Source: Fusobacterium massiliense (GTDB lineage: Bacteria > Fusobacteriota > Fusobacteriia > Fusobacteriales > Fusobacteriaceae). From it: 64,000 bases of DNA. The stretch lies in NCBI RefSeq assembly GCF_900095705.1, contig NZ_LT608325.1, forward strand, positions 157,043 to 221,042. The letters are read 5' to 3'. Both the position numbers and the translations under genes were made by a program. Every line of letters starts with the position of its first letter. Positions within the stretch are counted from its first letter, which is position 1. The notes below the pieces were generated by a model. It was not told the origin of the DNA. It made no database searches and was given only the letters and a program-made list of their open reading frames with translations. Below are positions 1 through 64,000 of the stretch, one piece after another.

Positions 1-1
1 A

Positions 2-1519
2 ATAGGAAAATCTTCTGGAGATGAAATCAATAAAGATTTAGGCTCTATGACAGAAATAACAAAAGATAGAGATTTTAAAACAGATATAAATATAGAATCA
101 CAAACAATTAACTATATTAAAAATCCTGAAAAGTTTAAAGAAGATTTACAAAAGGCTAAAAATGAAATATACGATATTTACCATGCAGTAGATAGTACAG
201 TAAATTTACAAGGAAAAGAAGACAGAAATATATTAGAACAACTTGGAGAAGTAAGACAAGCTAAAACAATATATAATGTGATAGATTCAAGATTACAAGA
301 AGCAGAAAATCAGGAAGATATCGCAAAAGCCTTTGAAGGAGTATCAGAAGATTTAGATTATAAGGTAAAGGTAATCTATACAGACCCAAGTAACTCTCCA
401 CAATTAATTGGAGTAGATAAAAATGGAAATAAATATATAAAAGATGGAACAGCTTATGTAGATAAAGATACAGGAATAGGATATATTCTAGTAAATACTG
501 AATCACCAGCTAATAGTACAAAAGCAGGAGTAATAGGAACAATAGCTGAAGAGCAAAGCCATGTAATAGGAAAGAAAGAAGGAAGACAAAAAGTAGTTCC
601 AGATGGAAGTGAAAAAGGATTAGAAAGTTTAGGAAAGCCAACAAACGATTACTTTAAGAAACAATATAGTAAGAATGATAAAGCCATAGGATTAAAGAGT
701 GATGGAAAAGATTATTCTAATGTTGATTTTGGAGAACATGTTGGGGATAACTCACTTGCTCTTGGAGTAGAAACAGGAGTAGCAATTGGAACAGGAATAA
801 TAGCAGGAGGAGTGAGTGCTCCAGTAGTAGCAGGAATAACAGTAGTAGGAGGGATTGTATATTATGCTATAATGCCAGAAGAACAGAAAGAAGAATTAAA
901 AAGAGAAATTTCTGAAATATATGAAGATGTAAAAAAAAGTTTTGGTAGTATATTAGATAAAGAAAGTTCTAAAAATCTTGTAGCTGATGTAATTAAATTT
1001 AAATTAAAAGAAAAAGGTATAGAAGCGGATGTAAAAATAGATAAAGATGGAAATATCATGTATACAATGACTCCTCTTCCAGAAGAAAAAAGAATTTTTA
1101 AACTTCCTCCGATGCTTCCTCCAAAACAAGAAACAGAAAAGGAAAGATGGGAAAGAGAGGAAAGATTTAGAAGAGAAGAACAAGAATTTTTCAATGAATT
1201 ACAAAAGCCAAATGGAATTCCTATACTAAAAGAAGAGCCAGTAAATATTATAAAATCTCAAGTAAAACCTGGTGATGTTGTAGAAACTCCAGATAATGCA
1301 AAAGATAAAAATAAATTTAGAAAAGGAAAAAATGAAGGTGATTCAGGATATGAAAATCTAGAAGACGGTAGCTGGTGGGAGAGAGATGTAGCTGGAGATA
1401 GGGCACATAGTGGAAGTGGTTCATGGAAAAGATGGCCTAAAAAACCAGATAGAAGGCATAAGAAAAAAGATCCAGACAGGAGAACTATAAATAATGAAGG
1501 GAAAGTTTTAAGGAGATAA
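2..1519 (+). CDS. C-terminal end of FhaB/CdiA-type exoprotein with toxin tip (5' end outside window)
   Basis: The reading frame is open from base 2, so this is the 3' end of a longer gene; the ATG at 47 is internal. The first ~60 codons match the conserved pre-toxin part of Fusobacterium large exoproteins and recur in the fragment at 4168-5360. A middle section has a glycine/valine-rich hydrophobic stretch (about residues 245-280) like the membrane-inserting part before contact-dependent toxins, and a motif AEEQSHVIG. The last ~50 residues are very basic and Trp-rich (GSWKRWP, then DRRTINNEGKVLRR), which looks like a small nuclease-type toxin tip, but I cannot name the family. It would act on neighbouring cells after secretion by an outer-membrane partner that is not in the window. 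The gene immediately downstream is its likely immunity gene. Confidence 0.7.
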   Translation: MGKSSGDEINKDLGSMTEITKDRDFKTDINIESQTINYIKNPEKFKEDLQKAKNEIYDIYHAVDSTVNLQGKEDRNILEQLGEVRQAKTIYNVIDSRLQEAENQEDIAKAFEGVSEDLDYKVKVIYTDPSNSPQLIGVDKNGNKYIKDGTAYVDKDTGIGYILVNTESPANSTKAGVIGTIAEEQSHVIGKKEGRQKVVPDGSEKGLESLGKPTNDYFKKQYSKNDKAIGLKSDGKDYSNVDFGEHVGDNSLALGVETGVAIGTGIIAGGVSAPVVAGITVVGGIVYYAIMPEEQKEELKREISEIYEDVKKSFGSILDKESSKNLVADVIKFKLKEKGIEADVKIDKDGNIMYTMTPLPEEKRIFKLPPMLPPKQETEKERWEREERFRREEQEFFNELQKPNGIPILKEEPVNIIKSQVKPGDVVETPDNAKDKNKFRKGKNEGDSGYENLEDGSWWERDVAGDRAHSGSGSWKRWPKKPDRRHKKKDPDRRTINNEGKVLRR

Positions 1520-1520
1520 A

Positions 1521-2036
1521 ATGAAAAAATATATTTTAGATACATTTCAAATACCATTAAATGAAGAAGAATCAAAAAAGTATTTTTTTAGACCTATAAA
1601 AGAAATGAATATGCTAGAAAGGAAAATTTATTTAAAAAATGAAAGAAAATATTTTAAATTTTTAAAAATTTTGTTTAGAAGAAATAAAAAATTTATTCTA
1701 AAAATTAAAAACTTTTATGATTTTGGAATTGATAATTTATTTAAAAGAGAACAAAAAATATTAAAAAGAGAATTAAAAAAAATTAATAAATATAATTTTA
1801 AATTTAAAAATTTAATCTCAATAGATAAAAAATATCTTGAAATATTTTTAAAAATAAGTTATAGAGATGTATTTGGACATTTAAACAGATACAAAATTTT
1901 TTTTCCTAAGGATAAAATATATATTACTTCAATAACTGATTATCACTATATCATTATATTTTTAGATGATAATAAAAAAAAGGAAATAATTAAAATTGCA
2001 AACAGATGCAAATTATTTATTGAATTATTACATTAG
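1521..2036 (+). CDS. putative immunity protein for the upstream toxin tip
   Basis: A 171-residue, Lys/Phe/Tyr-rich cytoplasmic protein with no signal peptide or membrane segment. Its ATG follows the toxin stop codon by one base, and its ribosome site (AAGGAG) lies inside the end of the toxin gene, so the two are translationally coupled. Position directly after a polymorphic-toxin tip is the only evidence for an immunity role; I do not recognise the fold. Its AT content is even higher than its neighbours, which is common for transferred immunity genes. Confidence 0.5.
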   Translation: MKKYILDTFQIPLNEEESKKYFFRPIKEMNMLERKIYLKNERKYFKFLKILFRRNKKFILKIKNFYDFGIDNLFKREQKILKRELKKINKYNFKFKNLISIDKKYLEIFLKISYRDVFGHLNRYKIFFPKDKIYITSITDYHYIIIFLDDNKKKEIIKIANRCKLFIELLH

Positions 2037-2045
2037 AAAATAAAG

Positions 2046-2304
2046 AATTATGAAAAATTTGAATTAAAACCATTGAAGTCAGGAGATATACTCGGAGGTA
2101 TAGCTTCATCTAGTAATACTGTCACAGGAATAGTTAGTGGACTTGCTTCTAATCAAGGGACAAAACTTCCTACAAGTGCTGTTAATAAAAATAATTCTAA
2201 TGATGATGACGATGATGATGATAAAAATAATCAAACTAATACTGTTGGTAAAGATAATCTAAAAGCAACACAAGCAAATAATAACTTCTATGCAAATGTA
2301 GGAG
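2046..2304 (+). pseudogene. orphan internal fragment of exoprotein (interrupted)
   Basis: The frame encodes SGDILGGIASSSNTVTGIVS and, after an Asp-rich run, NNNFYANVG, a segment typical of the stalk of Fusobacterium FhaB-like exoproteins. It has no start of its own. Homology stops at NVG, and the natural continuation (VNFGYTKSSSK) reappears in frame at 4186. The intervening DNA therefore interrupts what was one continuous exoprotein segment. Confidence 0.65.
2297..2304 (+). repeat. 8-bp direct repeat TGTAGGAG, left border of toxin/immunity insertion
   Basis: TGTAGGAG here and at 4179-4186 borders a segment of about 1.9 kb. Deleting one copy plus the segment restores an in-frame exoprotein (NVG joined to VNFGYT). 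This suggests insertion or recombination at this short homology. Confidence 0.5.
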
Positions 2305-2305
2305 C

Positions 2306-2632
2306 GATAATGGTATTGACCATATGTAAAAAAATAAAAAAACAGGTGAATTATGGATATTAGATAGTAAACAAATGTCAGAAAAATCAATTACCTATGA
2401 AGGAGGAGCTGTAAAATTATCTAAGGATGGTGCAGGAGGGAATATACAATTATCAAGTGAATGGCTCAATTCTGTTGCTGGAAAGAAAACACTAAATGAA
2501 ATAGCCAAAAAAGAATTAGAAAAAGCTATAAAAACTCAAAATTATAAAACTGGAATAGTAGCATTAGATAAAAAAACGGGTGATCTCATTGTAGCACCAA
2601 TAGAAATAACACCTAAAAAAAATAAAAAATAA
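2306..2632 (+). pseudogene. frameshifted toxin tip, PD-(D/E)XK-like core
   Basis: In the frame of the ATG at 2375, translation upstream reads TGELWILDSKQ, followed by KLSKDGAGGNIQLSSEWL. This 'DSKQ ... GAGG..QLS..W' arrangement is familiar from C-terminal nuclease-like toxins of FhaB/CdiA proteins. The frame is broken in the A-rich stretch around 2327-2340 and there is no leader, so this is a decapitated toxin tip fused to the exoprotein fragment. The 85-codon stretch from 2375 could be translated alone but lacks the DSK part. A ribosome site for the next gene (AAAGGAG) follows the stop. Confidence 0.5.
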
Positions 2633-2648
2633 AGGAGAAATTAGTTAA

Positions 2649-3548
2649 ATGCTAGTAAGTAAAAAAAAATATAATGAATTAGTTAAATATGTAGTTGAAA
2701 GTTATAATAAAGAACTAGAAGAAGAGAGAGAAACATTAAACTATATATTAGAAAAAAAGGGAAGTCCTTTAAATTGTATGTGGTTTTTAGGAAGATTGTA
2801 TGCCATAACAGCCTCTAAAAATTTATTAGTAGATAAAGATGTTGAAAGCTTTAAAAAAAATATGTATATTTTTGCCAAACTAAGTATTCTAGGAAAAGAA
2901 AGTAGAGATTTTCTTGGATGGGATAGAATATCTTTTTGGGGAATAATTATGTCTAATAACCCAGTCCTTTTAGAGTTTATAGAAAAGTATATTAATATAA
3001 TAACTTATGAAAGAGAGGGCTATAAGTATAAGAAATCTGAAGCCAACTGCTATTTAACAAGAACTATTTTATTGGCAATCAAAAGTGATTGGGAAAAAGT
3101 TATAGAGAGATCTGATATATACTTGCTTAATCCCTCAAAAGAACCTTATCATAAATATACTTATCTTGAGTTTGAATTTTTAAAAGCCTTAGCAAAAAAA
3201 GATATAGATAAAATGAAAGAAAGTATAAATTCTATGTTAGATATAAAAATAGCAAGAAAAATGCTCTATGGTATGGAAAATTATTTTGATTTTTATCTTC
3301 AAATATTTGCTTTAATTTATTTAAAAATAGCTTTGTATCATGGAATAGATTTAGGAATAGATAGTGATATTGCTCCAAAAGAATTAATAGATAATACCCC
3401 TGCTGATAGCTATCCAGAACCTTATGATTTTATGAAAGATTTTGATTTTAAAGTAATAACAGCAGAAGAATGGAAAAATTGGATATATAAGTATCATAAA
3501 AATCCAGAAAAATTAAAAGAAGAAGAAGAAGAAGGATACTTTATTTAA
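2649..3548 (+). CDS. Imm49-like immunity protein
   Basis: A 299-residue soluble, alpha-helical protein. Its length, helical character and position after a toxin tip fit the Imm49 family of polymorphic-toxin immunity proteins, though I assign this from general resemblance only. It ends in an acidic tail (KEEEEEGYF). It starts 17 bases after the toxin fragment with an AAAGGAG ribosome site, so it would be expressed from the same transcript. It is intact although the toxin is broken, as expected for an orphan immunity gene retained for protection. Confidence 0.45.
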   Translation: MLVSKKKYNELVKYVVESYNKELEEERETLNYILEKKGSPLNCMWFLGRLYAITASKNLLVDKDVESFKKNMYIFAKLSILGKESRDFLGWDRISFWGIIMSNNPVLLEFIEKYINIITYEREGYKYKKSEANCYLTRTILLAIKSDWEKVIERSDIYLLNPSKEPYHKYTYLEFEFLKALAKKDIDKMKESINSMLDIKIARKMLYGMENYFDFYLQIFALIYLKIALYHGIDLGIDSDIAPKELIDNTPADSYPEPYDFMKDFDFKVITAEEWKNWIYKYHKNPEKLKEEEEEGYFI

Positions 3549-3560
3549 GGGGAATACTAA

Positions 3561-4118
3561 ATGTCAGAACAAACAGATGTATATGTAAGAATAAAATATA
3601 AGAAAAGTGGGAAAATATGTGAAGATGATTTACTAGAAGATATTGATATGTATGATGCTTTATCTGATATGGAATACAATGGATTATATTATGAAATAGA
3701 TGACAAACTTATTATGAAAGCTTATGGCAGAAATTACTATGCTTTATGTTTTGAAAATGAGAGTGAATTAAAGGACTATTTGTTTGAAATTTCAAAGGAA
3801 AAGAAAATAGAAAATATTTATTATATATATTGTGAATATTCATATATAATGGAAGTAATTAGATATGGAATAATAAATATAGATATAGTAAATAAAAAAG
3901 TAACTGTCAATATAGAAAAAGAAGAAAAATATATAGAAATATTTGAAAAAATTACTAAAAAATCATATCCTAAATTACTAAAAAATTATGAAAAATATAT
4001 AGATGATGAGTTAGAAGATGAAGAAGTAGAAGAGTATGTAGATAAGATGGATGAAATTATGGGGAAATATTCATTGAAAGAATTTGAAAAGTTTTTAGAT
4101 AAGGTAAAATTAGAATAA
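3561..4118 (+). CDS. hypothetical protein in toxin/immunity cluster
   Basis: A 185-residue acidic protein (rich in Glu, Tyr and Ile), with no signal peptide or membrane segment. It begins 13 bases after the Imm49-like gene, with an AAGGGGA ribosome site, and is followed by a terminator. I do not recognise a family. The operon position suggests a second immunity protein or an orphan from another module. It is inside the segment bordered by the TGTAGGAG repeats. Confidence 0.4.
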   Translation: MSEQTDVYVRIKYKKSGKICEDDLLEDIDMYDALSDMEYNGLYYEIDDKLIMKAYGRNYYALCFENESELKDYLFEISKEKKIENIYYIYCEYSYIMEVIRYGIINIDIVNKKVTVNIEKEEKYIEIFEKITKKSYPKLLKNYEKYIDDELEDEEVEEYVDKMDEIMGKYSLKEFEKFLDKVKLE

Positions 4119-4128
4119 TAATTTAGAA

Positions 4129-4164
4129 AAAAGCTGAATAGAAAATTTATCTGTTCAGCTTTTA
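4129..4164 (+). terminator. rho-independent terminator of the toxin/immunity cassette
   Basis: The inverted repeat AAAGCTGAA / TTCAGCTTTT has a loop of about 15 bases and lies 11 bases after the stop codon of the preceding gene. Confidence 0.7.
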
Positions 4165-4167
4165 TAC

Positions 4168-5360
4168 AATTTAAAACTTGTAGGAGTTAATTTTGGTTAC
4201 ACTAAATCAAGTTCTAAAACAAATTCGCATAATGAAAGTGCAGTTGTAACAACAATAAGGGGAAAAGATGAAAATTCAAGTATAACTTACAACAATGTAA
4301 AGAATGTTGAATATGTTGGAACACAGGCGCAAGATACTAAATTTATCTATAACAATGTAGAAAATATTAATAAGACAGCTGTTGAATTAAATAATTCATA
4401 TTCATCTATTGGTAAAAGCAGTGGAATATCAGCTGGAGTGACTATTAACTATAATAATGGTTTCCAAGCAGAAGCAGATGCAATTAAAGTTTCAGCTTCT
4501 CAATCAAAAATGAATACCAATGGAACTACTTACCAAAATGGAAGATTTGTAAATGTAGATGAAGTGCATAATAATACAAAGAATATGACCCTTTCTGGCT
4601 TTAACCAAGAAGGTGGAACAGTTACTGGAAATATAGAAAATCTAACTATTGAAAGTAAACAAAATACATCTATAACAAAAGGAAGAACAATAGGAGGAAG
4701 CCTAAGTATAGCACCAAATGGAATGCCATCAGGAAGTGCAAATTATTCACAAACCAATGGAGAAAGAAGAGTTGTAGATAATGCAAGTACTTTCATAATA
4801 GGAGATGGAAGTAATTTAAAAGTAGGTAAGGTAGAAAATACAGCTGCTGCGATAGGAACAAGTGGAAATGGAAAACTATCAATAGATGAATATGTAGGAC
4901 ATGACTTAGAAAATGTAGATAAATTAAAAACAGTAGGTGGTTCAGTAGGAGTATCAGCTTCTGGAATAACAAGTCTAGGAGTAAATTATTCTGATAGAAA
5001 ACAAGAAGGGATAACAAAGAATACAGTAATAGGGAATGTAGAAATAGGAAAATCTTCTGGAAATGAAATAAACAGAGATTTAGATACAATGACAGAGATA
5101 ACAGAAGATAGAGATTTTAAAACAGATATAAATATAGAATCACAAACTATTAACTATATAAAAAATCCTGAAAAGTTTAAAGAAGATTTACAAAAAGCTA
5201 AAAATGAAATTACAGATATAGGAAATGTAGTAAAAAATACTGTAAATCTACCAGGAGAAGATAAAAGAAATATATTTGAAAATCTAAGAGCGCAAAGATG
5301 GAGTACAAGTTTCTATAATGTAATAGGGTCAAGAGTTGAAGAACTAGCTAGACAGTTTAA
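4168..5360 (+). pseudogene. exoprotein fragment (pre-toxin region), frameshifted at its 3' end
   Basis: From 4168 the frame reads LVGVNFGYTKSSSK and continues through repetitive beta-helix-type sequence to the pre-toxin motif MTEITEDRDFKTDINIESQ (from 5090). It has no start codon and begins where the fragment ending at 2304 stopped. Bases 5043-5212 align with bases 1-170 of the window. The frame changes between about 5348 and 5375: read straight on it ends at 5448 in a meaningless tail, while the toxin-like tip continues in another frame. The whole is best read as a silent, recombined 3' end of an exoprotein gene. Confidence 0.65.
4179..4186 (+). repeat. 8-bp direct repeat TGTAGGAG, right border of insertion
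   Basis: Second copy of the 8-mer at 2297-2304, in the same reading phase (GTA GGA) relative to the exoprotein. Confidence 0.5.
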
Positions 5361-5701
5361 AGCTCGAACAATTAATGAATGGTGCAACACGAGCTATGCA
5401 ATATTCTTCTCAATGGGGAAATGCAAGTTTGACAGAGGCTATAAATAGATTTGCTCCGAATGCTAAACCTGTTGAAAACTCAAAAGGAAAAGTAATATAT
5501 AGTAATAATGAAACAGGAGTTAGTGTTGTGTATGATAAAAATGGAAATTATTTTAGAATAGAAGATACAACAAAACCCCGTGGAAGGAATTATTTAGATA
5601 TAAATGGTAATGATATGAACAATGAAATTGTAAATGGGAAACAAAGAGGTAGAAATAGGGCAGATTATCAAAAAGTAACACATTTTAATAACACCGATTA
5701 A
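5348..5701 (+). pseudogene. third toxin tip, out of frame with its exoprotein
   Basis: The frame opens at 5348 and encodes LEQLMNGATRAMQYSSQWG, then a compact C-terminal domain with NGNYFRIEDTTKPRGRNYLD and NGKQRGRNRADYQKVTHFN. The pattern 'YFRIED ... RNYLD ... ADYQ.VTHFN' looks like the catalytic tip of a secreted polymorphic toxin, but I cannot name its activity. It is separated from the exoprotein frame by a shift near 5355, so it is probably not delivered. An immunity-like gene follows 19 bases downstream. Confidence 0.5.
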
Positions 5702-5720
5702 TTTTAAGGGGTGATTTTAT

Positions 5721-6059
5721 ATGGAACATATGAGATATATTAGAGTTCCAAAAGATATAAAAGCAATGAAAGATTATGATTATGGAGTTCAAAAAGATGA
5801 ACAAATGGAAGAATTAATTTTATCAGAGAGTCAATATAATGTATTTTGTACTTTAAAAGTATTCCAACTAATCAATGAAGAGTGTGGTGTGATTATTGAT
5901 GATTACGAAGAGGAAGTATTGTTATTAGAGAAAATACCATTAGCATTGAAGATTGTTAATAAAATAATTCAAAATTATAATGATATTAATCTACTAAAAT
6001 TTAAAAATATGTTGGAATTAGCTATAAAATATAGAACTATTGTAGGTTTTGATTTTTAA
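5721..6059 (+). CDS. putative immunity protein
   Basis: A 112-residue acidic helical protein with no signal sequence, starting after an AAGGGGTGA ribosome site directly downstream of the third toxin tip. Immunity function is inferred only from position. No family is recognised. Confidence 0.45.
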   Translation: MEHMRYIRVPKDIKAMKDYDYGVQKDEQMEELILSESQYNVFCTLKVFQLINEECGVIIDDYEEEVLLLEKIPLALKIVNKIIQNYNDINLLKFKNMLELAIKYRTIVGFDF

Positions 6060-6064
6060 ATAAT

Positions 6065-6153
6065 AATAAAATAGTTGTTTCACAAAGAAGAAATACAAGA
6101 GAAGCATTATTAAAAAGAATTGAAGAAAAGCATTCTAATAAAGAATTTTTTTA
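6065..6153 (+). pseudogene. short 3' gene remnant
   Basis: A frame of 29 codons including the stop (NKIVVSQRRNTREALLKRIE...) begins without a start codon or ribosome site just after the immunity-like gene. It looks like the tail of another lost toxin or immunity gene. Too short to identify. Confidence 0.25.
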
Positions 6154-6211
6154 AAGAAGGTTTCATAAAAAGTTAAGTAATATGATTTAGAATAAGATAA
6201 TTAGCTTAAGA

Positions 6212-6250
6212 AAAGCTATATAGATAAAAAATATTTATATAGCTTTTTTT
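6212..6250 (+). terminator. terminator at the end of the toxin array
   Basis: The inverted repeat AAGCTATATA / TATATAGCTT is followed by a T run. It ends plus-strand transcription before the convergent fru operon. Confidence 0.65.
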
Positions 6251-6284
6251 ATTGTATAAGAAAGTATAAAATTAATATAAAAAT

Positions 6285-6358
6285 AGTCTCCCGACGTCCG
6301 TATTACTCTGGAGAGTATTTCGGTGAGCTCGGAAGAGTCATACGGCTATCAAGAGACT
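6285..6358 (+). repeat. intergenic hairpin repeat, class B
   Basis: An imperfect inverted repeat of about 74 nt starting AGTCTCCCGACGTCCGTATT and ending ATACGGCTATCAAGAGACT. The inner stem is ACTCT/AGAGT (class B). The AT-rich flank AAGAAAGTATAAAATTAATA precedes it. It lies between the toxin-array terminator and the convergent end of fruA. Confidence 0.85.
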
Positions 6359-6379
6359 TTATTTATTATTTGCAAAGAA

Positions 6380-8251
6380 TTATATCTTATTTTTTCTTAA
6401 AGTTCCAAATATAAGAGCAGATACAATAGTACCTATTGCTATTGAAACTATAAAGAAAATTGCTGAGTGTACAGATGGCATTGCAGGAATTACAAATATT
6501 CCACCATGAGGGGCAGGAGCAGAAACATTCCAAAATTGAGTTAATCCTCCAGCAATAGCAGCACCAACTATACAAGAACTGATAACTTTTAAAGGTTCTT
6601 TAGCAGCGAAAGGTATTGCACCTTCAGTTATAAAAGATAGACCTAGTATGAAATTTGATAGAGTAGATTGTCTTTCTTTTTCATCAAATCTATTTTTAAA
6701 TAATAGCATAGCAAGAGCTATTGCTAAAGGTGGAACCATTCCACCAGCCATAACAGCAGCCATAAATGCACCATTTCCTGTATCTGTAAATACTCCTATA
6801 GAGAAAGTATAAGCTGCTTTATTTATAGGTCCACCCATGTCGACACTCATCATTCCACCAAGTAAAGCTCCAAGTATAACAGCATTAACTGTTCCCATAC
6901 TATTTAAGAAAGCTGCAACTTTAATGTTGATTTGTGTAAAGACAGGTCCAATAACGAAATACATTAAAATTCCTGTTATTGCCAATCCAAATATTGGATA
7001 AATAACCATAGATTTCATTCCGTCAAATTGTTTTGACATATTTTTTGTAGCTTTTTTTAAGAAAATTATAGAGTATCCTGCAAGGAACCCTCCAATTAAC
7101 CCACCTAAGAAACCGGCACCTTGACTTGCCATATATCCTGCAACAGCTCCAGGCATAAATCCTGGCTTATCTGCAATACTCATAGCAATAAATCCAGCAA
7201 GAACAGGGATTAAGAAATGGAAAGATGCAGCTCCTATATCAAACAGCAGTTTAAATAGAGTGCTATCATTTCCTAAGAATCTTTCTACAACGAATGAAAG
7301 AGCTAATAAAATACCTCCACCTATAACGAAAGGTAGCATATTAGAAACTCCACTCATAATACTTTTATAGATTATTCTTCCAATAGAATCATTTTCTTTT
7401 TTATCTTCTTCTGAATTATCATTAGTTTCAGCCTTAAATGTAGTAGCTTCTTTATTTAATATTTTATTTATTAAAGTTTCAGCATTTTTTATTGCATCAG
7501 CTGTACTTGTAACTATTGCTAAACTTCCATCAAAACGAGCTGTTTCAACTTTTTTATCGGCAGCAATGATAACCCCTTCAGCTTCTTTTATATCAGAACT
7601 ATTTATATGATTTTTAATACCGTCAGCACCGTTAGTTTCAACTTTTATTTCAACACCTAATTTCTTAGCTGCTTCAACAAGAGCTGATTCAGCCATATAA
7701 GTATGAGCTATTCCTGTTGGACAAGCAGTTACTGCTAATATTTTTTTTCTTTTATCATTATTTCCCTCATTTTTTATCTCATTTGTTTCTTGAGGTTTTT
7801 CTGAATATTTATCAACAAGTGCATATATTTCATCAGAATTATTACAAGTTAATAGTCCTTTTGTAAAATCATCATTTAACAACATTTTTGTAAGTTTTGC
7901 TAAAGTTTCAATATGCAAATCGTGAGCTCCTTCAGATGCTGCTATCATAAAAAATATATGAACAGGCTCTCCATCAAGTGAATCATAGTCTAAACCTTTA
8001 TGACTTCTTGCAAAAAGAACAGATGGTTTTACTACAACAGAAGTTTTAGCATGTGGCATAGCAATCCCTTCTCCAAGTCCTGTTGAACTTTTTTCTTCTC
8101 TTGCTAATATTAATTTTTTAAATTCATCAGCATCAGAAATGATTCCTTCTGTTTTTAACTTTTCTATCATTTCATCAATAGCTTCCATCTTTGTAGATGC
8201 TTTTAAGTCCATTATCATTAGTTCTTTACGTAATAAATCTTTAATTTCCAT
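6380..8251 (-). CDS. fruA: fructose PTS transporter, EIIA-EIIB-EIIC
   Basis: A 623-residue inner-membrane phosphotransferase component that imports fructose and delivers it as fructose 1-phosphate. The EIIA domain (1-150) has the phosphorylated His67 in GIAMPHAKT. The EIIB domain (168-265) has Cys177 in AVTACPTGIAHTYMAE. The EIIC domain (from about 290) is hydrophobic with the GGPINKAAYTF substrate-site region. The length matches the usual fused fructose permease. The start overlaps the end of fruK by 11 bases, so it is the last gene of fruR-fruK-fruA. Phosphate would come from the HPr and enzyme I genes at 10213-12479. Confidence 0.95.
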   Translation of the reverse strand: MEIKDLLRKELMIMDLKASTKMEAIDEMIEKLKTEGIISDADEFKKLILAREEKSSTGLGEGIAMPHAKTSVVVKPSVLFARSHKGLDYDSLDGEPVHIFFMIAASEGAHDLHIETLAKLTKMLLNDDFTKGLLTCNNSDEIYALVDKYSEKPQETNEIKNEGNNDKRKKILAVTACPTGIAHTYMAESALVEAAKKLGVEIKVETNGADGIKNHINSSDIKEAEGVIIAADKKVETARFDGSLAIVTSTADAIKNAETLINKILNKEATTFKAETNDNSEEDKKENDSIGRIIYKSIMSGVSNMLPFVIGGGILLALSFVVERFLGNDSTLFKLLFDIGAASFHFLIPVLAGFIAMSIADKPGFMPGAVAGYMASQGAGFLGGLIGGFLAGYSIIFLKKATKNMSKQFDGMKSMVIYPIFGLAITGILMYFVIGPVFTQINIKVAAFLNSMGTVNAVILGALLGGMMSVDMGGPINKAAYTFSIGVFTDTGNGAFMAAVMAGGMVPPLAIALAMLLFKNRFDEKERQSTLSNFILGLSFITEGAIPFAAKEPLKVISSCIVGAAIAGGLTQFWNVSAPAPHGGIFVIPAMPSVHSAIFFIVSIAIGTIVSALIFGTLRKNKI

Positions 8252-9170
8252 AATACTCCTTTTTTATATTTAATTTTTTTGTTGCTTCTTCTATTAAATC
8301 TATTTCTCCTATATCTTCAGAGAAACTTGTTGCCGTTCCACAAGCAACAGCAAATCTAAATGCTTTTTCTACATCTTTATATTTTAAAATATTATCAACA
8401 AAACCAGCAACAACAGAATCACCGGCACCAACAGTATTTACAATATTTTCTTTAAGTTTTAAGGGACTTGCAAAAAGTGAAAAGTCTTTAGCTATATATA
8501 GGGCACCTTCTCCACCTAAAGAAATTATAGTATGTTCAGCTTTATCAACTAAATTTTTTCTGACATAATCAATAATTTCCTCATTGCTATTAAAGTCTCT
8601 TTTTGCATAATCTTTAAGTTCATCTTTATTTGGTTTGATTAAAAATGGTTTATATTTTAAAGACTTAGAAAAAGTTTCACCACTACTGTCCAAAGTAAAC
8701 TTAACATTATTTTTATTTAAAATTTCTATAATTTCAATATAGAAATCATTTCCTAAGCTACTTGGAACAGAACCAGATAAAATAACAAAATCTTCATTTG
8801 TTATTTTTGAAATCTTTTCAAAAAATTGATTTTTTTCATTTTCTGAAATATTTGGACCTTTGCAATTAATCTCGGTTTCATTATCGGTTTTTAATTTTAC
8901 ATTTATTCTAGTATTTTCATTAACTTGAATAAAGTCTGATAAAATGTTGAGACTTTTTAAATTTTTTTCTATAAAAGCTCCTGTAAAGCCTCCTAAAAAA
9001 CCTAGATTAACACAGTTAGTTCCAACATTTTTTAAAAGTTTTGACACCATTATACCTTTACCACCAGAATAAAAATTATCTTCGAAGGCTCTATTTGTTT
9101 CACCTAATTGAAAATCATTTACTCTTACGATAAAGTCTATAGATGGATTTAAGGTAACTGAATAAATCAT
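8241..9170 (-). CDS. fruK: 1-phosphofructokinase
   Basis: A 309-residue PfkB-family kinase that phosphorylates fructose 1-phosphate to fructose 1,6-bisphosphate. It has the N-terminal TLNPSID, the sugar-binding YSGGKGIMVSKLL and the C-terminal NTVGAGDSVVAGF motif with the catalytic Asp. It sits between the regulator (9 bases upstream) and the transporter (11-base overlap), which fixes its role in fructose uptake rather than tagatose metabolism. Confidence 0.93.
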   Translation of the reverse strand: MIYSVTLNPSIDFIVRVNDFQLGETNRAFEDNFYSGGKGIMVSKLLKNVGTNCVNLGFLGGFTGAFIEKNLKSLNILSDFIQVNENTRINVKLKTDNETEINCKGPNISENEKNQFFEKISKITNEDFVILSGSVPSSLGNDFYIEIIEILNKNNVKFTLDSSGETFSKSLKYKPFLIKPNKDELKDYAKRDFNSNEEIIDYVRKNLVDKAEHTIISLGGEGALYIAKDFSLFASPLKLKENIVNTVGAGDSVVAGFVDNILKYKDVEKAFRFAVACGTATSFSEDIGEIDLIEEATKKLNIKKEYYGN

Positions 9171-9179
9171 CTCATACTC

Positions 9180-9914
9180 CTATTCATTTATTATTTTTGT
9201 TCGTTTTTTAATTTTTGGATTAATTTCTTTTTTATCTGTAATAATTGTTGCTTCTTCTAATTTAGCTACATTTGAAAAATAAGCCATATCAAATTTTGAA
9301 TGGTCAGCTAAAATATATACTTTATTAGAATTATTTATAGCCTGTCTTTTTAAAATAGCTTCTTCAACATCGTGAGTTGAAAATCCATTTTCATTAATGC
9401 CATTAATTCCTATAAAGGCTTTGTCAAATGAAAATTCAGACAAATCTCTAAGTGCTTTAGTTCCCACAATAGCCAAAGTTTTTTCTTTTACACGACCACC
9501 GATAATATATGTTTCTATATTATTACTGATTAGTTTTTCAAGATTACTAATACCATTGGTAACTACTTTTACATTCTTATCTTTCATATAATCTATAAGC
9601 TCATAAGTAGTTGTTCCAGCATCAAGATAAATGTAATCTCCATTTGAAATAAATTGTTCTGCAATTTTAGCTATTTTTCTTTTACTTTCTTGGTTATTGA
9701 TTTTTTCTTTTATAGATATTTCATTTTTAACAATGTTATTAGCAATAGCTCCTCCTCTAACTCTTTTAATCTTATTTTCTTTTTCAAGATAAGTTAAATC
9801 TCTTCTCAAAGTTGCTTCACTAATATTTAGTACTTTTAAAAGTTCTGAGTTTTCAATACTACCATTTTCTTGAATAATTTTTAAAATTTCTAAAATTCTG
9901 TCTTCAAACAACAT
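9180..9914 (-). CDS. fruR: DeoR-family repressor of the fructose operon
   Basis: A 244-residue regulator. The N-terminal helix-turn-helix (about 18-55, with LNISEATLRRDLTYLEKE) is the classical DeoR pattern. The rest is the sugar-phosphate sensor domain (YLDAGTTTYELIDY, GFSTHDVEEA). It is first in the operon with fruK and fruA and probably represses it until fructose 1-phosphate binds. Candidate operator repeats overlap the promoter at 9970-10005. Confidence 0.88.
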   Translation of the reverse strand: MLFEDRILEILKIIQENGSIENSELLKVLNISEATLRRDLTYLEKENKIKRVRGGAIANNIVKNEISIKEKINNQESKRKIAKIAEQFISNGDYIYLDAGTTTYELIDYMKDKNVKVVTNGISNLEKLISNNIETYIIGGRVKEKTLAIVGTKALRDLSEFSFDKAFIGINGINENGFSTHDVEEAILKRQAINNSNKVYILADHSKFDMAYFSNVAKLEEATIITDKKEINPKIKKRTKIINE

Positions 9915-9969
9915 ATCATAATTTCCTTTTTAGTTTAATTAATTTAATGTAGTTATAAATTGTATAAAT

Positions 9970-10005
9970 ATTATACAATCATCTTCAATCATTTTCAATC
10001 ATTTT
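9970..10005 (-). promoter_or_regulatory. fru promoter with three tandem operator repeats
   Basis: On the minus strand a TATAAT -10 (9970-9975) is preceded after 17 bases by TTGAAA (9993-9998). The spacer and -35 are covered by three direct copies of a 10-mer, (A/G)A(A/T)GATTG-type, at 9976-10005. Tandem 10-bp repeats over a promoter are typical of DeoR-family operators, so FruR autoregulation is inferred. Confidence 0.65.
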
Positions 10006-10212
10006 CTTTCAAAAAATCCAAAAAAATAAAAAAATATTTAAAGTATAAGAAAAGAAAGAAAAATAGTCTAGTTTGAAATAAATCAAAAATTGATAGTATA
10101 AAGATAATATTTTAATCACAAATAATTATTGACAAAAAAGGAAAAAAATATTACTCTTATAGTATAAAATAAAAAAATTAATAAATATAAAATATATGAA
10201 AGGACTGATGAA

Positions 10213-10476
10213 ATGATTAGTAGAACTGTAGAAATAGTAAATGAAACTGGATTACATACAAGACCAGGAAATGAATTTGTGAGTTTAGCCAAAACTTTTG
10301 AATCACAAATTTCAGTAGAAAATGAAGCTGGTAATAAAGTTAGTGGAACATCTTTATTAAAATTACTTTCATTAGGAATAAAGAAAGGAAGCAAGATAAC
10401 TGTGTATGCAGATGGAACTGATGAAAAAGATGCAGTTGAAAAGTTGTCATCTCTTCTTGCAAACTTAAAAGACTAA
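10213..10476 (+). CDS. ptsH: phosphocarrier protein HPr (linked to enzyme I)
   Basis: An 87-residue HPr with the active-site His15 in GLHTRPG. It transfers phosphate from enzyme I to EIIA domains. The regulatory-site region reads VSGTSLLKLLSLGI, closer to enterobacterial HPr than to the IMGLM form. It has its own strong terminator and is followed by ptsI after 281 bases. A second, different HPr lies at 17498. Confidence 0.93.
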   Translation: MISRTVEIVNETGLHTRPGNEFVSLAKTFESQISVENEAGNKVSGTSLLKLLSLGIKKGSKITVYADGTDEKDAVEKLSSLLANLKD

Positions 10477-10484
10477 TTTTATGT

Positions 10485-10514
10485 GGAGGAAGAGTTAAAC
10501 TTCCTCCTTTTTTT
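10485..10514 (+). terminator. terminator after ptsH
   Basis: GGAGGAAG / CTTCCTCC with a 7-base loop and a run of seven T. It would reduce read-through from ptsH into ptsI, giving more HPr than enzyme I. Confidence 0.85.
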
Positions 10515-10551
10515 AGTCTATAGGAAAGTGTAAAAATAAATAATGAAAACT

Positions 10552-10627
10552 AGTCTCTGACGTCCGTATTAGTTCGAAGAGCCTGTGTTTATTGAGCTCG
10601 TAGAACTCATACGGCTGTCAAGAGACC
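10552..10627 (+). repeat. intergenic hairpin repeat, class A
   Basis: A copy with stem AGTCTCTGAC / GTCAAGAGAC and inner stem AGTTC/GAACT, preceded by the flank TATAGGAAAGTGTAAAAATA from about 10519. It lies between ptsH and ptsI. Confidence 0.88.
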
Positions 10628-10665
10628 TTATTTATAAACAAAGCATAGATTAAATAATAAAAACT

Positions 10666-10705
10666 AGTCTCTGATGTCCGGATTAGTCGGAAGAGAATTT
10701 ATTTG
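10666..10705 (+). repeat. truncated copy of the hairpin repeat
   Basis: AGTCTCTGATGTCCGGATTA followed by GTCGGAAGAG, after which the element breaks off. Only the left arm remains, just 39 bases after a full copy, suggesting tandem insertion followed by deletion. Confidence 0.7.
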
Positions 10706-10757
10706 AAGCATAAATCAAAAAATATAATTATTTATATTATAGAAATAGGAGAGTAAA

Positions 10758-12479
10758 ATGAATAGAATAATAACAGGAATTGCTGCTTCTCCAGGAATTG
10801 CAATTGGAAAAGTATTTCTTTATAAAGATAGTAATTTTGAAATTTTTGAGAAATCAAAGTTAACTAAAGAAGAAGAAATAGCTAGACTTATAAAGGGAAG
10901 AGAAATTGCAAAAGCTCAACTTGAAGAAATAAAAGAAAATACACTTGTTAAATTAGGTAAAGATAAAGCTGATATATTTGAAGGACATATAACGCTTTTA
11001 GAAGATGAAGAACTTTTTTCTGAAATAGATTCTAAAATTTCTGAAAATAACTATACAGCAGAATTTGCATTGAACGAAGCTATTGATGAGTATGCTACAA
11101 TGCTTGGAAATTTAGAAGATGCTTATTTTAAAGAAAGAGCTGGAGATTTAAGAGATATAGGGAAAAGATGGCTTTATGGAGTTGCTAATCAAGAAATAGT
11201 AGACCTTTCAAAATTACAACCGGAAACAATTATCGTTGCTAAAGAATTAAACCCATCTGATACAGCTCAAATAAATTTGGATAATGTACTTGCATTTGTA
11301 ACAGAAATAGGTGGGAAAACTGCTCACTCATCAATAATGGCAAGATCTTTAGAGTTACCAGCTGTAGTTGGTGTAGGAGCAATATTAGATACTTTACAAG
11401 CTGAACAAACTATAATAGTTGACGCTATAAAAGGAGAAGTTATAGTAGATCCAAACGAAGAAACTTTGAAGTTATATTCTGAAAAAAGAGAAAAAGTTTT
11501 AAGAGAAAAAGAAGAATTAAAAGTTTTAAGAGAAAAAGAAGCTATATCTAAAGATGGTTATAAAGTAGATGTTTGGGGAAATATTGGTTCACCAAAAGAT
11601 GTTAAGGGAATTATATCAAATGGTGGTTTTGGAGTGGGATTATACAGAACAGAATTTTTATTTATGGATAAAGACAGTTTCCCAACAGAAGATGAACAAT
11701 TTGAGGCATATAAAATAGTTGCAGAAGAATTAGCTGGATACCCAGTTACTATAAGAACTATGGATATAGGTGGAGATAAATCTTTACCTTATATGGAATT
11801 ACCAAAAGAAGAAAATCCATTTTTAGGTTGGAGAGCAATAAGAGTTTGTTTAGACAGACAAGAAATATTAAGAACTCAATTTAAAGCCCTTCTAAGAGCG
11901 TCAAAATATGGTAAGATTAAAATAATGTTACCTATGATAATTGACATAGAGGAAGTTAGAAAAGCTAAAAAAATATTAGAAGAATGTAAAGCAGAGTTAA
12001 GAGAAAAAGGAATAGAATTTGATGAAAATATTATGCTTGGAATAATGGTTGAAACGCCAGCTGTTGCATTTAGAGCTAAATATTTTTCAAGAGAATGTGA
12101 TTTCTTCTCTATAGGAACCAATGATTTAACTCAGTATACTTTAGCAGTAGATAGAGGAAATGAGCAAATTGCAAACTTATATGATACTTACAATCCGGCA
12201 GTTTTACAAGCTATAAAAATGCTTATAGATGGAGCTCATGCTGGAGGAATAAATATTTCTATGTGTGGAGAGTTTGCAGGAGATGAAAATGCTGTTCCTT
12301 TATTATTTGGAATGGGACTTGATTCATTTTCTATGTCAGGAATTTCAATACCTAAAGTAAAGAAAATTATGATGAAATTAACAAAAGCTGATTGTGAAAA
12401 ATTAGTTGAAGATGCTTTGGAACTTTCAACAGCAGAAGAAATTAAGAAATTAGTAAAGGAATTTATATCAAAATTATAA
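10758..12479 (+). CDS. ptsI: PTS enzyme I (phosphoenolpyruvate-protein phosphotransferase)
   Basis: A 573-residue cytoplasmic enzyme that takes phosphate from phosphoenolpyruvate and passes it to HPr. The phosphorylated His190 is in GGKTAHSSIMARS. The C-terminal PEP-binding barrel carries LYRTEFLFMD, the MLPMI segment and the SIGTNDLTQYT signature. Full length. The ribosome site AGGAG precedes the ATG. Placed next to ptsH and divergent from the fructose operon. Confidence 0.96.
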   Translation: MNRIITGIAASPGIAIGKVFLYKDSNFEIFEKSKLTKEEEIARLIKGREIAKAQLEEIKENTLVKLGKDKADIFEGHITLLEDEELFSEIDSKISENNYTAEFALNEAIDEYATMLGNLEDAYFKERAGDLRDIGKRWLYGVANQEIVDLSKLQPETIIVAKELNPSDTAQINLDNVLAFVTEIGGKTAHSSIMARSLELPAVVGVGAILDTLQAEQTIIVDAIKGEVIVDPNEETLKLYSEKREKVLREKEELKVLREKEAISKDGYKVDVWGNIGSPKDVKGIISNGGFGVGLYRTEFLFMDKDSFPTEDEQFEAYKIVAEELAGYPVTIRTMDIGGDKSLPYMELPKEENPFLGWRAIRVCLDRQEILRTQFKALLRASKYGKIKIMLPMIIDIEEVRKAKKILEECKAELREKGIEFDENIMLGIMVETPAVAFRAKYFSRECDFFSIGTNDLTQYTLAVDRGNEQIANLYDTYNPAVLQAIKMLIDGAHAGGINISMCGEFAGDENAVPLLFGMGLDSFSMSGISIPKVKKIMMKLTKADCEKLVEDALELSTAEEIKKLVKEFISKL

Positions 12480-12530
12480 CATAATAGAAAAGCTTGAGAA
12501 TGTGAAAAAGTCTGTAAATATTTTAAACTA

Positions 12531-12576
12531 TAGTCTTCTATGGTAGTATATTAGATATCATAGGAGACTATTTTTT
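12531..12576 (+). terminator. terminator after ptsI
   Basis: TAGTCTTCTATG / CATAGGAGACTA with a 16-base loop and six T, 52 bases after the ptsI stop. Confidence 0.75.
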
Positions 12577-12613
12577 ATTCTACAGGAAAGTATAAAAATA
12601 AATAGAAAAAATT

Positions 12614-12689
12614 AGTCTCTGACGTCCGTATTAGTTCGAAGAGCCTGTGTTCATTGAGCTCGTAGAACTCATACGGCTGTCCAGAGACT
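12614..12689 (+). repeat. intergenic hairpin repeat, class A
   Basis: A near-consensus copy (AGTCTCTGACGTCCGTATTA ... ACGGCTGTCCAGAGACT), with flank CAGGAAAGTATAAAAATAAA from about 12583. It lies between convergent ptsI and rseP. Confidence 0.88.
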
Positions 12690-12699
12690 TTATTTATAA

Positions 12700-12752
12700 A
12701 AAAATGGCATTAACAGAATTTTTTCCATCAACACCATTTAGTAATACAACAT
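12700..12752 (+). mobile_element. solo end of the ISL3-family insertion sequence (relic)
   Basis: The sequence around AAATGGCATTAACAGAA, TCCATCAACACCATTTAGTA and ATACAAC matches the 29485-29532 end of the intact elements with a few substitutions, but no transposase is attached. It is either a scar of a lost copy or a miniature derivative. Confidence 0.6.
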
Positions 12753-12758
12753 TTTTAT

Positions 12759-13781
12759 TTAAGAAAGAAAAATTTTAAATATATCGTGAGCACTTATTAA
12801 AACAATAGCAAATAACAATAAAAACATTCCACCTTTATGAAGATTTTCTTCCCATTTTTTATTAAGTTTTATTCCAACAAGTTCTAATAAAACAAAAATT
12901 ATTCTTCCTCCATCAAGTGCTGGAAAGGGTAGTAAATTTAAAATTCCAATATTTATGGACAACATCACTGCAAGATTTGCAAGAGGTAGCCAACCAAATC
13001 TAGCCATTTCTCCAACTACTTTTATAATACCAACAGGACCACTTAAATTTTCCATTTTCACTTTTCCTTGAAATAAAATAAAAAATCCATTTAAGGTATC
13101 TTTAAAAGCTCTAATAAAAGAGTCTTTAGCTAAAACTAAGCTATCAACAAAATTTACTTTTTTTGTTTCGATTTTTGGAGATATTCCTAATAAATATCTG
13201 TCTGTTTCTTTATCATGAGTTAATTTTAAGTTTAAACTTTCTGTATTTCCTTTTCTTTCGACCATTACAGTTATATCATCTTTGTCTGTAAAACCTTTTA
13301 ATCCTTGAGAAATCTCATTCCAATTATTAATTTTTTTTCCATTTATTTCTAAAATTTTATCATCAATTTGAAGTAGGCTTTCATTTACTTTGTCAGTATT
13401 TAATTTTCCTACAATAGCTTCTGAACTATATTCGCTAATCCCAACCATTTTAAAAGTTAGAAGTAATATAATAAAGGCACTCAGAAAATTCATAAAAACA
13501 CCACCGAAGAGAACAATAAATCTTTGATAAGCAGGTTTTGTATTGAATCCATTCTCAACCTCGTGGTCTATTTCCATTCCCTCAATATTAACATATCCTC
13601 CAATGGGAATAGCTCTAAACGAATACATAGTTTTTTCTGTATCACAAGAAAAAACTTGTGGTCCCATTCCTATTGCAAATTCACTAACAGGAATTTTAAA
13701 AAATTTAGCAGCTAAAAAATGCCCTAATTCGTGTACAAAAATAATTAGACTTAGCATAATTAATGCTATTAAAAATACCAT
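12759..13781 (-). CDS. rseP: RIP zinc metalloprotease (site-2 protease)
   Basis: A 340-residue inner-membrane protease that cuts transmembrane segments of anti-sigma factors or signal peptides. HELGH (residues 17-21) binds zinc in the first membrane helix. A PDZ domain lies in the middle (about 125-200), and NLLPFPALDGGR near the C-terminus supplies the third metal ligand. It is the last gene of the uppS-cdsA-dxr-tmk-rseP operon, 8 bases after the kinase gene. Only one PDZ domain is evident, as in Gram-positive homologues. Confidence 0.93.
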   Translation of the reverse strand: MVFLIALIMLSLIIFVHELGHFLAAKFFKIPVSEFAIGMGPQVFSCDTEKTMYSFRAIPIGGYVNIEGMEIDHEVENGFNTKPAYQRFIVLFGGVFMNFLSAFIILLLTFKMVGISEYSSEAIVGKLNTDKVNESLLQIDDKILEINGKKINNWNEISQGLKGFTDKDDITVMVERKGNTESLNLKLTHDKETDRYLLGISPKIETKKVNFVDSLVLAKDSFIRAFKDTLNGFFILFQGKVKMENLSGPVGIIKVVGEMARFGWLPLANLAVMLSINIGILNLLPFPALDGGRIIFVLLELVGIKLNKKWEENLHKGGMFLLLFAIVLISAHDIFKIFLS

Positions 13782-13789
13782 TTATCCTC

Positions 13790-14464
13790 CTATTCTAAAA
13801 AACTTTCTATGTTTTTAAAAATTTCATCACTTATATCTTCAATACTTTTCAAGATATTATTTTCAACACATTTGATTTCAAGCCATTTATATTTTTTAGC
13901 TATTTCAGTGGCATTTGAATGAGATTTTTTTAAGTATTCTATATTAACTTCGTGTATATCTTTTTTATCTGAGTTGTCAATTTTATTTTTTCTTTTTTCC
14001 ATCAATTCTTTAGCAGTTTCAACAGGCATATTTAGAAAAACAACAACATCAGGTCTAGGGATATTGTTTTTATCATACTCTAAATCCTCTAACCAGTTAA
14101 GATATATATTTTTCTCATCATTATTTTCCAATTTTGAGGCTTGATGAATCATATTTGAAGTAACATATCTATCTGTAATAATAATATAGTCATCGTTATA
14201 CATTTTTTCCCAATATTGCTTAAAAGAAGCATATCTATCAATTGCATACATAGTTGATACTGGATAAGGATTTACTTTAGTTGCATCATTACCAAAAGCA
14301 CCAGCTAAATACATTTTTACAGGCTCACAAGCAGGACTATCATAATTTGGAAAAGAAATTTTTATAGTTTTATCATATATTTTTTTAATTCTCTCATATA
14401 ATAAATTAGTTTGAGTTTCTTTTCCACTAGAGTCTGTTCCTTCAATAACGATTATTTTTCCCAT
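13790..14464 (-). CDS. tmk: thymidylate kinase-like protein
   Basis: A 224-residue P-loop kinase, predicted to phosphorylate dTMP to dTDP. The start [18 protein letters not shown] is the nucleotide-binding loop. [14 protein letters not shown] is the DR(Y/F) motif of the family. The loop has Glu where most members have Thr or Ser after GK. The start overlaps the end of dxr by 13 bases. The gene is an insertion in the otherwise usual dxr-rseP order, so it could be a divergent deoxynucleotide kinase rather than the main Tmk. Confidence 0.75.
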
Positions 14465-15636
14465 TTTTTTCTCACCTTATCTCTGGTTGTTTTATCTACA
14501 AATTTTATTGTAGTCAAGTTGTTTTCTATTTCTTCTAAAGTATTATTAGCTGTGAAATTTATAGTTTCATGTTCATTCATGGCTTCTTCAATTATTTTAT
14601 AAATATCTAAAAATTTTATTTTTTCATTTAAAAATAATTCAACGGCAACTTCATTAGCAGCATTAAAAACAGCAGGCATAGTTCCACCGATTTTTCCAGC
14701 TTTATATGCTAGATTAATTCCCTTAAAAGTTTCTCTATCCGGCTCTTCAAAAGTTAAATTAGAAAATTTTCTAAAGTCTAAAAAGCCTATGGAAGTATTA
14801 AACTCTTTTTCAGGATAAGTAAATGAATACAGTATAGGTGTTTTCATATCAGGTATGCCCATTTGAGCAATAACACTTCCATCTTTATATTCAACCATTG
14901 AATGAACAACACTTTGTGGGTGAACAACAACTTCAATATTATCATAATCAACATTAAAAAGTTCGTGAGCTTCTATAACTTCAAGTCCTTTATTTACAAG
15001 TGTTGATGAATCTATAGTAATCTTTTTGCCCATAGACCAATTTGGGTGTTTTAGAGCTTCTTTAACAGTTATTTTTGTCAAGTCTTCTGTTTTTTTACCT
15101 CTAAAAGTTCCACCACTGGCAGTAATAATAATTTTGTTTACATCTTCTTTTCTGAAGCCTTGCAAAGACTGAAATATAGCTGAATGTTCACTATCAACAG
15201 GTATAATTTTAGCTTCAGGGTGTAGTCTTAATAGAGCGTTGATACATGTTCCAGCAGCAACCATAGTTTCTTTGTTTGCAAGAGCAATTATCTTATTTCT
15301 TTTTATTGCTTCAACTGTTGCATCAATTCCAATAGCACCACTGACAGCTGTAAGAATAATATCGTAGTCCATATTTTTAGCTAAATCAGCAAGTCCATTA
15401 TTTTCAGAAGCTACACATTTTAAACAATCAAACTCTTGTATAATAGTGTCGGCCATATTTTTATCGGCTATATATATGTAACTAGGCTCAAACTCTTTTA
15501 TTTGCTCTTTTAGTAATTCTATATTTTTATATCCACTTAAACCAACTACCTTATACTTATCTCTATTATTTCTTATAAGTTCTAAGGCATTTTGACCTAT
15601 GCTTCCAGTAGAACCTAGTATAAAAATCTTTTTCAT
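14452..15636 (-). CDS. dxr: 1-deoxy-D-xylulose 5-phosphate reductoisomerase
   Basis: A 394-residue enzyme of the MEP isoprenoid pathway that makes MEP from DXP using [16 protein letters not shown] at the start is the NADPH-binding loop. [10 protein letters not shown] and ASGGTFRG form the metal and substrate site. It feeds the pathway completed by IspH (17757-18635), and UppS in the same operon uses its products. Confidence 0.95.
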
Positions 15637-15678
15637 ATAAATTTACTCCTATTTTTGTTTTGTTCTTAAATTTATTTT

Positions 15679-16566
15679 TTAATTTAAATAGAATAGAAAA
15701 ACAATATTTAGAATATAGAAAAGCATAATAGATACTGGCAAGACTAAAATCATACTATCAAATCTATCTAAAATTCCACCATGTCCCATAAGTATTGTAC
15801 CAGAATCTTTAACTCCACATTCTCTTTTAAATAATGATTCAACCAAATCTCCGATTTGAGAAATAAAAGATATAAAGACACCTATTATGAAAAATAAAAT
15901 AATATCTTTAGTATCCATAAAATAAATGAAATTTGTAAAAAATGGTAAGAATGCTGCAAGTAATCCTGTAAAAATTAAGGAACCAATAGCACCCTCAACA
16001 GATTTTTTAGGACTTATTTCTGTAAAGCCATTTTTGAAAAACTTTCTTCCAATACTAACACCAATAATACCGGCTGATGTATCAGACATCCACACCAAAG
16101 CTTGTAAAAATAAAGGAATAGCAGGCTCTATAAAATATAAATTTATTATTTGTGAAAAAAACATAGAAACATAAACTATTCCTAGTATAGTCAAAGAAAT
16201 TTTTTCTAGTGTACCCTTTATTTGATTTTTAAATATTCTATGAATTAACATAATTATGATAGTAAATATCAAAATAAGAATAAGAGACTCTACTGTACCA
16301 AAATTAGTTGTTAAAAACATATTTGAAAAATATATTAAATTTGGAATAATTAAAGAAACGAAAATTCCAAATTTATCATAAACTTCTCTCCCTGAAATTT
16401 TTATCATTTTATAAAATTCATAAGTTCCAATTCCAACAACTAAGTTTGTAAATATTAGCATTGGTATAGCATAAAGGTCTATATCAAAGAAAGTTTCTCC
16501 CATATATACAAACAATAGTAAAGGTACACCTATTAGAACAACTAATATTCTATTCCATTTAAACAT
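15679..16566 (-). CDS. cdsA: phosphatidate cytidylyltransferase
   Basis: A 295-residue membrane protein with about eight hydrophobic segments that makes CDP-diacylglycerol from phosphatidate and CTP. The C-terminal signature is present as ECGVKDSGTILMGHGGILDR. It overlaps uppS by 8 bases and lies 42 bases from dxr. Confidence 0.92.
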   Translation of the reverse strand: MFKWNRILVVLIGVPLLLFVYMGETFFDIDLYAIPMLIFTNLVVGIGTYEFYKMIKISGREVYDKFGIFVSLIIPNLIYFSNMFLTTNFGTVESLILILIFTIIIMLIHRIFKNQIKGTLEKISLTILGIVYVSMFFSQIINLYFIEPAIPLFLQALVWMSDTSAGIIGVSIGRKFFKNGFTEISPKKSVEGAIGSLIFTGLLAAFLPFFTNFIYFMDTKDIILFFIIGVFISFISQIGDLVESLFKRECGVKDSGTILMGHGGILDRFDSMILVLPVSIMLFYILNIVFLFYLN

Positions 16567-17251
16567 TTTTTACTCCTCCAAATCTTCTATCTCTTTTGTT
16601 ATAACTATCTATTGCCTTATCTATTTCAGTTTTATCAAAGTCTGGCCATAAGGTATCTGTAACATAAAATTCTGAATAAGCTATTTGCCAAAGTAGAAAA
16701 TTAGAAATTCTAAATTCTCCACTTGTTCTTATAACAAGGTCTGGATCTGGAAAATCATTATATAAAAATTGAGAAAAATTATTTTCATCTAAATTTTCTA
16801 TATCAGCATTTGACATTTTTTTTATGGCATCAATTATTTCAGCTCTACCTCCATAATTAAAAGCAATATTTAAAGTAATTTTATTATTAGTTTTAGTATC
16901 TTCTTGTAATCTATCAATTTCTTCGGATAAATTTTTAGGAATATTATTTTTTCTACCTGAAACATAAAATCTTATTCCATTTTTCATCATATTTTTTCTT
17001 TCAGATTTTATATATTTTAAAAATAAGTTCATAAGAGTTGAAACTTCATCTTCAGATCTATTCCAATTTTCAGTTGAAAAAGCATAAACAGTTAAATATT
17101 TTACTCCAATTTCAATAAAATATTCTAACGCTTTTCTTAAAGATTTTGCACCTTCCATGTGTCCAAAACTTCTTGCAAGTCCTCTTTTCTTTGCCCATCT
17201 TCCGTTACCATCCATTATTATAGCAACATGATTAGGAATATTTTTTTCCAT
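16559..17251 (-). CDS. uppS: undecaprenyl (polyprenyl) diphosphate synthase
   Basis: A 230-residue cis-prenyltransferase producing the lipid carrier for cell-wall synthesis. IIMDGNGRWAKKRG holds the catalytic Asp. FSTENWNRS and RTSGEFRISNFLLWQ are the other family motifs. It is the first gene of the operon, so transcription begins in the 246-base gap shared with the divergent HPr gene. Confidence 0.94.
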   Translation of the reverse strand: MEKNIPNHVAIIMDGNGRWAKKRGLARSFGHMEGAKSLRKALEYFIEIGVKYLTVYAFSTENWNRSEDEVSTLMNLFLKYIKSERKNMMKNGIRFYVSGRKNNIPKNLSEEIDRLQEDTKTNNKITLNIAFNYGGRAEIIDAIKKMSNADIENLDENNFSQFLYNDFPDPDLVIRTSGEFRISNFLLWQIAYSEFYVTDTLWPDFDKTEIDKAIDSYNKRDRRFGGVKNV

Positions 17252-17452
17252 TTCATCACCTCATTAGATTAACTATACCATTTTAACACAGACTTAGTTT
17301 TTTGTTAATCAGAATTTTAAGTGTTGCATTTATGTGAAAAAAATCATTGTTTTTTATTTGAAATATGTGGTATAAAATATACTGTAAAAGTGGTTTATAA
17401 AAATTTTTACTAATTTAATAAAAAAATACTATAAAATAATCTAATTTTTTGG

Positions 17453-17458
17453 TATAAT
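17453..17458 (+). promoter_or_regulatory. -10 element upstream of the second HPr gene
   Basis: TATAAT preceded by TTTTTTGG, 40 bases before the HPr start. No good -35 is visible, so the assignment is tentative. Confidence 0.35.
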
Positions 17459-17497
17459 ATAGAATAAATTTTATTGCCCTTATAAAAAGGAGAACTA

Positions 17498-17767
17498 ATG
17501 AAATCAGTAAAAGTACATATAAAAAACAAAAAAGGTTTACATGCTAGACCATCGTCATTATTTGTAAAATTAGTTACTAGCTACGATTCTGATATTACTG
17601 TAAAATCAGAAGATGAAGTTGTTAATGGGAAAAGTATAATGGGACTTATGCTTTTAGCAGCTGAAGAAGGTAGAGAATTAGAACTTATAGCTAATGGACC
17701 AGATGAAGATGAAATGTTAAAAGAGTTAGTAGATTTAATTGAGGTTAAAAAATTTAATGAAGAATAA
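17498..17767 (+). CDS. second HPr-family phosphocarrier protein
   Basis: An 89-residue HPr with His15 in GLHARPSSLFVKL and Ser46 in NGKSIMGLMLLAA, the form regulated by HPr kinase in Firmicutes. It differs clearly from the HPr at 10213. It lies upstream of ispH and overlaps its start by 11 bases. It may be a regulatory (Crh-like) or nitrogen-type carrier rather than the sugar-PTS HPr, although both key residues are present. No kinase or EI gene is adjacent. Confidence 0.88.
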   Translation: MKSVKVHIKNKKGLHARPSSLFVKLVTSYDSDITVKSEDEVVNGKSIMGLMLLAAEEGRELELIANGPDEDEMLKELVDLIEVKKFNEE

Positions 17768-18635
17768 TCAAATTGAAATTTTAAGAGCAAAACATATGGG
17801 TTTTTGTTTTGGAGTTTTAGAAGCAATAAATATTTGTAATTCTTTAGAAAAAGAAAAAGGGAAAAAGTATATATTAGGTATGCTTGTACATAATAAACAA
17901 GTTGTAAATGATATGATACAAAAAGGTTTTGAGATTATAACAGAAGAAGAAGTTCTTAATGATGATAATAATTTAAAAGAAAATGATATTGTTGTAATAA
18001 GGGCTCATGGGACATCAAAAGAAATACACGAGAAATTAAAAAGGAAAAAAGTAAAAATTTTTGATGCTACCTGTATTTTTGTTGACAAAATAAGACAAGA
18101 AATTGAAATTGCAACTGAAAAGGGTTATGGTATTTTGTTTATGGGAGATAAAAATCACCCTGAAGTAAAAGGAATAATTTCTTTTGCTGATGATATTCAA
18201 ATATTTGAAACCTTTGAAGAAGCAAAAAAAATAGAGATTTTGAAAGAGAAAACTTATTTACTTTCTACACAGACAACTTTAAATAAACAAAAATTTGAAG
18301 AAGTAAAAAAATATTTCAAAGAAAAGTATTCCAATGTAATTATTTTTGATAAAATTTGTGGAGCTACTTCAGTTAGACAAAAAGCTGTAGAAGATTTAGC
18401 ACCAAAAGTAGATCTTATGATAATCGTTGGAGATACAAAAAGTTCTAACACTAAGAAACTATTAGAAATATCTAAAAAAATAAACAATAATAGTTATTTA
18501 GTGGAAGATGAACAGCAATTAGATCTTTCTATAATAAAAGACAAAAAAATTATAGGAATAACTGCTGGAGCGTCAACACCAGAAGAAACAATAAAAAAAA
18601 TAGAAAATAAAATAAGGGGGACATATAATGCCTAA
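17757..18635 (+). CDS. ispH: 4-hydroxy-3-methylbut-2-enyl diphosphate reductase
   Basis: Catalyses the last step of the MEP pathway, giving IPP and DMAPP through a [4Fe-4S] cluster. The three cluster Cys are in HMGFCFGV, DATCIFVDKI and DKICGATSVRQ. HGTSKE and STQTTL are also typical. I take the ATG at 17757, which overlaps the HPr stop; an upstream start at 17739 would add six residues and overlap HPr by 29 bases. The end overlaps the S1 gene by 8 bases. In many Clostridia IspH is fused to S1; here they are separate but coupled. Confidence 0.93.
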   Translation: MKNNQIEILRAKHMGFCFGVLEAINICNSLEKEKGKKYILGMLVHNKQVVNDMIQKGFEIITEEEVLNDDNNLKENDIVVIRAHGTSKEIHEKLKRKKVKIFDATCIFVDKIRQEIEIATEKGYGILFMGDKNHPEVKGIISFADDIQIFETFEEAKKIEILKEKTYLLSTQTTLNKQKFEEVKKYFKEKYSNVIIFDKICGATSVRQKAVEDLAPKVDLMIIVGDTKSSNTKKLLEISKKINNNSYLVEDEQQLDLSIIKDKKIIGITAGASTPEETIKKIENKIRGTYNA

Positions 18636-20247
18636 TGTAAATGAAAACCACGATGACTTCCTAGCTATGCTAGAAGATTATTTACCAAATCAAGAAAAGA
18701 GAGTAGAAGGGACTATAGAGTCTATGGACCAAAACTTTTCGTATCTTGATGTTCCAGGAGAAAGAACAGCTGTAAGAGTAAGAACAGAAGAATTAAAAGG
18801 ATATAAAGTTGGAGATGTTGTTGAAGTTTTAATAACTAATATTAGTGAAGAAGACGATGACCAAGAATATATTAATGCATCAAGAAGAAAAATTGAAGTT
18901 GAAAAGAACTGGAGTAAAATTGAAGAATCTTTCAAAAACAAAACTGTTTTAGAAGGAGAAATTGTTAAGAGAATAAAAGGTGGATATATAGTTCAAGCAT
19001 TATTCCATCAAGGATTCTTACCAAATTCTTTATCTGAAATATCAGAAAAAGAAGAAAAAGTTAATGGAAAAAAAGTTTCTGTTATAGTTAAAGATATAAA
19101 AGAAGATTCAAAGAGAAACAAAAAGATAACATACTCTGTAAAAGATATTAAATTAGCAGCTCAAGAAAAAGTTTTCTCTAATTTAAGAGAAGGACAAGTT
19201 GTTGACTGTACAGTTACTGAAGTTTTAGATTTTGGTTTAGCAGTAGATATTGATGGAGTAAAAGGATTTATACACATTTCTGAAGTATCATGGAAGAGAT
19301 TAGATAATTTAGCTGCTGAATATAAAGTTGGGCAACAAATAAAAGCTGTTGTTGTTTCTTTAGATGAAGATAAGAGAAATCTAAAATTATCTATCAAAAA
19401 GTTAGGAATAGATCCTTGGTCAACAGTTGCAGAAAAATTTGCAGTTGGAGATGTTGTTGATGGAGTTGTAACTAGAGTATTAAACTATGGAGCATTTGTT
19501 GAAATAGCTACAGGAGTTGAAGGACTAGTTCATATTTCAGATTTTAGTTGGACTAAAAAGAAAGTTAATGTTTCTGAATATGTAAAAGAAGGAGAAACAA
19601 TAAAAGTAAATATTGTTGAATTACACCCAGAAGAAAGAAAATTAAAACTTGGGATAAAACAATTAGTTGCAAACCCTTGGGAAAATGCAGAAGAAACTTT
19701 TGGAGTAGGACAAGTTGTTAAAGCAAAAGTTGTTGAAGTGAAACAATTTGGAATTTTTGCAGAAATTACTGATGGAGTAGATGTATTTGTTCATGTATCA
19801 GATTATAACTGGTTAGGTGAAGAAGTACCTAAGTTTAAAGTTGGAGATGAAGTTGAAGTTAAAATAACTGAACTTGATTCAAAAGAAAAGAAAATAAAAG
19901 GAAGTATTAAAGCTTTAAGAAAAAGTCCTTGGGAACATGCTTTAGAAGAATATAAAGTTGGATTAACTGTTGAAAGAAAAATAAAAACAGTTGCTGACTT
20001 TGGATTATTTATAGAACTTACAAAAGGAATTGATGGATTTATTCCAACTCAATTTGCTTCTAAAGACTTTATAAAAGATATCAAAGAAAAATTTAAAGAA
20101 GGGGATATCGTTAAAGCTCAAATAGTTGAAGTAAATAAAGATACTCAAAAAATTAAACTTTCTATCAAAAAGATAGAACTTGAAGAAAAGAAAAGAGAAG
20201 AAAGAGAACAAATAGAAAAATACTCTACTTCTTCATCTGAAGAATAG
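18628..20247 (+). CDS. rpsA: 30S ribosomal protein S1 / multi-S1-domain RNA-binding protein
   Basis: A 539-residue protein with six OB-fold S1 repeats (starting near residues 22, 108, 188, 273, 358 and 443), each with the GxVxxVxxFGxFV(E/D)xxxGxxGxxHxS pattern, weaker in the first two. It binds mRNA on the ribosome and aids initiation. Its GGGGGAC-type ribosome site is inside ispH, showing translational coupling. The acidic start and Ser-rich tail are not conserved parts. Confidence 0.92.
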   Translation: MPNVNENHDDFLAMLEDYLPNQEKRVEGTIESMDQNFSYLDVPGERTAVRVRTEELKGYKVGDVVEVLITNISEEDDDQEYINASRRKIEVEKNWSKIEESFKNKTVLEGEIVKRIKGGYIVQALFHQGFLPNSLSEISEKEEKVNGKKVSVIVKDIKEDSKRNKKITYSVKDIKLAAQEKVFSNLREGQVVDCTVTEVLDFGLAVDIDGVKGFIHISEVSWKRLDNLAAEYKVGQQIKAVVVSLDEDKRNLKLSIKKLGIDPWSTVAEKFAVGDVVDGVVTRVLNYGAFVEIATGVEGLVHISDFSWTKKKVNVSEYVKEGETIKVNIVELHPEERKLKLGIKQLVANPWENAEETFGVGQVVKAKVVEVKQFGIFAEITDGVDVFVHVSDYNWLGEEVPKFKVGDEVEVKITELDSKEKKIKGSIKALRKSPWEHALEEYKVGLTVERKIKTVADFGLFIELTKGIDGFIPTQFASKDFIKDIKEKFKEGDIVKAQIVEVNKDTQKIKLSIKKIELEEKKREEREQIEKYSTSSSEE

Positions 20248-20273
20248 TAATTAATGACTAAATAATATGAGGA

Positions 20274-20325
20274 GGAACTCAAAAAAATGTATAAATTAGA
20301 TTTTTATCATTTTGAGTTCCTTTTT
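20274..20325 (+). terminator. terminator after the S1 gene
   Basis: GGAACTCAAAA / TTTTGAGTTCC with a 25-base loop and five T, 27 bases after the stop. Confidence 0.8.
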
Positions 20326-20361
20326 CATTTATTAAGAAAGTATAAAATTAATATGAAAATT

Positions 20362-20437
20362 AGTCTCTTGACAGCCGTATGAGTTCTACGAGCTCAATGA
20401 ACACAGGCTCTTCGAACTAATACGGACGTCAGAGACT
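20362..20437 (-). repeat. intergenic hairpin repeat, class A, inverted core
   Basis: The core reads in reverse (AGTCTCTTGACAGCCGTATG ... TACGGACGTCAGAGACT), but the flank AAGAAAGTATAAAATTAATA lies on the left, as in the plus-oriented copies. The core seems flipped relative to its flank. Confidence 0.85.
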
Positions 20438-20509
20438 TTATTTAACATTTAAAATAACATAGTAAAAATAAGTAAGCTATTTTTACTAGCTTTGAAAAGG
20501 GAGGAAAAA

Positions 20510-21259
20510 ATGAATAGTGTTTTTATAAGTTCTATTTTATTAAATGAAGCAAAATTTAATAAAAAAATATTTAAGGCGAAATTTGAAAAAGATTGGAGAA
20601 TTAAGCTTAAAGAAGAGGGAGAAAACACAGAAGATGATGCTAATTGTGTTTTTGATATAGATGGAATGATAGCCGGAATTGTTTTGATGCCAACAAAAAT
20701 TCCTAATGATGAAGCTATTTATGATGCTAAAACTAATTTTAAATGGAAGGAAGCTGTAAAGGTAGCTGAAGAGCATATAGCTCATATTTTAGTTACTCTA
20801 ACAATTTTTGAAACTACAGATTTAGTTGAGGCAAGTAAGATTTACACAAAGATTGTTTCTACTTTAGCTAGTGAGCCAGAATGTATAGGAATAGATACTT
20901 TAGGAACGGTATTAAATCCTGCAATGTATATAGACTTTACTAAATATTATGATGATAGAGAGATGTTTCCTGTTGAAAATATGATTTTTATAGGAATGTA
21001 CTCTAATAAGCCTGGAACAGTAAGTGCTTATACATATGGAATGAATGAATTTTTAAAGAAGGATATGGAAATAATAGATAGTATGCAAAAGCCAGAAGAT
21101 GTATATTATTTGTTACAAGGAATTATAGATTATATAATAACATCTAATGTTATTTTACAAGATGGAGAAACAATAGGATTTTCTGAGGAACAAAAAATAT
21201 CAATAACAGAATCTGATGGAGTTGCTATTGAAGGGAAAAGTTTGAAATTAGGATTTTAA
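20510..21259 (+). CDS. DUF4261 domain protein
   Basis: A 249-residue soluble protein. The arrangement (VFDIDGMIAGIVLMPTKIPN near residue 50, then AEEHIAHILVTL and a C-terminal ILQDGETIGFS) matches the DUF4261 family, whose function is unknown; members are often near polymorphic-toxin or immunity genes. I place the start at the ATG at 20510 because GGGAGGAAAAA is directly upstream; an in-frame start at 20492 lacks such a site. Single gene flanked by hairpin repeats. Confidence 0.7.
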   Translation: MNSVFISSILLNEAKFNKKIFKAKFEKDWRIKLKEEGENTEDDANCVFDIDGMIAGIVLMPTKIPNDEAIYDAKTNFKWKEAVKVAEEHIAHILVTLTIFETTDLVEASKIYTKIVSTLASEPECIGIDTLGTVLNPAMYIDFTKYYDDREMFPVENMIFIGMYSNKPGTVSAYTYGMNEFLKKDMEIIDSMQKPEDVYYLLQGIIDYIITSNVILQDGETIGFSEEQKISITESDGVAIEGKSLKLGF

Positions 21260-21309
21260 TTAAGAAATTTTATTATTTAATTCTATAGTTTTCTAGAAAA
21301 TGAAAATAA

Positions 21310-21385
21310 AGTCTCTTGACAGCCGTATGAGTTCTACGAGCTCAATGAACACAGGCTCTTCGAACTAATACGGACGTCAGAGACT
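21310..21385 (-). repeat. intergenic hairpin repeat, class A, minus orientation
   Basis: A full reverse-oriented copy. The usual flank is on its right (to about 21420, ending CTATAGG). It forms a tandem pair with the next copy between two convergent genes. Confidence 0.88.
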
Positions 21386-21432
21386 AATTCTCACTATTTA
21401 ATTTTTATAAGTTTCTATAGGAATAAAAATAA

Positions 21433-21505
21433 AGTCTCCTGACAGCCGTATGACTCTTCCGAGCTCACCGAAATGCTCTTCAGAGTAATACGGACGTCGG
21501 AGACT
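21433..21505 (-). repeat. intergenic hairpin repeat, class B, minus orientation
   Basis: A reverse-oriented class B copy with inner stem GACTCTTCC / CAGAGTAAT and outer AGTCTCCTGAC / GTCGGAGACT. Only 47 bases separate it from the class A copy at 21310. Confidence 0.88.
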
Positions 21506-21542
21506 AATTTTGCTATTTAGTTTTATATTTTTAGAATAAAAA

Positions 21543-21588
21543 AAACCAAAGAGATTTAATGTTAAATACATTAAATCTTTTTGGTTTT
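21543..21588. terminator. bidirectional terminator between convergent genes
   Basis: An inverted repeat, AACCAAAGAGATTTAATG against CATTAAATCTTTTTGGTT, with A and T runs outside both arms. It serves the DUF4261 gene and the flavoprotein gene. Confidence 0.75.
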
Positions 21589-21599
21589 GGGGAGCAATT

Positions 21600-22535
21600 T
21601 TATTTGAATATCTTTTTAAAAGTATTCATAATTTCATTTACAGAAAGTATTTCTTTAATTTTCCAAGCATCTCTACCTGCAAAGAATATACCTCCGTTAA
21701 AATCACCATCGTGGGCTTTTCTTAATTTTTCATTGACACAAAACTTTCTAGTACATTTTTTTAAACAATTAGTACAGTGACTAGGCAAGTCAGTAGTTTC
21801 GTGTAAAACTTTTTCAACATATGGGCTAGTTATTGCATTAGCAGGTAAACCAGCTGAACTCATTATTTTTACTATGTCTCCTTCTTTTGCATTAACATAC
21901 ATTTCTTTAAATATTTCACTTACTCCACATTCTTTAGAAGCAACAAAACGACTTCCCATTTGTATACCTTGAGCTCCTAATGAAAGCATTCTTTCTCCAT
22001 CTTCGGGAGTCATAACTCCACCAGCTCCTATAACAGGTATAGAAATATTATGAGAAACTTCAGGAACTATATCCCAAGAATCAAACTCACTACCTAAATG
22101 TCCTCCAGCATTTCCACCTTCAACAATTACAGCAGGAGCACCTAATTTTTCAGAAATCTTTGCTAATTTTAAAGAAGACACTATTGGAATAGCTTGAACA
22201 CCTTTATCTTTTACATATTGAAAAATATCTCTTGAAAATCCAGCTCCAAATATTATGAATTGCACTCCTCCTTCGATGGAAGCATCAACTAAATCCATAA
22301 AATTTGTGGTAGCAAACATAATATTTACACCTAAAACTTTCCCAGCACCAATTATTTTTTCTTTAGTTTTTTTAATTTCATCTAATAAATCTGATTTTGA
22401 AAGACCAGTTCCGGCTATAACTCCAACCCCACCAGCATTACTAACAGACGCAGCAAGATCAGACATCGACACTCCAATAGCCATACCACCTTGGAAAATA
22501 GGCACTTTTATATCAATATTTCCAATTCTAAGCAT
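21600..22535 (-). CDS. NAD(P)H-dependent flavin oxidoreductase, nitronate monooxygenase / FabK-like
   Basis: A 311-residue FMN-binding TIM-barrel protein. PIFQGGMAIGVS at the start, EGGNAGGHLGSEF in the middle, and GAGGVMTPEDGERMLSLGAQG for phosphate binding define the family. Members are either nitronate monooxygenases or FabK-type enoyl-ACP reductases; sequence alone does not decide. A Cys cluster near the C-terminus (HCTNCLKKCTRKFC) is a subgroup trait and might bind metal. A palindromic operator-like site lies in its leader. Confidence 0.85.
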   Translation of the reverse strand: MLRIGNIDIKVPIFQGGMAIGVSMSDLAASVSNAGGVGVIAGTGLSKSDLLDEIKKTKEKIIGAGKVLGVNIMFATTNFMDLVDASIEGGVQFIIFGAGFSRDIFQYVKDKGVQAIPIVSSLKLAKISEKLGAPAVIVEGGNAGGHLGSEFDSWDIVPEVSHNISIPVIGAGGVMTPEDGERMLSLGAQGIQMGSRFVASKECGVSEIFKEMYVNAKEGDIVKIMSSAGLPANAITSPYVEKVLHETTDLPSHCTNCLKKCTRKFCVNEKLRKAHDGDFNGGIFFAGRDAWKIKEILSVNEIMNTFKKIFK

Positions 22536-22548
22536 AAATACCTCCTTT

Positions 22549-22603
22549 AAATAACAAGTGTTATTTATAGAAATAATTATAGCACACTTTTATTTTTTTT
22601 CAA
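22549..22603 (-). promoter_or_regulatory. promoter and palindromic operator of the flavoprotein gene
   Basis: On the minus strand TTGAAA (22598-22603), a 16-base spacer and TATAAT (22576-22581, with TG one base upstream) form a promoter. Directly downstream is a perfect palindrome AAATAACA-AG-TGTTATTT (22549-22566), four bases before the ribosome site. A repressor bound there would block transcription. Confidence 0.65.
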
Positions 22604-22793
22604 GAAATATTTTAAAAAAATAAAATAAAGTAAAATTTAGATAAAATAAAATAAAGTAAATGTTCTATAATATAAAAAACTGAATTATTTTAAAAAATAA
22701 AATTTTAAATAGTACAAAAGATTTGACATATAAATTGGAAAGGAATATACTCAATTATTATGTATAGTATCTTAAGCAGATTTAAAAGGAATA

Positions 22794-24080
22794 GTGATAA
22801 CGATGTTGTTAATTTTAGGAATTTTAATTTTTGTTATAGTATTTTATTGCATTATTACTGAAAGAGTACCCTCTTGCTATGCAACTATGATGGGAGCATT
22901 ATCGATGGCATTTTTAGGAATAGTTACGGAAGAAGAGATACTGGAAACAATACATAGTCGTTTAGAGATACTATTACTACTGATTGGAATGATGGTAATT
23001 GTTTCTTTGATTTCTGAAACAGGTGTTTTTCAATGGTTTGCAATAAAAATAGTGAAATTAGTTAGAGGAGAACCTTTTAGATTGCTTGTGTTACTATCTC
23101 TAGTTACAGCAGCAAGTTCAGCTTTTTTAGATAATGTTACAACAATCTTACTATTAGCACCAGTTTCTATATTACTGGCTAAACAATTAAAACTCGATCC
23201 TTTTCCCTTTGTTATGACTGAAGTTTTATCCTCAGACATAGGTGGAATGGCAACTTTAATAGGAGATCCAACTCAACTTATTATAGGAAATGAAGGAAAG
23301 TTGCATTTTAATGAGTTTTTATTTAATACAGCACCAATGACAATAATAGCTTTAACAATATTATTAACAGTAGTTTACTTTACATATATAAAGGATATGA
23401 AAGTTCCAAATGAATTAAAAGCTAAGATTATGGAATTAGAAACTCAAAGAATAATAAAAGATAAACAATTATTAAAAGAATCCTTAGTTATTTTACTAGT
23501 AGTAATAATAGGTTTTATTTTAAATAATTTTGTTAATACGGGTTTGTCTGTAATTTCTTTATCTGGAGGAATATTTCTTGCTTTTCTAACAAAAAGAGAG
23601 CCTAAAAAAATATTTGAAGGCGTTGAATGGGAAACTCTATTTTTCTTTATAGGACTTTTTGTCCTTATAAAAGGTATAGAAAATTTGGGAATAATTAATT
23701 TTATAGGAAATAAAATTGTAGATATATCAACAGGAAACTTTAAGATAGCAACTGTTGCAATTATTTGGCTTTCTTCAGTCTTTACATCAATATTAGGAAA
23801 TGTTGCAAATGCTGCAACATTTTCAAAAATAATAAATACAATAATTCCTATTTTTAAAGAACATTCAAATATAAAAGCATTTTGGTGGGCTTTGTCATTT
23901 GGTTCTTGCTTAGGAGGAAGTATAACTATGATAGGGTCAGCAACAAATGTGGTTGCAATATCTGCAGCAGCTAAGGCAGGTTGTAAAATAGATTTTTTTA
24001 AATTTATGAAATTTGGAGCAAGAATAGCTATTCTAAACTTAGTTGTTGCTACATTTTATCTTTGGCTTAGATATTTATAA
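22794..24080 (+). CDS. SLC13/ArsB/NhaD-type anion permease
   Basis: A 428-residue inner-membrane transporter with about eleven hydrophobic segments. The two pseudo-symmetric halves each carry a characteristic loop: SSAFLDNVTTILLLAP with DIGGMATLIGDPTQL, and LGNVANAATFSK with GGSITMIGSATNVVA. These are the substrate/Na+ loops of the ion-transporter superfamily (citrate, arsenite, Na+/H+). The substrate is unknown. The start may be GTG 22794, which is close to AAAAGGA, or ATG 22803. No operon partner. Confidence 0.82.
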   Translation: MITMLLILGILIFVIVFYCIITERVPSCYATMMGALSMAFLGIVTEEEILETIHSRLEILLLLIGMMVIVSLISETGVFQWFAIKIVKLVRGEPFRLLVLLSLVTAASSAFLDNVTTILLLAPVSILLAKQLKLDPFPFVMTEVLSSDIGGMATLIGDPTQLIIGNEGKLHFNEFLFNTAPMTIIALTILLTVVYFTYIKDMKVPNELKAKIMELETQRIIKDKQLLKESLVILLVVIIGFILNNFVNTGLSVISLSGGIFLAFLTKREPKKIFEGVEWETLFFFIGLFVLIKGIENLGIINFIGNKIVDISTGNFKIATVAIIWLSSVFTSILGNVANAATFSKIINTIIPIFKEHSNIKAFWWALSFGSCLGGSITMIGSATNVVAISAAAKAGCKIDFFKFMKFGARIAILNLVVATFYLWLRYL

Positions 24081-24148
24081 AAAACAAAAAAATTAAATTC
24101 AAAAAAAGGTTTTAAAAACAAACAGTGTGATGTATAATTGAATTTTGT

Positions 24149-24199
24149 TTTTTGTTTTAAACAAAAAGTGTTGACACAATCGACTATATATTATATATT
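24149..24199 (+). promoter_or_regulatory. mgl promoter with upstream palindrome
   Basis: TTGACA (24171-24176), a 17-base spacer and TATATT (24194-24199). A perfect palindrome TTTTTGTTT-T-AAACAAAAA (24149-24167) ends three bases before the -35, a good place for an activator or repressor to bind. Confidence 0.7.
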
Positions 24200-24264
24200 T
24201 GAGTTATGAAAAGATTAATAAATAATTTTAGTAGTTAATAATTTATTTTAGGAGGATTTTTATC

Positions 24265-25278
24265 ATGAAAAAAATGGGAATTTTATTAGGATCTCTTCTA
24301 CTTGTTGCAGGGTTAGTAGGATGTGGAGAAAAAAAAGAAGAAGCACCTGCTGGTGAAAAAGTTTCTATAGGTTTAACAGCTTATAAATTTGACGACAACT
24401 TTATAGCTCTATTCAGAAAAGCATTCGAAGCTGAAGCTTCAGCAAAAGCTGACTCAGTAGAAGTTACTTCTATAGATTCACAAAACAGTGTTGCTACTGA
24501 AAAAGAACAAATAGAAGCAGTTTTAGAAAAAGGAGTTAAAGCATTTGCAATAAACTTAGTTGATGCATCAGCAGCTGATGGAATCATTAATCTTTTAAAA
24601 GAAAAAAATGTACCAGTTGTATTCTACAACAGAAAACCATCTGATGAAGCTATAGCATCTTATGATAAATTATTCTATGTTGGAATTGACCCTAATGCAC
24701 AAGGTGTGGCACAAGGAGAATTAATAGAAAAAGTATGGAAAGAAAATCCAGCTTTAGACTTAAACGGAGACGGAGTTATCCAATATGTAATGTTAACAGG
24801 AGAACCTGGACATCCAGATGCAGTTGCTAGAACAAAATACTCTGTTCAAACTTTAAATGAACATGGATTAAAAACTGAAGAATTACACCAAGATACAGCA
24901 ATGTGGGATACTGCTACTGCTAAAGATAAAATGGATGCTTGGTTATCAGGACCTAATGGTTCAAAAATAGAAGTTGTAATTTGTAACAACGACGGAATGG
25001 CTTTAGGAGCTATCGAATCAATGAAAGCTGCTGGAAAAGTTTTACCAACATTCGGTGTTGACGCATTACCAGAAGCTCTAGTTAAAATAGAAGCAGGAGA
25101 AATGGCTGGAACTGTTTTAAACGATGCTAAAGGACAAGCAAGTGCAACTTTCAAAATGGTTGTTAACTTAGCAGAAGGTAAAGAAGCTACAGAAGGAACT
25201 GATCTTAAATTAGACAATAAAATCATCTTAATTCCTAGTATCGGAATTGACAAATCTAATGTTGCAGACTTCAAATAA
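24265..25278 (+). CDS. mglB: galactose/glucose-binding lipoprotein of the Mgl importer
   Basis: A 337-residue periplasmic binding protein. The signal peptide ends in the lipobox LVGC (Cys20), so it is a lipoprotein, unlike the free E. coli protein. The calcium loop DLNGDGVIQ, GEPGHPDA, DTAMWDTATAKDKMDAWLSG and VFGVDALPEAL-like segments match MglB closely. It delivers galactose or glucose to MglAC downstream. Terminator-like hairpin after it favours higher expression of the binding protein. Confidence 0.95.
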   Translation: MKKMGILLGSLLLVAGLVGCGEKKEEAPAGEKVSIGLTAYKFDDNFIALFRKAFEAEASAKADSVEVTSIDSQNSVATEKEQIEAVLEKGVKAFAINLVDASAADGIINLLKEKNVPVVFYNRKPSDEAIASYDKLFYVGIDPNAQGVAQGELIEKVWKENPALDLNGDGVIQYVMLTGEPGHPDAVARTKYSVQTLNEHGLKTEELHQDTAMWDTATAKDKMDAWLSGPNGSKIEVVICNNDGMALGAIESMKAAGKVLPTFGVDALPEALVKIEAGEMAGTVLNDAKGQASATFKMVVNLAEGKEATEGTDLKLDNKIILIPSIGIDKSNVADFK

Positions 25279-25300
25279 AGAGTAATTGTATAGTAGTCTT

Positions 25301-25331
25301 AAAGGAGATTGTACATCAATCTCCTTTTTTT
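25301..25331 (+). terminator. intercistronic terminator between mglB and mglA
   Basis: AAAGGAGATTG / CAATCTCC with a 5-base loop and seven T. Partial termination would set the excess of MglB over MglA and MglC. Confidence 0.75.
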
Positions 25332-25360
25332 AAAAAGAAAAATAAGGAATAGGAGTATTT

Positions 25361-26863
25361 ATGGAAAATCTAAAATATGTTTTGGAAATGGAAAATATAT
25401 CCAAAGAATTTCCTGGAGTTAAGGCTTTAGATAATGTTCAATTAAAGTTAAGACCTGGAACAGTTCATGCACTTATGGGAGAAAATGGTGCTGGAAAATC
25501 AACACTTATGAAATGTTTATTTGGTATTTATGAAAAAAATACTGGTAAAATTTTATTAGATGGACATGAAATAAATTTTAAATCAACAAAAGAAGCTCTT
25601 GAAAATGGAGTGTCTATGGTACACCAAGAATTAAACCAAGTTTTACAAAGAAATGTTCTTGATAATATTTGGCTTGGAAGATATCCTATGAAAGGCTTTT
25701 TTATTGATGAAAAAAAGATGTATAATGACACTATTGCAATTTTTAAAGATTTAGACATAAAAGTAGACCCTAGAAAGAAAATAGCAGATCTTCCTATAGC
25801 GGAAAGACAAATGATAGAAATAGCAAAAGCCGTATCATATAAATCAAAAGTTATAGTAATGGACGAACCAACTTCTTCTTTAACAGAAAAAGAAGTTGAG
25901 CATCTATTTAGAATTATTAGAAAATTGAAAGATAGTGGAGTTGGAATAATTTATATTTCTCATAAAATGGAAGAAATAAAAATGATTTCTGATGAAATTA
26001 CAATATTAAGAGATGGAAAATGGATTTCAACTAATGAAGTAGCTAATATTTCAACTGAACAAATAATCAGTATGATGGTAGGTAGAGATTTAAATGAAAG
26101 ATTCCCTAAAAAAGATAATGAAGTAAAAGAACTTATATTAGAAGTTAAAAATTTAACTGCATTAAACCAACCATCAATAGTTGATGTAAGTTTTGATTTA
26201 CATAAAGGTGAAATTCTAGGAATAGCAGGTTTAGTTGGCTCAAAGAGAACTGAAATTGTTGAAACTCTTTTTGGAATTAGACCTAAAGAAAATGGAGAAA
26301 TAATATTAAATGGAAAATCTATAAAAAATAGAGATCCAAATGAAGCAATAAAAAATGGTTTTGCTCTTGTAACAGAGGAACGTAGAAGTACGGGAATATT
26401 TTCTATGTTGGATATTTCTTTTAACTCTGTAATATCTAACTTAGACAGATATAAGAATAGATTTAAACTTCTTAAAAATTCTGAAATAAAAAAAGATACA
26501 AAGTGGATAGTTGATAGTATGAGAGTTAAAACTCCATCTTATACAACTAAAATAGGAACTTTATCAGGGGGAAATCAACAAAAAGTTATTATTGGAAGAT
26601 GGTTGTTGACAGAACCAGAAGTGTTAATGCTTGATGAACCTACAAGAGGAATAGATGTTTTGGCTAAATATGAAATATATCAACTTATGATAGACCTTGC
26701 AAAAAAAGATAAGGGAATAATAATGATATCATCAGAAATGCCAGAACTTTTAGGAGTTACAGATAGAATTTTAGTAATGAGTAACGGTAGAGTTGCTGGA
26801 ATAGTAAAAACATCTGAAACTAATCAAGAAGAAATAATGGAATTATCTGCTAAATATCTATAG
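25361..26863 (+). CDS. mglA: galactose/methyl galactoside ABC transporter, ATP-binding protein
   Basis: A 500-residue tandem ABC ATPase. The first domain has Walker [13 protein letters not shown] and Walker [12 protein letters not shown]. The second has a degenerate Walker A (GLVGSKRTE), signature LSGGNQQK and Walker [13 protein letters not shown], as is normal for sugar importers of this class. It powers uptake with MglB and MglC. Confidence 0.94.
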
Positions 26864-26879
26864 AAAAGGAGAAATTTAA

Positions 26880-27899
26880 ATGTTTGCACGTACTAATGAT
26901 GGAAAAATAAATTATAAAAAAATAATAATTGAAAGTGGATTGTACTTGGTATTGTTTTGTATGCTAATTGCAATAATTGTTAAAGAACCTAGTTTCTTAA
27001 GTATAAGAAACTTTAAAAACATATTGACTCAATCTTCTGTAAGAGCAATAATTGCTCTTGGAGTTGCTGGACTTATAGTAACTCAAGGAACAGACTTGTC
27101 AGCAGGAAGACAAGTTGGATTGGCAGCAGTTGTATCAGGAACATTATTACAATCTATAACGAATGTAAATAAAGCATTTCCAAGTTTGGGAGAGTTTTCA
27201 ATATTTACTACAGTTCTTATTGTAGTTGTAGTTGGAATTGTTATAGCTAGTATAAATGGTATAGTGGTTGCTACACTAAATGTACACCCATTTATAGCAA
27301 CTCTTGGAACAATGACAATAGTTTATGGTATAAACTCTTTATATTATGATAAAGCTGGAGCAGCACCTATTTCAGGTTTTGTAAAAAGCTATAGTACATT
27401 TGCTCAAGGAAGTATACAATTATTTGGTTTCACAGTACCATACTTAATAATTTATGCTGCTATTGCAACATTAATTATGTGGATTTTATGGAACAAAACA
27501 AAATTTGGTAAAAATGTATTTGCTGTTGGAGGAAACCCTGAAGCTGCAAAAGTGTCAGGAGTTAATGTTGTTTTAACTCTTGTTGGAATATATGCATTAT
27601 CAGGAGCATATTATGCTTTTGGAGGATTCTTAGAAGCAGGTCGTATAGGTTCAGCAACAAATAACTTAGGATTTATGTATGAAATGGATGCCATAGCTGC
27701 CTGTGTTATAGGAGGAGTATCTTTCTATGGTGGTGTTGGTAAAATTTCTGGAGTTATAACAGGAGTTATAATTTTAACAATTATTAACTATGGACTTACA
27801 TATATAGGAGTTAGCCCATATTGGCAATATATAATCAAAGGTATTATAATTGTTGTTGCTGTTGCATTTGACTCAATTAAATATGCTAAGAAAAAATAA
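26880..27899 (+). CDS. mglC: galactose/methyl galactoside ABC transporter, permease
   Basis: A 339-residue inner-membrane protein with about eight to ten hydrophobic segments, BPD_transp_2 family. GTDLSAGRQVGLAAVVSGT, NVHPFIATLGTM and GGNPEAAKVSGV are typical of MglC. It starts 17 bases after mglA with AAAAGGAG and ends the operon at a terminator. Confidence 0.94.
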   Translation: MFARTNDGKINYKKIIIESGLYLVLFCMLIAIIVKEPSFLSIRNFKNILTQSSVRAIIALGVAGLIVTQGTDLSAGRQVGLAAVVSGTLLQSITNVNKAFPSLGEFSIFTTVLIVVVVGIVIASINGIVVATLNVHPFIATLGTMTIVYGINSLYYDKAGAAPISGFVKSYSTFAQGSIQLFGFTVPYLIIYAAIATLIMWILWNKTKFGKNVFAVGGNPEAAKVSGVNVVLTLVGIYALSGAYYAFGGFLEAGRIGSATNNLGFMYEMDAIAACVIGGVSFYGGVGKISGVITGVIILTIINYGLTYIGVSPYWQYIIKGIIIVVAVAFDSIKYAKKK

Positions 27900-27935
27900 A
27901 ATATTAAATTTTATATAATATTTTTATAAAAAATA

Positions 27936-27980
27936 AAAAAGCTAAGTATAGAAAATAAAATTTTGTACTTAGCTTTTTTT
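27936..27980 (+). terminator. terminator of the mgl operon
   Basis: AAAAGCTAAGTA / TACTTAGCTTTT with additional T. The insertion sequence entered only a few bases downstream. Confidence 0.85.
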
Positions 27981-28048
27981 GTTAAAAAAAATGGCTATTT
28001 GTCAAATAGTGTTGATGAAAAAGTTTAGACTATGACTTAGCATAATTA

Positions 28049-28090
28049 AGAGAATTTTTGAGAATAAAAACTTGAAAATTCTCTTTTTTT
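28049..28090 (+). terminator. terminator inside insertion-sequence end (copy 1)
   Basis: AGAGAATTTT / AAAATTCTCT with seven T, read on the plus strand. It would stop host transcripts from running antisense through the transposase gene. The same structure is at 40607-40648 in copy 2. Confidence 0.7.
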
Positions 28091-28123
28091 ATTGTTACTA
28101 AAATTCATTATTGCATAAAAAAA

Positions 28124-29410
28124 TTAGGCATTAATTGAAACAATTCCTTCTTGAATTAATATACGCTTTTTAAAATTGCTAAATTTTGAATATCCAAATG
28201 CAGTTCTTTTTATTGATTTAATTTTATTATTTAAACCTTCTATTACTCCATTAGTAATATTAGTTTCAAACATATTTTTAATATATTCCATATATTTTTT
28301 AAGAGTTTTTAAAGCAACTCTCATTTTCTCAGAAATTTTTTCTTTACTTCCAAGATATTTTTCTACTATTCCTTCAAATTTTTTAAAATTATTATGTTTA
28401 ATTGCTTGGATAATATCTTGATATATATTAAAATTAATTTCTAATTCAGGTATTTTATCAAGAATATAATCTACTTTATCTTTACTACTTAATTTGTACT
28501 TAAAACTTTGACAGTAGTATTTTATTTCGCAAAGGTCAGGGTAATATTTTAATAATAACTTCCAAAATCTCTTTAATTTTCTTTTTAAAGAAGGATCTTG
28601 AATAGAGTTCATAATATATATTCTAGTTTGATTAAATGCTCTGTTAATAAGGTTAACAATATGAAATTTATCTAAAACTATTTCTCCATTAGGAAAGATA
28701 GATTTAACTAAGCTAATATATGGAGCATACATATCCATACAAATATATTTCACATTATTTTTAGATTTTAAAGAAAATCTAGAAAAATATTCTGTAAGAG
28801 AAGGAAGTCTTCTATCTTCCACTATATCGATAATGCTCTTACTTTGAAAGTCAGCAAAAACAAAAGACATAGCGCCATCAATATTTTTAACAGATTTAAA
28901 TTCATCAATACAAATAGTTTCTGGTAAATGTTCTCTATTAACTTTAAAATTAGAATAGCAGGTATCCATAATTCTTTGCACAGAAGAGACGGAAATATTA
29001 TATCTCTTAGCAATAGATGTAAGAGAAATATTTTTTTGAAGTTCAAGCGCGATAGTATATTTAAGATTATTAGATATACTAGAATTATTACTAACAACAT
29101 TAGTGGAAGGTGAAAAAGTTTTTTTACAATCCTTACAAATATACCTTTGTATAGTAAGCTCAAGTTCAATATTGTAATTCTGGTAAGGAATATACCTAAC
29201 TTTACGAATTCTTGAACCATTTTTAACAATATTTTTAGAGTTACAATGTGGACAAGCACAGTGATTAGATTTAAGAAATCCTTTAAAAACTTTAATAAAG
29301 AAATCGTTTTTTTTAATAATTTGAAAATAGTTTTCTTCTGGAAAAGAAATATTATTATCTTGAATATTTAAGATATTTTTGATAAAATCAGATGGAGACA
29401 ATGAAATCAC
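28124..29410 (-). CDS. ISL3-family transposase, copy 1
   Basis: A 428-residue DDE transposase. The N-terminal zinc-binding region (CACPHCNSKNIVKNG ... YICKDCKKTF) and a helix-turn-helix (ISLTSIAKRYNISVSSVQRI) precede the catalytic part, with ICIDEF, LDKFHIVNLINRAFNQ and the C-terminal NGVIEGLNNKIKSIKR. The reading frame is complete. The first start codon is GTG at 29410; TTG 29401 has better spacing from AAAGGAA. It differs from copy 2 at one residue noticed (Lys versus Asn in GFL(K/N)SNH). Confidence 0.95.
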   Translation of the reverse strand: MISLSPSDFIKNILNIQDNNISFPEENYFQIIKKNDFFIKVFKGFLKSNHCACPHCNSKNIVKNGSRIRKVRYIPYQNYNIELELTIQRYICKDCKKTFSPSTNVVSNNSSISNNLKYTIALELQKNISLTSIAKRYNISVSSVQRIMDTCYSNFKVNREHLPETICIDEFKSVKNIDGAMSFVFADFQSKSIIDIVEDRRLPSLTEYFSRFSLKSKNNVKYICMDMYAPYISLVKSIFPNGEIVLDKFHIVNLINRAFNQTRIYIMNSIQDPSLKRKLKRFWKLLLKYYPDLCEIKYYCQSFKYKLSSKDKVDYILDKIPELEINFNIYQDIIQAIKHNNFKKFEGIVEKYLGSKEKISEKMRVALKTLKKYMEYIKNMFETNITNGVIEGLNNKIKSIKRTAFGYSKFSNFKKRILIQEGIVSINA

Positions 29411-29570
29411 TTCCTTTATGGTTATTTTGAGCGATTTAATTTTAACAGGAAAATTTCATTGTCTCAATTTTTTTTTTATTAAAAAATGGCATTAATAGAA
29501 ATTTTTTCTATCAACACCATTTAGTATACAACCAAAAAAATTTTAAAATCAAGAAAAAATAAAAATGTAA

Positions 29571-29581
29571 GGGGGGGGGGG
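29571..29581 (+). repeat. homopolymeric tract of 11 G upstream of the adhesin promoter
   Basis: Eleven consecutive G in a very AT-rich intergenic region, 38 bases before the -35 of the adhesin gene. Such tracts slip during replication and commonly cause phase variation of surface proteins. The distance suggests an effect on promoter activity rather than on reading frame. Confidence 0.8.
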
Positions 29582-29619
29582 TAATAAGTTGAACTTGTAT
29601 TCAATTGTAATAAAAAAAC

Positions 29620-29648
29620 TTGACATTTTACAAAAAATATGTTAAAAT
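29620..29648 (+). promoter_or_regulatory. promoter of the trimeric adhesin gene
   Basis: TTGACA (29620-29625), a 17-base spacer and TAAAAT (29643-29648). This predicts an untranslated leader of about 125 bases before the ATG, which is preceded by AAAGGGGAG. Confidence 0.75.
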
Positions 29649-29779
29649 TATACCTATCCATGTATTATATCTAATTTATACAAGTAAAGTATACTATAAA
29701 AATCAGATAAGGATTTTGAAAAAAAGTAATTTGAAATAGAAGTTTAAGGTTAAATAGTTTTTAATTTAAAGGGGAGATT

Positions 29780-32700
29780 ATGAATAAAGAAAGAGATGAA
29801 AAACTACTTAAATCGTGGTTAAAGAAAAAAATAACTATAACAACGGGAACTGTTGTAGCTTTTTTAATTACAGGAAGCATAGGAGCAACTGTTGCTTATG
29901 GGGCAAATGCTGGAAATGCTACTGGAACAGGTGATCCAACATCAGTATCGTATGGACCAAGTGCTAATGCTCAAGGAATGGAGTCGATAGCAATAGGTTC
30001 ATCAGCAAAAGCAAAAGAAGGACAAAGTATTGCGATAGGGGCTAAATCAGAAGCGACAGGGAAAGATGGAGCATTAGCTGTAGGTAGAGAATCGAAAGCA
30101 AGAAAAAATTCTGATATTGTTTTTGGTGGAGAAGCTGAAACTCGAAATCAAGGTGCTGGGTATAGTATTGCCATTGGTGCTGGTGCTATGTCGGGTAGTA
30201 ACAAAGGTGTTTTAAATCGTAATGGTGGAGATGCAGGTGGTGTAGCTATTGGTACAGGGGCTTATACAGGTGTAAATAGAGGTAATGTTTCTATAAATTC
30301 TTCTGTTGCTGTAGGAGCCGGTGCTGGAGCAGGATTTAGAAAATTAGATGCTAATAACATGCCTGCTGGAAATGCGACAGATGTTGACAACAATGAAGAA
30401 GTACTAAAAAAGGCTTTTGGTGTTAAAAATGTTGAGGATTATCAAACAATAGCTGGAGATACTAACGGATATACAAATGTAGATATTAATGAAGCAACGT
30501 CATTAGGACGTAATGCACGTGCTATAGGAGACCAATCTGTTGCAATAGGAGCTCAAACTATTGCAGGTATGGGTGCTATTGCTTTAGGTGGAAATGATAT
30601 TACTCAATTTGCAAATAAAAAATATTACAAATCAACGAAAGAAAATTTTAAAGTTACTGAAACAACAGATCATAATCAAGATGCAAAAATATCTGATGAC
30701 ACGATTAGTGGTGCATATAAAAGACTTGTTGGCACTAACTTAGATACTGTATATAAAGCAACTTATGCACAAGATGGATCAGTAGTACTAGGGGCTCAAG
30801 CTCATTCAGGAACACCATTGGGAACAGCACTTGGTACGAATGCCTTAGTTCGTAAAGGAGCCTTTGGTGCAACAGCAATTGGTGCCGGTTCGCAAATTCA
30901 AGCAAATGCAGAAGCAGCAGTTGCAATAGGGATGGGTTCTGTTGCTAATGGAGCTTATGCTGTAGCTGCAGGAACTGCTTCACTTGCAGAATTTGGAGAC
31001 GTAGCAATAGGTTATCAAGCAAAAGCCTCTGGTAAAGATGGTGCTATTGCAATGGGACGTGCAACTAATGCTCAAGGGGACTCATCTGTAATGATCGGTG
31101 GAGCAAATATTAAATCTGCTTCACAACAAAATACAACTTTTGAAAAAGCAACTGGTCAAACAACTATGAAAACAATAACTGAAACAATAAATGGGAAGTC
31201 TGTTAAACGTGAATATAGTTTTGCTGAAACAAAAAATACTAATGGGACAGTAGCTGACGCATATAAAGAGTTGACTGGACGTAATATGGAAATTTCTGAA
31301 ATTAATTTTGGAGATAATGCAAATAAAAATGGACATGCTTCTACCTCTTTAGGTGTACACGCTTTATCAAAAGGAAACTTAGGAACAGCAATTGGGGCGA
31401 GTTCTCGTGCTGATGCGATAGGTTCTGTAGCTCTAGGTGCTGGAGCTCATGCAACTAGACAAAATGCTGTTGCAATTGGAACAGGTTCTACAACTGAATT
31501 AGTAGGTACACGTCAATTAAGTGTAAGTTATGATAAAGATGGTAATATTGTTGATGATAATTCAAAAGAAAAAGCTTACACATTTAACTGGGCAGGGGGT
31601 ATTAATACTTCTGAAGGGGACGTGGTTTCGTTTGGTAGTTCTGGGGCTGAACGTCAATTAAAAAATGTTGCAGCAGGTCGTGTGGCACAAGATTCTACTG
31701 ACGCAATCAATGGTTCTCAGTTGAACTCTATTGCTCAAAAAGTAGCTTCAGGATGGAATATTGGTGACAAGAATAAAGCTAAAGTTGCTGGTATTGGTAC
31801 TGAAGACCAAGTTAACTTTATTGATGGTAATGGAACAACTGTTACGGTTGAGAAACAAGAAGAAATAAAAAATGGAACTACTATAACAACACCAAAAGGA
31901 GCTAATGTTAAATTTGATGTAAAAGCTAAAGATGGATCTATTACATCTGATGCAAACGGTATTTCTGTCAATACAGATGGAACTACTATTACTAAAGATG
32001 CAGATGGAAAATTAAAAGTAAATACAGGGAATATTACAAATAATAATGGAGTACCAACAGTAGCAGATGCAGATAAAAATAAAATAGCAACTGTAGATAC
32101 AGTTACAAACGCTATTAAGGATTCTTATTGGATAGCTTCAGCAGAAAAAGATGGTACAAAAAAAGGAACAGATGATAATATAAAAGCGGGTACAAAAGTA
32201 ATATTTGATGCTGGGAAGAATATAGAAATAGAACATAGTACTGCAAATAAATTTACTTTTAAAACAGTAGACACTCCTGAATTTAAAGATATAACTTTAA
32301 ATGACGGAAGTAGTGCAACACCAAATAAAGTTAAATTAGCACCAACAACAGATGGTCTAAAATTGTCTAAAGGAGATAATGATAATTCTCCTGTAAAAAT
32401 TACAAATGTAAAAGATGGAGATATTTCAGCAAATTCTAAAGATGCTATTAACGGTAGTCAATTTCATAAAGTGGCTAAAAATACAATTAAATTAGCGGGT
32501 CAAAATGAAGGGGCTACAGCGACTGAAACAGAAAAACAAGAGTTAGATAAAACAGGTGGAATTAAATTTACTGTAAAATCTAGTGATGGAAAACTATTAG
32601 ATGTGGTAGCGGCTGGAGATACAATTACATTGACACCAAAAACAGCTAAACTTACAGCAGATACAAATGGAGTGCCACAAGCTAATACAACTAGTGGTAA

Positions 32701-35700
32701 ATTAGTAACAGCTGATGATTTAATAACAACATTACAAGGAATGGGTTGGAAAGCTACAGCAGATAAAGATGGTACTGGTACAGTAACAGGGAATGCAGAA
32801 GAACTTATAAAAGCAGGAGAAAAAGTAACATTTAAAGCAGGGAATAATTTAGCAATTACACAAGCTGGTAAAAACTTTATCTATTCCTTAAATCCAGTAT
32901 TAACTGGCTTAACAAGTGCTGAATTTAAAGATGCTGAAGGAAATACATCTAAACTTGATGGAACTGGATTAACAATAACACCTAAAGATACTACTAAAAA
33001 ACCTGTATCTGTAACAAAAGATGGAATAAATGCTGGTGGAAATACTATATCAAATGTAAAAAGTGGTTTAGAACCAATAAAAGCAGCAGATAATAAAGCA
33101 GCAGCAGGATTAGTAAACTTAAATACTCCAAATGTATCTGATAATAATGCAGTAACAGTGGGAGATATAAAAAATCTAGGATGGGTAGTTTCAAGTGATA
33201 AAACTACTGGAAATTTAACTGAACCATTTTCGGCACAAGTAAAAAATGCAAATGAAGTAGAATTTATAGGGAAAAATAATGCAGTAGTAAGTGCAACAAC
33301 TGATGGAAATGGGAAACATACTGTAACAGTAGATGTAACTGTACCAGATGTAGAAAAAGGAACAATAGAACTTGATGGAGATAATAAAGGAAAAGTTAAA
33401 TCGAAAACAGGAGATGGAGATAAATTTACAACAGTTGATACAGTAGTAAATGCTATAAATAGTGCAGCATGGAAAGCAACTTCAGGTAAAGAAGGTAGTG
33501 GAGCAGCAGCAACAGGACATACAGAGTCAGTTGAAGAAATTAAAGCAGGAGATACTGTAACATTTAAAGCAGGAGATAATTTAAAAATTAAACAATCTGG
33601 AAAAGAATTTACATATTCATTAAATCCAGAATTAACTAACTTAAGTAAAGTAGAAGTTAAAGATAATAAAGGAAATTCAGTAGTAACTACTCCAACAGGA
33701 ACAACTGTAACAGATAAAGATGGAAACACATCTAAACTTGATGGAACTGGATTAACAATAACACCTAAAGACACTACTAAAGAGCCTGTATCTGTAACAA
33801 AAGATGGGATAAATGCTGGTGGAAATGCGATATCAAATGTAGCAGGAAACTTAGATGGAGCTAAAAAAGATACAACTTCACCAAAAACATCATCTACAGG
33901 ACCATCAACAACAGATTTACCAAATATTGTAAATAATGCAGCAACAGTAGGAGATGTATTAAATGCAGGATGGAACCTACAAAATAATGGAACAGCAAAA
34001 GATTTTGTAAAACCTTATGATACAGTAAACTTTGTAGATGGATTAAATACAAAAGCAATAGTAACAACAGATGCAGAGGGAAAAGTAAGTAATGTACAAA
34101 TAGATGTAAAAGACTTACCAATAGCATATACAAATGAGGCTGGAGATAAAGTAGTAAAAGCAGCAGATGGAAAATACTATAAAGAAAGTGATTTAGAAGG
34201 AAAAGTATTTGATCCAAAAACTAAAACATTTAAAAATGCAGATGGAACAGCAGCAGCACAACCAACAGAAGTTACAAAAAATAATATAAAAACTAATTTA
34301 GTAAATCCAAATGCAGCAGAAGATAAGAAAGCGACAACAGATCCAAGTACATTAGGAAATGTTAAGAGTGGATTAGATACAATAAAAGATGCAAATGGAG
34401 GAACTACACCTAGCACAACAGATAAAGCAGCAGGATTAGTAAACTTAACTAATGATAAAGTGCCTGATAATAATGTAGCAACAGTTGGCGATTTAAGAAA
34501 AATGGGATGGGTAGTAAGCTCAGATAAGACAACAGATGGAACAGGAGAATATTCAGAGCAAGTAAAAAATGCAAATGAAGTAAGATTTGTTGGAAAAGGA
34601 ACAGCTACTGTAAGTGGAAAAACTGATGATAAAGGTGTAAGAACAATAACAGTAGAAGTAAATGACCAAGTATCAACAAATAATTCAGTTACACCAGTTG
34701 TATACACTAAAGCAGATGGTACGAAAGTATATCCAATAAAACAAAAAGATGGAACAACTAAGTTCTTTGAAAATCCAGATGGAACAGGAGCAGAAGTACC
34801 AAAAGAAGAAGTAAAAACATCAGTAAATGGACCAGATGGAACTAAGAATCCAACTACATTATCAAATGTAAAAGGAAATTTACCACAAGTAAATGATAAA
34901 GATAAAACAGTATTTGATCCAAAGACAGGAACAACAAAACCAGCTGATGATAAAAATACAACAAAAGCGCCTATTACAGCAGCAGAAGCAGCAGATATTG
35001 TAAAAAATGCAGGAAACAATGCAGCGACAGTAGGAGATGTATTAAATGCAGGATGGAACTTACAAAATAATGGAACAGCAAAAGATTTTGTAAAACCGTA
35101 CGATACAGTAAACTTTGTGGATGGATTAAATACAAAAGCGATAGTAACAACAGATGCAGATGGAAAAGTAAGCAATGTGCAAATAGATGTAAAAGACTTA
35201 CCGATAGCATATACAAATAAAGATGGAGATAAGGTAGTAAAAGCAGCAGATGGAAAATACTATAAAGAAAGCGATTTAGCAGGAAAAGTATATGATCCAA
35301 CAACTAACACATTTAAAAATGCAGATGGTACAGCAGCAACACAACCAACAGAAGTTGCAAAAGATAGTGTAAAAACTAATTTAGTAAATCCAAATGCAGC
35401 AGAAAATAAAGCAGGAGATCCAACACAATTAGGAAATGTTAAGAGTGGATTAGATACAATAAAAGATGCGAATGGAGGAACTACACCTAGTACAACAGAT
35501 AAAGCAGCAGGATTAGTAAACTTAACTAATGATAAAGTATCTGATAATAATGCAGCAACAGTTGGCGATTTAAGAAACATGGGATGGGTTGTAAGTTCAG
35601 ATAAAACAACAGGAGATTTAGGAACAGCTTACAATGACCAAGTAAGAAATGCTAATGAAGTTAAATTTGTTGGAATAAACGGAGCAACAGTTTCAGGAAA

Positions 35701-38700
35701 AACTGGAACAGATGGTGTAAGAACAATTACTGTTGATACAAAATCTTTAAAAGATAACACACCATTTGAATATGGAATAAAAGATCCAACAACAGGTATA
35801 ACAACTCCAGTAGAAAAAGCGACAGATGGAAAATATTATAAACCAGCAGACTTAAATGATGATGGAACACCTAAGGCAAATGCAACACCTCTATTAGATC
35901 CAACAAATAATGCTGATCCAAATAAGGATAATTTAGTTGTTAATGCTAAGGGAGATAAACCTCAAGAGGTTAAAAATCTAAAAGGAAACTTAGATCAAAC
36001 AGTTAATAAAGGTGATAAAGTTCAAGATGCAAATGGAAAACTTGGAACAACAACTGCAACAACACCAACAACTGAAAAATCAGCACCAACTAATGTTGAT
36101 ACAATCTACAACAATGCAGCAACAGTAGGAGATGTATTAAATGCAGGATGGAACCTACAAAATAATGGAACAGCAAAAGATTTTGTAAAACCTTATGATA
36201 CAGTAAACTTTGTAGATGGATTAAATACAAAAGCGATAGTAACAACAGATGCAGACGGAAAAGTAAGTAATGTACAAATAGATGTAAAAGACTTACCGAT
36301 AGCATATACAAATGAGGCTGGAGATAAAGTAGTAAAAGCAGCAGATGGAAAATACTATAAAGAAAGCGATTTAGAAGGAAAAGTATATGATCCAATAACT
36401 AAAACATTTAAAAATGCAGATGGAACAGCATTAGATAAACAACCAACAGAAGTTGCAAAAAATGATATAAAAACTAATTTAGTAAATCCAAATGCGGAAA
36501 AAAATAAAGCAGGAGATCCTACACAATTAGGAAATGTGGAAAATGGAGCAAAAACATTTGAACCAGCAAAAGATGCAGACAAAAAAGATTTAAAATTAGG
36601 AAATGATGGAAAATGGTATCCAGCAGATAAAGTTGGTAAAAATGGTGAACCAGAAAAAGGGGCAACACCAGTTACACCAGTAAATCCAGGTAAAGCAGGA
36701 TTAGTGGACTTCTCTAAATCTAACCCTACAAATGCAGCAACAGTAGGAGATTTACAAAATATGGGATGGGTTGTAAGTTCAGATAAAACAACAGGAGATT
36801 TAGAAAAAGCTTACAATGACCAAGTAAGAAATGCTAATGAAGTTAAATTTGTTGGTAAAAATGGAATACAAGTAAGTGGAAAAACTGATGATAAAGGTGT
36901 AAGAACATTAACATTTGAAATAGAAGCTGGAGAAGTAACTCCAACAGAAATAACAAAAGCTGATGGAACTAAACTTGTTAAAGTTGGAGATAAAGTTTAT
37001 AATCCTGAAGATATAGGAACAGATGGAAAACCTAAACAAGGAAAAGATCCAGTAGGAACTATAGCAAAAGATGGAAAAGTTTATAATAATGGAGATGTGA
37101 CAAACGGACAACCAAAAGAAGGAGTAAACCCTATAGATGGAATAACTGTAACTCCAAATAATGGATCTAAGTTTGTAACAGGAAACCAAGTAGCAGATGC
37201 TATTGAAAAATCAGGATTTGTTGTAGGAAAAAATAATAAAGCATTATCAGCAGCTGATTTCAAAAATGAAGATGAAAAAGTAAATCCTAATGATGAATTA
37301 AGATTTGCAGATGGAGATAATACTAATGTAAAACTTGCAACAAAAGAAGTGCTAGATGCCTCTGGAAAAGTTAAAACAGTAACAACAGTAAAAGTTGATG
37401 TGGTAGACTTACCTGTAAAATATACAGATGCAGATGGAAACATTGTTAAAAAAGGTGAAGATGGGAAATATTACGATCCTAAAGATTTAGACGGAAAAGT
37501 GTATGATCCAGCAACTAAGACATATAAAAATGCAGATGGAAAGCCTTTAGATAAACAACCTGAAGCAAAAGATAATGATAAAATAGTATCTAGTCTAGTA
37601 AATCCAAATGATGCAAAAGATGGTAAAGTTGGAACGCCAAGTACATTAACAAATGTAGCAAATGGAGCAAAAACATTTGAACCAGCAAAAGATGCAGACG
37701 GAAACGATTTAAAATTAGGAAATGATGGAAAATGGTATCCAGCAGATAAAGTTGGTAAAAATGGTGAACCAGAAGCAGGAGCAACACCAGTTACACCAGC
37801 AAATCCAGGTAAGGCAGGATTAGTGGACTTCTCTAAATCTAACCCTACAAATGCAGCAACAGTAGGAGATTTACAAAATATGGGTTGGGTTGTTTCAACA
37901 TCTGATACTGGATATAATGACCAAGTAAGAAATACAAATAAAGTTGATTTTAAACAAGGAACTGGTATTAAAATAAAAGGTGAAACAACAGCAGATGGAA
38001 CTCGTCAAATAACTATAGGATTAGATACAGGAAAAGTTACAAATGAAGTTACTATAACTAAGCCAAATGGTGAAAAAGTAAATGCAATAAAAGTTACTCA
38101 ACCAGATGGAACTGTTAAATATTATGAAAAAGATAAAGATGGAAAAGCTGACTTAAAGAAAGAAGTACCAGTTGGAACAGGAGATAATGATAATAAAGTA
38201 ACAGCTGATGACGGAAGTAGAGTAGTAACAGGAAACAGTGTAGCAACTGCTATTCAAGAATCTGGATGGAATGTTGGAAAAGCTGATGCTAAAGATGTTA
38301 CTAAAGCATTTGAAACAGAAGCTAAACTTCATGATAAAGTAAACCCTAATGATGATGTTAAATTTGTTGATGGAGATAATACAACAGTTTCTATGGTAAC
38401 TATTGACAGTCAAAATGATGATGGAACTAAGAAAGCAACAACATATATCAAAACAGATATTAACAGAGATATCAATATCGATAGTGTTACAGCTGGAGGT
38501 AAAAATGCAGATGGAACACCAGGTAAAGATGGGGCATTAACTGTTAAAGATAAAAATGGTAACGATAGAGTAAAAGTAGCTCCAAATGGAATGACTATTA
38601 CTCCAAATAAAGCTGATGGAACACCAGATCCAGATAAAGCAGTATCTCTAACAGATAAAGGATTAAACAACGGTGGAAATAATATCACAAATGTTAAATC

Positions 38701-39664
38701 TAATTTACCACAAGTAAAAGACGGAGATAAAAAAGCATATGATGTAAATGGAAATCCAATTGCAAATAAAAATAATACAGCAGCTCCTATTACAGCAGCA
38801 GATGCAGCAGATTTATTGAACCCTACAAAAGATGGAAAACCAAATCCAAATTTTGCAGGAAATAATGCAGCAACTTTATCTGATGTATTAAATGCAGGAT
38901 GGAACTTACAAAATAATGGAGCAGAAAAAGATTTTGTAAAACCATACGATACAGTAAACTTTGTAGATGGAACTAATACAACAGCAGTAGTAACTACATC
39001 TGATGATGGAACAACAAGTAAAGTAACATATAATGTATCAGGATTACCTATGTCATACACAGATAAAACTGGAAAACCAGTATCTAAAATAGGAGATAAA
39101 TATTATCCAGTAAATGAAAAAGGTGAAGCAATCAGTGAAAAAGGATTACCTGCTGTAGGTACAAATAAAGATGGAAAATTAGTAGATAGAGATGGAAATG
39201 TTATTGAACCAATTAATACAAAAGAAAATCCATTATCAACTAATTTAGTAAATCCAAATGTAGCAACAGATAAACAAACTACAACACCTACACAATTAGG
39301 AAATGTAGCACCAGCAGAAATTAGTCCAACATCTACACAAGCTGTAAATGGATCTCAATTATATCAAGTTGTACAAGAAATTAATCATGTAAATAATAAG
39401 GTTGATAAATTGGGAGATAGAGTAAACAAAGGTCTTGCAGGAGCAGCAGCTATGTCAGGAATTGAGTTTATGGAAATTGGAATTAACCAAGCAACAGTTG
39501 CAGCAGCAGTTGGAGGATATAGAGGAACACATGCAGTAGCAGTTGGTATAGAAGCAGCACCTACAGAAAATACAAGAGTAAATGCAAAAGCTTCATTAAC
39601 TCCAGGAGCTAGAACTGAAAGTATGTATTCAGTTGGAGCATCTTATAGATTTAACTGGAAATAA
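29780..39664 (+). CDS. giant trimeric autotransporter adhesin (YadA-like)
   Basis: A 3294-residue type Vc autotransporter. The signal region (1-42) has an extended charged start followed by a hydrophobic core ending near VAYGANA. Residues about 45-640 form a YadA-type head of repeated (S/A)xAIGxxAxA units. Neck motifs AINGSQ are at about 642 and 890, and AVNGSQLYQVV at about 3188. A very long stalk of near-identical blocks (GDVLNAGWNLQNNG..., VGDL.NMGWVVSSDKTTG) fills 900-3150. The last 80 residues are the membrane anchor (SGIEFMEIGINQ ... SVGASYRFNWK). Three chains form a surface fibre for adhesion. CbpF is a smaller relative known in Fusobacterium. Expression is probably phase-variable (G tract upstream). 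Confidence 0.95.
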   Translation: MNKERDEKLLKSWLKKKITITTGTVVAFLITGSIGATVAYGANAGNATGTGDPTSVSYGPSANAQGMESIAIGSSAKAKEGQSIAIGAKSEATGKDGALAVGRESKARKNSDIVFGGEAETRNQGAGYSIAIGAGAMSGSNKGVLNRNGGDAGGVAIGTGAYTGVNRGNVSINSSVAVGAGAGAGFRKLDANNMPAGNATDVDNNEEVLKKAFGVKNVEDYQTIAGDTNGYTNVDINEATSLGRNARAIGDQSVAIGAQTIAGMGAIALGGNDITQFANKKYYKSTKENFKVTETTDHNQDAKISDDTISGAYKRLVGTNLDTVYKATYAQDGSVVLGAQAHSGTPLGTALGTNALVRKGAFGATAIGAGSQIQANAEAAVAIGMGSVANGAYAVAAGTASLAEFGDVAIGYQAKASGKDGAIAMGRATNAQGDSSVMIGGANIKSASQQNTTFEKATGQTTMKTITETINGKSVKREYSFAETKNTNGTVADAYKELTGRNMEISEINFGDNANKNGHASTSLGVHALSKGNLGTAIGASSRADAIGSVALGAGAHATRQNAVAIGTGSTTELVGTRQLSVSYDKDGNIVDDNSKEKAYTFNWAGGINTSEGDVVSFGSSGAERQLKNVAAGRVAQDSTDAINGSQLNSIAQKVASGWNIGDKNKAKVAGIGTEDQVNFIDGNGTTVTVEKQEEIKNGTTITTPKGANVKFDVKAKDGSITSDANGISVNTDGTTITKDADGKLKVNTGNITNNNGVPTVADADKNKIATVDTVTNAIKDSYWIASAEKDGTKKGTDDNIKAGTKVIFDAGKNIEIEHSTANKFTFKTVDTPEFKDITLNDGSSATPNKVKLAPTTDGLKLSKGDNDNSPVKITNVKDGDISANSKDAINGSQFHKVAKNTIKLAGQNEGATATETEKQELDKTGGIKFTVKSSDGKLLDVVAAGDTITLTPKTAKLTADTNGVPQANTTSGKLVTADDLITTLQGMGWKATADKDGTGTVTGNAEELIKAGEKVTFKAGNNLAITQAGKNFIYSLNPVLTGLTSAEFKDAEGNTSKLDGTGLTITPKDTTKKPVSVTKDGINAGGNTISNVKSGLEPIKAADNKAAAGLVNLNTPNVSDNNAVTVGDIKNLGWVVSSDKTTGNLTEPFSAQVKNANEVEFIGKNNAVVSATTDGNGKHTVTVDVTVPDVEKGTIELDGDNKGKVKSKTGDGDKFTTVDTVVNAINSAAWKATSGKEGSGAAATGHTESVEEIKAGDTVTFKAGDNLKIKQSGKEFTYSLNPELTNLSKVEVKDNKGNSVVTTPTGTTVTDKDGNTSKLDGTGLTITPKDTTKEPVSVTKDGINAGGNAISNVAGNLDGAKKDTTSPKTSSTGPSTTDLPNIVNNAATVGDVLNAGWNLQNNGTAKDFVKPYDTVNFVDGLNTKAIVTTDAEGKVSNVQIDVKDLPIAYTNEAGDKVVKAADGKYYKESDLEGKVFDPKTKTFKNADGTAAAQPTEVTKNNIKTNLVNPNAAEDKKATTDPSTLGNVKSGLDTIKDANGGTTPSTTDKAAGLVNLTNDKVPDNNVATVGDLRKMGWVVSSDKTTDGTGEYSEQVKNANEVRFVGKGTATVSGKTDDKGVRTITVEVNDQVSTNNSVTPVVYTKADGTKVYPIKQKDGTTKFFENPDGTGAEVPKEEVKTSVNGPDGTKNPTTLSNVKGNLPQVNDKDKTVFDPKTGTTKPADDKNTTKAPITAAEAADIVKNAGNNAATVGDVLNAGWNLQNNGTAKDFVKPYDTVNFVDGLNTKAIVTTDADGKVSNVQIDVKDLPIAYTNKDGDKVVKAADGKYYKESDLAGKVYDPTTNTFKNADGTAATQPTEVAKDSVKTNLVNPNAAENKAGDPTQLGNVKSGLDTIKDANGGTTPSTTDKAAGLVNLTNDKVSDNNAATVGDLRNMGWVVSSDKTTGDLGTAYNDQVRNANEVKFVGINGATVSGKTGTDGVRTITVDTKSLKDNTPFEYGIKDPTTGITTPVEKATDGKYYKPADLNDDGTPKANATPLLDPTNNADPNKDNLVVNAKGDKPQEVKNLKGNLDQTVNKGDKVQDANGKLGTTTATTPTTEKSAPTNVDTIYNNAATVGDVLNAGWNLQNNGTAKDFVKPYDTVNFVDGLNTKAIVTTDADGKVSNVQIDVKDLPIAYTNEAGDKVVKAADGKYYKESDLEGKVYDPITKTFKNADGTALDKQPTEVAKNDIKTNLVNPNAEKNKAGDPTQLGNVENGAKTFEPAKDADKKDLKLGNDGKWYPADKVGKNGEPEKGATPVTPVNPGKAGLVDFSKSNPTNAATVGDLQNMGWVVSSDKTTGDLEKAYNDQVRNANEVKFVGKNGIQVSGKTDDKGVRTLTFEIEAGEVTPTEITKADGTKLVKVGDKVYNPEDIGTDGKPKQGKDPVGTIAKDGKVYNNGDVTNGQPKEGVNPIDGITVTPNNGSKFVTGNQVADAIEKSGFVVGKNNKALSAADFKNEDEKVNPNDELRFADGDNTNVKLATKEVLDASGKVKTVTTVKVDVVDLPVKYTDADGNIVKKGEDGKYYDPKDLDGKVYDPATKTYKNADGKPLDKQPEAKDNDKIVSSLVNPNDAKDGKVGTPSTLTNVANGAKTFEPAKDADGNDLKLGNDGKWYPADKVGKNGEPEAGATPVTPANPGKAGLVDFSKSNPTNAATVGDLQNMGWVVSTSDTGYNDQVRNTNKVDFKQGTGIKIKGETTADGTRQITIGLDTGKVTNEVTITKPNGEKVNAIKVTQPDGTVKYYEKDKDGKADLKKEVPVGTGDNDNKVTADDGSRVVTGNSVATAIQESGWNVGKADAKDVTKAFETEAKLHDKVNPNDDVKFVDGDNTTVSMVTIDSQNDDGTKKATTYIKTDINRDINIDSVTAGGKNADGTPGKDGALTVKDKNGNDRVKVAPNGMTITPNKADGTPDPDKAVSLTDKGLNNGGNNITNVKSNLPQVKDGDKKAYDVNGNPIANKNNTAAPITAADAADLLNPTKDGKPNPNFAGNNAATLSDVLNAGWNLQNNGAEKDFVKPYDTVNFVDGTNTTAVVTTSDDGTTSKVTYNVSGLPMSYTDKTGKPVSKIGDKYYPVNEKGEAISEKGLPAVGTNKDGKLVDRDGNVIEPINTKENPLSTNLVNPNVATDKQTTTPTQLGNVAPAEISPTSTQAVNGSQLYQVVQEINHVNNKVDKLGDRVNKGLAGAAAMSGIEFMEIGINQATVAAAVGGYRGTHAVAVGIEAAPTENTRVNAKASLTPGARTESMYSVGASYRFNWK
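33940..39060 (+). repeat. long stalk repeats within the adhesin gene
   Basis: A block encoding NNAATVGDVLNAGWNLQNNG, then PYDTVNFVDGLNTKAIVTTD and KDLPIAYTN, starts near 33940, 35021 and 36116, with a diverged copy near 38866. The first three are almost identical for about 300 bases. A second block (GNDGKWYPADKVGKNGEPE ... NAATVGDLQNMGWVVS) is duplicated at about 36545-36780 and 37655-37890. Recombination between them could change fibre length. Confidence 0.85.
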
Positions 39665-39678
39665 TTTTTTAAAATTTT

Positions 39679-39716
39679 GGCAGTCCGTATTAGTTTCTAA
39701 AACTTGTACGGCTGCC
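39679..39716 (+). repeat. miniature relative of the intergenic hairpin, end of adhesin gene
   Basis: GGCAGTCCGTATTAGTT / AAACTTGTACGGCTGCC with a 4-base loop. It keeps the CCGTATTAGTT and TACGGCTG core of the larger repeat but lacks the outer arms and inner loop. It may act as the transcription terminator of the adhesin gene. Confidence 0.65.
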
Positions 39717-39821
39717 ATAGTATTTTGATTGTTTTTAAGAAATTATAAATATAAAAATTAATTAACAGTATGATATAAAATATGATATAGTTTAATTAAA
39801 TATAATAAAAAAGGAGAGATT

Positions 39822-40508
39822 ATGAAAAAACTATTAAGAGTTGTTTTATCTTTAGTTTTAGGAGTATTTTTTATGGGATGTTTTGCTTCTAATGTTGATC
39901 TAGGAGCAAAAAAAGTTTTAGTAAAAGAATACAAAGGGTTAAAAATGGAATTAAGTCGTTCAGATTTAAGTGGAGTTTTCATTGATTTCCAAAATTTAAC
40001 TAATAAAGATATTACTATTGTATGGAAAGAATCAACATTGGGTGGATCTAAAATTATGAGACACGATGCTATAGTATATCCAGCATTGAATGCAGAAGAT
40101 ACAACTTTACCTGAATTAGAAAGAAGAACTTTCGTAATTCATAGATTAGAAGATTTTTATTATTTAGACCCAGTTTTATATGCAAAAGGTGGAGTTAGAA
40201 TAAAACCTTTAAAATATCCAGTTGAATTAAAATTGGTTATACAAACTAATGGACAAAAAGAAACTTTATCTGTTTTCTTAGATAATAACTATGAAAGTAA
40301 TGAGAATGCTAAAGATGAAAGATATGCAGAAGATGTTTATAGCAAAGAAAGAAAAGTAACAGCTGATGTTAAAGATAAAGACTACCATAAAAATATATTA
40401 AACAGAAGATTAAAAGTTGATGATTTACCAGAAGCAAAAATTGGTAAAGAACATAAACCAGTTGTAGATACATTATATATTAATCACAAAACTGGAGAAA
40501 GATACTAA
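39822..40508 (+). CDS. lipoprotein adjacent to the adhesin
   Basis: A 228-residue predicted lipoprotein: hydrophobic signal segment and lipobox FMGC (Cys20). The mature part has a beta-rich section (MELSRSDLSGVFIDFQNLTN) and a charged C-terminal third. No family is recognised. It has its own ribosome site (AAAGGAGAG) 158 bases after the adhesin, and a terminator. A role in assembly or quality control of the adhesin, as for the lipoprotein SadB with SadA, is possible but rests only on neighbourhood. Confidence 0.65.
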   Translation: MKKLLRVVLSLVLGVFFMGCFASNVDLGAKKVLVKEYKGLKMELSRSDLSGVFIDFQNLTNKDITIVWKESTLGGSKIMRHDAIVYPALNAEDTTLPELERRTFVIHRLEDFYYLDPVLYAKGGVRIKPLKYPVELKLVIQTNGQKETLSVFLDNNYESNENAKDERYAEDVYSKERKVTADVKDKDYHKNILNRRLKVDDLPEAKIGKEHKPVVDTLYINHKTGERY

Positions 40509-40512
40509 AACA

Positions 40513-40541
40513 AAAAAATCAGGAATTTTATTCCTGATTTT
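40513..40541 (+). terminator. terminator after the lipoprotein gene
   Basis: AAAATCAGGAA / TTCCTGATTTT with a 5-base loop and T-rich tail. Insertion-sequence copy 2 entered its T-rich tail. Confidence 0.85.
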
Positions 40542-40550
40542 TTATTTTTC

Positions 40551-42091
40551 GGCTATTTGTCAAATAGTGTTGATGAAAAAGTTTAGACTATGACTTAGCA
40601 TAATTAAGAGAATTTTTGAGAATAAAAACTTGAAAATTCTCTTTTTTTATTGTTACTAAAATTCATTATTGCATAAAAAAATTAGGCATTAATTGAAACA
40701 ATTCCTTCTTGAATTAATATACGCTTTTTAAAATTGCTAAATTTTGAATATCCAAATGCAGTTCTTTTTATTGATTTAATTTTATTATTTAAACCTTCTA
40801 TTACTCCATTAGTAATATTAGTTTCAAACATATTTTTAATATATTCCATATATTTTTTAAGAGTTTTTAAAGCAACTCTCATTTTCTCAGAAATTTTTTC
40901 TTTACTTCCAAGATATTTTTCTACTATTCCTTCAAATTTTTTAAAATTATTATGTTTAATTGCTTGGATAATATCTTGATATATATTAAAATTAATTTCT
41001 AATTCAGGTATTTTATCAAGAATATAATCTACTTTATCTTTACTACTTAATTTGTACTTAAAACTTTGACAGTAGTATTTTATTTCGCAAAGGTCAGGGT
41101 AATATTTTAATAATAACTTCCAAAATCTCTTTAATTTTCTTTTTAAAGAAGGATCTTGAATAGAGTTCATAATATATATTCTAGTTTGATTAAATGCTCT
41201 GTTAATAAGGTTAACAATATGAAATTTATCTAAAACTATTTCTCCATTAGGAAAGATAGATTTAACTAAGCTAATATATGGAGCATACATATCCATACAA
41301 ATATATTTCACATTATTTTTAGATTTTAAAGAAAATCTAGAAAAATATTCTGTAAGAGAAGGAAGTCTTCTATCTTCCACTATATCGATAATGCTCTTAC
41401 TTTGAAAGTCAGCAAAAACAAAAGACATAGCGCCATCAATATTTTTAACAGATTTAAATTCATCAATACAAATAGTTTCTGGTAAATGTTCTCTATTAAC
41501 TTTAAAATTAGAATAGCAGGTATCCATAATTCTTTGCACAGAAGAGACGGAAATATTATATCTCTTAGCAATAGATGTAAGAGAAATATTTTTTTGAAGT
41601 TCAAGCGCGATAGTATATTTAAGATTATTAGATATACTAGAATTATTACTAACAACATTAGTGGAAGGTGAAAAAGTTTTTTTACAATCCTTACAAATAT
41701 ACCTTTGTATAGTAAGCTCAAGTTCAATATTGTAATTCTGGTAAGGAATATACCTAACTTTACGAATTCTTGAACCATTTTTAACAATATTTTTAGAGTT
41801 ACAATGTGGACAAGCACAGTGATTAGAATTAAGAAATCCTTTAAAAACTTTAATAAAGAAATCGTTTTTTTTAATAATTTGAAAATAGTTTTCTTCTGGA
41901 AAAGAAATATTATTATCTTGAATATTTAAGATATTTTTGATAAAATCAGATGGAGACAATGAAATCACTTCCTTTATGGTTATTTTGAGCGATTTAATTT
42001 TAACAGGAAAATTTCATTGTCTCAATTTTTTTTTTATTAAAAAATGGCATTAATAGAAATTTTTTCTATCAACACCATTTAGTATACAACC
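40551..42091 (-). mobile_element. intact ISL3-family insertion sequence, copy 2 (1541 bp)
   Basis: Same length and ends as copy 1, offset by exactly 12558 bases. Flanked by its own 8-bp target duplication TATTTTTC (40543-40550 and 42092-42099). Because the duplication differs from that of copy 1, the two copies inserted independently. One base difference was noticed between them, so the duplication is recent. Confidence 0.95.
40682..41968 (-). CDS. ISL3-family transposase, copy 2
   Basis: A 428-residue intact transposase, identical to copy 1 except for one residue noticed near the zinc region (Asn in GFLNSNHCACPHC). Same domain layout: zinc-binding N-terminus, helix-turn-helix, DDE catalytic domain. 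Both copies are likely active or were very recently. Confidence 0.95.
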   Translation of the reverse strand: MISLSPSDFIKNILNIQDNNISFPEENYFQIIKKNDFFIKVFKGFLNSNHCACPHCNSKNIVKNGSRIRKVRYIPYQNYNIELELTIQRYICKDCKKTFSPSTNVVSNNSSISNNLKYTIALELQKNISLTSIAKRYNISVSSVQRIMDTCYSNFKVNREHLPETICIDEFKSVKNIDGAMSFVFADFQSKSIIDIVEDRRLPSLTEYFSRFSLKSKNNVKYICMDMYAPYISLVKSIFPNGEIVLDKFHIVNLINRAFNQTRIYIMNSIQDPSLKRKLKRFWKLLLKYYPDLCEIKYYCQSFKYKLSSKDKVDYILDKIPELEINFNIYQDIIQAIKHNNFKKFEGIVEKYLGSKEKISEKMRVALKTLKKYMEYIKNMFETNITNGVIEGLNNKIKSIKRTAFGYSKFSNFKKRILIQEGIVSINA

Positions 42092-42133
42092 TATTTTTCT
42101 ATAGTAAAAGTATAAGATTAAATAGTGAGAATT

Positions 42134-42212
42134 AGTCTCTGACATACGTATTAGTTTGAAGAGCCTGTGTTCACTAGCTCGTAGAACTCTCATAACAAGG
42201 CTGTCAAGAGAT
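42134..42212 (+). repeat. intergenic hairpin repeat, class A, decaying
   Basis: AGTCTCTGACATACGTATTA on the left and AAGGCTGTCAAGAGA on the right. Substitutions and a short insertion (CTCATAACA) spoil the stem. The left flank TATAAGATTAAATAGTGAGA is kept. Confidence 0.78.
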
Positions 42213-42213
42213 G

Positions 42214-42963
42214 CTATTTGTTATTAGCTATGAAATCATTATAGTGTTCTGGGAAATATTTTTTTATAAGTTCTGCATATTTTTTACTATCTTTCATTTT
42301 TAAAATTGCTGTTGAGAATTCTTTTGCTAATTTTTCATCAGATTTTCTAAAAGCAATTGCTGCTTTTGGAGAGTTGTCAGCTATATTATCTATTTTTTTA
42401 ATACCTTTCATAGTTTTTAGATATTCTTGTCCAGAAACATCAGCAATAATAACAGCATCTATTTTATTATTTTTTAAGTCTAACATAGCTTCGGTAAAAC
42501 TATTATATAGCTTAGGTATAGATCCATTATTTTTTGCAAATTGTTCTTGGATAGTTCCAAGTTGAACACCTATTGTTTTGCCTTTTAAATCTTCTTTCTT
42601 TTTAAATTTGCTATTAGAATTAACTATAACATCATGTCCACCATTTGAGAAGAAAATATAAGGTATTGAGAAAGAAACAGCTTTTTTTCTTTCTTCTGTT
42701 GCAGACATACCTGCTATTACAGCATCAATTTTTTTCATTTGAAGTGCTGGAAGTAGGCCATCAAAACTCATATTAACCCATTTGATTTCATAGCCCATAT
42801 TTTTTCCTAATTCTTCCATCAATTCAATATCAAAACCTTTTAATTTATTATTTTCAAGATATTCATAAGGTTTAAATTCGGCATTAGTTCCAACATATAA
42901 TTTCTTTGCTGAAAATGATAAAGTTGATAGGATAAGCATAAGTAAAGTAATAATTTTTTTCAT
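42214..42963 (-). CDS. amino-acid ABC transporter substrate-binding protein
   Basis: A 249-residue periplasmic protein of the SBP_bac_3 family. Signal peptide ends at FSA (about residue 19), with no lipobox Cys. LYVGTNAEFKPYEYLENNKLKGFDIELMEE is the usual start of the mature polar amino-acid receptor. No permease or ATPase gene is adjacent, so it is an orphan receptor. It lies 31 bases after the M20 amidohydrolase gene, suggesting uptake of an amino acid or a peptide-derived compound, as inference. Confidence 0.85.
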   Translation of the reverse strand: MKKIITLLMLILSTLSFSAKKLYVGTNAEFKPYEYLENNKLKGFDIELMEELGKNMGYEIKWVNMSFDGLLPALQMKKIDAVIAGMSATEERKKAVSFSIPYIFFSNGGHDVIVNSNSKFKKKEDLKGKTIGVQLGTIQEQFAKNNGSIPKLYNSFTEAMLDLKNNKIDAVIIADVSGQEYLKTMKGIKKIDNIADNSPKAAIAFRKSDEKLAKEFSTAILKMKDSKKYAELIKKYFPEHYNDFIANNK

Positions 42964-42994
42964 AATAATTCCTCCAATATATTTTTATAAAATT

Positions 42995-44173
42995 TTATTT
43001 TTTAAATGTTTCATTAAATTCTTCTTTTATTTCTTTTAATAATAGCTTATTAGAAAATAATTCTAGAGCTGTTAGAGTCATTCCAAGACAAGCTTCTTTC
43101 ATTCCTTTGTATGCTTCAGGTTTTATAGTAGCACAAGCAAATTCTATTGTATGACCTGTTAGGTGTTCACTTGTAAGTGGAAAATTAGGATGTATTGTTG
43201 GACAACAATGACTTACATCTCCCATATCAGTTGAGCCAAAACTTTCTCGTTCTCTAATATCGGTAACTCCTAATAATTTTAAATTTTTTTCATATAAATC
43301 AGAGAGTTTCTTATTTGTAACAAGATCGGCAAAACTTGTTTCATAGTTTGTTATTTCTAAGGTTGCACCTGTGGCTAGAGCAGCTCCTTTTGCACAATTT
43401 TTAACTTTTTCAACCAATTCTTTTAAATCTTTTAAAGTTTTAGCTCTGACATAAAAGTTTGCAACAGCTAAGTCAGGAATAATATTTGCAGCTTCACCTC
43501 CTTTAGAAATAATTCCATGTATTCTAGAAGTTTCTAAAGTCTGTTGTCTTAGAGCATTAATAGAGTTGAATAAAATTATAACACTGTCTAAAGCATTTAT
43601 TCCTTCGTGTGGAGAAGCAGCAGCATGAGCCGTTTTCCCCTTAAATGTAAATTGAATAGCTTCCATAGCATAAGAAGAACCACTTCTAAAATGTGTTGTT
43701 CCACAAGGATGAACTGCCATAGCAACATCAATTTCATTAAAAACACCTAGTTTAGCCATATTGACTTTTGCACCATTAGTTTCTTCAGCAGGAGTTCCTA
43801 TAACTAAAATTTCTCCATTTAAATCTAAATTTTCCATTATATTTTTAATGATAATTCCTGTTGCAATACTTGTAACTCCAAAAATGTTATGTCCACAACC
43901 ATGACCTATAACTGGAAGTGCATCATATTCTGCAAGTATTGCAATTTTAGGTCCTTTTCCTTTTTTAAAACTTGCTTTAAAAGCAGTTTTTAAATTAGCA
44001 AAACCTTTTTCAATATTAAAACCATGAGATTTTAATATTTGTGTGTGAGCTTCACAGGCTTTGTATTCTTGCAAACCTAACTCTGGGTTGTTATAAAGAT
44101 ATTCATTTAATTTTATAAAATCTTTTTTGTAATTTTCAAAAATGTTTGATGCTTGTTCTTTTATGTTGTTCAT
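42995..44173 (-). CDS. M20-family amidohydrolase (AbgB/hippurate hydrolase-like)
   Basis: A 392-residue metal-dependent hydrolase. Metal-binding motifs GHGCGHNIFG and PAEETNGAKVNMA, then FGSTDMGDVSHCCP and TSEHLTGHT, are typical of the M20D aminoacylase/carboxypeptidase group, which cleaves N-acyl amino acids or aminobenzoyl-glutamate. The dimerisation domain occupies about 185-300. Same strand and probably same transcript as the binding protein downstream. Confidence 0.87.
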   Translation of the reverse strand: MNNIKEQASNIFENYKKDFIKLNEYLYNNPELGLQEYKACEAHTQILKSHGFNIEKGFANLKTAFKASFKKGKGPKIAILAEYDALPVIGHGCGHNIFGVTSIATGIIIKNIMENLDLNGEILVIGTPAEETNGAKVNMAKLGVFNEIDVAMAVHPCGTTHFRSGSSYAMEAIQFTFKGKTAHAAASPHEGINALDSVIILFNSINALRQQTLETSRIHGIISKGGEAANIIPDLAVANFYVRAKTLKDLKELVEKVKNCAKGAALATGATLEITNYETSFADLVTNKKLSDLYEKNLKLLGVTDIRERESFGSTDMGDVSHCCPTIHPNFPLTSEHLTGHTIEFACATIKPEAYKGMKEACLGMTLTALELFSNKLLLKEIKEEFNETFKK

Positions 44174-44228
44174 TTAGACCTCCTATATATTTTTATTGTT
44201 TAATTTTATATTTTCCTATAGAAATAAA

Positions 44229-44256
44229 AAAGCAATATAACTTTGTTATATTGCTT
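44229..44256 (-). terminator. terminator downstream of alr
   Basis: AAGCAATATAAC / GTTATATTGCTT with a 3-4 base loop. On the minus strand it is followed by a T run, so it stops transcripts from alr. Confidence 0.65.
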
Positions 44257-44302
44257 ATGTTTTTATTGTATAGGAAAGTATAAAAAATAAATTGAGAAAA
44301 TT

Positions 44303-44378
44303 AGTCTCTGACGTCCATATTAGTTTGAAGAGCCTGTGTTCATTGAGCTCGTAGAACTCATACGGCCGTCAAGAGATT
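44303..44378 (+). repeat. intergenic hairpin repeat, class A
   Basis: AGTCTCTGACGTCCATATTA ... ATACGGCCGTCAAGAGA, with left flank TATAGGAAAGTATAAAAAAT from about 44270. Lies between alr and the M20 gene. Confidence 0.85.
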
Positions 44379-44522
44379 TTATTTATTATATTATTTCTAG
44401 AAAAAATTTACATAAATATTATTAATATATATTAATATATATTAATAACATAAAGTTTTAGAATAAATTTTCTAAAAATTAACTAAAACCATCCTATATA
44501 AAAATATAGACTTGCCTCAAAA

Positions 44523-44615
44523 TTAAGAAACAAAAATATCCCTTAAGCAATATTTTGATAAGTTATTTAATTGTGTAAAAATATATTGTTTCCTTATCCT
44601 TGACTTAAAGAACAT
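44523..44615 (-). CDS. possible 30-residue peptide gene
   Basis: ATG at 44615 with a perfect ribosome site AAGGAGG seven bases upstream, ending in TAA at 44523. The product (MFFKSRIRKQYIFTQLNNLS...) is basic and not membrane-like. It could be a real small protein downstream of alr, or the truncated start of a lost gene. Confidence 0.3.
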   Translation of the reverse strand: MFFKSRIRKQYIFTQLNNLSKYCLRDIFVS

Positions 44616-44681
44616 CTTTGAACCTCCTTAAAATTTATTTTTTGTAATATATCACATAAAAAAAATATTGTCAAATTTTTT

Positions 44682-45746
44682 TTAAATAAAAATTCTTTTA
44701 ACTCTTTTACCCAAACCACTCATAAATTCCCAAGCACAAAATTCATCAATATTTAAATCGTTGATAATATCAGCATCCATAACAGTTACTTCATCACCAA
44801 TTTTTATACTATTTATAATTTCTTTTGGAATTTTTATCATTGTCATATCCATACAAATGTTACCTATAATTTCACATTTTATTCCTTTCCAAAGAACATA
44901 TCCTCCCTTAGTTAGATATTTCTTTAACCCATCGGCATAACCAATGGGAATAACAGCATAAGTTTCATTTGCTGGAAGTTTATAGTGTCTTCCGTATGAC
45001 ACAAAACTTTCGTGGTGAATTTCTTTTAAAAATAAAATTCTGGATTTTAATGTATAAACATTTTTTAAATAAGGTGTTTTTTTATTTCCAGTAAAAGAAT
45101 ACATACCTATACCTAGTCTAACAAGATTTCCAACAATTTCGTCTGAAAAATTAGTAATTCCAGCACTATTTGAAATATGGATATATTTTAAATCTAAATT
45201 ATTTATAATTTGTTTAAATTTTTCTATTTGTTCTAATGTAAATTTTTTAGTCTCTTCTGTTAAACCATCTGTATCAGAAAGATGAGAGAAGATGCCTACT
45301 AAGTTTAAATTATTTTCTCGACAGAAGTTAATAGCTTCTTCAACTTTGTCGACATCAAAACCTAGTCTTGTCATTCCAGTATCCACTTTTATATGAATTT
45401 GAGGATTTAAATTGTTTTCTTTTAGAAAAATAAGTTGATCCAAGCTACTTATAGCAACATGTATATTTCTTTTTGTAGCTTCAACAAGTTCTTCGTTAAA
45501 TGATCTACCTAAAATTAAGAAATTTCCGTTTATACCTGCCTCTTGTAGCTCGATAGCTTCTTCAACATTGGCAACACCAAAAAAGTTGATATTGATACTT
45601 TGTAATATTTTTGCAATTTCAACAGAACCTAAACCATAAGCATTAGCTTTTACAACACCTAAAACTTCTCTATTTTTTGCAATCTCTTTTAATTTTAAAA
45701 TATTATATATTAAATTTTCTTTGTAAATCTCAACCCAAGCTCTCAT
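44682..45746 (-). CDS. alr: alanine racemase
   Basis: Interconverts L- and D-alanine for peptidoglycan. PLP lysine in VVKANAYGLG (Lys33 from the chosen start). The catalytic Tyr is probably in ESFVSYGRHYKLP; GNICMDMTMI is also typical. I place the start at ATG 45746, preceded by GGAGGCACAAT (354 residues). An in-frame upstream ATG at 45788 would add 14 residues unlike the family start. Confidence 0.93.
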   Translation of the reverse strand: MRAWVEIYKENLIYNILKLKEIAKNREVLGVVKANAYGLGSVEIAKILQSININFFGVANVEEAIELQEAGINGNFLILGRSFNEELVEATKRNIHVAISSLDQLIFLKENNLNPQIHIKVDTGMTRLGFDVDKVEEAINFCRENNLNLVGIFSHLSDTDGLTEETKKFTLEQIEKFKQIINNLDLKYIHISNSAGITNFSDEIVGNLVRLGIGMYSFTGNKKTPYLKNVYTLKSRILFLKEIHHESFVSYGRHYKLPANETYAVIPIGYADGLKKYLTKGGYVLWKGIKCEIIGNICMDMTMIKIPKEIINSIKIGDEVTVMDADIINDLNIDEFCAWEFMSGLGKRVKRIFI

Positions 45747-45822
45747 TATTGTGCCTCCTAATAAATAATAGGCTGTTGCAAATGCCACAGCCCATAATAT
45801 CTAAAATATTATTAAGTTTTTA

Positions 45823-46344
45823 TTATTTTTTTATAGAATTATCTAACTTCTTTACAGCTCCTTCGATAAAATTTTTGAAAACTTTATCAGAAATTGTAGC
45901 TATTTCATTCTTAGGAACAGAAAGTAAAGAGTAAATTTTAGAAGAATCTTCCCAAGCACCTTTTTGAGTAACTTTTTTCATAATTAAGTCAGTAGCATAA
46001 GAAGATAAATCAGATGTTACAGGTGAAACAACACTTTTTGAAAAACCATCCATATTTTTTATATATCCACTGAATAGACTATCCACTTCTTTTTTTACTT
46101 TAGATTTTAAAACAACTTCAGCTTCTTTATTAGCACGAGATTGAGCAATGATAGAACCACTTCTTGCTAAATTCGAAGAAGCTAGTACATACAATTCTTT
46201 TTCAGGATTAACTCTTGAAGAAACCGCATTTTTTATCGCAGCAGGAACTTCTCCAGAAGAAAAATTAGACGTTATATCATTTAATGAACTACAAGCAACT
46301 AGGCTAAATAAAGAAACTGCTAGTAGCAATATTTTTGATTTCAT
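45823..46344 (-). CDS. LPP20-like lipoprotein
   Basis: A 173-residue lipoprotein with lipobox LVAC (Cys18). The section ELYVLASSNLARSG followed by AQSRANKEAEVVLKSKVKKEV resembles the LPP20 family of outer-membrane lipoproteins (small alpha/beta domain, function unknown). Preceded by GGAGGAAT. Stands alone, 77 bases upstream of the alr start. Confidence 0.6.
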   Translation of the reverse strand: MKSKILLLAVSLFSLVACSSLNDITSNFSSGEVPAAIKNAVSSRVNPEKELYVLASSNLARSGSIIAQSRANKEAEVVLKSKVKKEVDSLFSGYIKNMDGFSKSVVSPVTSDLSSYATDLIMKKVTQKGAWEDSSKIYSLLSVPKNEIATISDKVFKNFIEGAVKKLDNSIKK

Positions 46345-46499
46345 TACAAAATTCCTCCATTATTTCATTTTATTTTAATTTTATTATAACATACTAATAA
46401 AAAAAATAAAAGGAAAGAAATTAGAATTCTATTGAATTTATTTATTAAGTTAAAAAAAAATAATTTTTTAATAATTTATTTAATGATTTATTTAATGAT

Positions 46500-46612
46500 T
46501 TATAGAAAAATATAAAATTACAAAGTAAATTTTTTTCTTAATTATCATATTAGTTTGAAGAGACTGTGTTTATTGAGTTTATAAAATATATATACTCGAT
46601 CAAAGAACTTTA
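46500..46612 (+). repeat. badly decayed intergenic hairpin repeat
   Basis: TATAGAAAAATATAAAATTA resembles the flank, and TTAGTTTGAAGAGACTGTGT with TTATTGAG the core. The outer arms no longer pair. In the 387-base gap before accD. Confidence 0.5.
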
Positions 46613-46668
46613 TAAAAAACATAGATTTATAAAAAAAACATAAAATATATATTAATATAAAATATATA

Positions 46669-46697
46669 TTGAAAAAACTTTTAAAATATACTAAAAT
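46669..46697 (+). promoter_or_regulatory. promoter of accD-accA-pfkA
   Basis: TTGAAA (46669-46674), a 17-base spacer and TAAAAT (46692-46697), 35 bases before the accD start. Two copies of ATAAAATATATATT precede it. Confidence 0.55.
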
Positions 46698-46731
46698 TAA
46701 ATGATGTTAAAAATATAAAAGAGGTGATGAA

Positions 46732-47646
46732 ATGTCAATTTTAAAAAATTTAGCAGAAAATTTAGGTTTTATAAATATAAATCAACCAAAGAAAAAATAT
46801 GTTACTTTAAGTGAAAATAAAAGTACAGAAGAAAAAGAAAGAGCTAAATATAAAGTTAAAAATATTGATAATTTGAAAGAAGAAGAAATTACAAAATGTC
46901 CTAAGTGTGGTGTTTTATCTCACAAAGCTGAAATACAACATAATATGAAAATGTGCCCTAATTGTAATAACTATTTTAATATGAGTGCAAGAGAAAGAAT
47001 AGATCTTTTAATTGATAAAGGAACTTTCAAAGAGGAAGATGCAACAATGACTTCAGCAAATCCTATTGGATTTCCTGAATATGTTGAAAAATTTGAAAAA
47101 GCTCAACATGATTCTGGAATGAAAGAAGGAGTTGTAAGTGGATTAGGAGAAATAAATGGAATAAAAGTTAGTATAGCTTGCATGGATTTTAATTTCATGG
47201 GTGGAAGTATGGGATCTGTTGTTGGTGAAAAAATTACTTCTGCTTTAGAAAGAGCAATAGAGCATAATATTCCAGCTATTGTTGTGGCTATTTCAGGGGG
47301 AGCTAGAATGCAGGAAGGATTATTTTCTTTAATGCAAATGGCTAAGACATCAGCAGCTGTAAAGAAAATGAGATTAAAGGGATTACCTTTTATATCTGTC
47401 CCTGTTAATCCAACAACTGGAGGAGTAACTGCTTCTTTTGCTATGCTTGGAGACATCATTATAAGTGAGCCTAATGCAAGAATAGGATTTGCAGGACCTA
47501 GAGTTATTGAGCAAACAATAAGACAAAAACTACCTGAAAATTTTCAAAAAAGTGAATTTTTACAAGAATGTGGAATGGTGGATATTATAGCAAAAAGAGA
47601 AGAGTTAAAAACTATTATTCACAGAGTGCTTAGTAATATTATATAG
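46732..47646 (+). CDS. accD: acetyl-CoA carboxylase carboxyltransferase, beta subunit
   Basis: A 304-residue subunit that with AccA transfers carboxyl from biotin to acetyl-CoA, starting fatty-acid synthesis. The zinc ribbon is CPKCGVLSHKAE ... MCPNC (about residues 57-79). SGGARMQEG and PTTGGVTASFAMLGD form the active site. Ribosome site GAGGTGATG. First gene of accD-accA-pfkA. Confidence 0.95.
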   Translation: MSILKNLAENLGFININQPKKKYVTLSENKSTEEKERAKYKVKNIDNLKEEEITKCPKCGVLSHKAEIQHNMKMCPNCNNYFNMSARERIDLLIDKGTFKEEDATMTSANPIGFPEYVEKFEKAQHDSGMKEGVVSGLGEINGIKVSIACMDFNFMGGSMGSVVGEKITSALERAIEHNIPAIVVAISGGARMQEGLFSLMQMAKTSAAVKKMRLKGLPFISVPVNPTTGGVTASFAMLGDIIISEPNARIGFAGPRVIEQTIRQKLPENFQKSEFLQECGMVDIIAKREELKTIIHRVLSNII

Positions 47647-47655
47647 GAGGGTACC

Positions 47656-48597
47656 ATGCAATTTGAATTTCAAATAGAAGATATAGAGCGTAAAATAGAA
47701 GAATTAAAAAAATTTGCAGAAGAAAAAGAAATAGATTTAAGTGATGAAATAAATAAATTAAAAGATCAAAGAGATATTAGTTTAAAAATGCTATATGATG
47801 ATTTAACAGATTATCAAAGGGTTTCAGTATCAAGACATCAAGCAAGACCATATACTTTAGATTATATTAAATATATAACTACTGATTTTGTTGAATTACA
47901 TGGGGATAGATTATTTAGAGATGATCCGGCAATAGTTGGTGGCTTATGTAAAATAGATGGAATAAAATTTATGATAATAGGGCATCAAAAAGGTAGAACA
48001 GTTGAAGAAAAAGTTTATAGAAATTTTGGAATGGCAAATCCAGAAGGCTACAGAAAAGCTCTAAGACTTTATGAAATGGCAGAAAGATTTAATATACCAA
48101 TTTTAACTTTTATTGATACACCTGGTGCATATCCAGGACTAGAAGCTGAAAAACATGGTCAAGGAGAAGCTATTGCAAGAAACTTAATGGAAATGAGTGG
48201 GATAAAAACACCTATAATTTCAGTGGTTATAGGAGAAGGTGGATCTGGAGGAGCTTTAGGACTTGGAGTTGCAGATAAAGTATTTATGTTAGAAAACTCT
48301 GTATATTCTGTTATATCTCCAGAAGGCTGTGCTGCAATATTGTATAAAGATCCAAGTAAAGTAGAAGAAGCAGCAAATAATTTAAAATTATCATCACATA
48401 GTTTATTGAAATTAGGATTAATAGATGGAATAATAGATGAGTCTTTAGGTGGGGCTCACAGAGATCCTGAATGTACAGCTTTAAATTTAAAAAGAGTTGT
48501 ACTTGAAACATTGGAAGAGTTAAAAAGCATGTCAACAGAAGAACTATTAGAAAAAAGATACTCTAAATTTAGGGGAATGGGAGTATTTTATAAATAA
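47656..48597 (+). CDS. accA: acetyl-CoA carboxylase carboxyltransferase, alpha subunit
   Basis: A 313-residue partner of AccD. ARPYTLDYIKYITTDFVELH, DTPGAYPGLEAEKHGQGEAI and GEGGSGGALGLGVAD are family signatures. It starts 10 bases after accD and ends just before pfkA, so fatty-acid synthesis and glycolysis genes share a transcript. Confidence 0.95.
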   Translation: MQFEFQIEDIERKIEELKKFAEEKEIDLSDEINKLKDQRDISLKMLYDDLTDYQRVSVSRHQARPYTLDYIKYITTDFVELHGDRLFRDDPAIVGGLCKIDGIKFMIIGHQKGRTVEEKVYRNFGMANPEGYRKALRLYEMAERFNIPILTFIDTPGAYPGLEAEKHGQGEAIARNLMEMSGIKTPIISVVIGEGGSGGALGLGVADKVFMLENSVYSVISPEGCAAILYKDPSKVEEAANNLKLSSHSLLKLGLIDGIIDESLGGAHRDPECTALNLKRVVLETLEELKSMSTEELLEKRYSKFRGMGVFYK

Positions 48598-48618
48598 AAA
48601 AAGGTGGAGAATAAGAAA

Positions 48619-49587
48619 ATGGAAAGAAAATTAGCTATTCTAACAAGTGGTGGAGATGCTCCAGGAATGAATGCTGCTATAAGAGCTGCTGCAAAAATTG
48701 CAAAATCTTATGGATTTGAAGTTTATGGGATTAAAAGAGGATACTTAGGTATGTTAAATGATGAAATTTTTCCTATGAGTGAAAGATTTATATCAGGAAT
48801 AATCGATAAGGGTGGAACTGTTTTATTGACTGCCCGTTGTGAAGAGTTTAAACAGGCAAAATTTAGAGAAATTGCAGCAAATAACTTAAAGAAAAAAGGA
48901 ATTGAGTATTTAGTTGTAATTGGTGGAGATGGTTCTTACCGTGGAGCTAATTTATTATACAAAGAACATGGAATAAAAGTTGTAGGAATCCCAGGAACTA
49001 TTGATAATGATATCTGTGGAACAGATTTTACTTTAGGTTTTGATACTTGTCTTAATACTATTCTAGATGCAATGTCAAAAATAAGAGATACTGCAACATC
49101 TCATGAAAGAACAATATTAGTTCAAGTTATGGGAAGACATGCTGGAGATTTAGCTCTTCATGCTTGTATAGCTGGTGGAGGAGATGGGATTATGATACCT
49201 GAAATGGATAATCCTATCGAAATGCTTGCTCTTCAACTAAAAGAAAGAAGAAAAAGAGGAAAATTGCATGATATAGTTCTTGTAGCAGAAGGTGTCGGAG
49301 ATGTAATGCAAATAGAAAAAGAATTGAAACAACATATTAGCAGTGAAATTAGAAGTGTTGTTTTAGGACATGTTCAAAGAGGAGGAACTCCATCTGGTTT
49401 TGATAGAGTACTTGCAAGTAGAATGGCAGATAAGGCAATACAAGTACTAGATAACGAAGAAGGTGGAGTAATGATTGGTTTAGAAAAAAATGAAATGGTA
49501 ACTCACTCATTAGATGAAGCTTGCTCAAGTGAAAGAATAAAAAGTATCAGAAAAGATTATGATCTTGCTGTTGTTCTATCAAGATAA
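48619..49587 (+). CDS. pfkA: ATP-dependent 6-phosphofructokinase
   Basis: Converts fructose 6-phosphate to fructose 1,6-bisphosphate. [15 protein letters not shown] binds [23 protein letters not shown] holds the catalytic Asp and substrate site; [11 protein letters not shown] follows. I choose ATG 48619 because AAGGTGGAGA lies about 10 bases upstream; a GTG at 48604 would add five residues. 322 residues, the usual length. Confidence 0.95.
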
Positions 49588-49601
49588 GAAAGGAAGAAAA
49601 A

Positions 49602-49898
49602 ATGGATAATATTTTAGAGCTTGTTAGAAAAGAAAGAAGAAAAAACCAAATAAAAAGAGAAATAGAAGATAATGATAGAAAAATAAGAGATAATAGAAAA
49701 AGAGTTGAACTATTATTAAACTTGAAAGATTATCTAAAACCAAATATGAAGTATGAAGAAATTTTAGATATAATAGAAAATATGCAATCAGATTACGAAG
49801 ATAGAGTTGACGATTACATAATAAAGAATGCTGAATTAGGTAAAGAAAGAAGAGAAATCAGCAAATCTATAAAAGAATTTAAAAAGACTATTGAATAG
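49602..49898 (+). CDS. small coiled-coil protein
   Basis: A 98-residue, highly charged helical protein predicted to be coiled coil ([20 protein letters not shown] ...). No signal peptide, no Cys. 14 bases after pfkA with AAAGGAAG ribosome site, and 8 bases before recR. Function unknown. Confidence 0.75.
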
Positions 49899-49906
49899 GA
49901 GTTATT

Positions 49907-50500
49907 ATGCCAACTAAGTCTTTAGAAAAATTAATATTAGAGTTTAATAAATTACCAGGTGTAGGTCAGAAATCAGCAACAAGGTATGCCTTTTATATCT
50001 TAAATCAGCCTGAAGAAGATGTGAAAAAATTTGCAGAGGCTTTATTAGATGTAAAGGAATATGTAAAAAAATGTAGTGTTTGTGGAAATTATTGTGAAAA
50101 AGATATTTGTGATATCTGTGATGATAATGCTAGAAATCATAGAATAATTTGTGTTGTTGAAGAAAGTAAAGATATTATGATTTTAGAAAAAACCACAAAT
50201 TTCAGAGGGGTTTATCATGTTTTAAACGGTAGACTAGATCCTTTAAATGGGGTAACTCCAAATGAATTAAATATAAAATCTTTATTTGAAAGAATAGCAA
50301 AAGATGATATAGATGAAGTTATTTTAGCTATGAACCCAAATCTTGAAGGTGAAACAACTGCAATGTATCTGGCAAAATTAATGAAAAATTTTGGTATAAA
50401 AATTACTAAGTTAGCTAGTGGAATTCCTATGGGAGGAAACTTAGAATTTTCAGATACTGCAACTATTTCCCGTGCTTTAGATGATAGAGTTGAAATTTAA
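49907..50500 (+). CDS. recR: recombination mediator protein RecR
   Basis: A 197-residue DNA-binding protein acting with RecO/RecF in loading RecA. The helix-hairpin-helix (FNKLPGVGQKSATRYAFYIL), zinc site (CSVCGNYCEKDICDIC) and Toprim domain (ICVVEESKDIMILE; ANLE-type MNPNLEGETTAMYL) are in the standard order. Last gene of the run. Confidence 0.95.
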   Translation: MPTKSLEKLILEFNKLPGVGQKSATRYAFYILNQPEEDVKKFAEALLDVKEYVKKCSVCGNYCEKDICDICDDNARNHRIICVVEESKDIMILEKTTNFRGVYHVLNGRLDPLNGVTPNELNIKSLFERIAKDDIDEVILAMNPNLEGETTAMYLAKLMKNFGIKITKLASGIPMGGNLEFSDTATISRALDDRVEI

Positions 50501-50505
50501 AAGGA

Positions 50506-50534
50506 TTGACAATTCTTTTATAATAAGGTATAAT
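50506..50534 (+). promoter_or_regulatory. promoter of rplS
   Basis: TTGACA (50506-50511), a 17-base spacer and TATAAT (50529-50534): a consensus promoter, leaving a leader of about 60 bases. Confidence 0.85.
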
Positions 50535-50600
50535 ATATTGTCATAAATTTTGGTATTCCGCTTTAATAAAAAATTAAATGAATGCTTATAGGAGGAAAGA

Positions 50601-50951
50601 ATGAAAGAAAAATTAATCGAATTAGTGGAAAAACAATACTTAAGAACTGATATTCCACAATTCAAAGCTGGAGACACTATCGGAGTTTACTACAAAGTTA
50701 GAGAAGGAAACAAAGAAAGAGTTCAATTATTTGAAGGAGTTGTAATCAGAGTAAATGGTGGAGGAGTTGCAAAAACTTTCACTGTAAGAAAAGTTACAGC
50801 AGGAATTGGAGTAGAAAGAATAATCCCTGTTAATTCTCCAAATATTGACAGAATCGAAGTTCTAAAAGTTGGTAGAGTAAGAAGATCTAAACTTTACTAC
50901 TTAAGAGGATTATCAGCTAAAAAAGCTAGAATCAAAGAAATAGTAAAATAA
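50601..50951 (+). CDS. rplS: 50S ribosomal protein L19
   Basis: A 116-residue ribosomal protein. [28 protein letters not shown] and [13 protein letters not shown] are the family pattern. Ribosome site AGGAGGAAAG. Monocistronic, between a consensus promoter and a strong terminator. Confidence 0.96.
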
Positions 50952-50957
50952 GAAAAA

Positions 50958-50988
50958 GAAAACTGGACTTTTTAAAGTCCAGTTTTTA
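50958..50988 (+). terminator. terminator after rplS
   Basis: AAAACTGGACTTT / AAAGTCCAGTTTTT, a compact hairpin with a T run. Confidence 0.88.
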
Positions 50989-51030
50989 ATTTGTTGTATA
51001 TGAAAGTATAAAAAATAAATAGAGAAAATT

Positions 51031-51102
51031 AGTCTCCGACGTCCGTATTACTCTCGAGAGCATTTCGGTGAGCTCGGAAGAGTCATACGGCTGTCAGGAG
51101 AT
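51031..51102 (+). repeat. intergenic hairpin repeat, class B
   Basis: AGTCTCCGACGTCCGTATTA ... CATACGGCTGTCAGGAG with inner stem ACTCT/AGAGT and left flank GAAAGTATAAAAAATAAATA. Downstream of the rplS terminator. Confidence 0.88.
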
Positions 51103-51200
51103 TTTATTTATTATATAAGAAAGTATAAAATTAAATAATTCTAATAAAAGTAAAAAAAAGGCTATCATAAGATACCCTAACTTAATTGTTAATAAATTTA

Positions 51201-51224
51201 TGGCGGTGAGAGAGGGATTTGAAC
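51201..51224 (-). other. tRNA-Ser 3'-end fragment, prophage attachment site
   Basis: Read on the minus strand: TTCAAAT T-loop, CCCTC T-stem half, TCTCACC acceptor half, G discriminator and CCA. The 5' half of the T-stem (it should be GAGGG) is absent, so only the last 24 bases of a tRNA are present. The TCTCACCGCCA end fits a tRNA-Ser. Phages that integrate in tRNA genes leave such a copy at one prophage end. Confidence 0.7.
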
Positions 51225-51426
51225 TGCATTATATTATACACTTTTTGATAATTTTTATTTTTTTAATCTTTTTTTGTAGCTATCGTTATCTTTTGTTCAT
51301 TATAATTTTTAATATTTATCCTTCTTTCACTCATAGTTGGTTAAGTTTAACTATTATATGTTTATTATACTTCATATATTTAGAAAAGGGCAAGATATTT
51401 TTATATCTTTTTTTAATTTCTAATTA

Positions 51427-51451
51427 TAAAAAAGCAGGATTGAGATCCTGC
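51427..51451 (-). terminator. terminator at the prophage end
   Basis: GCAGGAT / ATCCTGC with a 4-base loop, followed on the minus strand by six T. Stops the prophage transcript before the host rplS region. Confidence 0.8.
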
Positions 51452-51504
51452 CTCTGTGCTTATTCCTTGCAATAATATCCTAACATTAAATTTCTATCTA
51501 ATGT

Positions 51505-51867
51505 TTAAAGCTCATTTTTTTCTCCTAATTGGAATAGTAGTAATTTTACAAGATCCTCGCTTTTTACTTTAGCAAAGTTTTCTTTAGAATCTTGAATTAC
51601 ATACTCTGGATCAGCATAATCATATATATATAAAGTTTCTATTCCTTCTATTTCTTTTATTACAAAGAAAATGTACAGTTCTTTGTAATGAAACATTGCT
51701 AGGTCAGCTGTTAGCTCATTCAGTATGTTTAAACTTTCAGTTAAGCTAATTGATGTTTCTATGATTTGATATTTTTCACAAATTTGAAGATATTTTTCAA
51801 CATCTTCAAATTCATAAGTGATTGCCTCACCTTTATTTTTTAAGTATTCAGCTGTAAATAATATCAT
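51505..51867 (-). CDS. hypothetical protein, prophage accessory
   Basis: A 120-residue acidic protein with no signal peptide or membrane segment. It is 9 bases downstream of the 192-residue gene and probably co-transcribed with it and the RHH gene. No family recognised. Small, acidic and last in the operon: it may partner or neutralise the upstream protein, which is only a guess. Confidence 0.5.
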   Translation of the reverse strand: MILFTAEYLKNKGEAITYEFEDVEKYLQICEKYQIIETSISLTESLNILNELTADLAMFHYKELYIFFVIKEIEGIETLYIYDYADPEYVIQDSKENFAKVKSEDLVKLLLFQLGEKNEL

Positions 51868-51876
51868 AAACTCTCC

Positions 51877-52455
51877 TTAAAAAATTATTGTATTTTGATT
51901 ACACATTTCAACTACACAATCATAAACCTCAACCTCACAAAAATCATTACCAAAAAATCTTTTTTCTTTTCTCAAATTTTTAAAACCTCTTAAGTAATTA
52001 AAGCTGTATTCAATATTTGCTGTATTTTCATATTCTATAATATCTGATTTCTCAGGTAAATCTTCTAATTCAACCCAAGTAATTCTATTTTCTATTCCTT
52101 TTAAAAAATTAGTTTTCTCTATTTGTTTTCTAAGAATCTTAGGAATATAGATACTTTTAATTTCTTCAGGTTTTATTTCATTTTTTACATATTCATTATA
52201 AAATTCATTATTGTGATCATTAGCCATAAATTCAGTTTTTTTAGCATATTTTGTTTGAACTTCTAGTAATACAAGTCCGTATTGCATAAAAGTATTTAAT
52301 TTTGTTTTAGGTTCAAAAAGATATACTACTTCTTTCGAGTTTGGACTTCTTTTACCTTCTTCCCAATTATCATTTCCAGTTATTGATACAGGAAGTATTC
52401 CATTTTTTAATATTTCTTTAAGTTCAGGTAATCCTACATTTTTAAATAATTTCAT
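51877..52455 (-). CDS. hypothetical protein, possible ADP-ribosyltransferase-like fold
   Basis: A 192-residue protein. The start (KNVGLPELKEILKNGILPVS) resembles the opening of DarT/Tpt1-like ADP-ribosyl enzymes ('(I/V)xxxxLxxILxxGxxP'), but I see no clear catalytic triad. A conserved part follows with KEVVYLFEPKTKLN. It lies 11 bases after the ribbon-helix-helix gene. The RHH-plus-enzyme arrangement suggests a toxin-antitoxin or phage-defence role, as inference. Confidence 0.45.
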   Translation of the reverse strand: MKLFKNVGLPELKEILKNGILPVSITGNDNWEEGKRSPNSKEVVYLFEPKTKLNTFMQYGLVLLEVQTKYAKKTEFMANDHNNEFYNEYVKNEIKPEEIKSIYIPKILRKQIEKTNFLKGIENRITWVELEDLPEKSDIIEYENTANIEYSFNYLRGFKNLRKEKRFFGNDFCEVEVYDCVVEMCNQNTIIF

Positions 52456-52466
52456 TTTAATTCCTC

Positions 52467-52640
52467 TTATTTTTTTAATAACATTTTTAAAGCTTCTCTC
52501 ACTGTTTCAGCTATTGATTTTCCATTTTTATTGCTATATTCAATAACTTTATCATATAATTCTTCATTCAATCCTATTTTTATGCTATGATTGATTGGAT
52601 CTTTTGCTGGAGGTCTTCCCATCTTTTTTTTATCTTTCAT
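52467..52640 (-). CDS. ribbon-helix-helix DNA-binding protein
   Basis: A 57-residue protein: a basic start (KKMGRPPAKDP) then an RHH domain, HSIKIGLNEELYDKVIEYSN with SIAETVREALKMLL. I choose ATG 52640, preceded by AGGGAG; an in-frame start at 52661 lacks a good site. Such proteins repress their own operon. A palindrome ATTATAA-ATG-TTATAAT lies directly upstream. Confidence 0.8.
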   Translation of the reverse strand: MKDKKKMGRPPAKDPINHSIKIGLNEELYDKVIEYSNKNGKSIAETVREALKMLLKK

Positions 52641-52662
52641 AATTTCTCCCTTGATTTTCATT

Positions 52663-52679
52663 ATTATAAATGTTATAAT
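52663..52679 (-). promoter_or_regulatory. palindrome upstream of the RHH gene (candidate operator)
   Basis: A perfect 7+3+7 inverted repeat, ATTATAA-ATG-TTATAAT, 12 bases above the ribosome site of the RHH gene. Probably its autoregulatory site. Confidence 0.5.
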
Positions 52680-52734
52680 TAATTACAAATTTAAAGTGGA
52701 CATTTTTGAGCCTTCTTAGTTTAACTAAGAGGGC

Positions 52735-52827
52735 TTATTTCTTTTTATTTAGTTTTATTAATACAATTATAACTAGTATTAATGTTATAGGTTGTAATAT
52801 GTCATTTATAGCTCTTAACACTTCCAT
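52735..52827 (-). CDS. 30-residue hydrophobic peptide (type I toxin/holin-like)
   Basis: ATG at 52827 preceded by AGGAGGG five bases upstream. The product has one membrane helix (ILQPITLILVIIVLIKL) and a basic end (NKKK). This is the pattern of small phage-borne 'holin-like toxin' peptides and of type I toxins. It follows a related peptide gene (52919-52999), separated by a stem-loop. An inverted repeat (52710-52734) lies just after it. Confidence 0.6.
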   Translation of the reverse strand: MEVLRAINDILQPITLILVIIVLIKLNKKK

Positions 52828-52874
52828 TTTATCCCTCCTTTTTCTTTTCTTTTTAAAGGAAGATAGAGGAGAGT

Positions 52875-52904
52875 GGAGGAGTGAGATTACTCTCAAACCT
52901 CCTT
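52875..52904 (-). promoter_or_regulatory. stem-loop between the two small peptide genes
   Basis: GGAGG-TTTGAGA / TCTCA-CTCCTCC around a short loop. It contains ribosome-site-like GGAGG in its stem, so it may regulate translation or mRNA decay. Confidence 0.4.
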
Positions 52905-52918
52905 TCTCTTGTTATATC

Positions 52919-52999
52919 TTATTTTCTCAATTGCCTAATAAGAACAATGATAGATAAGATATAAAAGATTATCTCCAATATCTCCTTTAAAGTGGACAT
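52919..52999 (-). CDS. 26-residue hydrophobic peptide (type I toxin/holin-like)
   Basis: ATG at 52999 with AGGAGGTG seven bases upstream. The product MSTLKEILEIIFYILSIIVL plus a short basic tail (IRQLRK) is one membrane helix. It is driven by a near-consensus promoter (TTGACT-18-TATAAT) with a short leader, and that promoter lies inside a large inverted repeat. A second copy of the first codons (ATGTCCACTTTAAA) is at about 52689-52702, where it stops after five residues, suggesting a duplicated and degraded third unit. Confidence 0.65.
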   Translation of the reverse strand: MSTLKEILEIIFYILSIIVLIRQLRK

Positions 53000-53021
53000 C
53001 TTCTCACCTCCTTATATATCT

Positions 53022-53051
53022 ATTATACTTTAAAGGTTCAAAAAAGTCAAG
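53022..53051 (-). promoter_or_regulatory. promoter of the small peptide genes
   Basis: On the minus strand TTGACT (53046-53051), an 18-base spacer and TATAAT (53022-53027). The start site would fall about 15 bases from the ribosome site. Confidence 0.7.
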
Positions 53052-53073
53052 ATATTTTTTTGAACCTTTAAAT
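53029..53073. repeat. 17-bp inverted repeat spanning the peptide promoter
   Basis: TTTAAAGGTTCAAAAAA (53029-53045) and TTTTTTGAACCTTTAAA (ending 53073) around an 11-base centre that contains the -35. It is either an operator or the terminator of an antisense RNA on the plus strand (a T run follows at 53074). Confidence 0.7.
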
Positions 53074-53082
53074 TTTTTTTAT

Positions 53083-53110
53083 AAAAAAGGACAGGATTTT
53101 CCCTGCCCTT
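53083..53110 (-). terminator. terminator after the holin gene
   Basis: GGGCAGG / TCCTGTCC pairing (one mismatch) with a short A-rich loop, then six T on the minus strand, immediately after the holin stop. Confidence 0.75.
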
Positions 53111-53509
53111 TTATTCTTTCTTTTCTTTATCTTCATCTTTTAACTGTTCTAATGCTTTCTTTAACTTTTTAGGAATGGGTACTCCTGCTTTTGCCGCATT
53201 TTCTACAATACTTAATAATTCAGTTGCACAATAGAATATTCCAACTAAATTTCTAAAGCCAATGTCTGGAACTAATCTATGCATTAAAGATGCTCCGCAC
53301 AATAAAGCTAAAATCCATAACTTTTTTTCTATTCCTTTGTAGGCTCTTTTTAAATTTAGATTTTTTAGTTTATATCCTGCATATACTCCTGATGCATAAT
53401 CAATTAACATTAAACCTATTAAAACCTTTGCTAATGTATCAAATCCACCAATAAGCCAAATTAGAAAAGCAACAAAATATGCCCATATTTTTACTATAAT
53501 TGCCCCCAC
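53111..53509 (-). CDS. phage holin (phi29/TcdE-like holin family)
   Basis: A 132-residue inner-membrane protein with three hydrophobic segments and an N-terminal pattern GGFDTLAKVLIGLMLIDYASG typical of the phage_holin_4 family. Forms the membrane lesion that releases the endolysin. The charged C-terminus (KDEDKEKKE) is usual. Last structural gene before a terminator, in the lysis cluster with the amidase. Confidence 0.85.
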   Translation of the reverse strand: MGAIIVKIWAYFVAFLIWLIGGFDTLAKVLIGLMLIDYASGVYAGYKLKNLNLKRAYKGIEKKLWILALLCGASLMHRLVPDIGFRNLVGIFYCATELLSIVENAAKAGVPIPKKLKKALEQLKDEDKEKKE

Positions 53510-53524
53510 TATACCAACCCCTAA

Positions 53525-53977
53525 CTATAATTTAAGTATCTTTTTCCAATGATTATAATAAGATACTGCTTCATCTGTTCTGTCTACTACGGCTTTATCC
53601 TTATACCCTTCATTTTCTAATTTATCTTTCCAAGAAGTTTCTCCAAACATTCTCACAGCTCTATACATAGCCTTTCTTTTTAGAAACCCTACTCCTAGTT
53701 CCTTCATAATGTGTAGAAAAATTTTATCAGATAAGGTTCTGTTTAACCCTGTGTTATTATACTTACTATAAAAAAAATCATGAATAACAGCAGCTGGAGT
53801 ATATTTTCCAAATGGAGGGAATATAGTCCAAAATGAACGAGGGACTGAAGCTAGATCTGTTATAAAGCCTTTGGGTACAGTAATTCTGTACCCATTAACT
53901 TCATAAATATAATCCTGGAATAACTCATATCTTTTTCCATCATAAAGTGGATGTGTCACTAGTTTTGTTATCTCCAT
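53525..53977 (-). CDS. DUF1353 family protein
   Basis: A 150-residue protein. GFITDLASVPRSFWTIFPPFGKYTPAAVIHDFFY is the signature of DUF1353, a family of phage lysis-region or tail-associated proteins, function unknown. It overlaps the membrane protein gene upstream by 38 bases. Confidence 0.8.
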   Translation of the reverse strand: MEITKLVTHPLYDGKRYELFQDYIYEVNGYRITVPKGFITDLASVPRSFWTIFPPFGKYTPAAVIHDFFYSKYNNTGLNRTLSDKIFLHIMKELGVGFLKRKAMYRAVRMFGETSWKDKLENEGYKDKAVVDRTDEAVSYYNHWKKILKL

Positions 53978-54275
53978 TATCTTTCCCCTCTTTTAATTTT
54001 TTAAAAATTGGTTGTAGTTCTTTTACTACTGCTTCTATTGTATTTTCATTAATAAAAATTCTTACATGAGGTGGTAATTTAGAAACAAATTCTTGAACTG
54101 CTTTCTTTTTAAGGTTTCCTAGACCTTTTCCTTGTATAGCCAATTCTTGTTTCATTACTTCATTTCTTACTTCAGTTGCTGCTTCCTCCTTTCCTTTATA
54201 TCTCCAAGTCAATGCAATATAAGTAACTACTGAAAATATATACCCTAAAACTTGCCAAATTAATTTTTTATCCAT
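53940..54275 (-). CDS. small membrane protein, LLH-type holin candidate
   Basis: A 111-residue protein with one N-terminal membrane segment (IWQVLGYIFSVVTYIALTW) then a charged helical tail containing FVSKLPPHVRIFINENTIEAVV. The layout matches the LLH superfamily of phage holins or pinholin/antiholin partners. Position between amidase and DUF1353 supports a lysis role. Confidence 0.55.
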   Translation of the reverse strand: MDKKLIWQVLGYIFSVVTYIALTWRYKGKEEAATEVRNEVMKQELAIQGKGLGNLKKKAVQEFVSKLPPHVRIFINENTIEAVVKELQPIFKKLKEGKDNGDNKTSDTSTL

Positions 54276-54288
54276 AACTAAAAACCTC

Positions 54289-54906
54289 CTAAATTTTCAT
54301 ACCATTTATAAAATCAACTATAAAATGTGCCATTTTTTTTATATCTTTAAATTTACTTGCTTCTTCATTAGTTCCGAAGAAGGGTTCAACCAAAACATAA
54401 GTACAATTTGTATTGCATATTCCATAACCTCCTCTCGTTTTGGAATCAGTAATGAGGATTATCCCCTCTGTTTCTACTGTCTTTTCTATCGTTATTTCCT
54501 TACCATTTTTATCTATTTTCTTTTCTTTTAATTTGTTCCATTCTTTTCTTATATTACTTCCATACTCAGTTTTTAATTTTTTCATAAAAAGTTCAGCATA
54601 TTTTTTAGCTTGTTCATTCTTAAAATAAACTAAACTTTCACATCCATTTGCTTGTTGAGAAGCAGCATTAAAATGTAATTCTAAAGCTAATTCATAATTA
54701 TGCTTATTAATTTCAGCAACAACAGGTTTCATTTCTTGGATGTAATTTTGTTCAGGTTTTCTTGAGTAAATATCAATATTATCATCTAAGTTATTTATCT
54801 CATCACAGACACCTCTCCAGTATTCATATTCAGATAAATTTAAATATTTACTGTATGCTCCTTTTCCTCTTGGATTATGTCCAATCACTAATGCAAATTT
54901 TTTCAT
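54289..54906 (-). CDS. N-acetylmuramoyl-L-alanine amidase (endolysin)
   Basis: A 205-residue zinc amidase of the Amidase_3 type, cutting peptidoglycan for lysis. Zinc ligands: His9 in VIGHNPRG, Glu in LSEYEYW, His in LELHFNA; catalytic Glu in VEPFFGT. No signal peptide, so export depends on a holin. Directly downstream of the 269-residue tail-related gene. Confidence 0.87.
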   Translation of the reverse strand: MKKFALVIGHNPRGKGAYSKYLNLSEYEYWRGVCDEINNLDDNIDIYSRKPEQNYIQEMKPVVAEINKHNYELALELHFNAASQQANGCESLVYFKNEQAKKYAELFMKKLKTEYGSNIRKEWNKLKEKKIDKNGKEITIEKTVETEGIILITDSKTRGGYGICNTNCTYVLVEPFFGTNEEASKFKDIKKMAHFIVDFINGMKI

Positions 54907-54924
54907 ATTTTACCTCTTTTCTTT

Positions 54925-55734
54925 TTATTCCCATTTAATAGCTTCTAGTTCTTCAACATTTTTAACTTTTAATATTTTTTTAGTTATAGCAGTGTATTTG
55001 TTTTGTGCAGTTATAACTCTTAATATCCAAGAAAAATAAATTAAATTTAATTCTCCAAGAGATATATCTACAACAGAATCATCTTTTAATCTCCAAGGAG
55101 TTGTTAAAGTTTTTAAAAGATTTTTTAGCTTTCCAACTTTCATTGCACCTTTTATTTTTTCTTCCAGTTCTTCAGTAATTGCTATTCCCAATGTTACTAA
55201 GGCTTGTTTAATTACATTATAGTCTTCTGTTTCTCCAGCAATGTCTAACGCCATTTTTACACGCATAAAATTAATCTCATCGTATTCTTTCATTTGGAAA
55301 ATCTTACCATCATGCTCATAAGAACCAAACATCTTGTCCAACAGAATTTCTCTGAACTTGTGTTTAAAAGTTTTTTTAACATCTTCCATATTTATATCCC
55401 AAGTATGAGTTATAGTGTTCCAGGTATGATAAGAGCTTGGCTGTGGAATAAATTTTAATTTTTTATTTTCAATATACTCCCCAGGTGTTAATTGAATTTC
55501 AATATCTTCTTCTATAAGCTCATTTCTAGTCATTTCTCTTATACTATTAGTTGTTGCATCATAAGTTGGATATTTGAATGGTTCACTTTTCTCAACTACT
55601 ATATAGTCATCTTTATTTAATTCAGGATAATCTAAAAATAAATTATTATCCATAAAATCTCTAACTTCGTTTGCTGTTAGATTTACTGTGAACTTTATTT
55701 CTGCTTTTTTTTGCTTTGTATATATGTAGAACAT
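54925..55734 (-). CDS. tail-fibre-associated protein (DUF4376-like)
   Basis: A 269-residue protein. N-terminal third is beta-rich; the middle (PSSYHTWNTITHTWD, then VKKTFKHKFREILLDKMFGSYEHDGKIFQMKEYDEINF) resembles DUF4376/tail-fibre assembly proteins, where a W-rich linker precedes a helical segment. Probably a chaperone or minor fibre protein. Its upstream region contains a 15-bp inverted repeat that may be invertible. Confidence 0.55.
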   Translation of the reverse strand: MFYIYTKQKKAEIKFTVNLTANEVRDFMDNNLFLDYPELNKDDYIVVEKSEPFKYPTYDATTNSIREMTRNELIEEDIEIQLTPGEYIENKKLKFIPQPSSYHTWNTITHTWDINMEDVKKTFKHKFREILLDKMFGSYEHDGKIFQMKEYDEINFMRVKMALDIAGETEDYNVIKQALVTLGIAITEELEEKIKGAMKVGKLKNLLKTLTTPWRLKDDSVVDISLGELNLIYFSWILRVITAQNKYTAITKKILKVKNVEELEAIKWE

Positions 55735-55759
55735 AATTTTCTCCTTTCAATTTTGAATA

Positions 55760-55910
55760 GATTTTCAAATTTATTCAGTTTTTTATGGAATTTAATCACG
55801 ATTTGAAGTCTTTTGATAACATTTTCTTAGGTTTTGATAACAATAATAAGTTAAAAAATTACATCAAACTTAATAAAAATAACATTAAATTCTTTATAAA
55901 TTTGAAAATC
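55760..55910. repeat. 15-bp perfect inverted repeat flanking 121 bases (candidate invertible segment)
   Basis: GATTTTCAAATTTAT (55760-55774) and ATAAATTTGAAAATC (55896-55910). The GAAAATC end resembles the tail-fibre crossover site. Between them lie two copies of TTTTGATAACA. Placed just upstream of the 269-residue gene and just after the recombinase gene. Confidence 0.55.
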
Positions 55911-55924
55911 TCCATACTTTTTTT

Positions 55925-56899
55925 CTAAAAAATACCTAATTTTTTCCTTGCTACTATAAGAGTATTTCTTATTTCTGTAGCACTTGTTTTTTGTATATAA
56001 TGTTTACTTGTAACTCCACTACTGCTATGATTTGCATAACTAGAAGCAAGTCCTAATCCAGCTAAATTATTAATAAGATTTATGGCTGTTTTTCTTAATG
56101 TATGTGGATATAAATCTTCTATCCCTAGTATCTTCCCTAGCTTTTTTATTCTTTGCCTAATTGCTCCCTGTGTCATCTGTCTATATTCTTTCCTATACCT
56201 TGTGATAAATAGCCATTCAGATGTAATTCCTTTTTCTTCTCTTTCTTTTAACCATAATTTAAGTAATTCCTTACACTTTTGAAAAAAGAAAGCATTTACT
56301 ATATAACCTTCTTTTTCTTTAACATCTGTAAAGTATCCATTTTCCAAGTCTAATTGCTCTAATTTTAAGTTTTGAATTGCTGATATCCTACAGGCACTAT
56401 CTAAGAATAGTTCCCATAAAATTCTATCTTGTAAATCATATTTTTTAGTTTCAACCTGCATATATAAACGAACAGTCAGTATTTGCTCTGTTGTTAAAAA
56501 ATAGCTATTCCTTATCTTATCTCTTTCTGTAAATCTTAATCTATCCAATTTCTCTGAAAATGGATGATATTTGATTTTATTTCTTCTAACACACCAGGCA
56601 TAGAATGTTGATATTGCAGTGGTCTTATTCATTAAAGTTCTTTTACTATTTCCTAAATTCCTACAATAATTTCTATAATTTTCTATTATGCCAGGCATTT
56701 CTAATAAAGTGTCTTTACTTAATAAAAGCCTGTTTTTATATGACTTTTGAAACCACACTAGAAATAACTTAAAATTATTACAATATGTTTTATAAGTTGT
56801 TTCCCAAGTTTCCCAATTACTACTTTTACAACTATTTAAATACTCCAAATAAATTACCACATTTTCTTTTTTTAGATTTTCTAAAATCATTAATTGCAT
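55925..56899 (-). CDS. tyrosine recombinase, probable shufflon invertase (Rci-like)
   Basis: A 324-residue site-specific recombinase. Catalytic residues are complete: Arg171 (DSACRISAI), His266 and Arg269 (PHTLRKTA), His291 (ANHSS) and Tyr301 (KHYIQ). An N-terminal core-binding SAM-like domain covers about 10-110. Start ATG 56899 follows AGGAGGTTTAATT. It lies 48 bases from the silent tail-fibre cassettes, inside the late genes and far from the attachment site, so I infer that it inverts tail-fibre cassettes rather than integrates the phage. The integrase should be at the other prophage end. Confidence 0.8.
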   Translation of the reverse strand: MQLMILENLKKENVVIYLEYLNSCKSSNWETWETTYKTYCNNFKLFLVWFQKSYKNRLLLSKDTLLEMPGIIENYRNYCRNLGNSKRTLMNKTTAISTFYAWCVRRNKIKYHPFSEKLDRLRFTERDKIRNSYFLTTEQILTVRLYMQVETKKYDLQDRILWELFLDSACRISAIQNLKLEQLDLENGYFTDVKEKEGYIVNAFFFQKCKELLKLWLKEREEKGITSEWLFITRYRKEYRQMTQGAIRQRIKKLGKILGIEDLYPHTLRKTAINLINNLAGLGLASSYANHSSSGVTSKHYIQKTSATEIRNTLIVARKKLGIF

Positions 56900-56947
56900 A
56901 ATTAAACCTCCTATTTTTGATAAGTTAATTATACAATTCTTAAAATA

Positions 56948-57241
56948 ATGGAAAATCTAATCGGAGTTATAGAAGTTGATAATCAAAATTTCTCAATCAA
57001 AATTAATTATTTAAAAGAAAGAAATTTAATTCTTTCAGGGAATTTTATTTGTAAAAAAGAATTTAGAATACCAGTCAATGGTCAACTTGATGTTTTAAAT
57101 ACTTCTATGACACTCAATGGAAATATTCAAGCCATTGTGCTTGGAAACAATGGTAATAATTTTTATAAAACCATTAAAATTTCTATAGAAAATGGGAAAA
57201 TAATATCTGATGTTTCTAACTTTACACTATATGTTTTTTAA
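56948..57241 (+). CDS. silent tail-fibre C-terminal cassette A
   Basis: Encodes 97 residues beginning MENLIGVIEVD, opposite in direction to the fibre gene, with no ribosome site. Its first bases ATGGAAAATCTAATC match the fibre gene where the current tip starts (TTGGAAAATCTAATC), in the same codon phase. Inversion between the two sites would join this tip to the fibre. Its stop faces cassette B. Confidence 0.75.
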   Translation: MENLIGVIEVDNQNFSIKINYLKERNLILSGNFICKKEFRIPVNGQLDVLNTSMTLNGNIQAIVLGNNGNNFYKTIKISIENGKIISDVSNFTLYVF

Positions 57242-57252
57242 ATAGAATTTTT

Positions 57253-57549
57253 TTACATTGTTCCAATTGCTATAAAAGTTCCACTTACGGTTGTTAGATT
57301 AGTTCCATTATTATTAGCTCTGATTGTTATTTTGTTTTTTTCTCCATATGACATAATAGTTAAGTTACCAGGAGTTCCTGTATGCCACGGAGTTGCCATA
57401 ACACTAACATTTTTCAAAGTAACTGGGATAATTATATCTGTACTTTTGTTAAACTCAATATTTTTAAAAGTACCAAACACAATTGCAATATTTGAAAATT
57501 TTATTATATTTATTTCACTTTGATTACTAAAACTGAATAGATTTTCCAC
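57253..57549 (-). CDS. silent tail-fibre C-terminal cassette B
   Basis: Encodes VENLFSFSNQSEINIIKFSN... to IAIGTM, same direction as the fibre gene. It begins at the palindromic site 57541-57559 and shares that site head-to-head with cassette C. The open frame extends upstream to 57711 but that part is antisense to cassette C and not meaningful. End motif 'ITIRANN..TNLTTVSGTFIAIG' looks like a compact beta-sandwich tip. Confidence 0.7.
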   Translation of the reverse strand: MENLFSFSNQSEINIIKFSNIAIVFGTFKNIEFNKSTDIIIPVTLKNVSVMATPWHTGTPGNLTIMSYGEKNKITIRANNNGTNLTTVSGTFIAIGTM

Positions 57550-57559
57550 TGTGGAAAAT
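57541..57559. repeat. palindromic crossover site between cassettes B and C
   Basis: ATTTTCCAC-T-GTGGAAAAT, a perfect 9+1+9 palindrome. Each arm carries the TGGAAAAT start of one cassette. Confidence 0.75.
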
Positions 57560-57790
57560 TTCTTTAAAAACAGAGAGATTATTTTAACAAAAGACTTAGA
57601 TAGAGATTTATTTTCTAGATATTCTGGGACTATCCCATCTGACATATTTCCATCTAAAATAATTAATATAATCTTAGAAGAGGGAAGTGGAGCCCCAGCT
57701 GGATACGACATCGTTGGAAATAAAATTACAGCCTTTTATTTTAATTATCAACTAACAGCAAAAAGAAAAGCTAAGATTATATATTATTAA
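57551..57790 (+). CDS. silent tail-fibre C-terminal cassette C
   Basis: Encodes VENFFKNREIILTKDLDRDL... to KAKIIYY, 79 residues, plus strand, starting at the palindromic site (GTG GAA AAT). No ribosome site. The stop codon is next to the following crossover site. Would be expressed after inversion. Confidence 0.72.
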   Translation: MENFFKNREIILTKDLDRDLFSRYSGTIPSDIFPSKIINIILEEGSGAPAGYDIVGNKITAFYFNYQLTAKRKAKIIYY

Positions 57791-57791
57791 T

Positions 57792-57808
57792 TTTTCCACT
57801 GTGGAAAA
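57792..57808. repeat. palindromic crossover site before cassette D
   Basis: TTTTCCAC-T-GTGGAAAA, 8+1+8 palindrome, same core as 57541-57559. Confidence 0.75.
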
Positions 57809-58145
57809 TCTATCAATATCTGCTGGTACTGAAATTTTAGTAAAAAATTTTTCTAATAAAAGTAACTTTACAGTACAAGAAATTATTTGGACAGAAGAAG
57901 AATACAGAAAAGCTATTAAAAACTATGATTTTATTAGTCTATATTTTTCTTCTAGTTATATTTCTATTCAAGGTCCTTTACTTACTAAAACGACAAGACC
58001 TTATGTTTCAATCCCATCAGCAAATGGAAATACGTTTTATCTATTTCTTGCAGAAGATAGAGATTTTATAAGAGTTATGAATACAGTAAATTTTAGTCCT
58101 ATTAGATGTAATGAACTAAAAATTTATGGATTTAAAATTAGATAA
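57801..58145 (+). CDS. silent tail-fibre C-terminal cassette D
   Basis: Encodes VENLSISAGTEILVKNFSNK... to ELKIYGFKIR, 114 residues, plus strand, starting GTG GAA AAT CTA at the palindrome. No ribosome site. Ends 66 bases from the tail-to-tail end of the expressed fibre gene. Confidence 0.72.
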   Translation: MENLSISAGTEILVKNFSNKSNFTVQEIIWTEEEYRKAIKNYDFISLYFSSSYISIQGPLLTKTTRPYVSIPSANGNTFYLFLAEDRDFIRVMNTVNFSPIRCNELKIYGFKIR

Positions 58146-58211
58146 AAACGTCGGTTGTATAGATACTAAATGAATTTAAGCTAGCTATAATATTTCCATT
58201 ATTTACAAAAA

Positions 58212-59366
58212 TTAAATATAAGCAACATTAATGGTAGCATTTCGAGGATTACTCGAAGGTACAATGTGCCCAATAGCTGCGGTATCTGATTCATAATTGT
58301 ATGTAACATATTCGCAATAACCAGAAGTCTGTGCTGCACTTATAGATACGATAGTAGAATTTGAAGGAATTCCAATTTTGTTTTTAAAATTGCTGATTAC
58401 AATTTCTGAAAAAACTAATATTCCGTTCTGTATTACTAAAGAGTCTTGTGTTATTATAGAATAACTTTTAATTTTGATTAGATTTTCCAATTTCTTACGA
58501 TTTTGATAAATAGATAATTCTTCAAAGTCTGCATTTGGAACACTCACTCTACTAGTTTGGCTTTTTAAACAATAGTAATATTTTTGATTTCTTGGAAAAT
58601 AATATACATTTCCTGCCACTGCCTGTTCAACAGGAAACTCTCCATTATTTTCTCCTAAAATTCCATTAAGATTTTGTATTAATTGATTTTCTTTATTATT
58701 AAGACTTTCATATAAGTATTTCCAAGTTATTGGAATTAATTGTTCATCAGGAGTTCCTGATGTTGCTTCCCAAGTTCTATTTCCACCAATATTTTTATAC
58801 CAATGTCCATTGTCTGCTAGATATTGTTTATCTGCTTCTAAGTTATTTCTTCCTTTCAAAGTACCAACAGCTGTTAATCCTGTTTCTGTATAGACTTGGT
58901 TAGCAATATCTCTTGTTAAATAAATAATACTATCTCTTACATATATTTCAGCTTCTATATCACTTGAAATAGCCATATAGATATCTTGAATAGATTCATA
59001 TGTTTTTCCTAATCTGTTGTTTGGAAAAGTATCAGCAGATACAGCTGTTGCATATGAATAAAGAATTTCTGTTATATCTCCTTCAATTTTTGCGTATACC
59101 CCAAATTCTTCTGTTTGAAAAGATTGTTCTACATTTTCATTTGATATTTGTACTGTTAAAACAGCAGTACCATTATCATTTGTTATATTCATTACATTTA
59201 AATCAAGTTTTTTATTTTTTAATTCAGTTACTTCTCTTAAATTTCCTGAATGTTTTTGATCTCCAAATGCTGCCTTGGTAAATAGAACTTTACCTTCCCC
59301 AGCTAATGCTCTTGCTAAAAGGTTTCTTCCAGCATTTGTAATGATGTGACTATTAAAATCAGCCAT
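58212..59366 (-). CDS. phage tail fibre with exchangeable C-terminal tip
   Basis: A 384-residue tail fibre. The N-terminal half (ITNAGRNLLARALAGEGKVL, FTKAAFGD, then QTEEFGVYAKIEGD) is the baseplate-attachment domain of P2 gpH-like fibres. A middle part contains YLADNGHWYKNIGGNRTWEA and a collar-like region. The tip (from Leu-Glu-Asn-Leu at 58490) is cassette E. ATG 59366 is chosen because GAGGTG lies six bases upstream; GTG 59375 would add three residues. It overlaps gpI by 8 bases. Determines phage adsorption, and its tip is probably switched by DNA inversion. Confidence 0.85.
   Translation of the reverse strand: MADFNSHIITNAGRNLLARALAGEGKVLFTKAAFGDQKHSGNLREVTELKNKKLDLNVMNITNDNGTAVLTVQISNENVEQSFQTEEFGVYAKIEGDITEILYSYATAVSADTFPNNRLGKTYESIQDIYMAISSDIEAEIYVRDSIIYLTRDIANQVYTETGLTAVGTLKGRNNLEADKQYLADNGHWYKNIGGNRTWEATSGTPDEQLIPITWKYLYESLNNKENQLIQNLNGILGENNGEFPVEQAVAGNVYYFPRNQKYYYCLKSQTSRVSVPNADFEELSIYQNRKKLENLIKIKSYSIITQDSLVIQNGILVFSEIVISNFKNKIGIPSNSTIVSISAAQTSGYCEYVTYNYESDTAAIGHIVPSSNPRNATINVAYI
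58482..58490 (-). promoter_or_regulatory. crossover site inside the expressed fibre gene
   Basis: TTGGAAAAT on the minus strand, followed by CTAATC: 14 bases (TGGAAAATCTAATC) are shared with cassette A. This is the junction between constant and variable fibre parts. Confidence 0.65.
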
Positions 59367-60012
59367 TTCTTTCACCTCTTTTTTCTAAAGTATATTTTCC
59401 ATTTTTATTTACCAAGTTTAGATTATTAAGATAGAAGTAACTTGGTTGTGGATATAGTATTACTTTTGTTCCATATCTCATATGTGTTGCCATATATAAA
59501 GGAGATACAGAGTTATTTTTAAAAGTAATTCCTGTTAAATGTTGTGATTTCTTTTTTGTTTTTTCCACTCTATCTATCATAATATCTAGGTTATTTTTAG
59601 TTGTTCCCATAATTTCTATTTTGAATGTTCCATTATCCCCATTAAATTCTGGAAATTCCAATATATTAGCTTTTTCATAAAAGATATTTAAAACATCCTG
59701 AATAGCTTTATTTGTTCCCTTAATTGAATGGATTTGAAAAGATAATTTACATGCTTTTCTTTTTTCCTCAATAGACATAGAAAAATCATAAAAATCTACA
59801 CTTAATTCTTTTGCAAGTATATCTATCTCTTTTTCTGTCATAGTATCTATTCTTTCAAGAAACTCTAAATATTCTATATTAGCAACAATGTGTTTTGAGA
59901 TAAGTGCATCTATAACAGTTAATATAACTTTATATTGCTTATCATCTTTTAAAATGTCAGGAGCAAGGTTTCTTATGTTTGTTACATCATATATAAAATT
60001 TTGCTCTTTCAT
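59359..60012 (-). CDS. phage tail protein I
   Basis: A 217-residue baseplate wedge component, P2 gpI-like. The pattern FLERIDTMTEKEIDILAKELSVDFYD and the segment HSIKGTNKAIQDVLNIFYEK are typical. Start ATG 60012 follows AAAGGAGC and overlaps the gpJ stop (ATGA); an upstream ATG at 60054 is inside gpJ. Confidence 0.88.
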   Translation of the reverse strand: MKEQNFIYDVTNIRNLAPDILKDDKQYKVILTVIDALISKHIVANIEYLEFLERIDTMTEKEIDILAKELSVDFYDFSMSIEEKRKACKLSFQIHSIKGTNKAIQDVLNIFYEKANILEFPEFNGDNGTFKIEIMGTTKNNLDIMIDRVEKTKKKSQHLTGITFKNNSVSPLYMATHMRYGTKVILYPQPSYFYLNNLNLVNKNGKYTLEKRGERNG

Positions 60013-61109
60013 CTTGACTCTGCTCCTTTGTAAGAAATATTTATAGTTCCACATTTTGCTAAATAAAATTTTTGCCCTTTATAAGTTTGAGGAGATTTTA
60101 TTTCTATTCTTCTTATACCTTCAACACTTTTAGAAATATCTATAATATCTTGCAAGTTTATACTTTCTCCCATTTTGAAAGATTTAGTATACTGTTCTAA
60201 CGAATTTGTCAACTCTTTTTCTATTTCTGATTTCGACACTAGCGAACTATCATAAACCCAGTAATCTAAATCAATATTATAATTGTGAAATATTGGGTCT
60301 TTAATTTCTATCTGGTCATTTAAAACTTTAATATTTTTATTCTCAACTATATAATTTTTTATTTTTCTTTTTTCTTCTTGTGATATATGTTCCAAACCAT
60401 TCACAACATAAATATCAATGTAATTAGGTTTAGGACTGTTTATAAAGACATCCGTAACTAGGTTAGATGATTTCTTAACCCAATATTCATAAGAGCCTTC
60501 TGAACCACCTGTAGTGAATGATTCAGGAATAAGTTCTAATCTACTTCTATACTCTTCATCTTCCTCTTCTTCTCTACCACCTGTCACATCTGTAATGTTA
60601 GTTATTTCTTTCATATACTCATATCTATCAACAATTTCTTTGATTTCACCAGCTAATATTTTTCCTAAATTACCAGCAATTTGAGCAACAGCTATCACAT
60701 CAATATAAGTTTCTCCACTTCTTATTTTGTACTCTTGCTCTGTATAAAACATATAATTTTTATAAAGAAATCTTGTACCTTTTGCAATAACAACATCTTT
60801 TGCTACAACTGATGAAATATGACATCTAATTGTAGTTCTTGCTTTGTTAGCTTTTAATCTAGCTCCTCTTTCTCCATAAAAATTGCCTTTCAAGTCTAAT
60901 CTTTCTTCTCTTGAATATTTTAAGAAGTTTTGTTTTGCTACATCATTCATATTTGCCTTTATATTTGATAATAATGCTGCAACTGTTGAGTATAAATATG
61001 CTTCTTTTGTACAAAGTTCTAATCTTTCTCCAGTAATTTCTTCATGAAATCTTAAAGCATCAGCTAAAATTGTTTCAGGATTAGAGTCTATTAAATTAAA
61101 ATCTTTCAT
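60009..61109 (-). CDS. baseplate protein J
   Basis: A 366-residue Baseplate_J family protein forming the baseplate wedge. FLKYSREERLDLKGNFYGERG, then the GTRFLYKNYMFYTEQ and VTGGREEEEDEEYRSRL motifs are characteristic. It overlaps gp25 by 14 bases. Confidence 0.92.
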   Translation of the reverse strand: MKDFNLIDSNPETILADALRFHEEITGERLELCTKEAYLYSTVAALLSNIKANMNDVAKQNFLKYSREERLDLKGNFYGERGARLKANKARTTIRCHISSVVAKDVVIAKGTRFLYKNYMFYTEQEYKIRSGETYIDVIAVAQIAGNLGKILAGEIKEIVDRYEYMKEITNITDVTGGREEEEDEEYRSRLELIPESFTTGGSEGSYEYWVKKSSNLVTDVFINSPKPNYIDIYVVNGLEHISQEEKRKIKNYIVENKNIKVLNDQIEIKDPIFHNYNIDLDYWVYDSSLVSKSEIEKELTNSLEQYTKSFKMGESINLQDIIDISKSVEGIRRIEIKSPQTYKGQKFYLAKCGTINISYKGAESR

Positions 61110-61377
61110 CTATTTCAACCTCACATTCAATTTCAAGTCCATTTTCAGTAGCCTTACATTCAACATTATTTAATGTAAGACCTTTTATATACTTACTAAC
61201 TTGAATTTGTAAGTCATTAAAAATACTATTTTTTATTACAGTAATTGGTCTATCAACCATTCTATTATCTATTCCCAAATCTCTATGGAGTGGTACTGTT
61301 CCTCTTTTTGTATTTAACAGAATATATAATTCCATTAATTTTGGATGTTGAGGAATAGTCTTATTTGAAACTATCAT
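61096..61377 (-). CDS. baseplate wedge protein, GPW/gp25-like
   Basis: A 93-residue protein of gp25/gpW lysozyme-like fold family: NTKRGTVPLHRDLGIDNRMVDRP is the conserved segment. Positioned between gpU-like and gpJ as in P2-type baseplate clusters. Confidence 0.82.
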   Translation of the reverse strand: MIVSNKTIPQHPKLMELYILLNTKRGTVPLHRDLGIDNRMVDRPITVIKNSIFNDLQIQVSKYIKGLTLNNVECKATENGLEIECEVEIDERF

Positions 61378-61388
61378 ATTTCCTCCTA

Positions 61389-62036
61389 TTAATATCCTCT
61401 TAAATCATCTTCAATTAATCCGTGTAGCCATTTTTTTTCATTTTTATCTTTTGAGTAAACATTCTTTTTAGATTTTTTCTTTAATACTTTTTTATTTTTC
61501 TTTTTATTTTTTCCACTACTATTATTTCTTCTATTTTCTGTAGTTAAATTATTAGTAGCAGGTAAAAGAAGTCTATCTAACTTTGGGATATATTCTTTAA
61601 GAGTTAAAGAACAATTTACAACTTCTAGTTCTCCACTTGAATTTGTACTCTTTATTCCTTGTTTAAAGGCTGTTAACATAAATCCATACTTTGATAAAGG
61701 CTTATTTCCTAAGATAAGTGGATAATACTCTCCATTTTCACAAATTTTTTCCAATTTTAGTATTGCTTCATTTATGTTAGTTAGTGTATAAACTAACTTA
61801 ATATTTAAAGAAATAGTTCTTAAATTTCTACGAATAAACTCTGTGTAAGGAGCTTCTCCAAGATTGTCATGATCTTCTGTTTTAGATGAAATACTTAAAT
61901 CAATGGCATCAGGAGTTAAAACATTCCCACGAGCAACAGTAAAAATAATATCTCCATAACTTCCTAAATTACTTGAAAAATCAAATGTAGTGAAATTATT
62001 TAAAAAATCTTTTGTTAATCTATTTAGTACATTCAT
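61389..62036 (-). CDS. phage tail protein, gpU-like
   Basis: A 215-residue tail protein. EDHDNLGEAPYTEFIRRNLRTISLNIKL matches the P2 gpU pattern. The C-terminal 55 residues are a long basic, Lys/Asn-rich low-complexity tail that the family usually lacks. Overlaps the gpV gene by four bases. Confidence 0.75.
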   Translation of the reverse strand: MNVLNRLTKDFLNNFTTFDFSSNLGSYGDIIFTVARGNVLTPDAIDLSISSKTEDHDNLGEAPYTEFIRRNLRTISLNIKLVYTLTNINEAILKLEKICENGEYYPLILGNKPLSKYGFMLTAFKQGIKSTNSSGELEVVNCSLTLKEYIPKLDRLLLPATNNLTTENRRNNSSGKNKKKNKKVLKKKSKKNVYSKDKNEKKWLHGLIEDDLRGY

Positions 62037-62563
62037 TTCTTAGTCATCTCCTTATATTCAATAGATTCAACATCTAATTTTCCTTCTTTTAGTGTTGCTT
62101 TATTTGTTTCAAATCCTTTTTCTGCTTTCATACTTCCCTTTATTATTGCATTATTTGAAACTGTTATACTTTTTTCTATTGTTGTATCTCCAGTTATAAG
62201 AACTTCACTATCTATTTTTGTTAAAGTTCCTTTTAACTCTATATTTCCATCTTCTTTTATTGTTAAACTTGCACCTTGAAAATCAATTTTATATTGATCT
62301 TCTTGAGAGTTACTTACATTTTTTTCAGAAAAATAGCTTCCAATTATAAAACCTCTTTCTGTATCATCTCCTAAAAATATACAAAACACAGGAGTATTAA
62401 CCTTTGGAATAGAAGTTATTTTATTTTCAAAAGTGATAGGAGATAAAATTTGTAATCCCTCTGTTATTTGATTTTCATACTCAGGAAGTTGTACAGTAGC
62501 AGTATAATCAGTTGTATTAATATTTTGAATAATTCCTACTGTTCCTTTTAATGCTGAAATCAT
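62033..62563 (-). CDS. baseplate assembly protein V (tail spike)
   Basis: A 176-residue gpV-like protein: an OB-fold start (GTVGIIQNINTTDYTATVQLPEY), GDDTERGFIIGSYFS, then a beta-repeat tail (ASLTIKEDGNIELKG) that forms the membrane-piercing spike. Overlaps gpD by four bases. Confidence 0.82.
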   Translation of the reverse strand: MISALKGTVGIIQNINTTDYTATVQLPEYENQITEGLQILSPITFENKITSIPKVNTPVFCIFLGDDTERGFIIGSYFSEKNVSNSQEDQYKIDFQGASLTIKEDGNIELKGTLTKIDSEVLITGDTTIEKSITVSNNAIIKGSMKAEKGFETNKATLKEGKLDVESIEYKEMTKK

Positions 62564-63606
62564 TTTTTATTCTCCTTTTTCATATCTTTTTTTATTTTGT
62601 ACATTTCAATAGATGTAGTAAATTTTGGAAAATTATGTTGTAACCTAGTTACTACATAATTTCCTGAAAACTCTCCTGCATCAGATAATGCTATAATGCA
62701 ACCAGAATATAACTCCTTACATCCAATAATTTTTAAAGTTGTTTCTATTTCTCTTTTATTGACATTTTCAAGAATTTTTTTTGCTAACTTTTTTAAGTCT
62801 CCACTTTTAGCCCTGGATTTTAAAGAATAAACTTTTTTATAACTATCAGACTTTTGTCCTGTTTCAAGTTCGTGTTTTGTTATAATTGCTTTTTCTTCTT
62901 TTTGTTTTTTAGTATTAAAGTATTTAACTTCAATAGCATCATAAATATCATTAGATTTATCTTTTATTTCAAATTCCTCAACATTGTTCAAACTAATACT
63001 TAAAAGAGGAGTATTTTCTGATAGTATTTCTTCCTCAAATAAGATAAGTATTCCACTAGATATTTTTAACTTTACTCCTTCATCCTGGGCAATCTTATTT
63101 AAGAAGGAAAAATCTTCCTCTTCCTCTTGTTTTATATTTTTTAAAGTGATATTGTCTTTTACTCTATAAAAATACTTTAGTTTATATTTATCAGCAAACT
63201 CTTTTCCAAGTGCTTCTAAAGAGATATTAGCCCATATCTTAGACCTTTTAACATCTCTTGAATTAAGTGGACCAGATATTCCTTTAAATGTTGCTGTTTT
63301 TCTGTTGAATTGTCTTATATCTATATTAAAAATTCCTACATCACTTTGGCTTTCTCCTTCAAATTCACTATTCCAATTAAGAGTTTTTATTCCAAACTTT
63401 ATTTGAGTTCCCTTTGGAATAGCCCAGTTTGTTGTTAGAAATCTATTATTTTCATTATTAAGTTTTATTATAATTTCATCTAATGTACCTTCTAAATTAT
63501 CTATAATTTCAACATCAACTATATGTTTTAATAATTCTCCAGTTACATCTTTATTATCTATAAAAAAGGTAGGAGAGGCTCTCCTAACTAAGTTTGAACT
63601 AGCCAC
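62560..63606 (-). CDS. late control protein D / tail hub protein
   Basis: A 348-residue Phage_GPD-family hub protein (gp27-like). RRASPTFFIDNKDVTGELL at the start, FLNKIAQDEGVKLKISSGILILFEEE in the middle, and the C-terminal GNYVVTRLQHNFPKFTTSIEMY are typical. Overlaps gpX by 19 bases. Confidence 0.85.
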   Translation of the reverse strand: MASSNLVRRASPTFFIDNKDVTGELLKHIVDVEIIDNLEGTLDEIIIKLNNENNRFLTTNWAIPKGTQIKFGIKTLNWNSEFEGESQSDVGIFNIDIRQFNRKTATFKGISGPLNSRDVKRSKIWANISLEALGKEFADKYKLKYFYRVKDNITLKNIKQEEEEDFSFLNKIAQDEGVKLKISSGILILFEEEILSENTPLLSISLNNVEEFEIKDKSNDIYDAIEVKYFNTKKQKEEKAIITKHELETGQKSDSYKKVYSLKSRAKSGDLKKLAKKILENVNKREIETTLKIIGCKELYSGCIIALSDAGEFSGNYVVTRLQHNFPKFTTSIEMYKIKKDMKKENKK

Positions 63607-63800
63607 GGAGCAACACCTCTCTTTTTATCTTCTTTTATTTCAGGAATAGAAAGTTCAACTCCAGCTGGAAAGATAACTATTTCAGAGAGTTCAATATTTT
63701 CTTCTAATAACTCTTTCATAAGATTTTCATTCCCAAAGAGTTTAAAAGCAATTAGATCCCAAGTATCTCCTGCTTCTGTCTTATAAACTTGTTCTTGCAT
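63588..63800 (-). CDS. tail protein X (LysM-like)
   Basis: A 70-residue gpX protein. YKTEAGDTWDLIAFKLFGNE with LPxx-like GVELSIPEI is the LysM-type fold used in tails. Ribosome site AAGGAGG is inside the preceding gene, whose end it overlaps by 20 bases. Confidence 0.85.
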   Translation of the reverse strand: MQEQVYKTEAGDTWDLIAFKLFGNENLMKELLEENIELSEIVIFPAGVELSIPEIKEDKKRGVAPWLVQT

Positions 63801-64000
63801 AAGTTTCTCTTTCCTCCTTCATTTTTTCTAATTGTCTTTGAAGTTCATTTAACTTTTCTTGTAAATTTTCTATAATACTATTTTTAGTATCTTCAGATAC
63901 TCCATTAAAAGTAAAACTATTGTAAATTTGATAAGTAATAGGCTTTTCACTACTTGTGCTATTTTCTGATTTACTACTTTGAGTAGCATTTTGAAGTCTA
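63781..64000 (-). CDS. tail tape measure protein, C-terminal end (cut by window edge)
   Basis: The frame is open to the window edge, with 72 residues visible ending in a coiled coil (IIENLQEKLNELQRQLEKMK). The position upstream of gpX and gpD fits the tape-measure gene. Identity beyond that cannot be tested here. Confidence 0.6.
   Translation of the reverse strand, partial: RLQNATQSSKSENSTSSEKPITYQIYNSFTFNGVSEDTKNSIIENLQEKLNELQRQLEKMKEERETYARTSL

What the first reader, a model, noticed from the sequence alone, without database searches (positions are those of the whole stretch)
29571..29648. Eleven-G tract 38 bases upstream of the adhesin promoter: likely phase switch
Long G runs are strikingly rare in this AT-rich DNA. 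The tract lies just upstream of TTGACA-17-TAAAAT driving a 9.9-kb surface adhesin. Length changes by slipped-strand mispairing could alter activator spacing or DNA bending and switch expression on or off, as with homopolymer-controlled adhesins in other mucosal bacteria.
Basis: partly seen in the sequence, partly recalled or inferred. Interest (0 to 1): 0.78.

Follow-up and report, generated by a model that had tools for sequence, protein, structure and literature searches.

The report
G-tract likely tuning an adhesin promoter
A run of eleven Gs just upstream of the promoter of a giant surface adhesin in a Fusobacterium-family bacterium looks like one of only four built-in 'slippage switches' in its genome, of a kind known from other mucosal bacteria but, as far as the searched papers show, not yet demonstrated for this type of adhesin in fusobacteria.

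Summary
It is far beyond chance. The 1.81-Mb genome has only four G or C runs of 7 or more (14, 11, 12, 11), none of 7-10. Two lie upstream of TAA genes; a third fills the -35/-10 spacer of a lipoprotein promoter.

Relatives carry the same theme. Both long G runs of a congener precede TAAs. In another genus five TAA paralogues carry G7-G12, three with 91-95% identical flanks and G7, G9, G10. Neisseria promoters of a homologous-head adhesin have C9, C14 and C21 44-46 bp upstream of TTGACA.

The contingency-tract reading is therefore well supported. Length change at this locus, and any effect on transcription, were not shown. The most likely mode is graded promoter tuning (H. pylori sabA, meningococcal nadA, Moraxella uspA1 type) rather than a clean on/off switch. 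An ISL3-family element with an 8-bp target duplication ends 37 bp upstream of the tract and limits how much upstream DNA can take part. New member of a known kind, apparently undescribed for fusobacterial TAAs.

The parts
29571..29581 (+). G11 homopolymer, putative contingency (slippage) tract, about -84 to -74 from the predicted transcription start
   Evidence: only G/C run of 6 or more in the window; one of four of 7 or more in the genome
29620..29648 (+). sigma-70-type core promoter TTGACA-17-TAAAAT with TG-extended -10; transcription start predicted near 29655
   Evidence: 11 of 12 matches, TG present, best hit of the region; start site inferred
29611..29619 (+). A-rich stretch directly upstream of the -35, resembling a proximal UP-element subsite
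   Evidence: Sequence; function inferred
29589..29604 (.). Dyad TTGAA-N6-TTCAA between tract and -35, possible operator; a chance occurrence in the window is plausible
   Evidence: Read from sequence; not tested further
29534..29570 (+). 37-bp A-tract-rich segment between IS end and G tract: all the native DNA left upstream, possible UP-like region
   Evidence: A-tract phasing score 71st percentile centred here, 99th centred at 29530 which includes the IS end: not decisive
29780..39664 (+). 3,294-aa trimeric autotransporter adhesin (YadA/Hia type)
   Evidence: Trp_ring 3e-81, YadA_stalk 2.3e-19, YadA_anchor 1.1e-9, YadA_head
27993..29533 (-). ISL3-family insertion sequence (transposase 28124-29410, minus strand) inserted upstream of the tract, 8-bp target duplication AAAAAAAT (27985-27992 and 29534-29541)
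40551..42091 (-). Second, near-identical IS copy downstream of the adhesin, same orientation, own target duplication TATTTTTC

Best explanation
The G11 run is a simple-sequence contingency tract. It gains and loses Gs by slipped-strand mispairing during replication, so that cells differ in the spacing and rotational setting (about 34 degrees per G) between the A-rich DNA upstream of the tract and the strong extended -10 promoter downstream of it. This changes how the RNA polymerase alpha-subunit C-terminal domains, or a regulator or nucleoid protein, contact the promoter, and gives graded high/low expression of the trimeric autotransporter adhesin. Shown: the tract, promoter, adhesin, IS boundary, the genome-wide pattern and the length differences among relatives. 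Inferred: slippage at this locus, its effect on transcription, and the alpha-CTD or rotational mechanism.
For: Only four G/C runs of 7 or more in 1.81 Mb, all of 11-14, none of 7-10, against fewer than 0.007 expected per base. Two of the four lie upstream of two of the genome's four TAA genes; a simple placement estimate gives p about 3e-6 (300-bp upstream zones, 11-bp tract at -209 and 12-bp tract at -272). A third sits exactly between TTGACA and TATAAT of a lipoprotein promoter, 19-bp spacer, the textbook porA type. The congener G001 has two such runs, both upstream of TAAs, one of them 42 bp upstream of TTGACA. G036 has five TAA paralogues with G7, G9, G10, G10 and G12; three of them have 91-95% identical flanks but G7, G9 and G10. 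Neisseria promoters of a TAA whose head region is 49-72% identical across N. bergeri and H. haemolyticus relatives have C14, C21 and C9 at 44-46 bp upstream of TTGACA. Precedents with measured effect: sabA T-tract (PMC4081817), nadA TAAA tract (PMC2791445), uspA1 G tract with graded output (PMC7302503).
Against: No second strain of this species was available, so no length variation was seen at this very locus. No expression data. The distance from tract to -35 is not constant in the genus (38 and 42 bp for two TAAs, 105 bp for the second TAA of this genome), which argues against one exact geometry. In G036 and at one G001 gene the predicted promoter is upstream of the tract, so the tract would be in the 5' UTR there; one mechanism does not cover all cases. 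Two of the four TAAs in this genome have no G tract.
Confidence: 0.62

Rival explanations
1. Spacing switch of the nadA kind: a repressor or activator binds on both sides of the tract (for instance at the TTGAA-N6-TTCAA dyad and in the A-rich segment upstream), and tract length sets whether the two bound complexes can cooperate or loop.
For: Same layout as nadA, where the repeat lies distally upstream and operators flank it (PMC2791445). A dyad lies between tract and -35 at about -58.
Against: The dyad is a chance-level match in AT-rich DNA and is not shared by the second TAA promoter or G001. The IS leaves only 37 native bp upstream of the tract.
Confidence: 0.17
2. The tract slips, but at this locus it has little or no effect because the near-consensus promoter downstream is sufficient, perhaps since the IS insertion removed the upstream partner. 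It would be a relic of a former switch.
For: Core promoter is 11/12 with extended -10 and an A-rich stretch next to -35. IS with a perfect 8-bp duplication ends 37 bp upstream; the seven or eight near-identical copies indicate recent activity.
Against: Before the insertion the upstream gene's terminator-like hairpin was only about 40-50 bp from the tract, so little native sequence was displaced.
Confidence: 0.14
3. The tract lies in the transcribed leader of a longer mRNA started upstream, and acts on RNA structure or translation, as its position relative to predicted promoters suggests in G036 and at one G001 gene.
For: In G036 paralogues and L070 a TTGACT/TTGACA promoter lies upstream of the tract. 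All TAA-associated tracts found in Fusobacteriaceae are G on the sense strand.
Against: In the window no good promoter lies between the upstream terminator and the tract, and the best promoter is downstream of it.
Confidence: 0.05
4. Chance or assembly artefact: an ordinary or mis-sized G run.
For: Homopolymer lengths are error-prone in assemblies.
Against: Expected count about 1e-4 or less per window; recurrence upstream of TAAs in independent genomes.
Confidence: 0.02

Closest known systems
Helicobacter pylori sabA promoter T-tract (rheostat)
   Same: Homopolymer upstream of the -35 of an adhesin promoter, A-rich DNA upstream of the tract; length tunes RNA polymerase binding there (PMC4081817).
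   Different: T rather than G; directly next to the -35 rather than 38 bp upstream; effect measured there, not here; SabA is not a trimeric autotransporter.
Moraxella catarrhalis uspA1 G tract
   Same: Poly-G tract upstream of a trimeric autotransporter gene; length gives graded high/low transcription (PMC7302503).
   Different: Other phylum; exact promoter geometry of uspA1 was not compared here; tract effect shown there only.
Neisseria meningitidis nadA TAAA tract
   Same: Repeat distally upstream of the core promoter of a trimeric autotransporter; modulates the level, not only on/off (PMC2791445).
   Different: Tetranucleotide repeat; NadR operators and an IHF site flank it; no such regulator shown here.
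porA/fetA/opc-type spacer tracts
   Same: G/C homopolymer in an outer-membrane protein promoter; the same genome has one of this type at G000:C5:402067.
   Different: Here the tract is outside the -35/-10 spacer.
Neisseria bergeri TAA promoter with C14 (L034) and relatives with C9/C21
   Same: Homologous adhesin head and a homopolymer 44-46 bp upstream of TTGACA.
   Different: C on the sense strand; promoter sequences not homologous; position may be convergent.

Membership tests
Simple-sequence-repeat contingency (phase-variable) locus | Unusually long simple repeat beyond chance | tested here: met
Simple-sequence-repeat contingency (phase-variable) locus | Located in the coding or promoter region of a surface-structure gene | tested here: met
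Simple-sequence-repeat contingency (phase-variable) locus | Tract length varies at this locus between cells or strains | not testable with these tools
   No second strain of the species held; viral-contig scan empty. Variation seen only in relatives
Simple-sequence-repeat contingency (phase-variable) locus | Length changes alter expression reversibly | not testable with these tools
   Needs reporter or protein assays
porA-type spacer switch | Tract lies between -35 and -10 | tested here: not met
   Tract is 38 bp upstream of -35; no -35-like hexamer at 15-19 bp on its upstream side
sabA-type rheostat | Homopolymer upstream of -35 with A-boxes upstream of it | tested here: inconclusive
   Layout present, but A-tract phasing is not clearly above background and the tract is not adjacent to -35
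nadA-type switch | Regulator operators flank the repeat | tested here: inconclusive
   One weak dyad downstream of the tract; nothing convincing upstream
Trimeric autotransporter adhesin | YadA-type anchor, stalk and head/Trp-ring domains | tested here: met
ISL3-family insertion sequence | DDE_Tnp_ISL3 transposase, terminal inverted repeats, 8-bp target duplication | tested here: met

The most novel reading that the evidence does not exclude
Fusobacteriaceae use homopolymer tracts as interchangeable plug-in variability modules on autotransporter promoters: poly-G far upstream, in the -35/-10 spacer or in the leader in some genera, poly-T in the spacer in others. Trimeric adhesin expression in these oral and gut bacteria would then be stochastic by design, through several mechanisms acquired independently.
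Probability: 0.45. Interest if true: 0.62.

Novelty: new member of a known kind. Interest (0 to 1): 0.5.

Why it matters
Fusobacterial adhesins mediate host-cell binding, and strain-to-strain differences in adhesin display are puzzling. The CbpF paper states that no study had demonstrated phase variation in F. nucleatum trimeric autotransporters and offers it as a possible reason why some isolates do not bind (PMC6346709). This locus and its relatives give named tracts whose length can be read from ordinary sequencing, so the question becomes directly testable.

Tried and rejected
Spacer reading: looked for a -35 upstream of the tract with the TAATAA behind it as -10; no TTGACA-like hexamer at 15-19 bp, rejected. 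Upstream promoter/leader reading for the window: no good promoter before the tract. IS carrying the tract: rejected, the second IS copy ends without it and the tract is 37 bp outside the element. Composite-transposon reading of the two IS copies: each has its own target duplication, so they inserted separately. A-tract curvature: phasing score not decisive. Same-species variation: no data; phage collection and viral contigs pattern empty; plasmid tblastn with the transposase gave only relatives below 60% identity.

Full report
Observation. The G11 run is at 29571-29581, the predicted promoter TTGACA-17-TAAAAT at 29620-29648 with a TG-extended -10, and the gap is 38 bp, exactly as reported. The promoter is the strongest sigma-70-like hit in the region (11/12), although the number of weaker hits (18) is about what shuffled sequence gives (16.0), so only this top hit carries weight. 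The gene 29780-39664 encodes a 3,294-aa trimeric autotransporter with Trp-ring, head, stalk and anchor domains.

Chance. The window has no other G or C run above five. The whole genome (1.81 Mb, 6 contigs) has four runs of seven or more, and they are 14, 11, 12 and 11 long. A gap from 7 to 10 followed by four runs of 11-14 is not what random sequence does; Markov models of order 1 to 4 expect between 1.9e-4 and 6e-3 G runs of 11 or more in the whole genome.

What the four tracts sit on. One is this one. One lies 272 bp before the start of a second TAA (691-aa open frame). One fills the spacer between TTGACA and TATAAT of a small lipoprotein gene, giving a 19-bp spacer. One (G14) lies in a short open frame in a contact-dependent-toxin/haemagglutinin-like region (naming by eye). 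Four TAA anchors were found in the genome; two of the four TAA genes have a G tract. The simple placement estimate, 3e-6 for two of four tracts within 300 bp upstream of TAA genes, ignores that the TAA class was chosen after looking.

Relatives. The family search covered 61 genomes, of which 35 have at least one G run of 9 or more. In genus g1, G001 has two tracts, both upstream of TAAs (one G9 lies 42 bp before TTGACA, the other 30 nt before the start), while the single tract of G002 is in a TonB-receptor-like frame and its TAA has T14 between a TTGCA-like and a TACAAT-like hexamer. In G036 five TAA paralogues carry G7, G9, G10, G10, G12; three of them have 91-95% identical flanks and differ by G7/G9/G10. 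In about 50 further autotransporter starts checked, no G run of 8 or more was seen; several had T11-T19. Some of these T runs sit between TTGC/TTGA and a -10-like hexamer, and two related pairs differ in length, T19/T11 and T12/T16, though flank alignment there is only 62-74%. So G tracts on TAA genes mark two genera, while the wider family more often uses T.

Neisseria and Haemophilus. Residues 31-660 of the adhesin are 72% identical to a Haemophilus haemolyticus TAA; N. bergeri matches 49% over residues 31-1421. The adhesin gene has 34% GC against 28% around it. The N. bergeri gene has C14 44 bp before TTGACA; related Neisseria genomes have C21 and C9 at 44 and 46 bp, flanks 76-89% identical. 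In G083 contigs end at the tract. The Haemophilus relatives have no such tract. Promoter sequences are not homologous, so the similar distance may be convergent.

The insertion sequence. An ISL3-family element occupies 27993-29533 with duplication AAAAAAAT on both sides; a second copy at 40551-42091 has its own duplication TATTTTTC. Seven copies are 100% and one 98% identical in the genome. The first leaves 37 bp of native DNA upstream of the tract. Removing it on paper puts a terminator-like hairpin of the upstream gene about 40-50 bp from the tract, so the ancestral upstream region was short too.

Mechanism. sabA shows that a homopolymer between A-boxes and the core promoter tunes alpha-CTD contacts; nadA shows a distal repeat working through flanking operators; uspA1 shows a G tract giving graded TAA transcription. 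The window's layout fits graded tuning. The choice between polymerase contact and regulator spacing is not settled by sequence, and a relic without effect is possible. Estimated chances: tract is length-variable about 0.85; it affects adhesin transcription about 0.7; polymerase-contact model favoured over the regulator-spacing model.

Literature. The CbpF paper says no study had shown phase variation in F. nucleatum TAAs. Searches for Fusobacterium with phase variation and repeat terms found nothing closer; a 2026 review mentions phase variation of TpsA/TpsB. Only open-licence papers were searched.

Noticed in passing
L107 (G000:C5:402067-402077): G11 fills the spacer between TTGACA and TATAAT of a small lipoprotein gene promoter (19-bp spacer): a porA-type phase-variable promoter in the same genome. 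A second of this type, G10 and an 18-bp spacer, is in G035 (L077).
   Followed up: partly
L105 (G000:C4:151184-151197): G14, the longest G run of the genome, in a short open frame within a contact-dependent-toxin/haemagglutinin-like region.
   Followed up: no
L119, L146, L171, L175, L137, L113, L124, L145: Poly-T runs of 11-19 upstream of autotransporter genes in other genera, several between TTGC/TTGA and a -10-like hexamer; related promoters differ in T number.
   Followed up: partly
L057, L080, L081, L141 (G036): TAA leaders with a conserved CCCC-N10-GGGG arrangement that includes the G tract, plus an inverted repeat followed by a T run: possible RNA-level switch.
   Followed up: no
window 27993-29533 and 40551-42091: Two identical-orientation, near-identical IS copies flank the adhesin; recombination between them would delete the adhesin gene. 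Both sit next to terminator-like hairpins. Many short end fragments of the same IS (about 75-95 bp) occur in the genome.
   Followed up: partly
window 29870-31760 with L032, L033, L034: Adhesin head 72% identical to a Haemophilus haemolyticus TAA over about 630 residues; higher GC than surroundings: likely exchange of adhesin heads between phyla.
   Followed up: partly
L047, L050, L054, L058, L082, L084, L085, L046: G runs of 9-16 inside frames resembling type III methyltransferases and TonB receptors in related genomes: likely further phase-variable genes (named by eye).
   Followed up: no

What the first reader, a model, noticed from the sequence alone, without database searches (positions are those of the whole stretch)
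55925..58490. Prophage tail-fibre shufflon: one expressed tip, four silent tips, adjacent tyrosine recombinase
Seen: the fibre gene (minus strand) changes from a constant body to a variable tip at TTGGAAAATCTAATC (58490). Four promoterless open segments (56948-57241 plus, 57253-57549 minus, 57551-57790 plus, 57801-58145 plus) all begin with xTG GAA AAT in the same codon phase, and each encodes a different 80-114 residue tip. A complete tyrosine recombinase lies 48 bases away. Known: Rci-type tyrosine recombinases drive shufflons in plasmid pili; phage tail switching usually uses serine invertases. Inferred: inversion swaps tips and changes host range. A five-way tyrosine-recombinase shufflon in a Fusobacterium prophage tail fibre is not something I know to be described.
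Basis: partly seen in the sequence, partly recalled or inferred. Interest (0 to 1): 0.93.

Follow-up and report, generated by a model that had tools for sequence, protein, structure and literature searches.

The report
Prophage tail-tip shufflon plus second switch
A Fusobacterium prophage carries one active and four spare versions of the tip of its tail fibre next to a DNA-flipping enzyme, and three otherwise near-identical copies of a related prophage in another genome are caught with different tips flipped into use, so the phage can apparently change what it binds.

Summary
Confirmed. The minus-strand tail-fibre gene ends in one of five exchangeable C-terminal tips. Each tip starts at a short asymmetric site (ARATT-GGAA-AATYT, read x-E-N in a fixed codon phase) beside a dedicated XerA-like tyrosine recombinase. 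The prophage has a separate integrase at its other end.

No second arrangement of this prophage itself was available. Relatives show it directly: genome G004 holds three prophage copies that are 99.5-100% identical apart from exact 1.0-kb and 2.3-kb inversions between such sites, so three different tips are read. Across 24 loci (94 tips), 11 of 22 shared tip families are expressed in one locus and silent in another. Silent tips lack ribosome-binding sites.

New here: just 3' of the recombinase lies a second invertible element (window 55759-55911) with the same half-sites but a different 4-bp centre (TGAA, not GGAA). It is also found inverted between relatives and is exactly inverted in G004. 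One recombinase probably runs two inversion systems kept apart by the site centre; what the second one does is unknown.

Tyrosine-recombinase tail shufflons are known ("Rin", Bifidobacterium 2018; Eggerthella 2022), so this is a new variant of a known kind.

The parts
58491..59366 (-). Constant body of the tail-fibre gene (collar/fibre N-terminal part; ATG at 59366)
   Evidence: phrog_23632 E 5e-117, phrog_19961 tail fiber E 3.5e-64, Pfam Phage_tail_fib N-terminal weak; 98% identical to L003 up to the junction
58480..58493 (-). Body recombination site AAATT-GGAA-AATCT
58212..58490 (-). Expressed tip (LENLIKIKSY..., 92 aa), fused in frame to the body
   Evidence: homologues silent in L003 and L025; beta-rich model, mean pLDDT 84.5
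57801..58145 (+). Silent tip 4 (114 aa); site 57798-57811
   Evidence: no Shine-Dalgarno
57790..57803 (-). Degenerate tip-less site (GTGGAAAAATT, followed by only 15 codons): remnant of a lost partner tip
57551..57790 (+). Silent tip 3 (79 aa); site 57548-57561, head-to-head with tip 2
57253..57549 (-). Silent tip 2 (98 aa); site 57539-57552
56948..57241 (+). Silent tip 1 (97 aa), recombinase-proximal; site 56945-56958
55925..56899 (-). Tyrosine recombinase (324 aa; R171, K196, H266, R269, H291, Y301), inferred shufflon invertase
   Evidence: Pfam PF00589 E 1.5e-21; catalytic residues invariant in 8 relatives; closest solved chains XerA / XerC-like
55759..55911 (.). Second invertible element: 153 bp bounded by a 16-bp exact inverted repeat (AGATTTTCAAATTTAT), half-sites as in the shufflon, centre TGAA
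54925..55734 (-). Gene downstream of the second element (269 aa), probable tail / tail-fibre accessory protein; the corresponding ORF of phiRTG5 is labelled DUF4376
   Evidence: phrog_2837 tail E 8.5e-6; phiRTG5 annotation

Best explanation
This is a phage tail-fibre (receptor-binding tip) shufflon driven by a dedicated XerA-like tyrosine recombinase. The recombinase joins pairs of inverted ~14-bp sites (ARATT-N4-AATYT; N4 = GGAA here) placed at the first codons of each tip. Inversion moves a different tip behind the constant fibre body in frame and leaves the former tip silent. Shown by sequence: anatomy, common site and phase, exact inversions in homologous prophage copies, tip exchange among relatives, and a separate integrase. 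Inferred: catalysis by this recombinase, switching in this strain, and altered receptor binding or host range. A second two-site inversion element 3' of the recombinase, with the same half-sites but a different centre, is probably served by the same enzyme.
For: (1) Site enrichment and codon phase. (2) G004: three prophage copies, 99.5-100% identical in long aligned pieces, differ by exact inversions of 1001 bp and 2277 bp ending in ATTAGAGAATTT, and three different tips are fused to the same body. (3) 94 tips in 24 loci: 22 families in two or more loci, 11 both expressed and silent. (4) The base before TGGAAAAT stays with the place while the sequence after it travels with the tip, which puts the crossover inside 8 bp. 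(5) The recombinase is not the integrase: this prophage has a 405-aa integrase at its other end beside rplT, Funu1 has a serine recombinase, and phiRTG5 is Mu-like with its own transposase. (6) Silent tips lack Shine-Dalgarno sequences. (7) A tip family of the relatives models as the C-terminal domain of phage K gp144 / the phi812 baseplate (Foldseek E 7e-4). (8) The site model, made on part of the loci, found matching sites in loci not used for it (L013, L051, L057, L058).
Against: No alternative arrangement of this very prophage was available: the nearest relative, L003 (recombinase 99%), keeps the ends but has a largely different tip set. The G004 system is a homologue at 50% recombinase identity. 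The three G004 copies could be separate prophages or assembly variants of one. No biochemistry, and host range was not tested. Two near-identical pairs (L026/L027, L020/L024) show no tip inversion.
Confidence: 0.93

Rival explanations
1. The tyrosine recombinase is the prophage integrase and the tips are unrelated small genes or decayed duplications.
For: Annotated as 'integrase' in Funu1 and phiRTG5; matches phage integrase models.
Against: A separate integration enzyme in three different phages; sites at every tip start in one phase; exact inversions in G004; no ribosome-binding sites at the silent tips.
Confidence: 0.02
2. Tips are exchanged between phages by homologous recombination or horizontal cassette replacement, not by site-specific inversion.
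For: Window and L003 share 98-100% identical ends but mostly different tip sets, so tips are also gained and lost.
Against: Exact intra-locus inversions with no other change in G004; a crossover core of 8-12 bp is too short for RecA-type recombination; a recombinase is always adjacent.
Confidence: 0.04
3. The locus was once a shufflon but is now locked in this strain.
For: Degenerate sixth site at 57790-57803; left half-sites of inner sites differ from the consensus; no alternative arrangement seen here; a relative (L014) has unlike centres, GGAA and GAAA, at its two sites and may be locked.
Against: Recombinase intact with all catalytic residues; all five tip sites share GGAA; all tips are open.
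Confidence: 0.08

Closest known systems
Rin shufflon of Bifidobacterium prophages (PMC6109161) and Eggerthella lenta prophages (PMC8778435)
   Same: Prophage, tyrosine recombinase distinct from the integrase, constant receptor-binding-protein N-terminus plus several variable C-termini of about 95-100 aa, very short crossover site (11 bp), rearranged orders between relatives and in induced virions.
   Different: Different phylum and fibre; site sequence unrelated (TTCCCTAACCC versus ARATT-GGAA-AATYT); head-to-head palindromic site pairs; a second invertible element with its own site centre beside the recombinase. Direct homology of the two recombinases was not tested, because no Rin sequence was at hand.
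Rci shufflon of IncI plasmids (R64 PilV tips)
   Same: Tyrosine recombinase, several inverted short sites, exchange of C-terminal adhesin tips.
   Different: Plasmid pilus rather than phage tail; different site (from own knowledge: 19-bp sfx with a 7-bp core).
Min / Gin / Cin tail-fibre inversion systems (p15B, Mu, P1)
   Same: Phage tail-fibre C-termini exchanged by DNA inversion.
   Different: They use serine recombinases (own knowledge; also stated in PMC6109161); the window enzyme is a tyrosine recombinase.

Membership tests
Phage tyrosine-recombinase receptor-binding-protein shufflon (Rin kind) | Tyrosine-family recombinase next to the fibre gene, distinct from the integrase | tested here: met
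Phage tyrosine-recombinase receptor-binding-protein shufflon (Rin kind) | Constant N-terminal body and several alternative C-terminal segments with a shared short crossover site | tested here: met
Phage tyrosine-recombinase receptor-binding-protein shufflon (Rin kind) | Inversions between sites demonstrated by sequence | tested here: met
   In homologous prophages; not in this strain
Phage tyrosine-recombinase receptor-binding-protein shufflon (Rin kind) | Recombinase homologous to Bifidobacterium Rin beyond the superfamily level | not tested
   No Rin protein sequence was available in the held collections (one search found no Bifidobacterium hit)
Phage tyrosine-recombinase receptor-binding-protein shufflon (Rin kind) | Tips are receptor-binding domains | tested here: inconclusive
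   One tip family of the relatives resembles phage K gp144 / phi812 baseplate; the window's expressed tip is beta-rich with no significant match
Rci-type plasmid shufflon | Pilin/adhesin gene pilV with sfx sites on an IncI-type plasmid | tested here: not met
   Phage tail context and different sites
Serine tail-fibre invertase (Gin/Cin/Min) | Serine resolvase/invertase gene adjacent | tested here: not met
   Adjacent enzyme is PF00589; the only PF00239 match in the genome is on another contig

The most novel reading that the evidence does not exclude
One tyrosine recombinase runs two mutually insulated inversion systems in the same phage. One is a many-way tail-tip shufflon; the other is a two-site ~150-200-bp switch just 3' of the recombinase. 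They share half-sites (which co-vary across clades) and are kept apart only by a 4-bp site centre that always differs between the two classes. The switch would set expression or processing of the recombinase or of the downstream tail accessory gene.
Probability: 0.6. Interest if true: 0.78.

Novelty: new variant of a known kind. Interest (0 to 1): 0.62.

Why it matters
It places tail-tip shufflons in prophages across Fusobacteriota, including the oral and colorectal-cancer associated F. nucleatum group, where phage host range is poorly understood. It gives an explicit site code (ARATT-N4-AATYT) that predicts which sites can recombine. The second, insulated switch raises a testable question: can a 4-bp centre alone separate two inversion systems of one recombinase?

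Tried and rejected
Integrase role for the recombinase: rejected (separate integrases). Independent-gene reading of the plus-strand cassettes: rejected (no Shine-Dalgarno; first base of the 'start codon' depends on place, not on tip). Promoter in the second invertible element: no sigma-70-like consensus in the window's element, and only sporadic ones in relatives. Conserved RNA hairpin in the second element: the outer repeat makes the whole fold strong (z about -2 to -8), but the inner part is not consistently structured. Search of genome contigs with the single protein found nothing; with the alignment, one MAG. Distant recombinase relatives in Lysinibacillus, Brevibacillus, Alicyclobacillus and Clostridioides phages are annotated away from any tail-fibre tip array. 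The window's expressed tip gave no significant structural match.

Full report
Observation. The fibre gene (minus, ATG 59366) runs through ...NRKK and at 58490 enters TTG GAA AAT CTA ATC, where the tip begins. Four further open segments of 79-114 aa between the fibre and the recombinase begin with xTG GAA AAT in the same phase: 56948 +, 57549 -, 57551 + and 57801 +. TGGAAAATYT occurs five times in 1.6 kb, against 0.05 expected from dinucleotide shuffles. The head-to-head form TTTTCCACWGTGGAAAA is found at two places in the whole genome, both here. Silent tips have no Shine-Dalgarno sequence, unlike the fibre and recombinase genes.

The recombinase. The 324-aa protein is a tyrosine recombinase (PF00589 E 1.5e-21) with all catalytic residues invariant in eight relatives. 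Its nearest solved chains are XerA and a XerC-like protein. It is not the integrase. The prophage has another, 405-aa integrase at its far end next to rplT (C4:253860-255077; rplT named from the translated sequence). In phage Funu1 the end of the genome carries a serine recombinase/resolvase. phiRTG5 is Mu-like, with a transposase and DNA transposition protein.

Direct evidence of inversion. In G004, a genome of the same family with a 50%-identical recombinase, three prophage copies (C1, C3, C4) are nearly all 100% identical over the ~17-kb region compared, and 99.5-100% over about 39 kb, apart from the recombining segments. One pair differs by an exact 1001-bp inversion and another by an exact 2277-bp inversion, and the third comparison shows both, always ending in ATTAGAGAATTT. 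The same fibre body is fused to LENLLKSKE, LENLLKIETLN or LENLVGSNG. Whether these are three integrated prophages or assembly variants of one, alternative arrangements exist in one sequenced genome.

Comparative evidence. In 24 loci I counted 94 tips. Of 22 tip families present in two or more loci, 11 are expressed in one and silent in another (the three G004 copies are counted among the loci). Examples: the LIKIKSY family is expressed in the window and silent in L003 and L025; FIKV is expressed in L003 and silent in L012 and Funu1; LFKYS is expressed in L012 and silent in L003, L025 and Funu1. In the window's clade the base before TGGAAAAT stays with the place (T at the body, mostly G inside) while the bases after it travel with the tip, so the crossover lies within TGGAAAAT.

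Site model. All systems fit ARATT-N4-AATYT, the left half loosely at inner sites, with N4 uniform within a locus: GGAA (window group), AGAA, GAAT (group of phiRTG5), AGAG (G004), ACAG, GGAT. The codons read Leu-x-Asn-Leu/Phe, or Val/Met-x-Asn at silent places. A search with free N4 then found matching sites in loci not used to build the model (L013 GAAT, L051 ACAG, L057 AAGC, L058 AGAG). It also found a locus whose two sites have different centres (L014, GGAA/GAAA), which the model predicts to be locked. N4 of the shufflon sites is never self-complementary, so sites have polarity.

Second invertible element. Immediately 3' of the recombinase, before the next gene, lies a 150-200-bp element bounded by an inverted repeat built of the same half-sites but with another centre. 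In the window this is 55759-55911 with a 16-bp exact repeat (0 of 1000 shuffles as long; the repeat occurs nowhere else in the genome) and centre TGAA. It is exactly inverted between G004 copies (168 bp). It is inverted between relatives: L020/L022 95% identical when inverted versus 70% direct, L015/L016 91 versus 66, L003/L012 83 versus 68. In every locus where both could be read the centre differs from the shufflon centre, while the half-sites co-vary. I infer one recombinase with two insulated site classes. I could not show what the element does: no consistent promoter and no consistent inner RNA structure.

Tips. The window's expressed tip models as a beta-rich domain (pLDDT 84.5) without a significant structural match. 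The LFKYS tip family of the relatives (pLDDT 76) matches the C-terminal domains of phage K gp144 and the phi812 baseplate (E 7e-4). This supports a receptor-binding role without proving it.

Known or new. Mavrich et al. 2018 (PMC6109161) described Rin, a tyrosine-recombinase shufflon of receptor-binding-protein C-termini in Bifidobacterium prophages, with observed inversions. A 2022 paper reports it in Eggerthella (PMC8778435). In the held library no paper links Fusobacterium and shufflon. The N4 site code and the second insulated element were not found in what I read. Verdict: new variant of a known kind.

Noticed in passing
window 55759-55911: Second invertible element 3' of the recombinase; same half-sites as the shufflon but a different 4-bp centre. 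Orientation varies among relatives; function unknown.
   Followed up: partly
window 57790-57803: Degenerate tip-less shufflon site (GTGGAAAAATT followed by 15 codons): remnant of a lost partner tip.
   Followed up: partly
L014 (IMG/VR 2636415890), body and recombinase-proximal sites: Two sites with unlike centres (GGAA and GAAA): a natural candidate for a locked shufflon.
   Followed up: no
L051 (G017:C2), 3.5 kb upstream of the recombinase: Large array of about ten tips with centre ACAG, including repeated copies of the same tips; part of the stretch is masked.
   Followed up: no
L046/L047/L048 second element (168 bp): In one orientation the element holds a short ORF (MDKQPIAFTILLALEAAETYKNC...) with a GAGG motif upstream; not conserved in the window.
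   Followed up: no
L060 (Lysinibacillus phage LC76P1), 6001-6951: 37%-identical recombinase among unnamed genes just before a very long ORF; no tip array annotated there. May show where the family came from.
   Followed up: no
window ~31000-40000, plus strand: Long repetitive surface-protein-like ORF with repeated DGKYYK / DGKWYPAD motifs, seen while listing TGGAAAAT matches.
   Followed up: no
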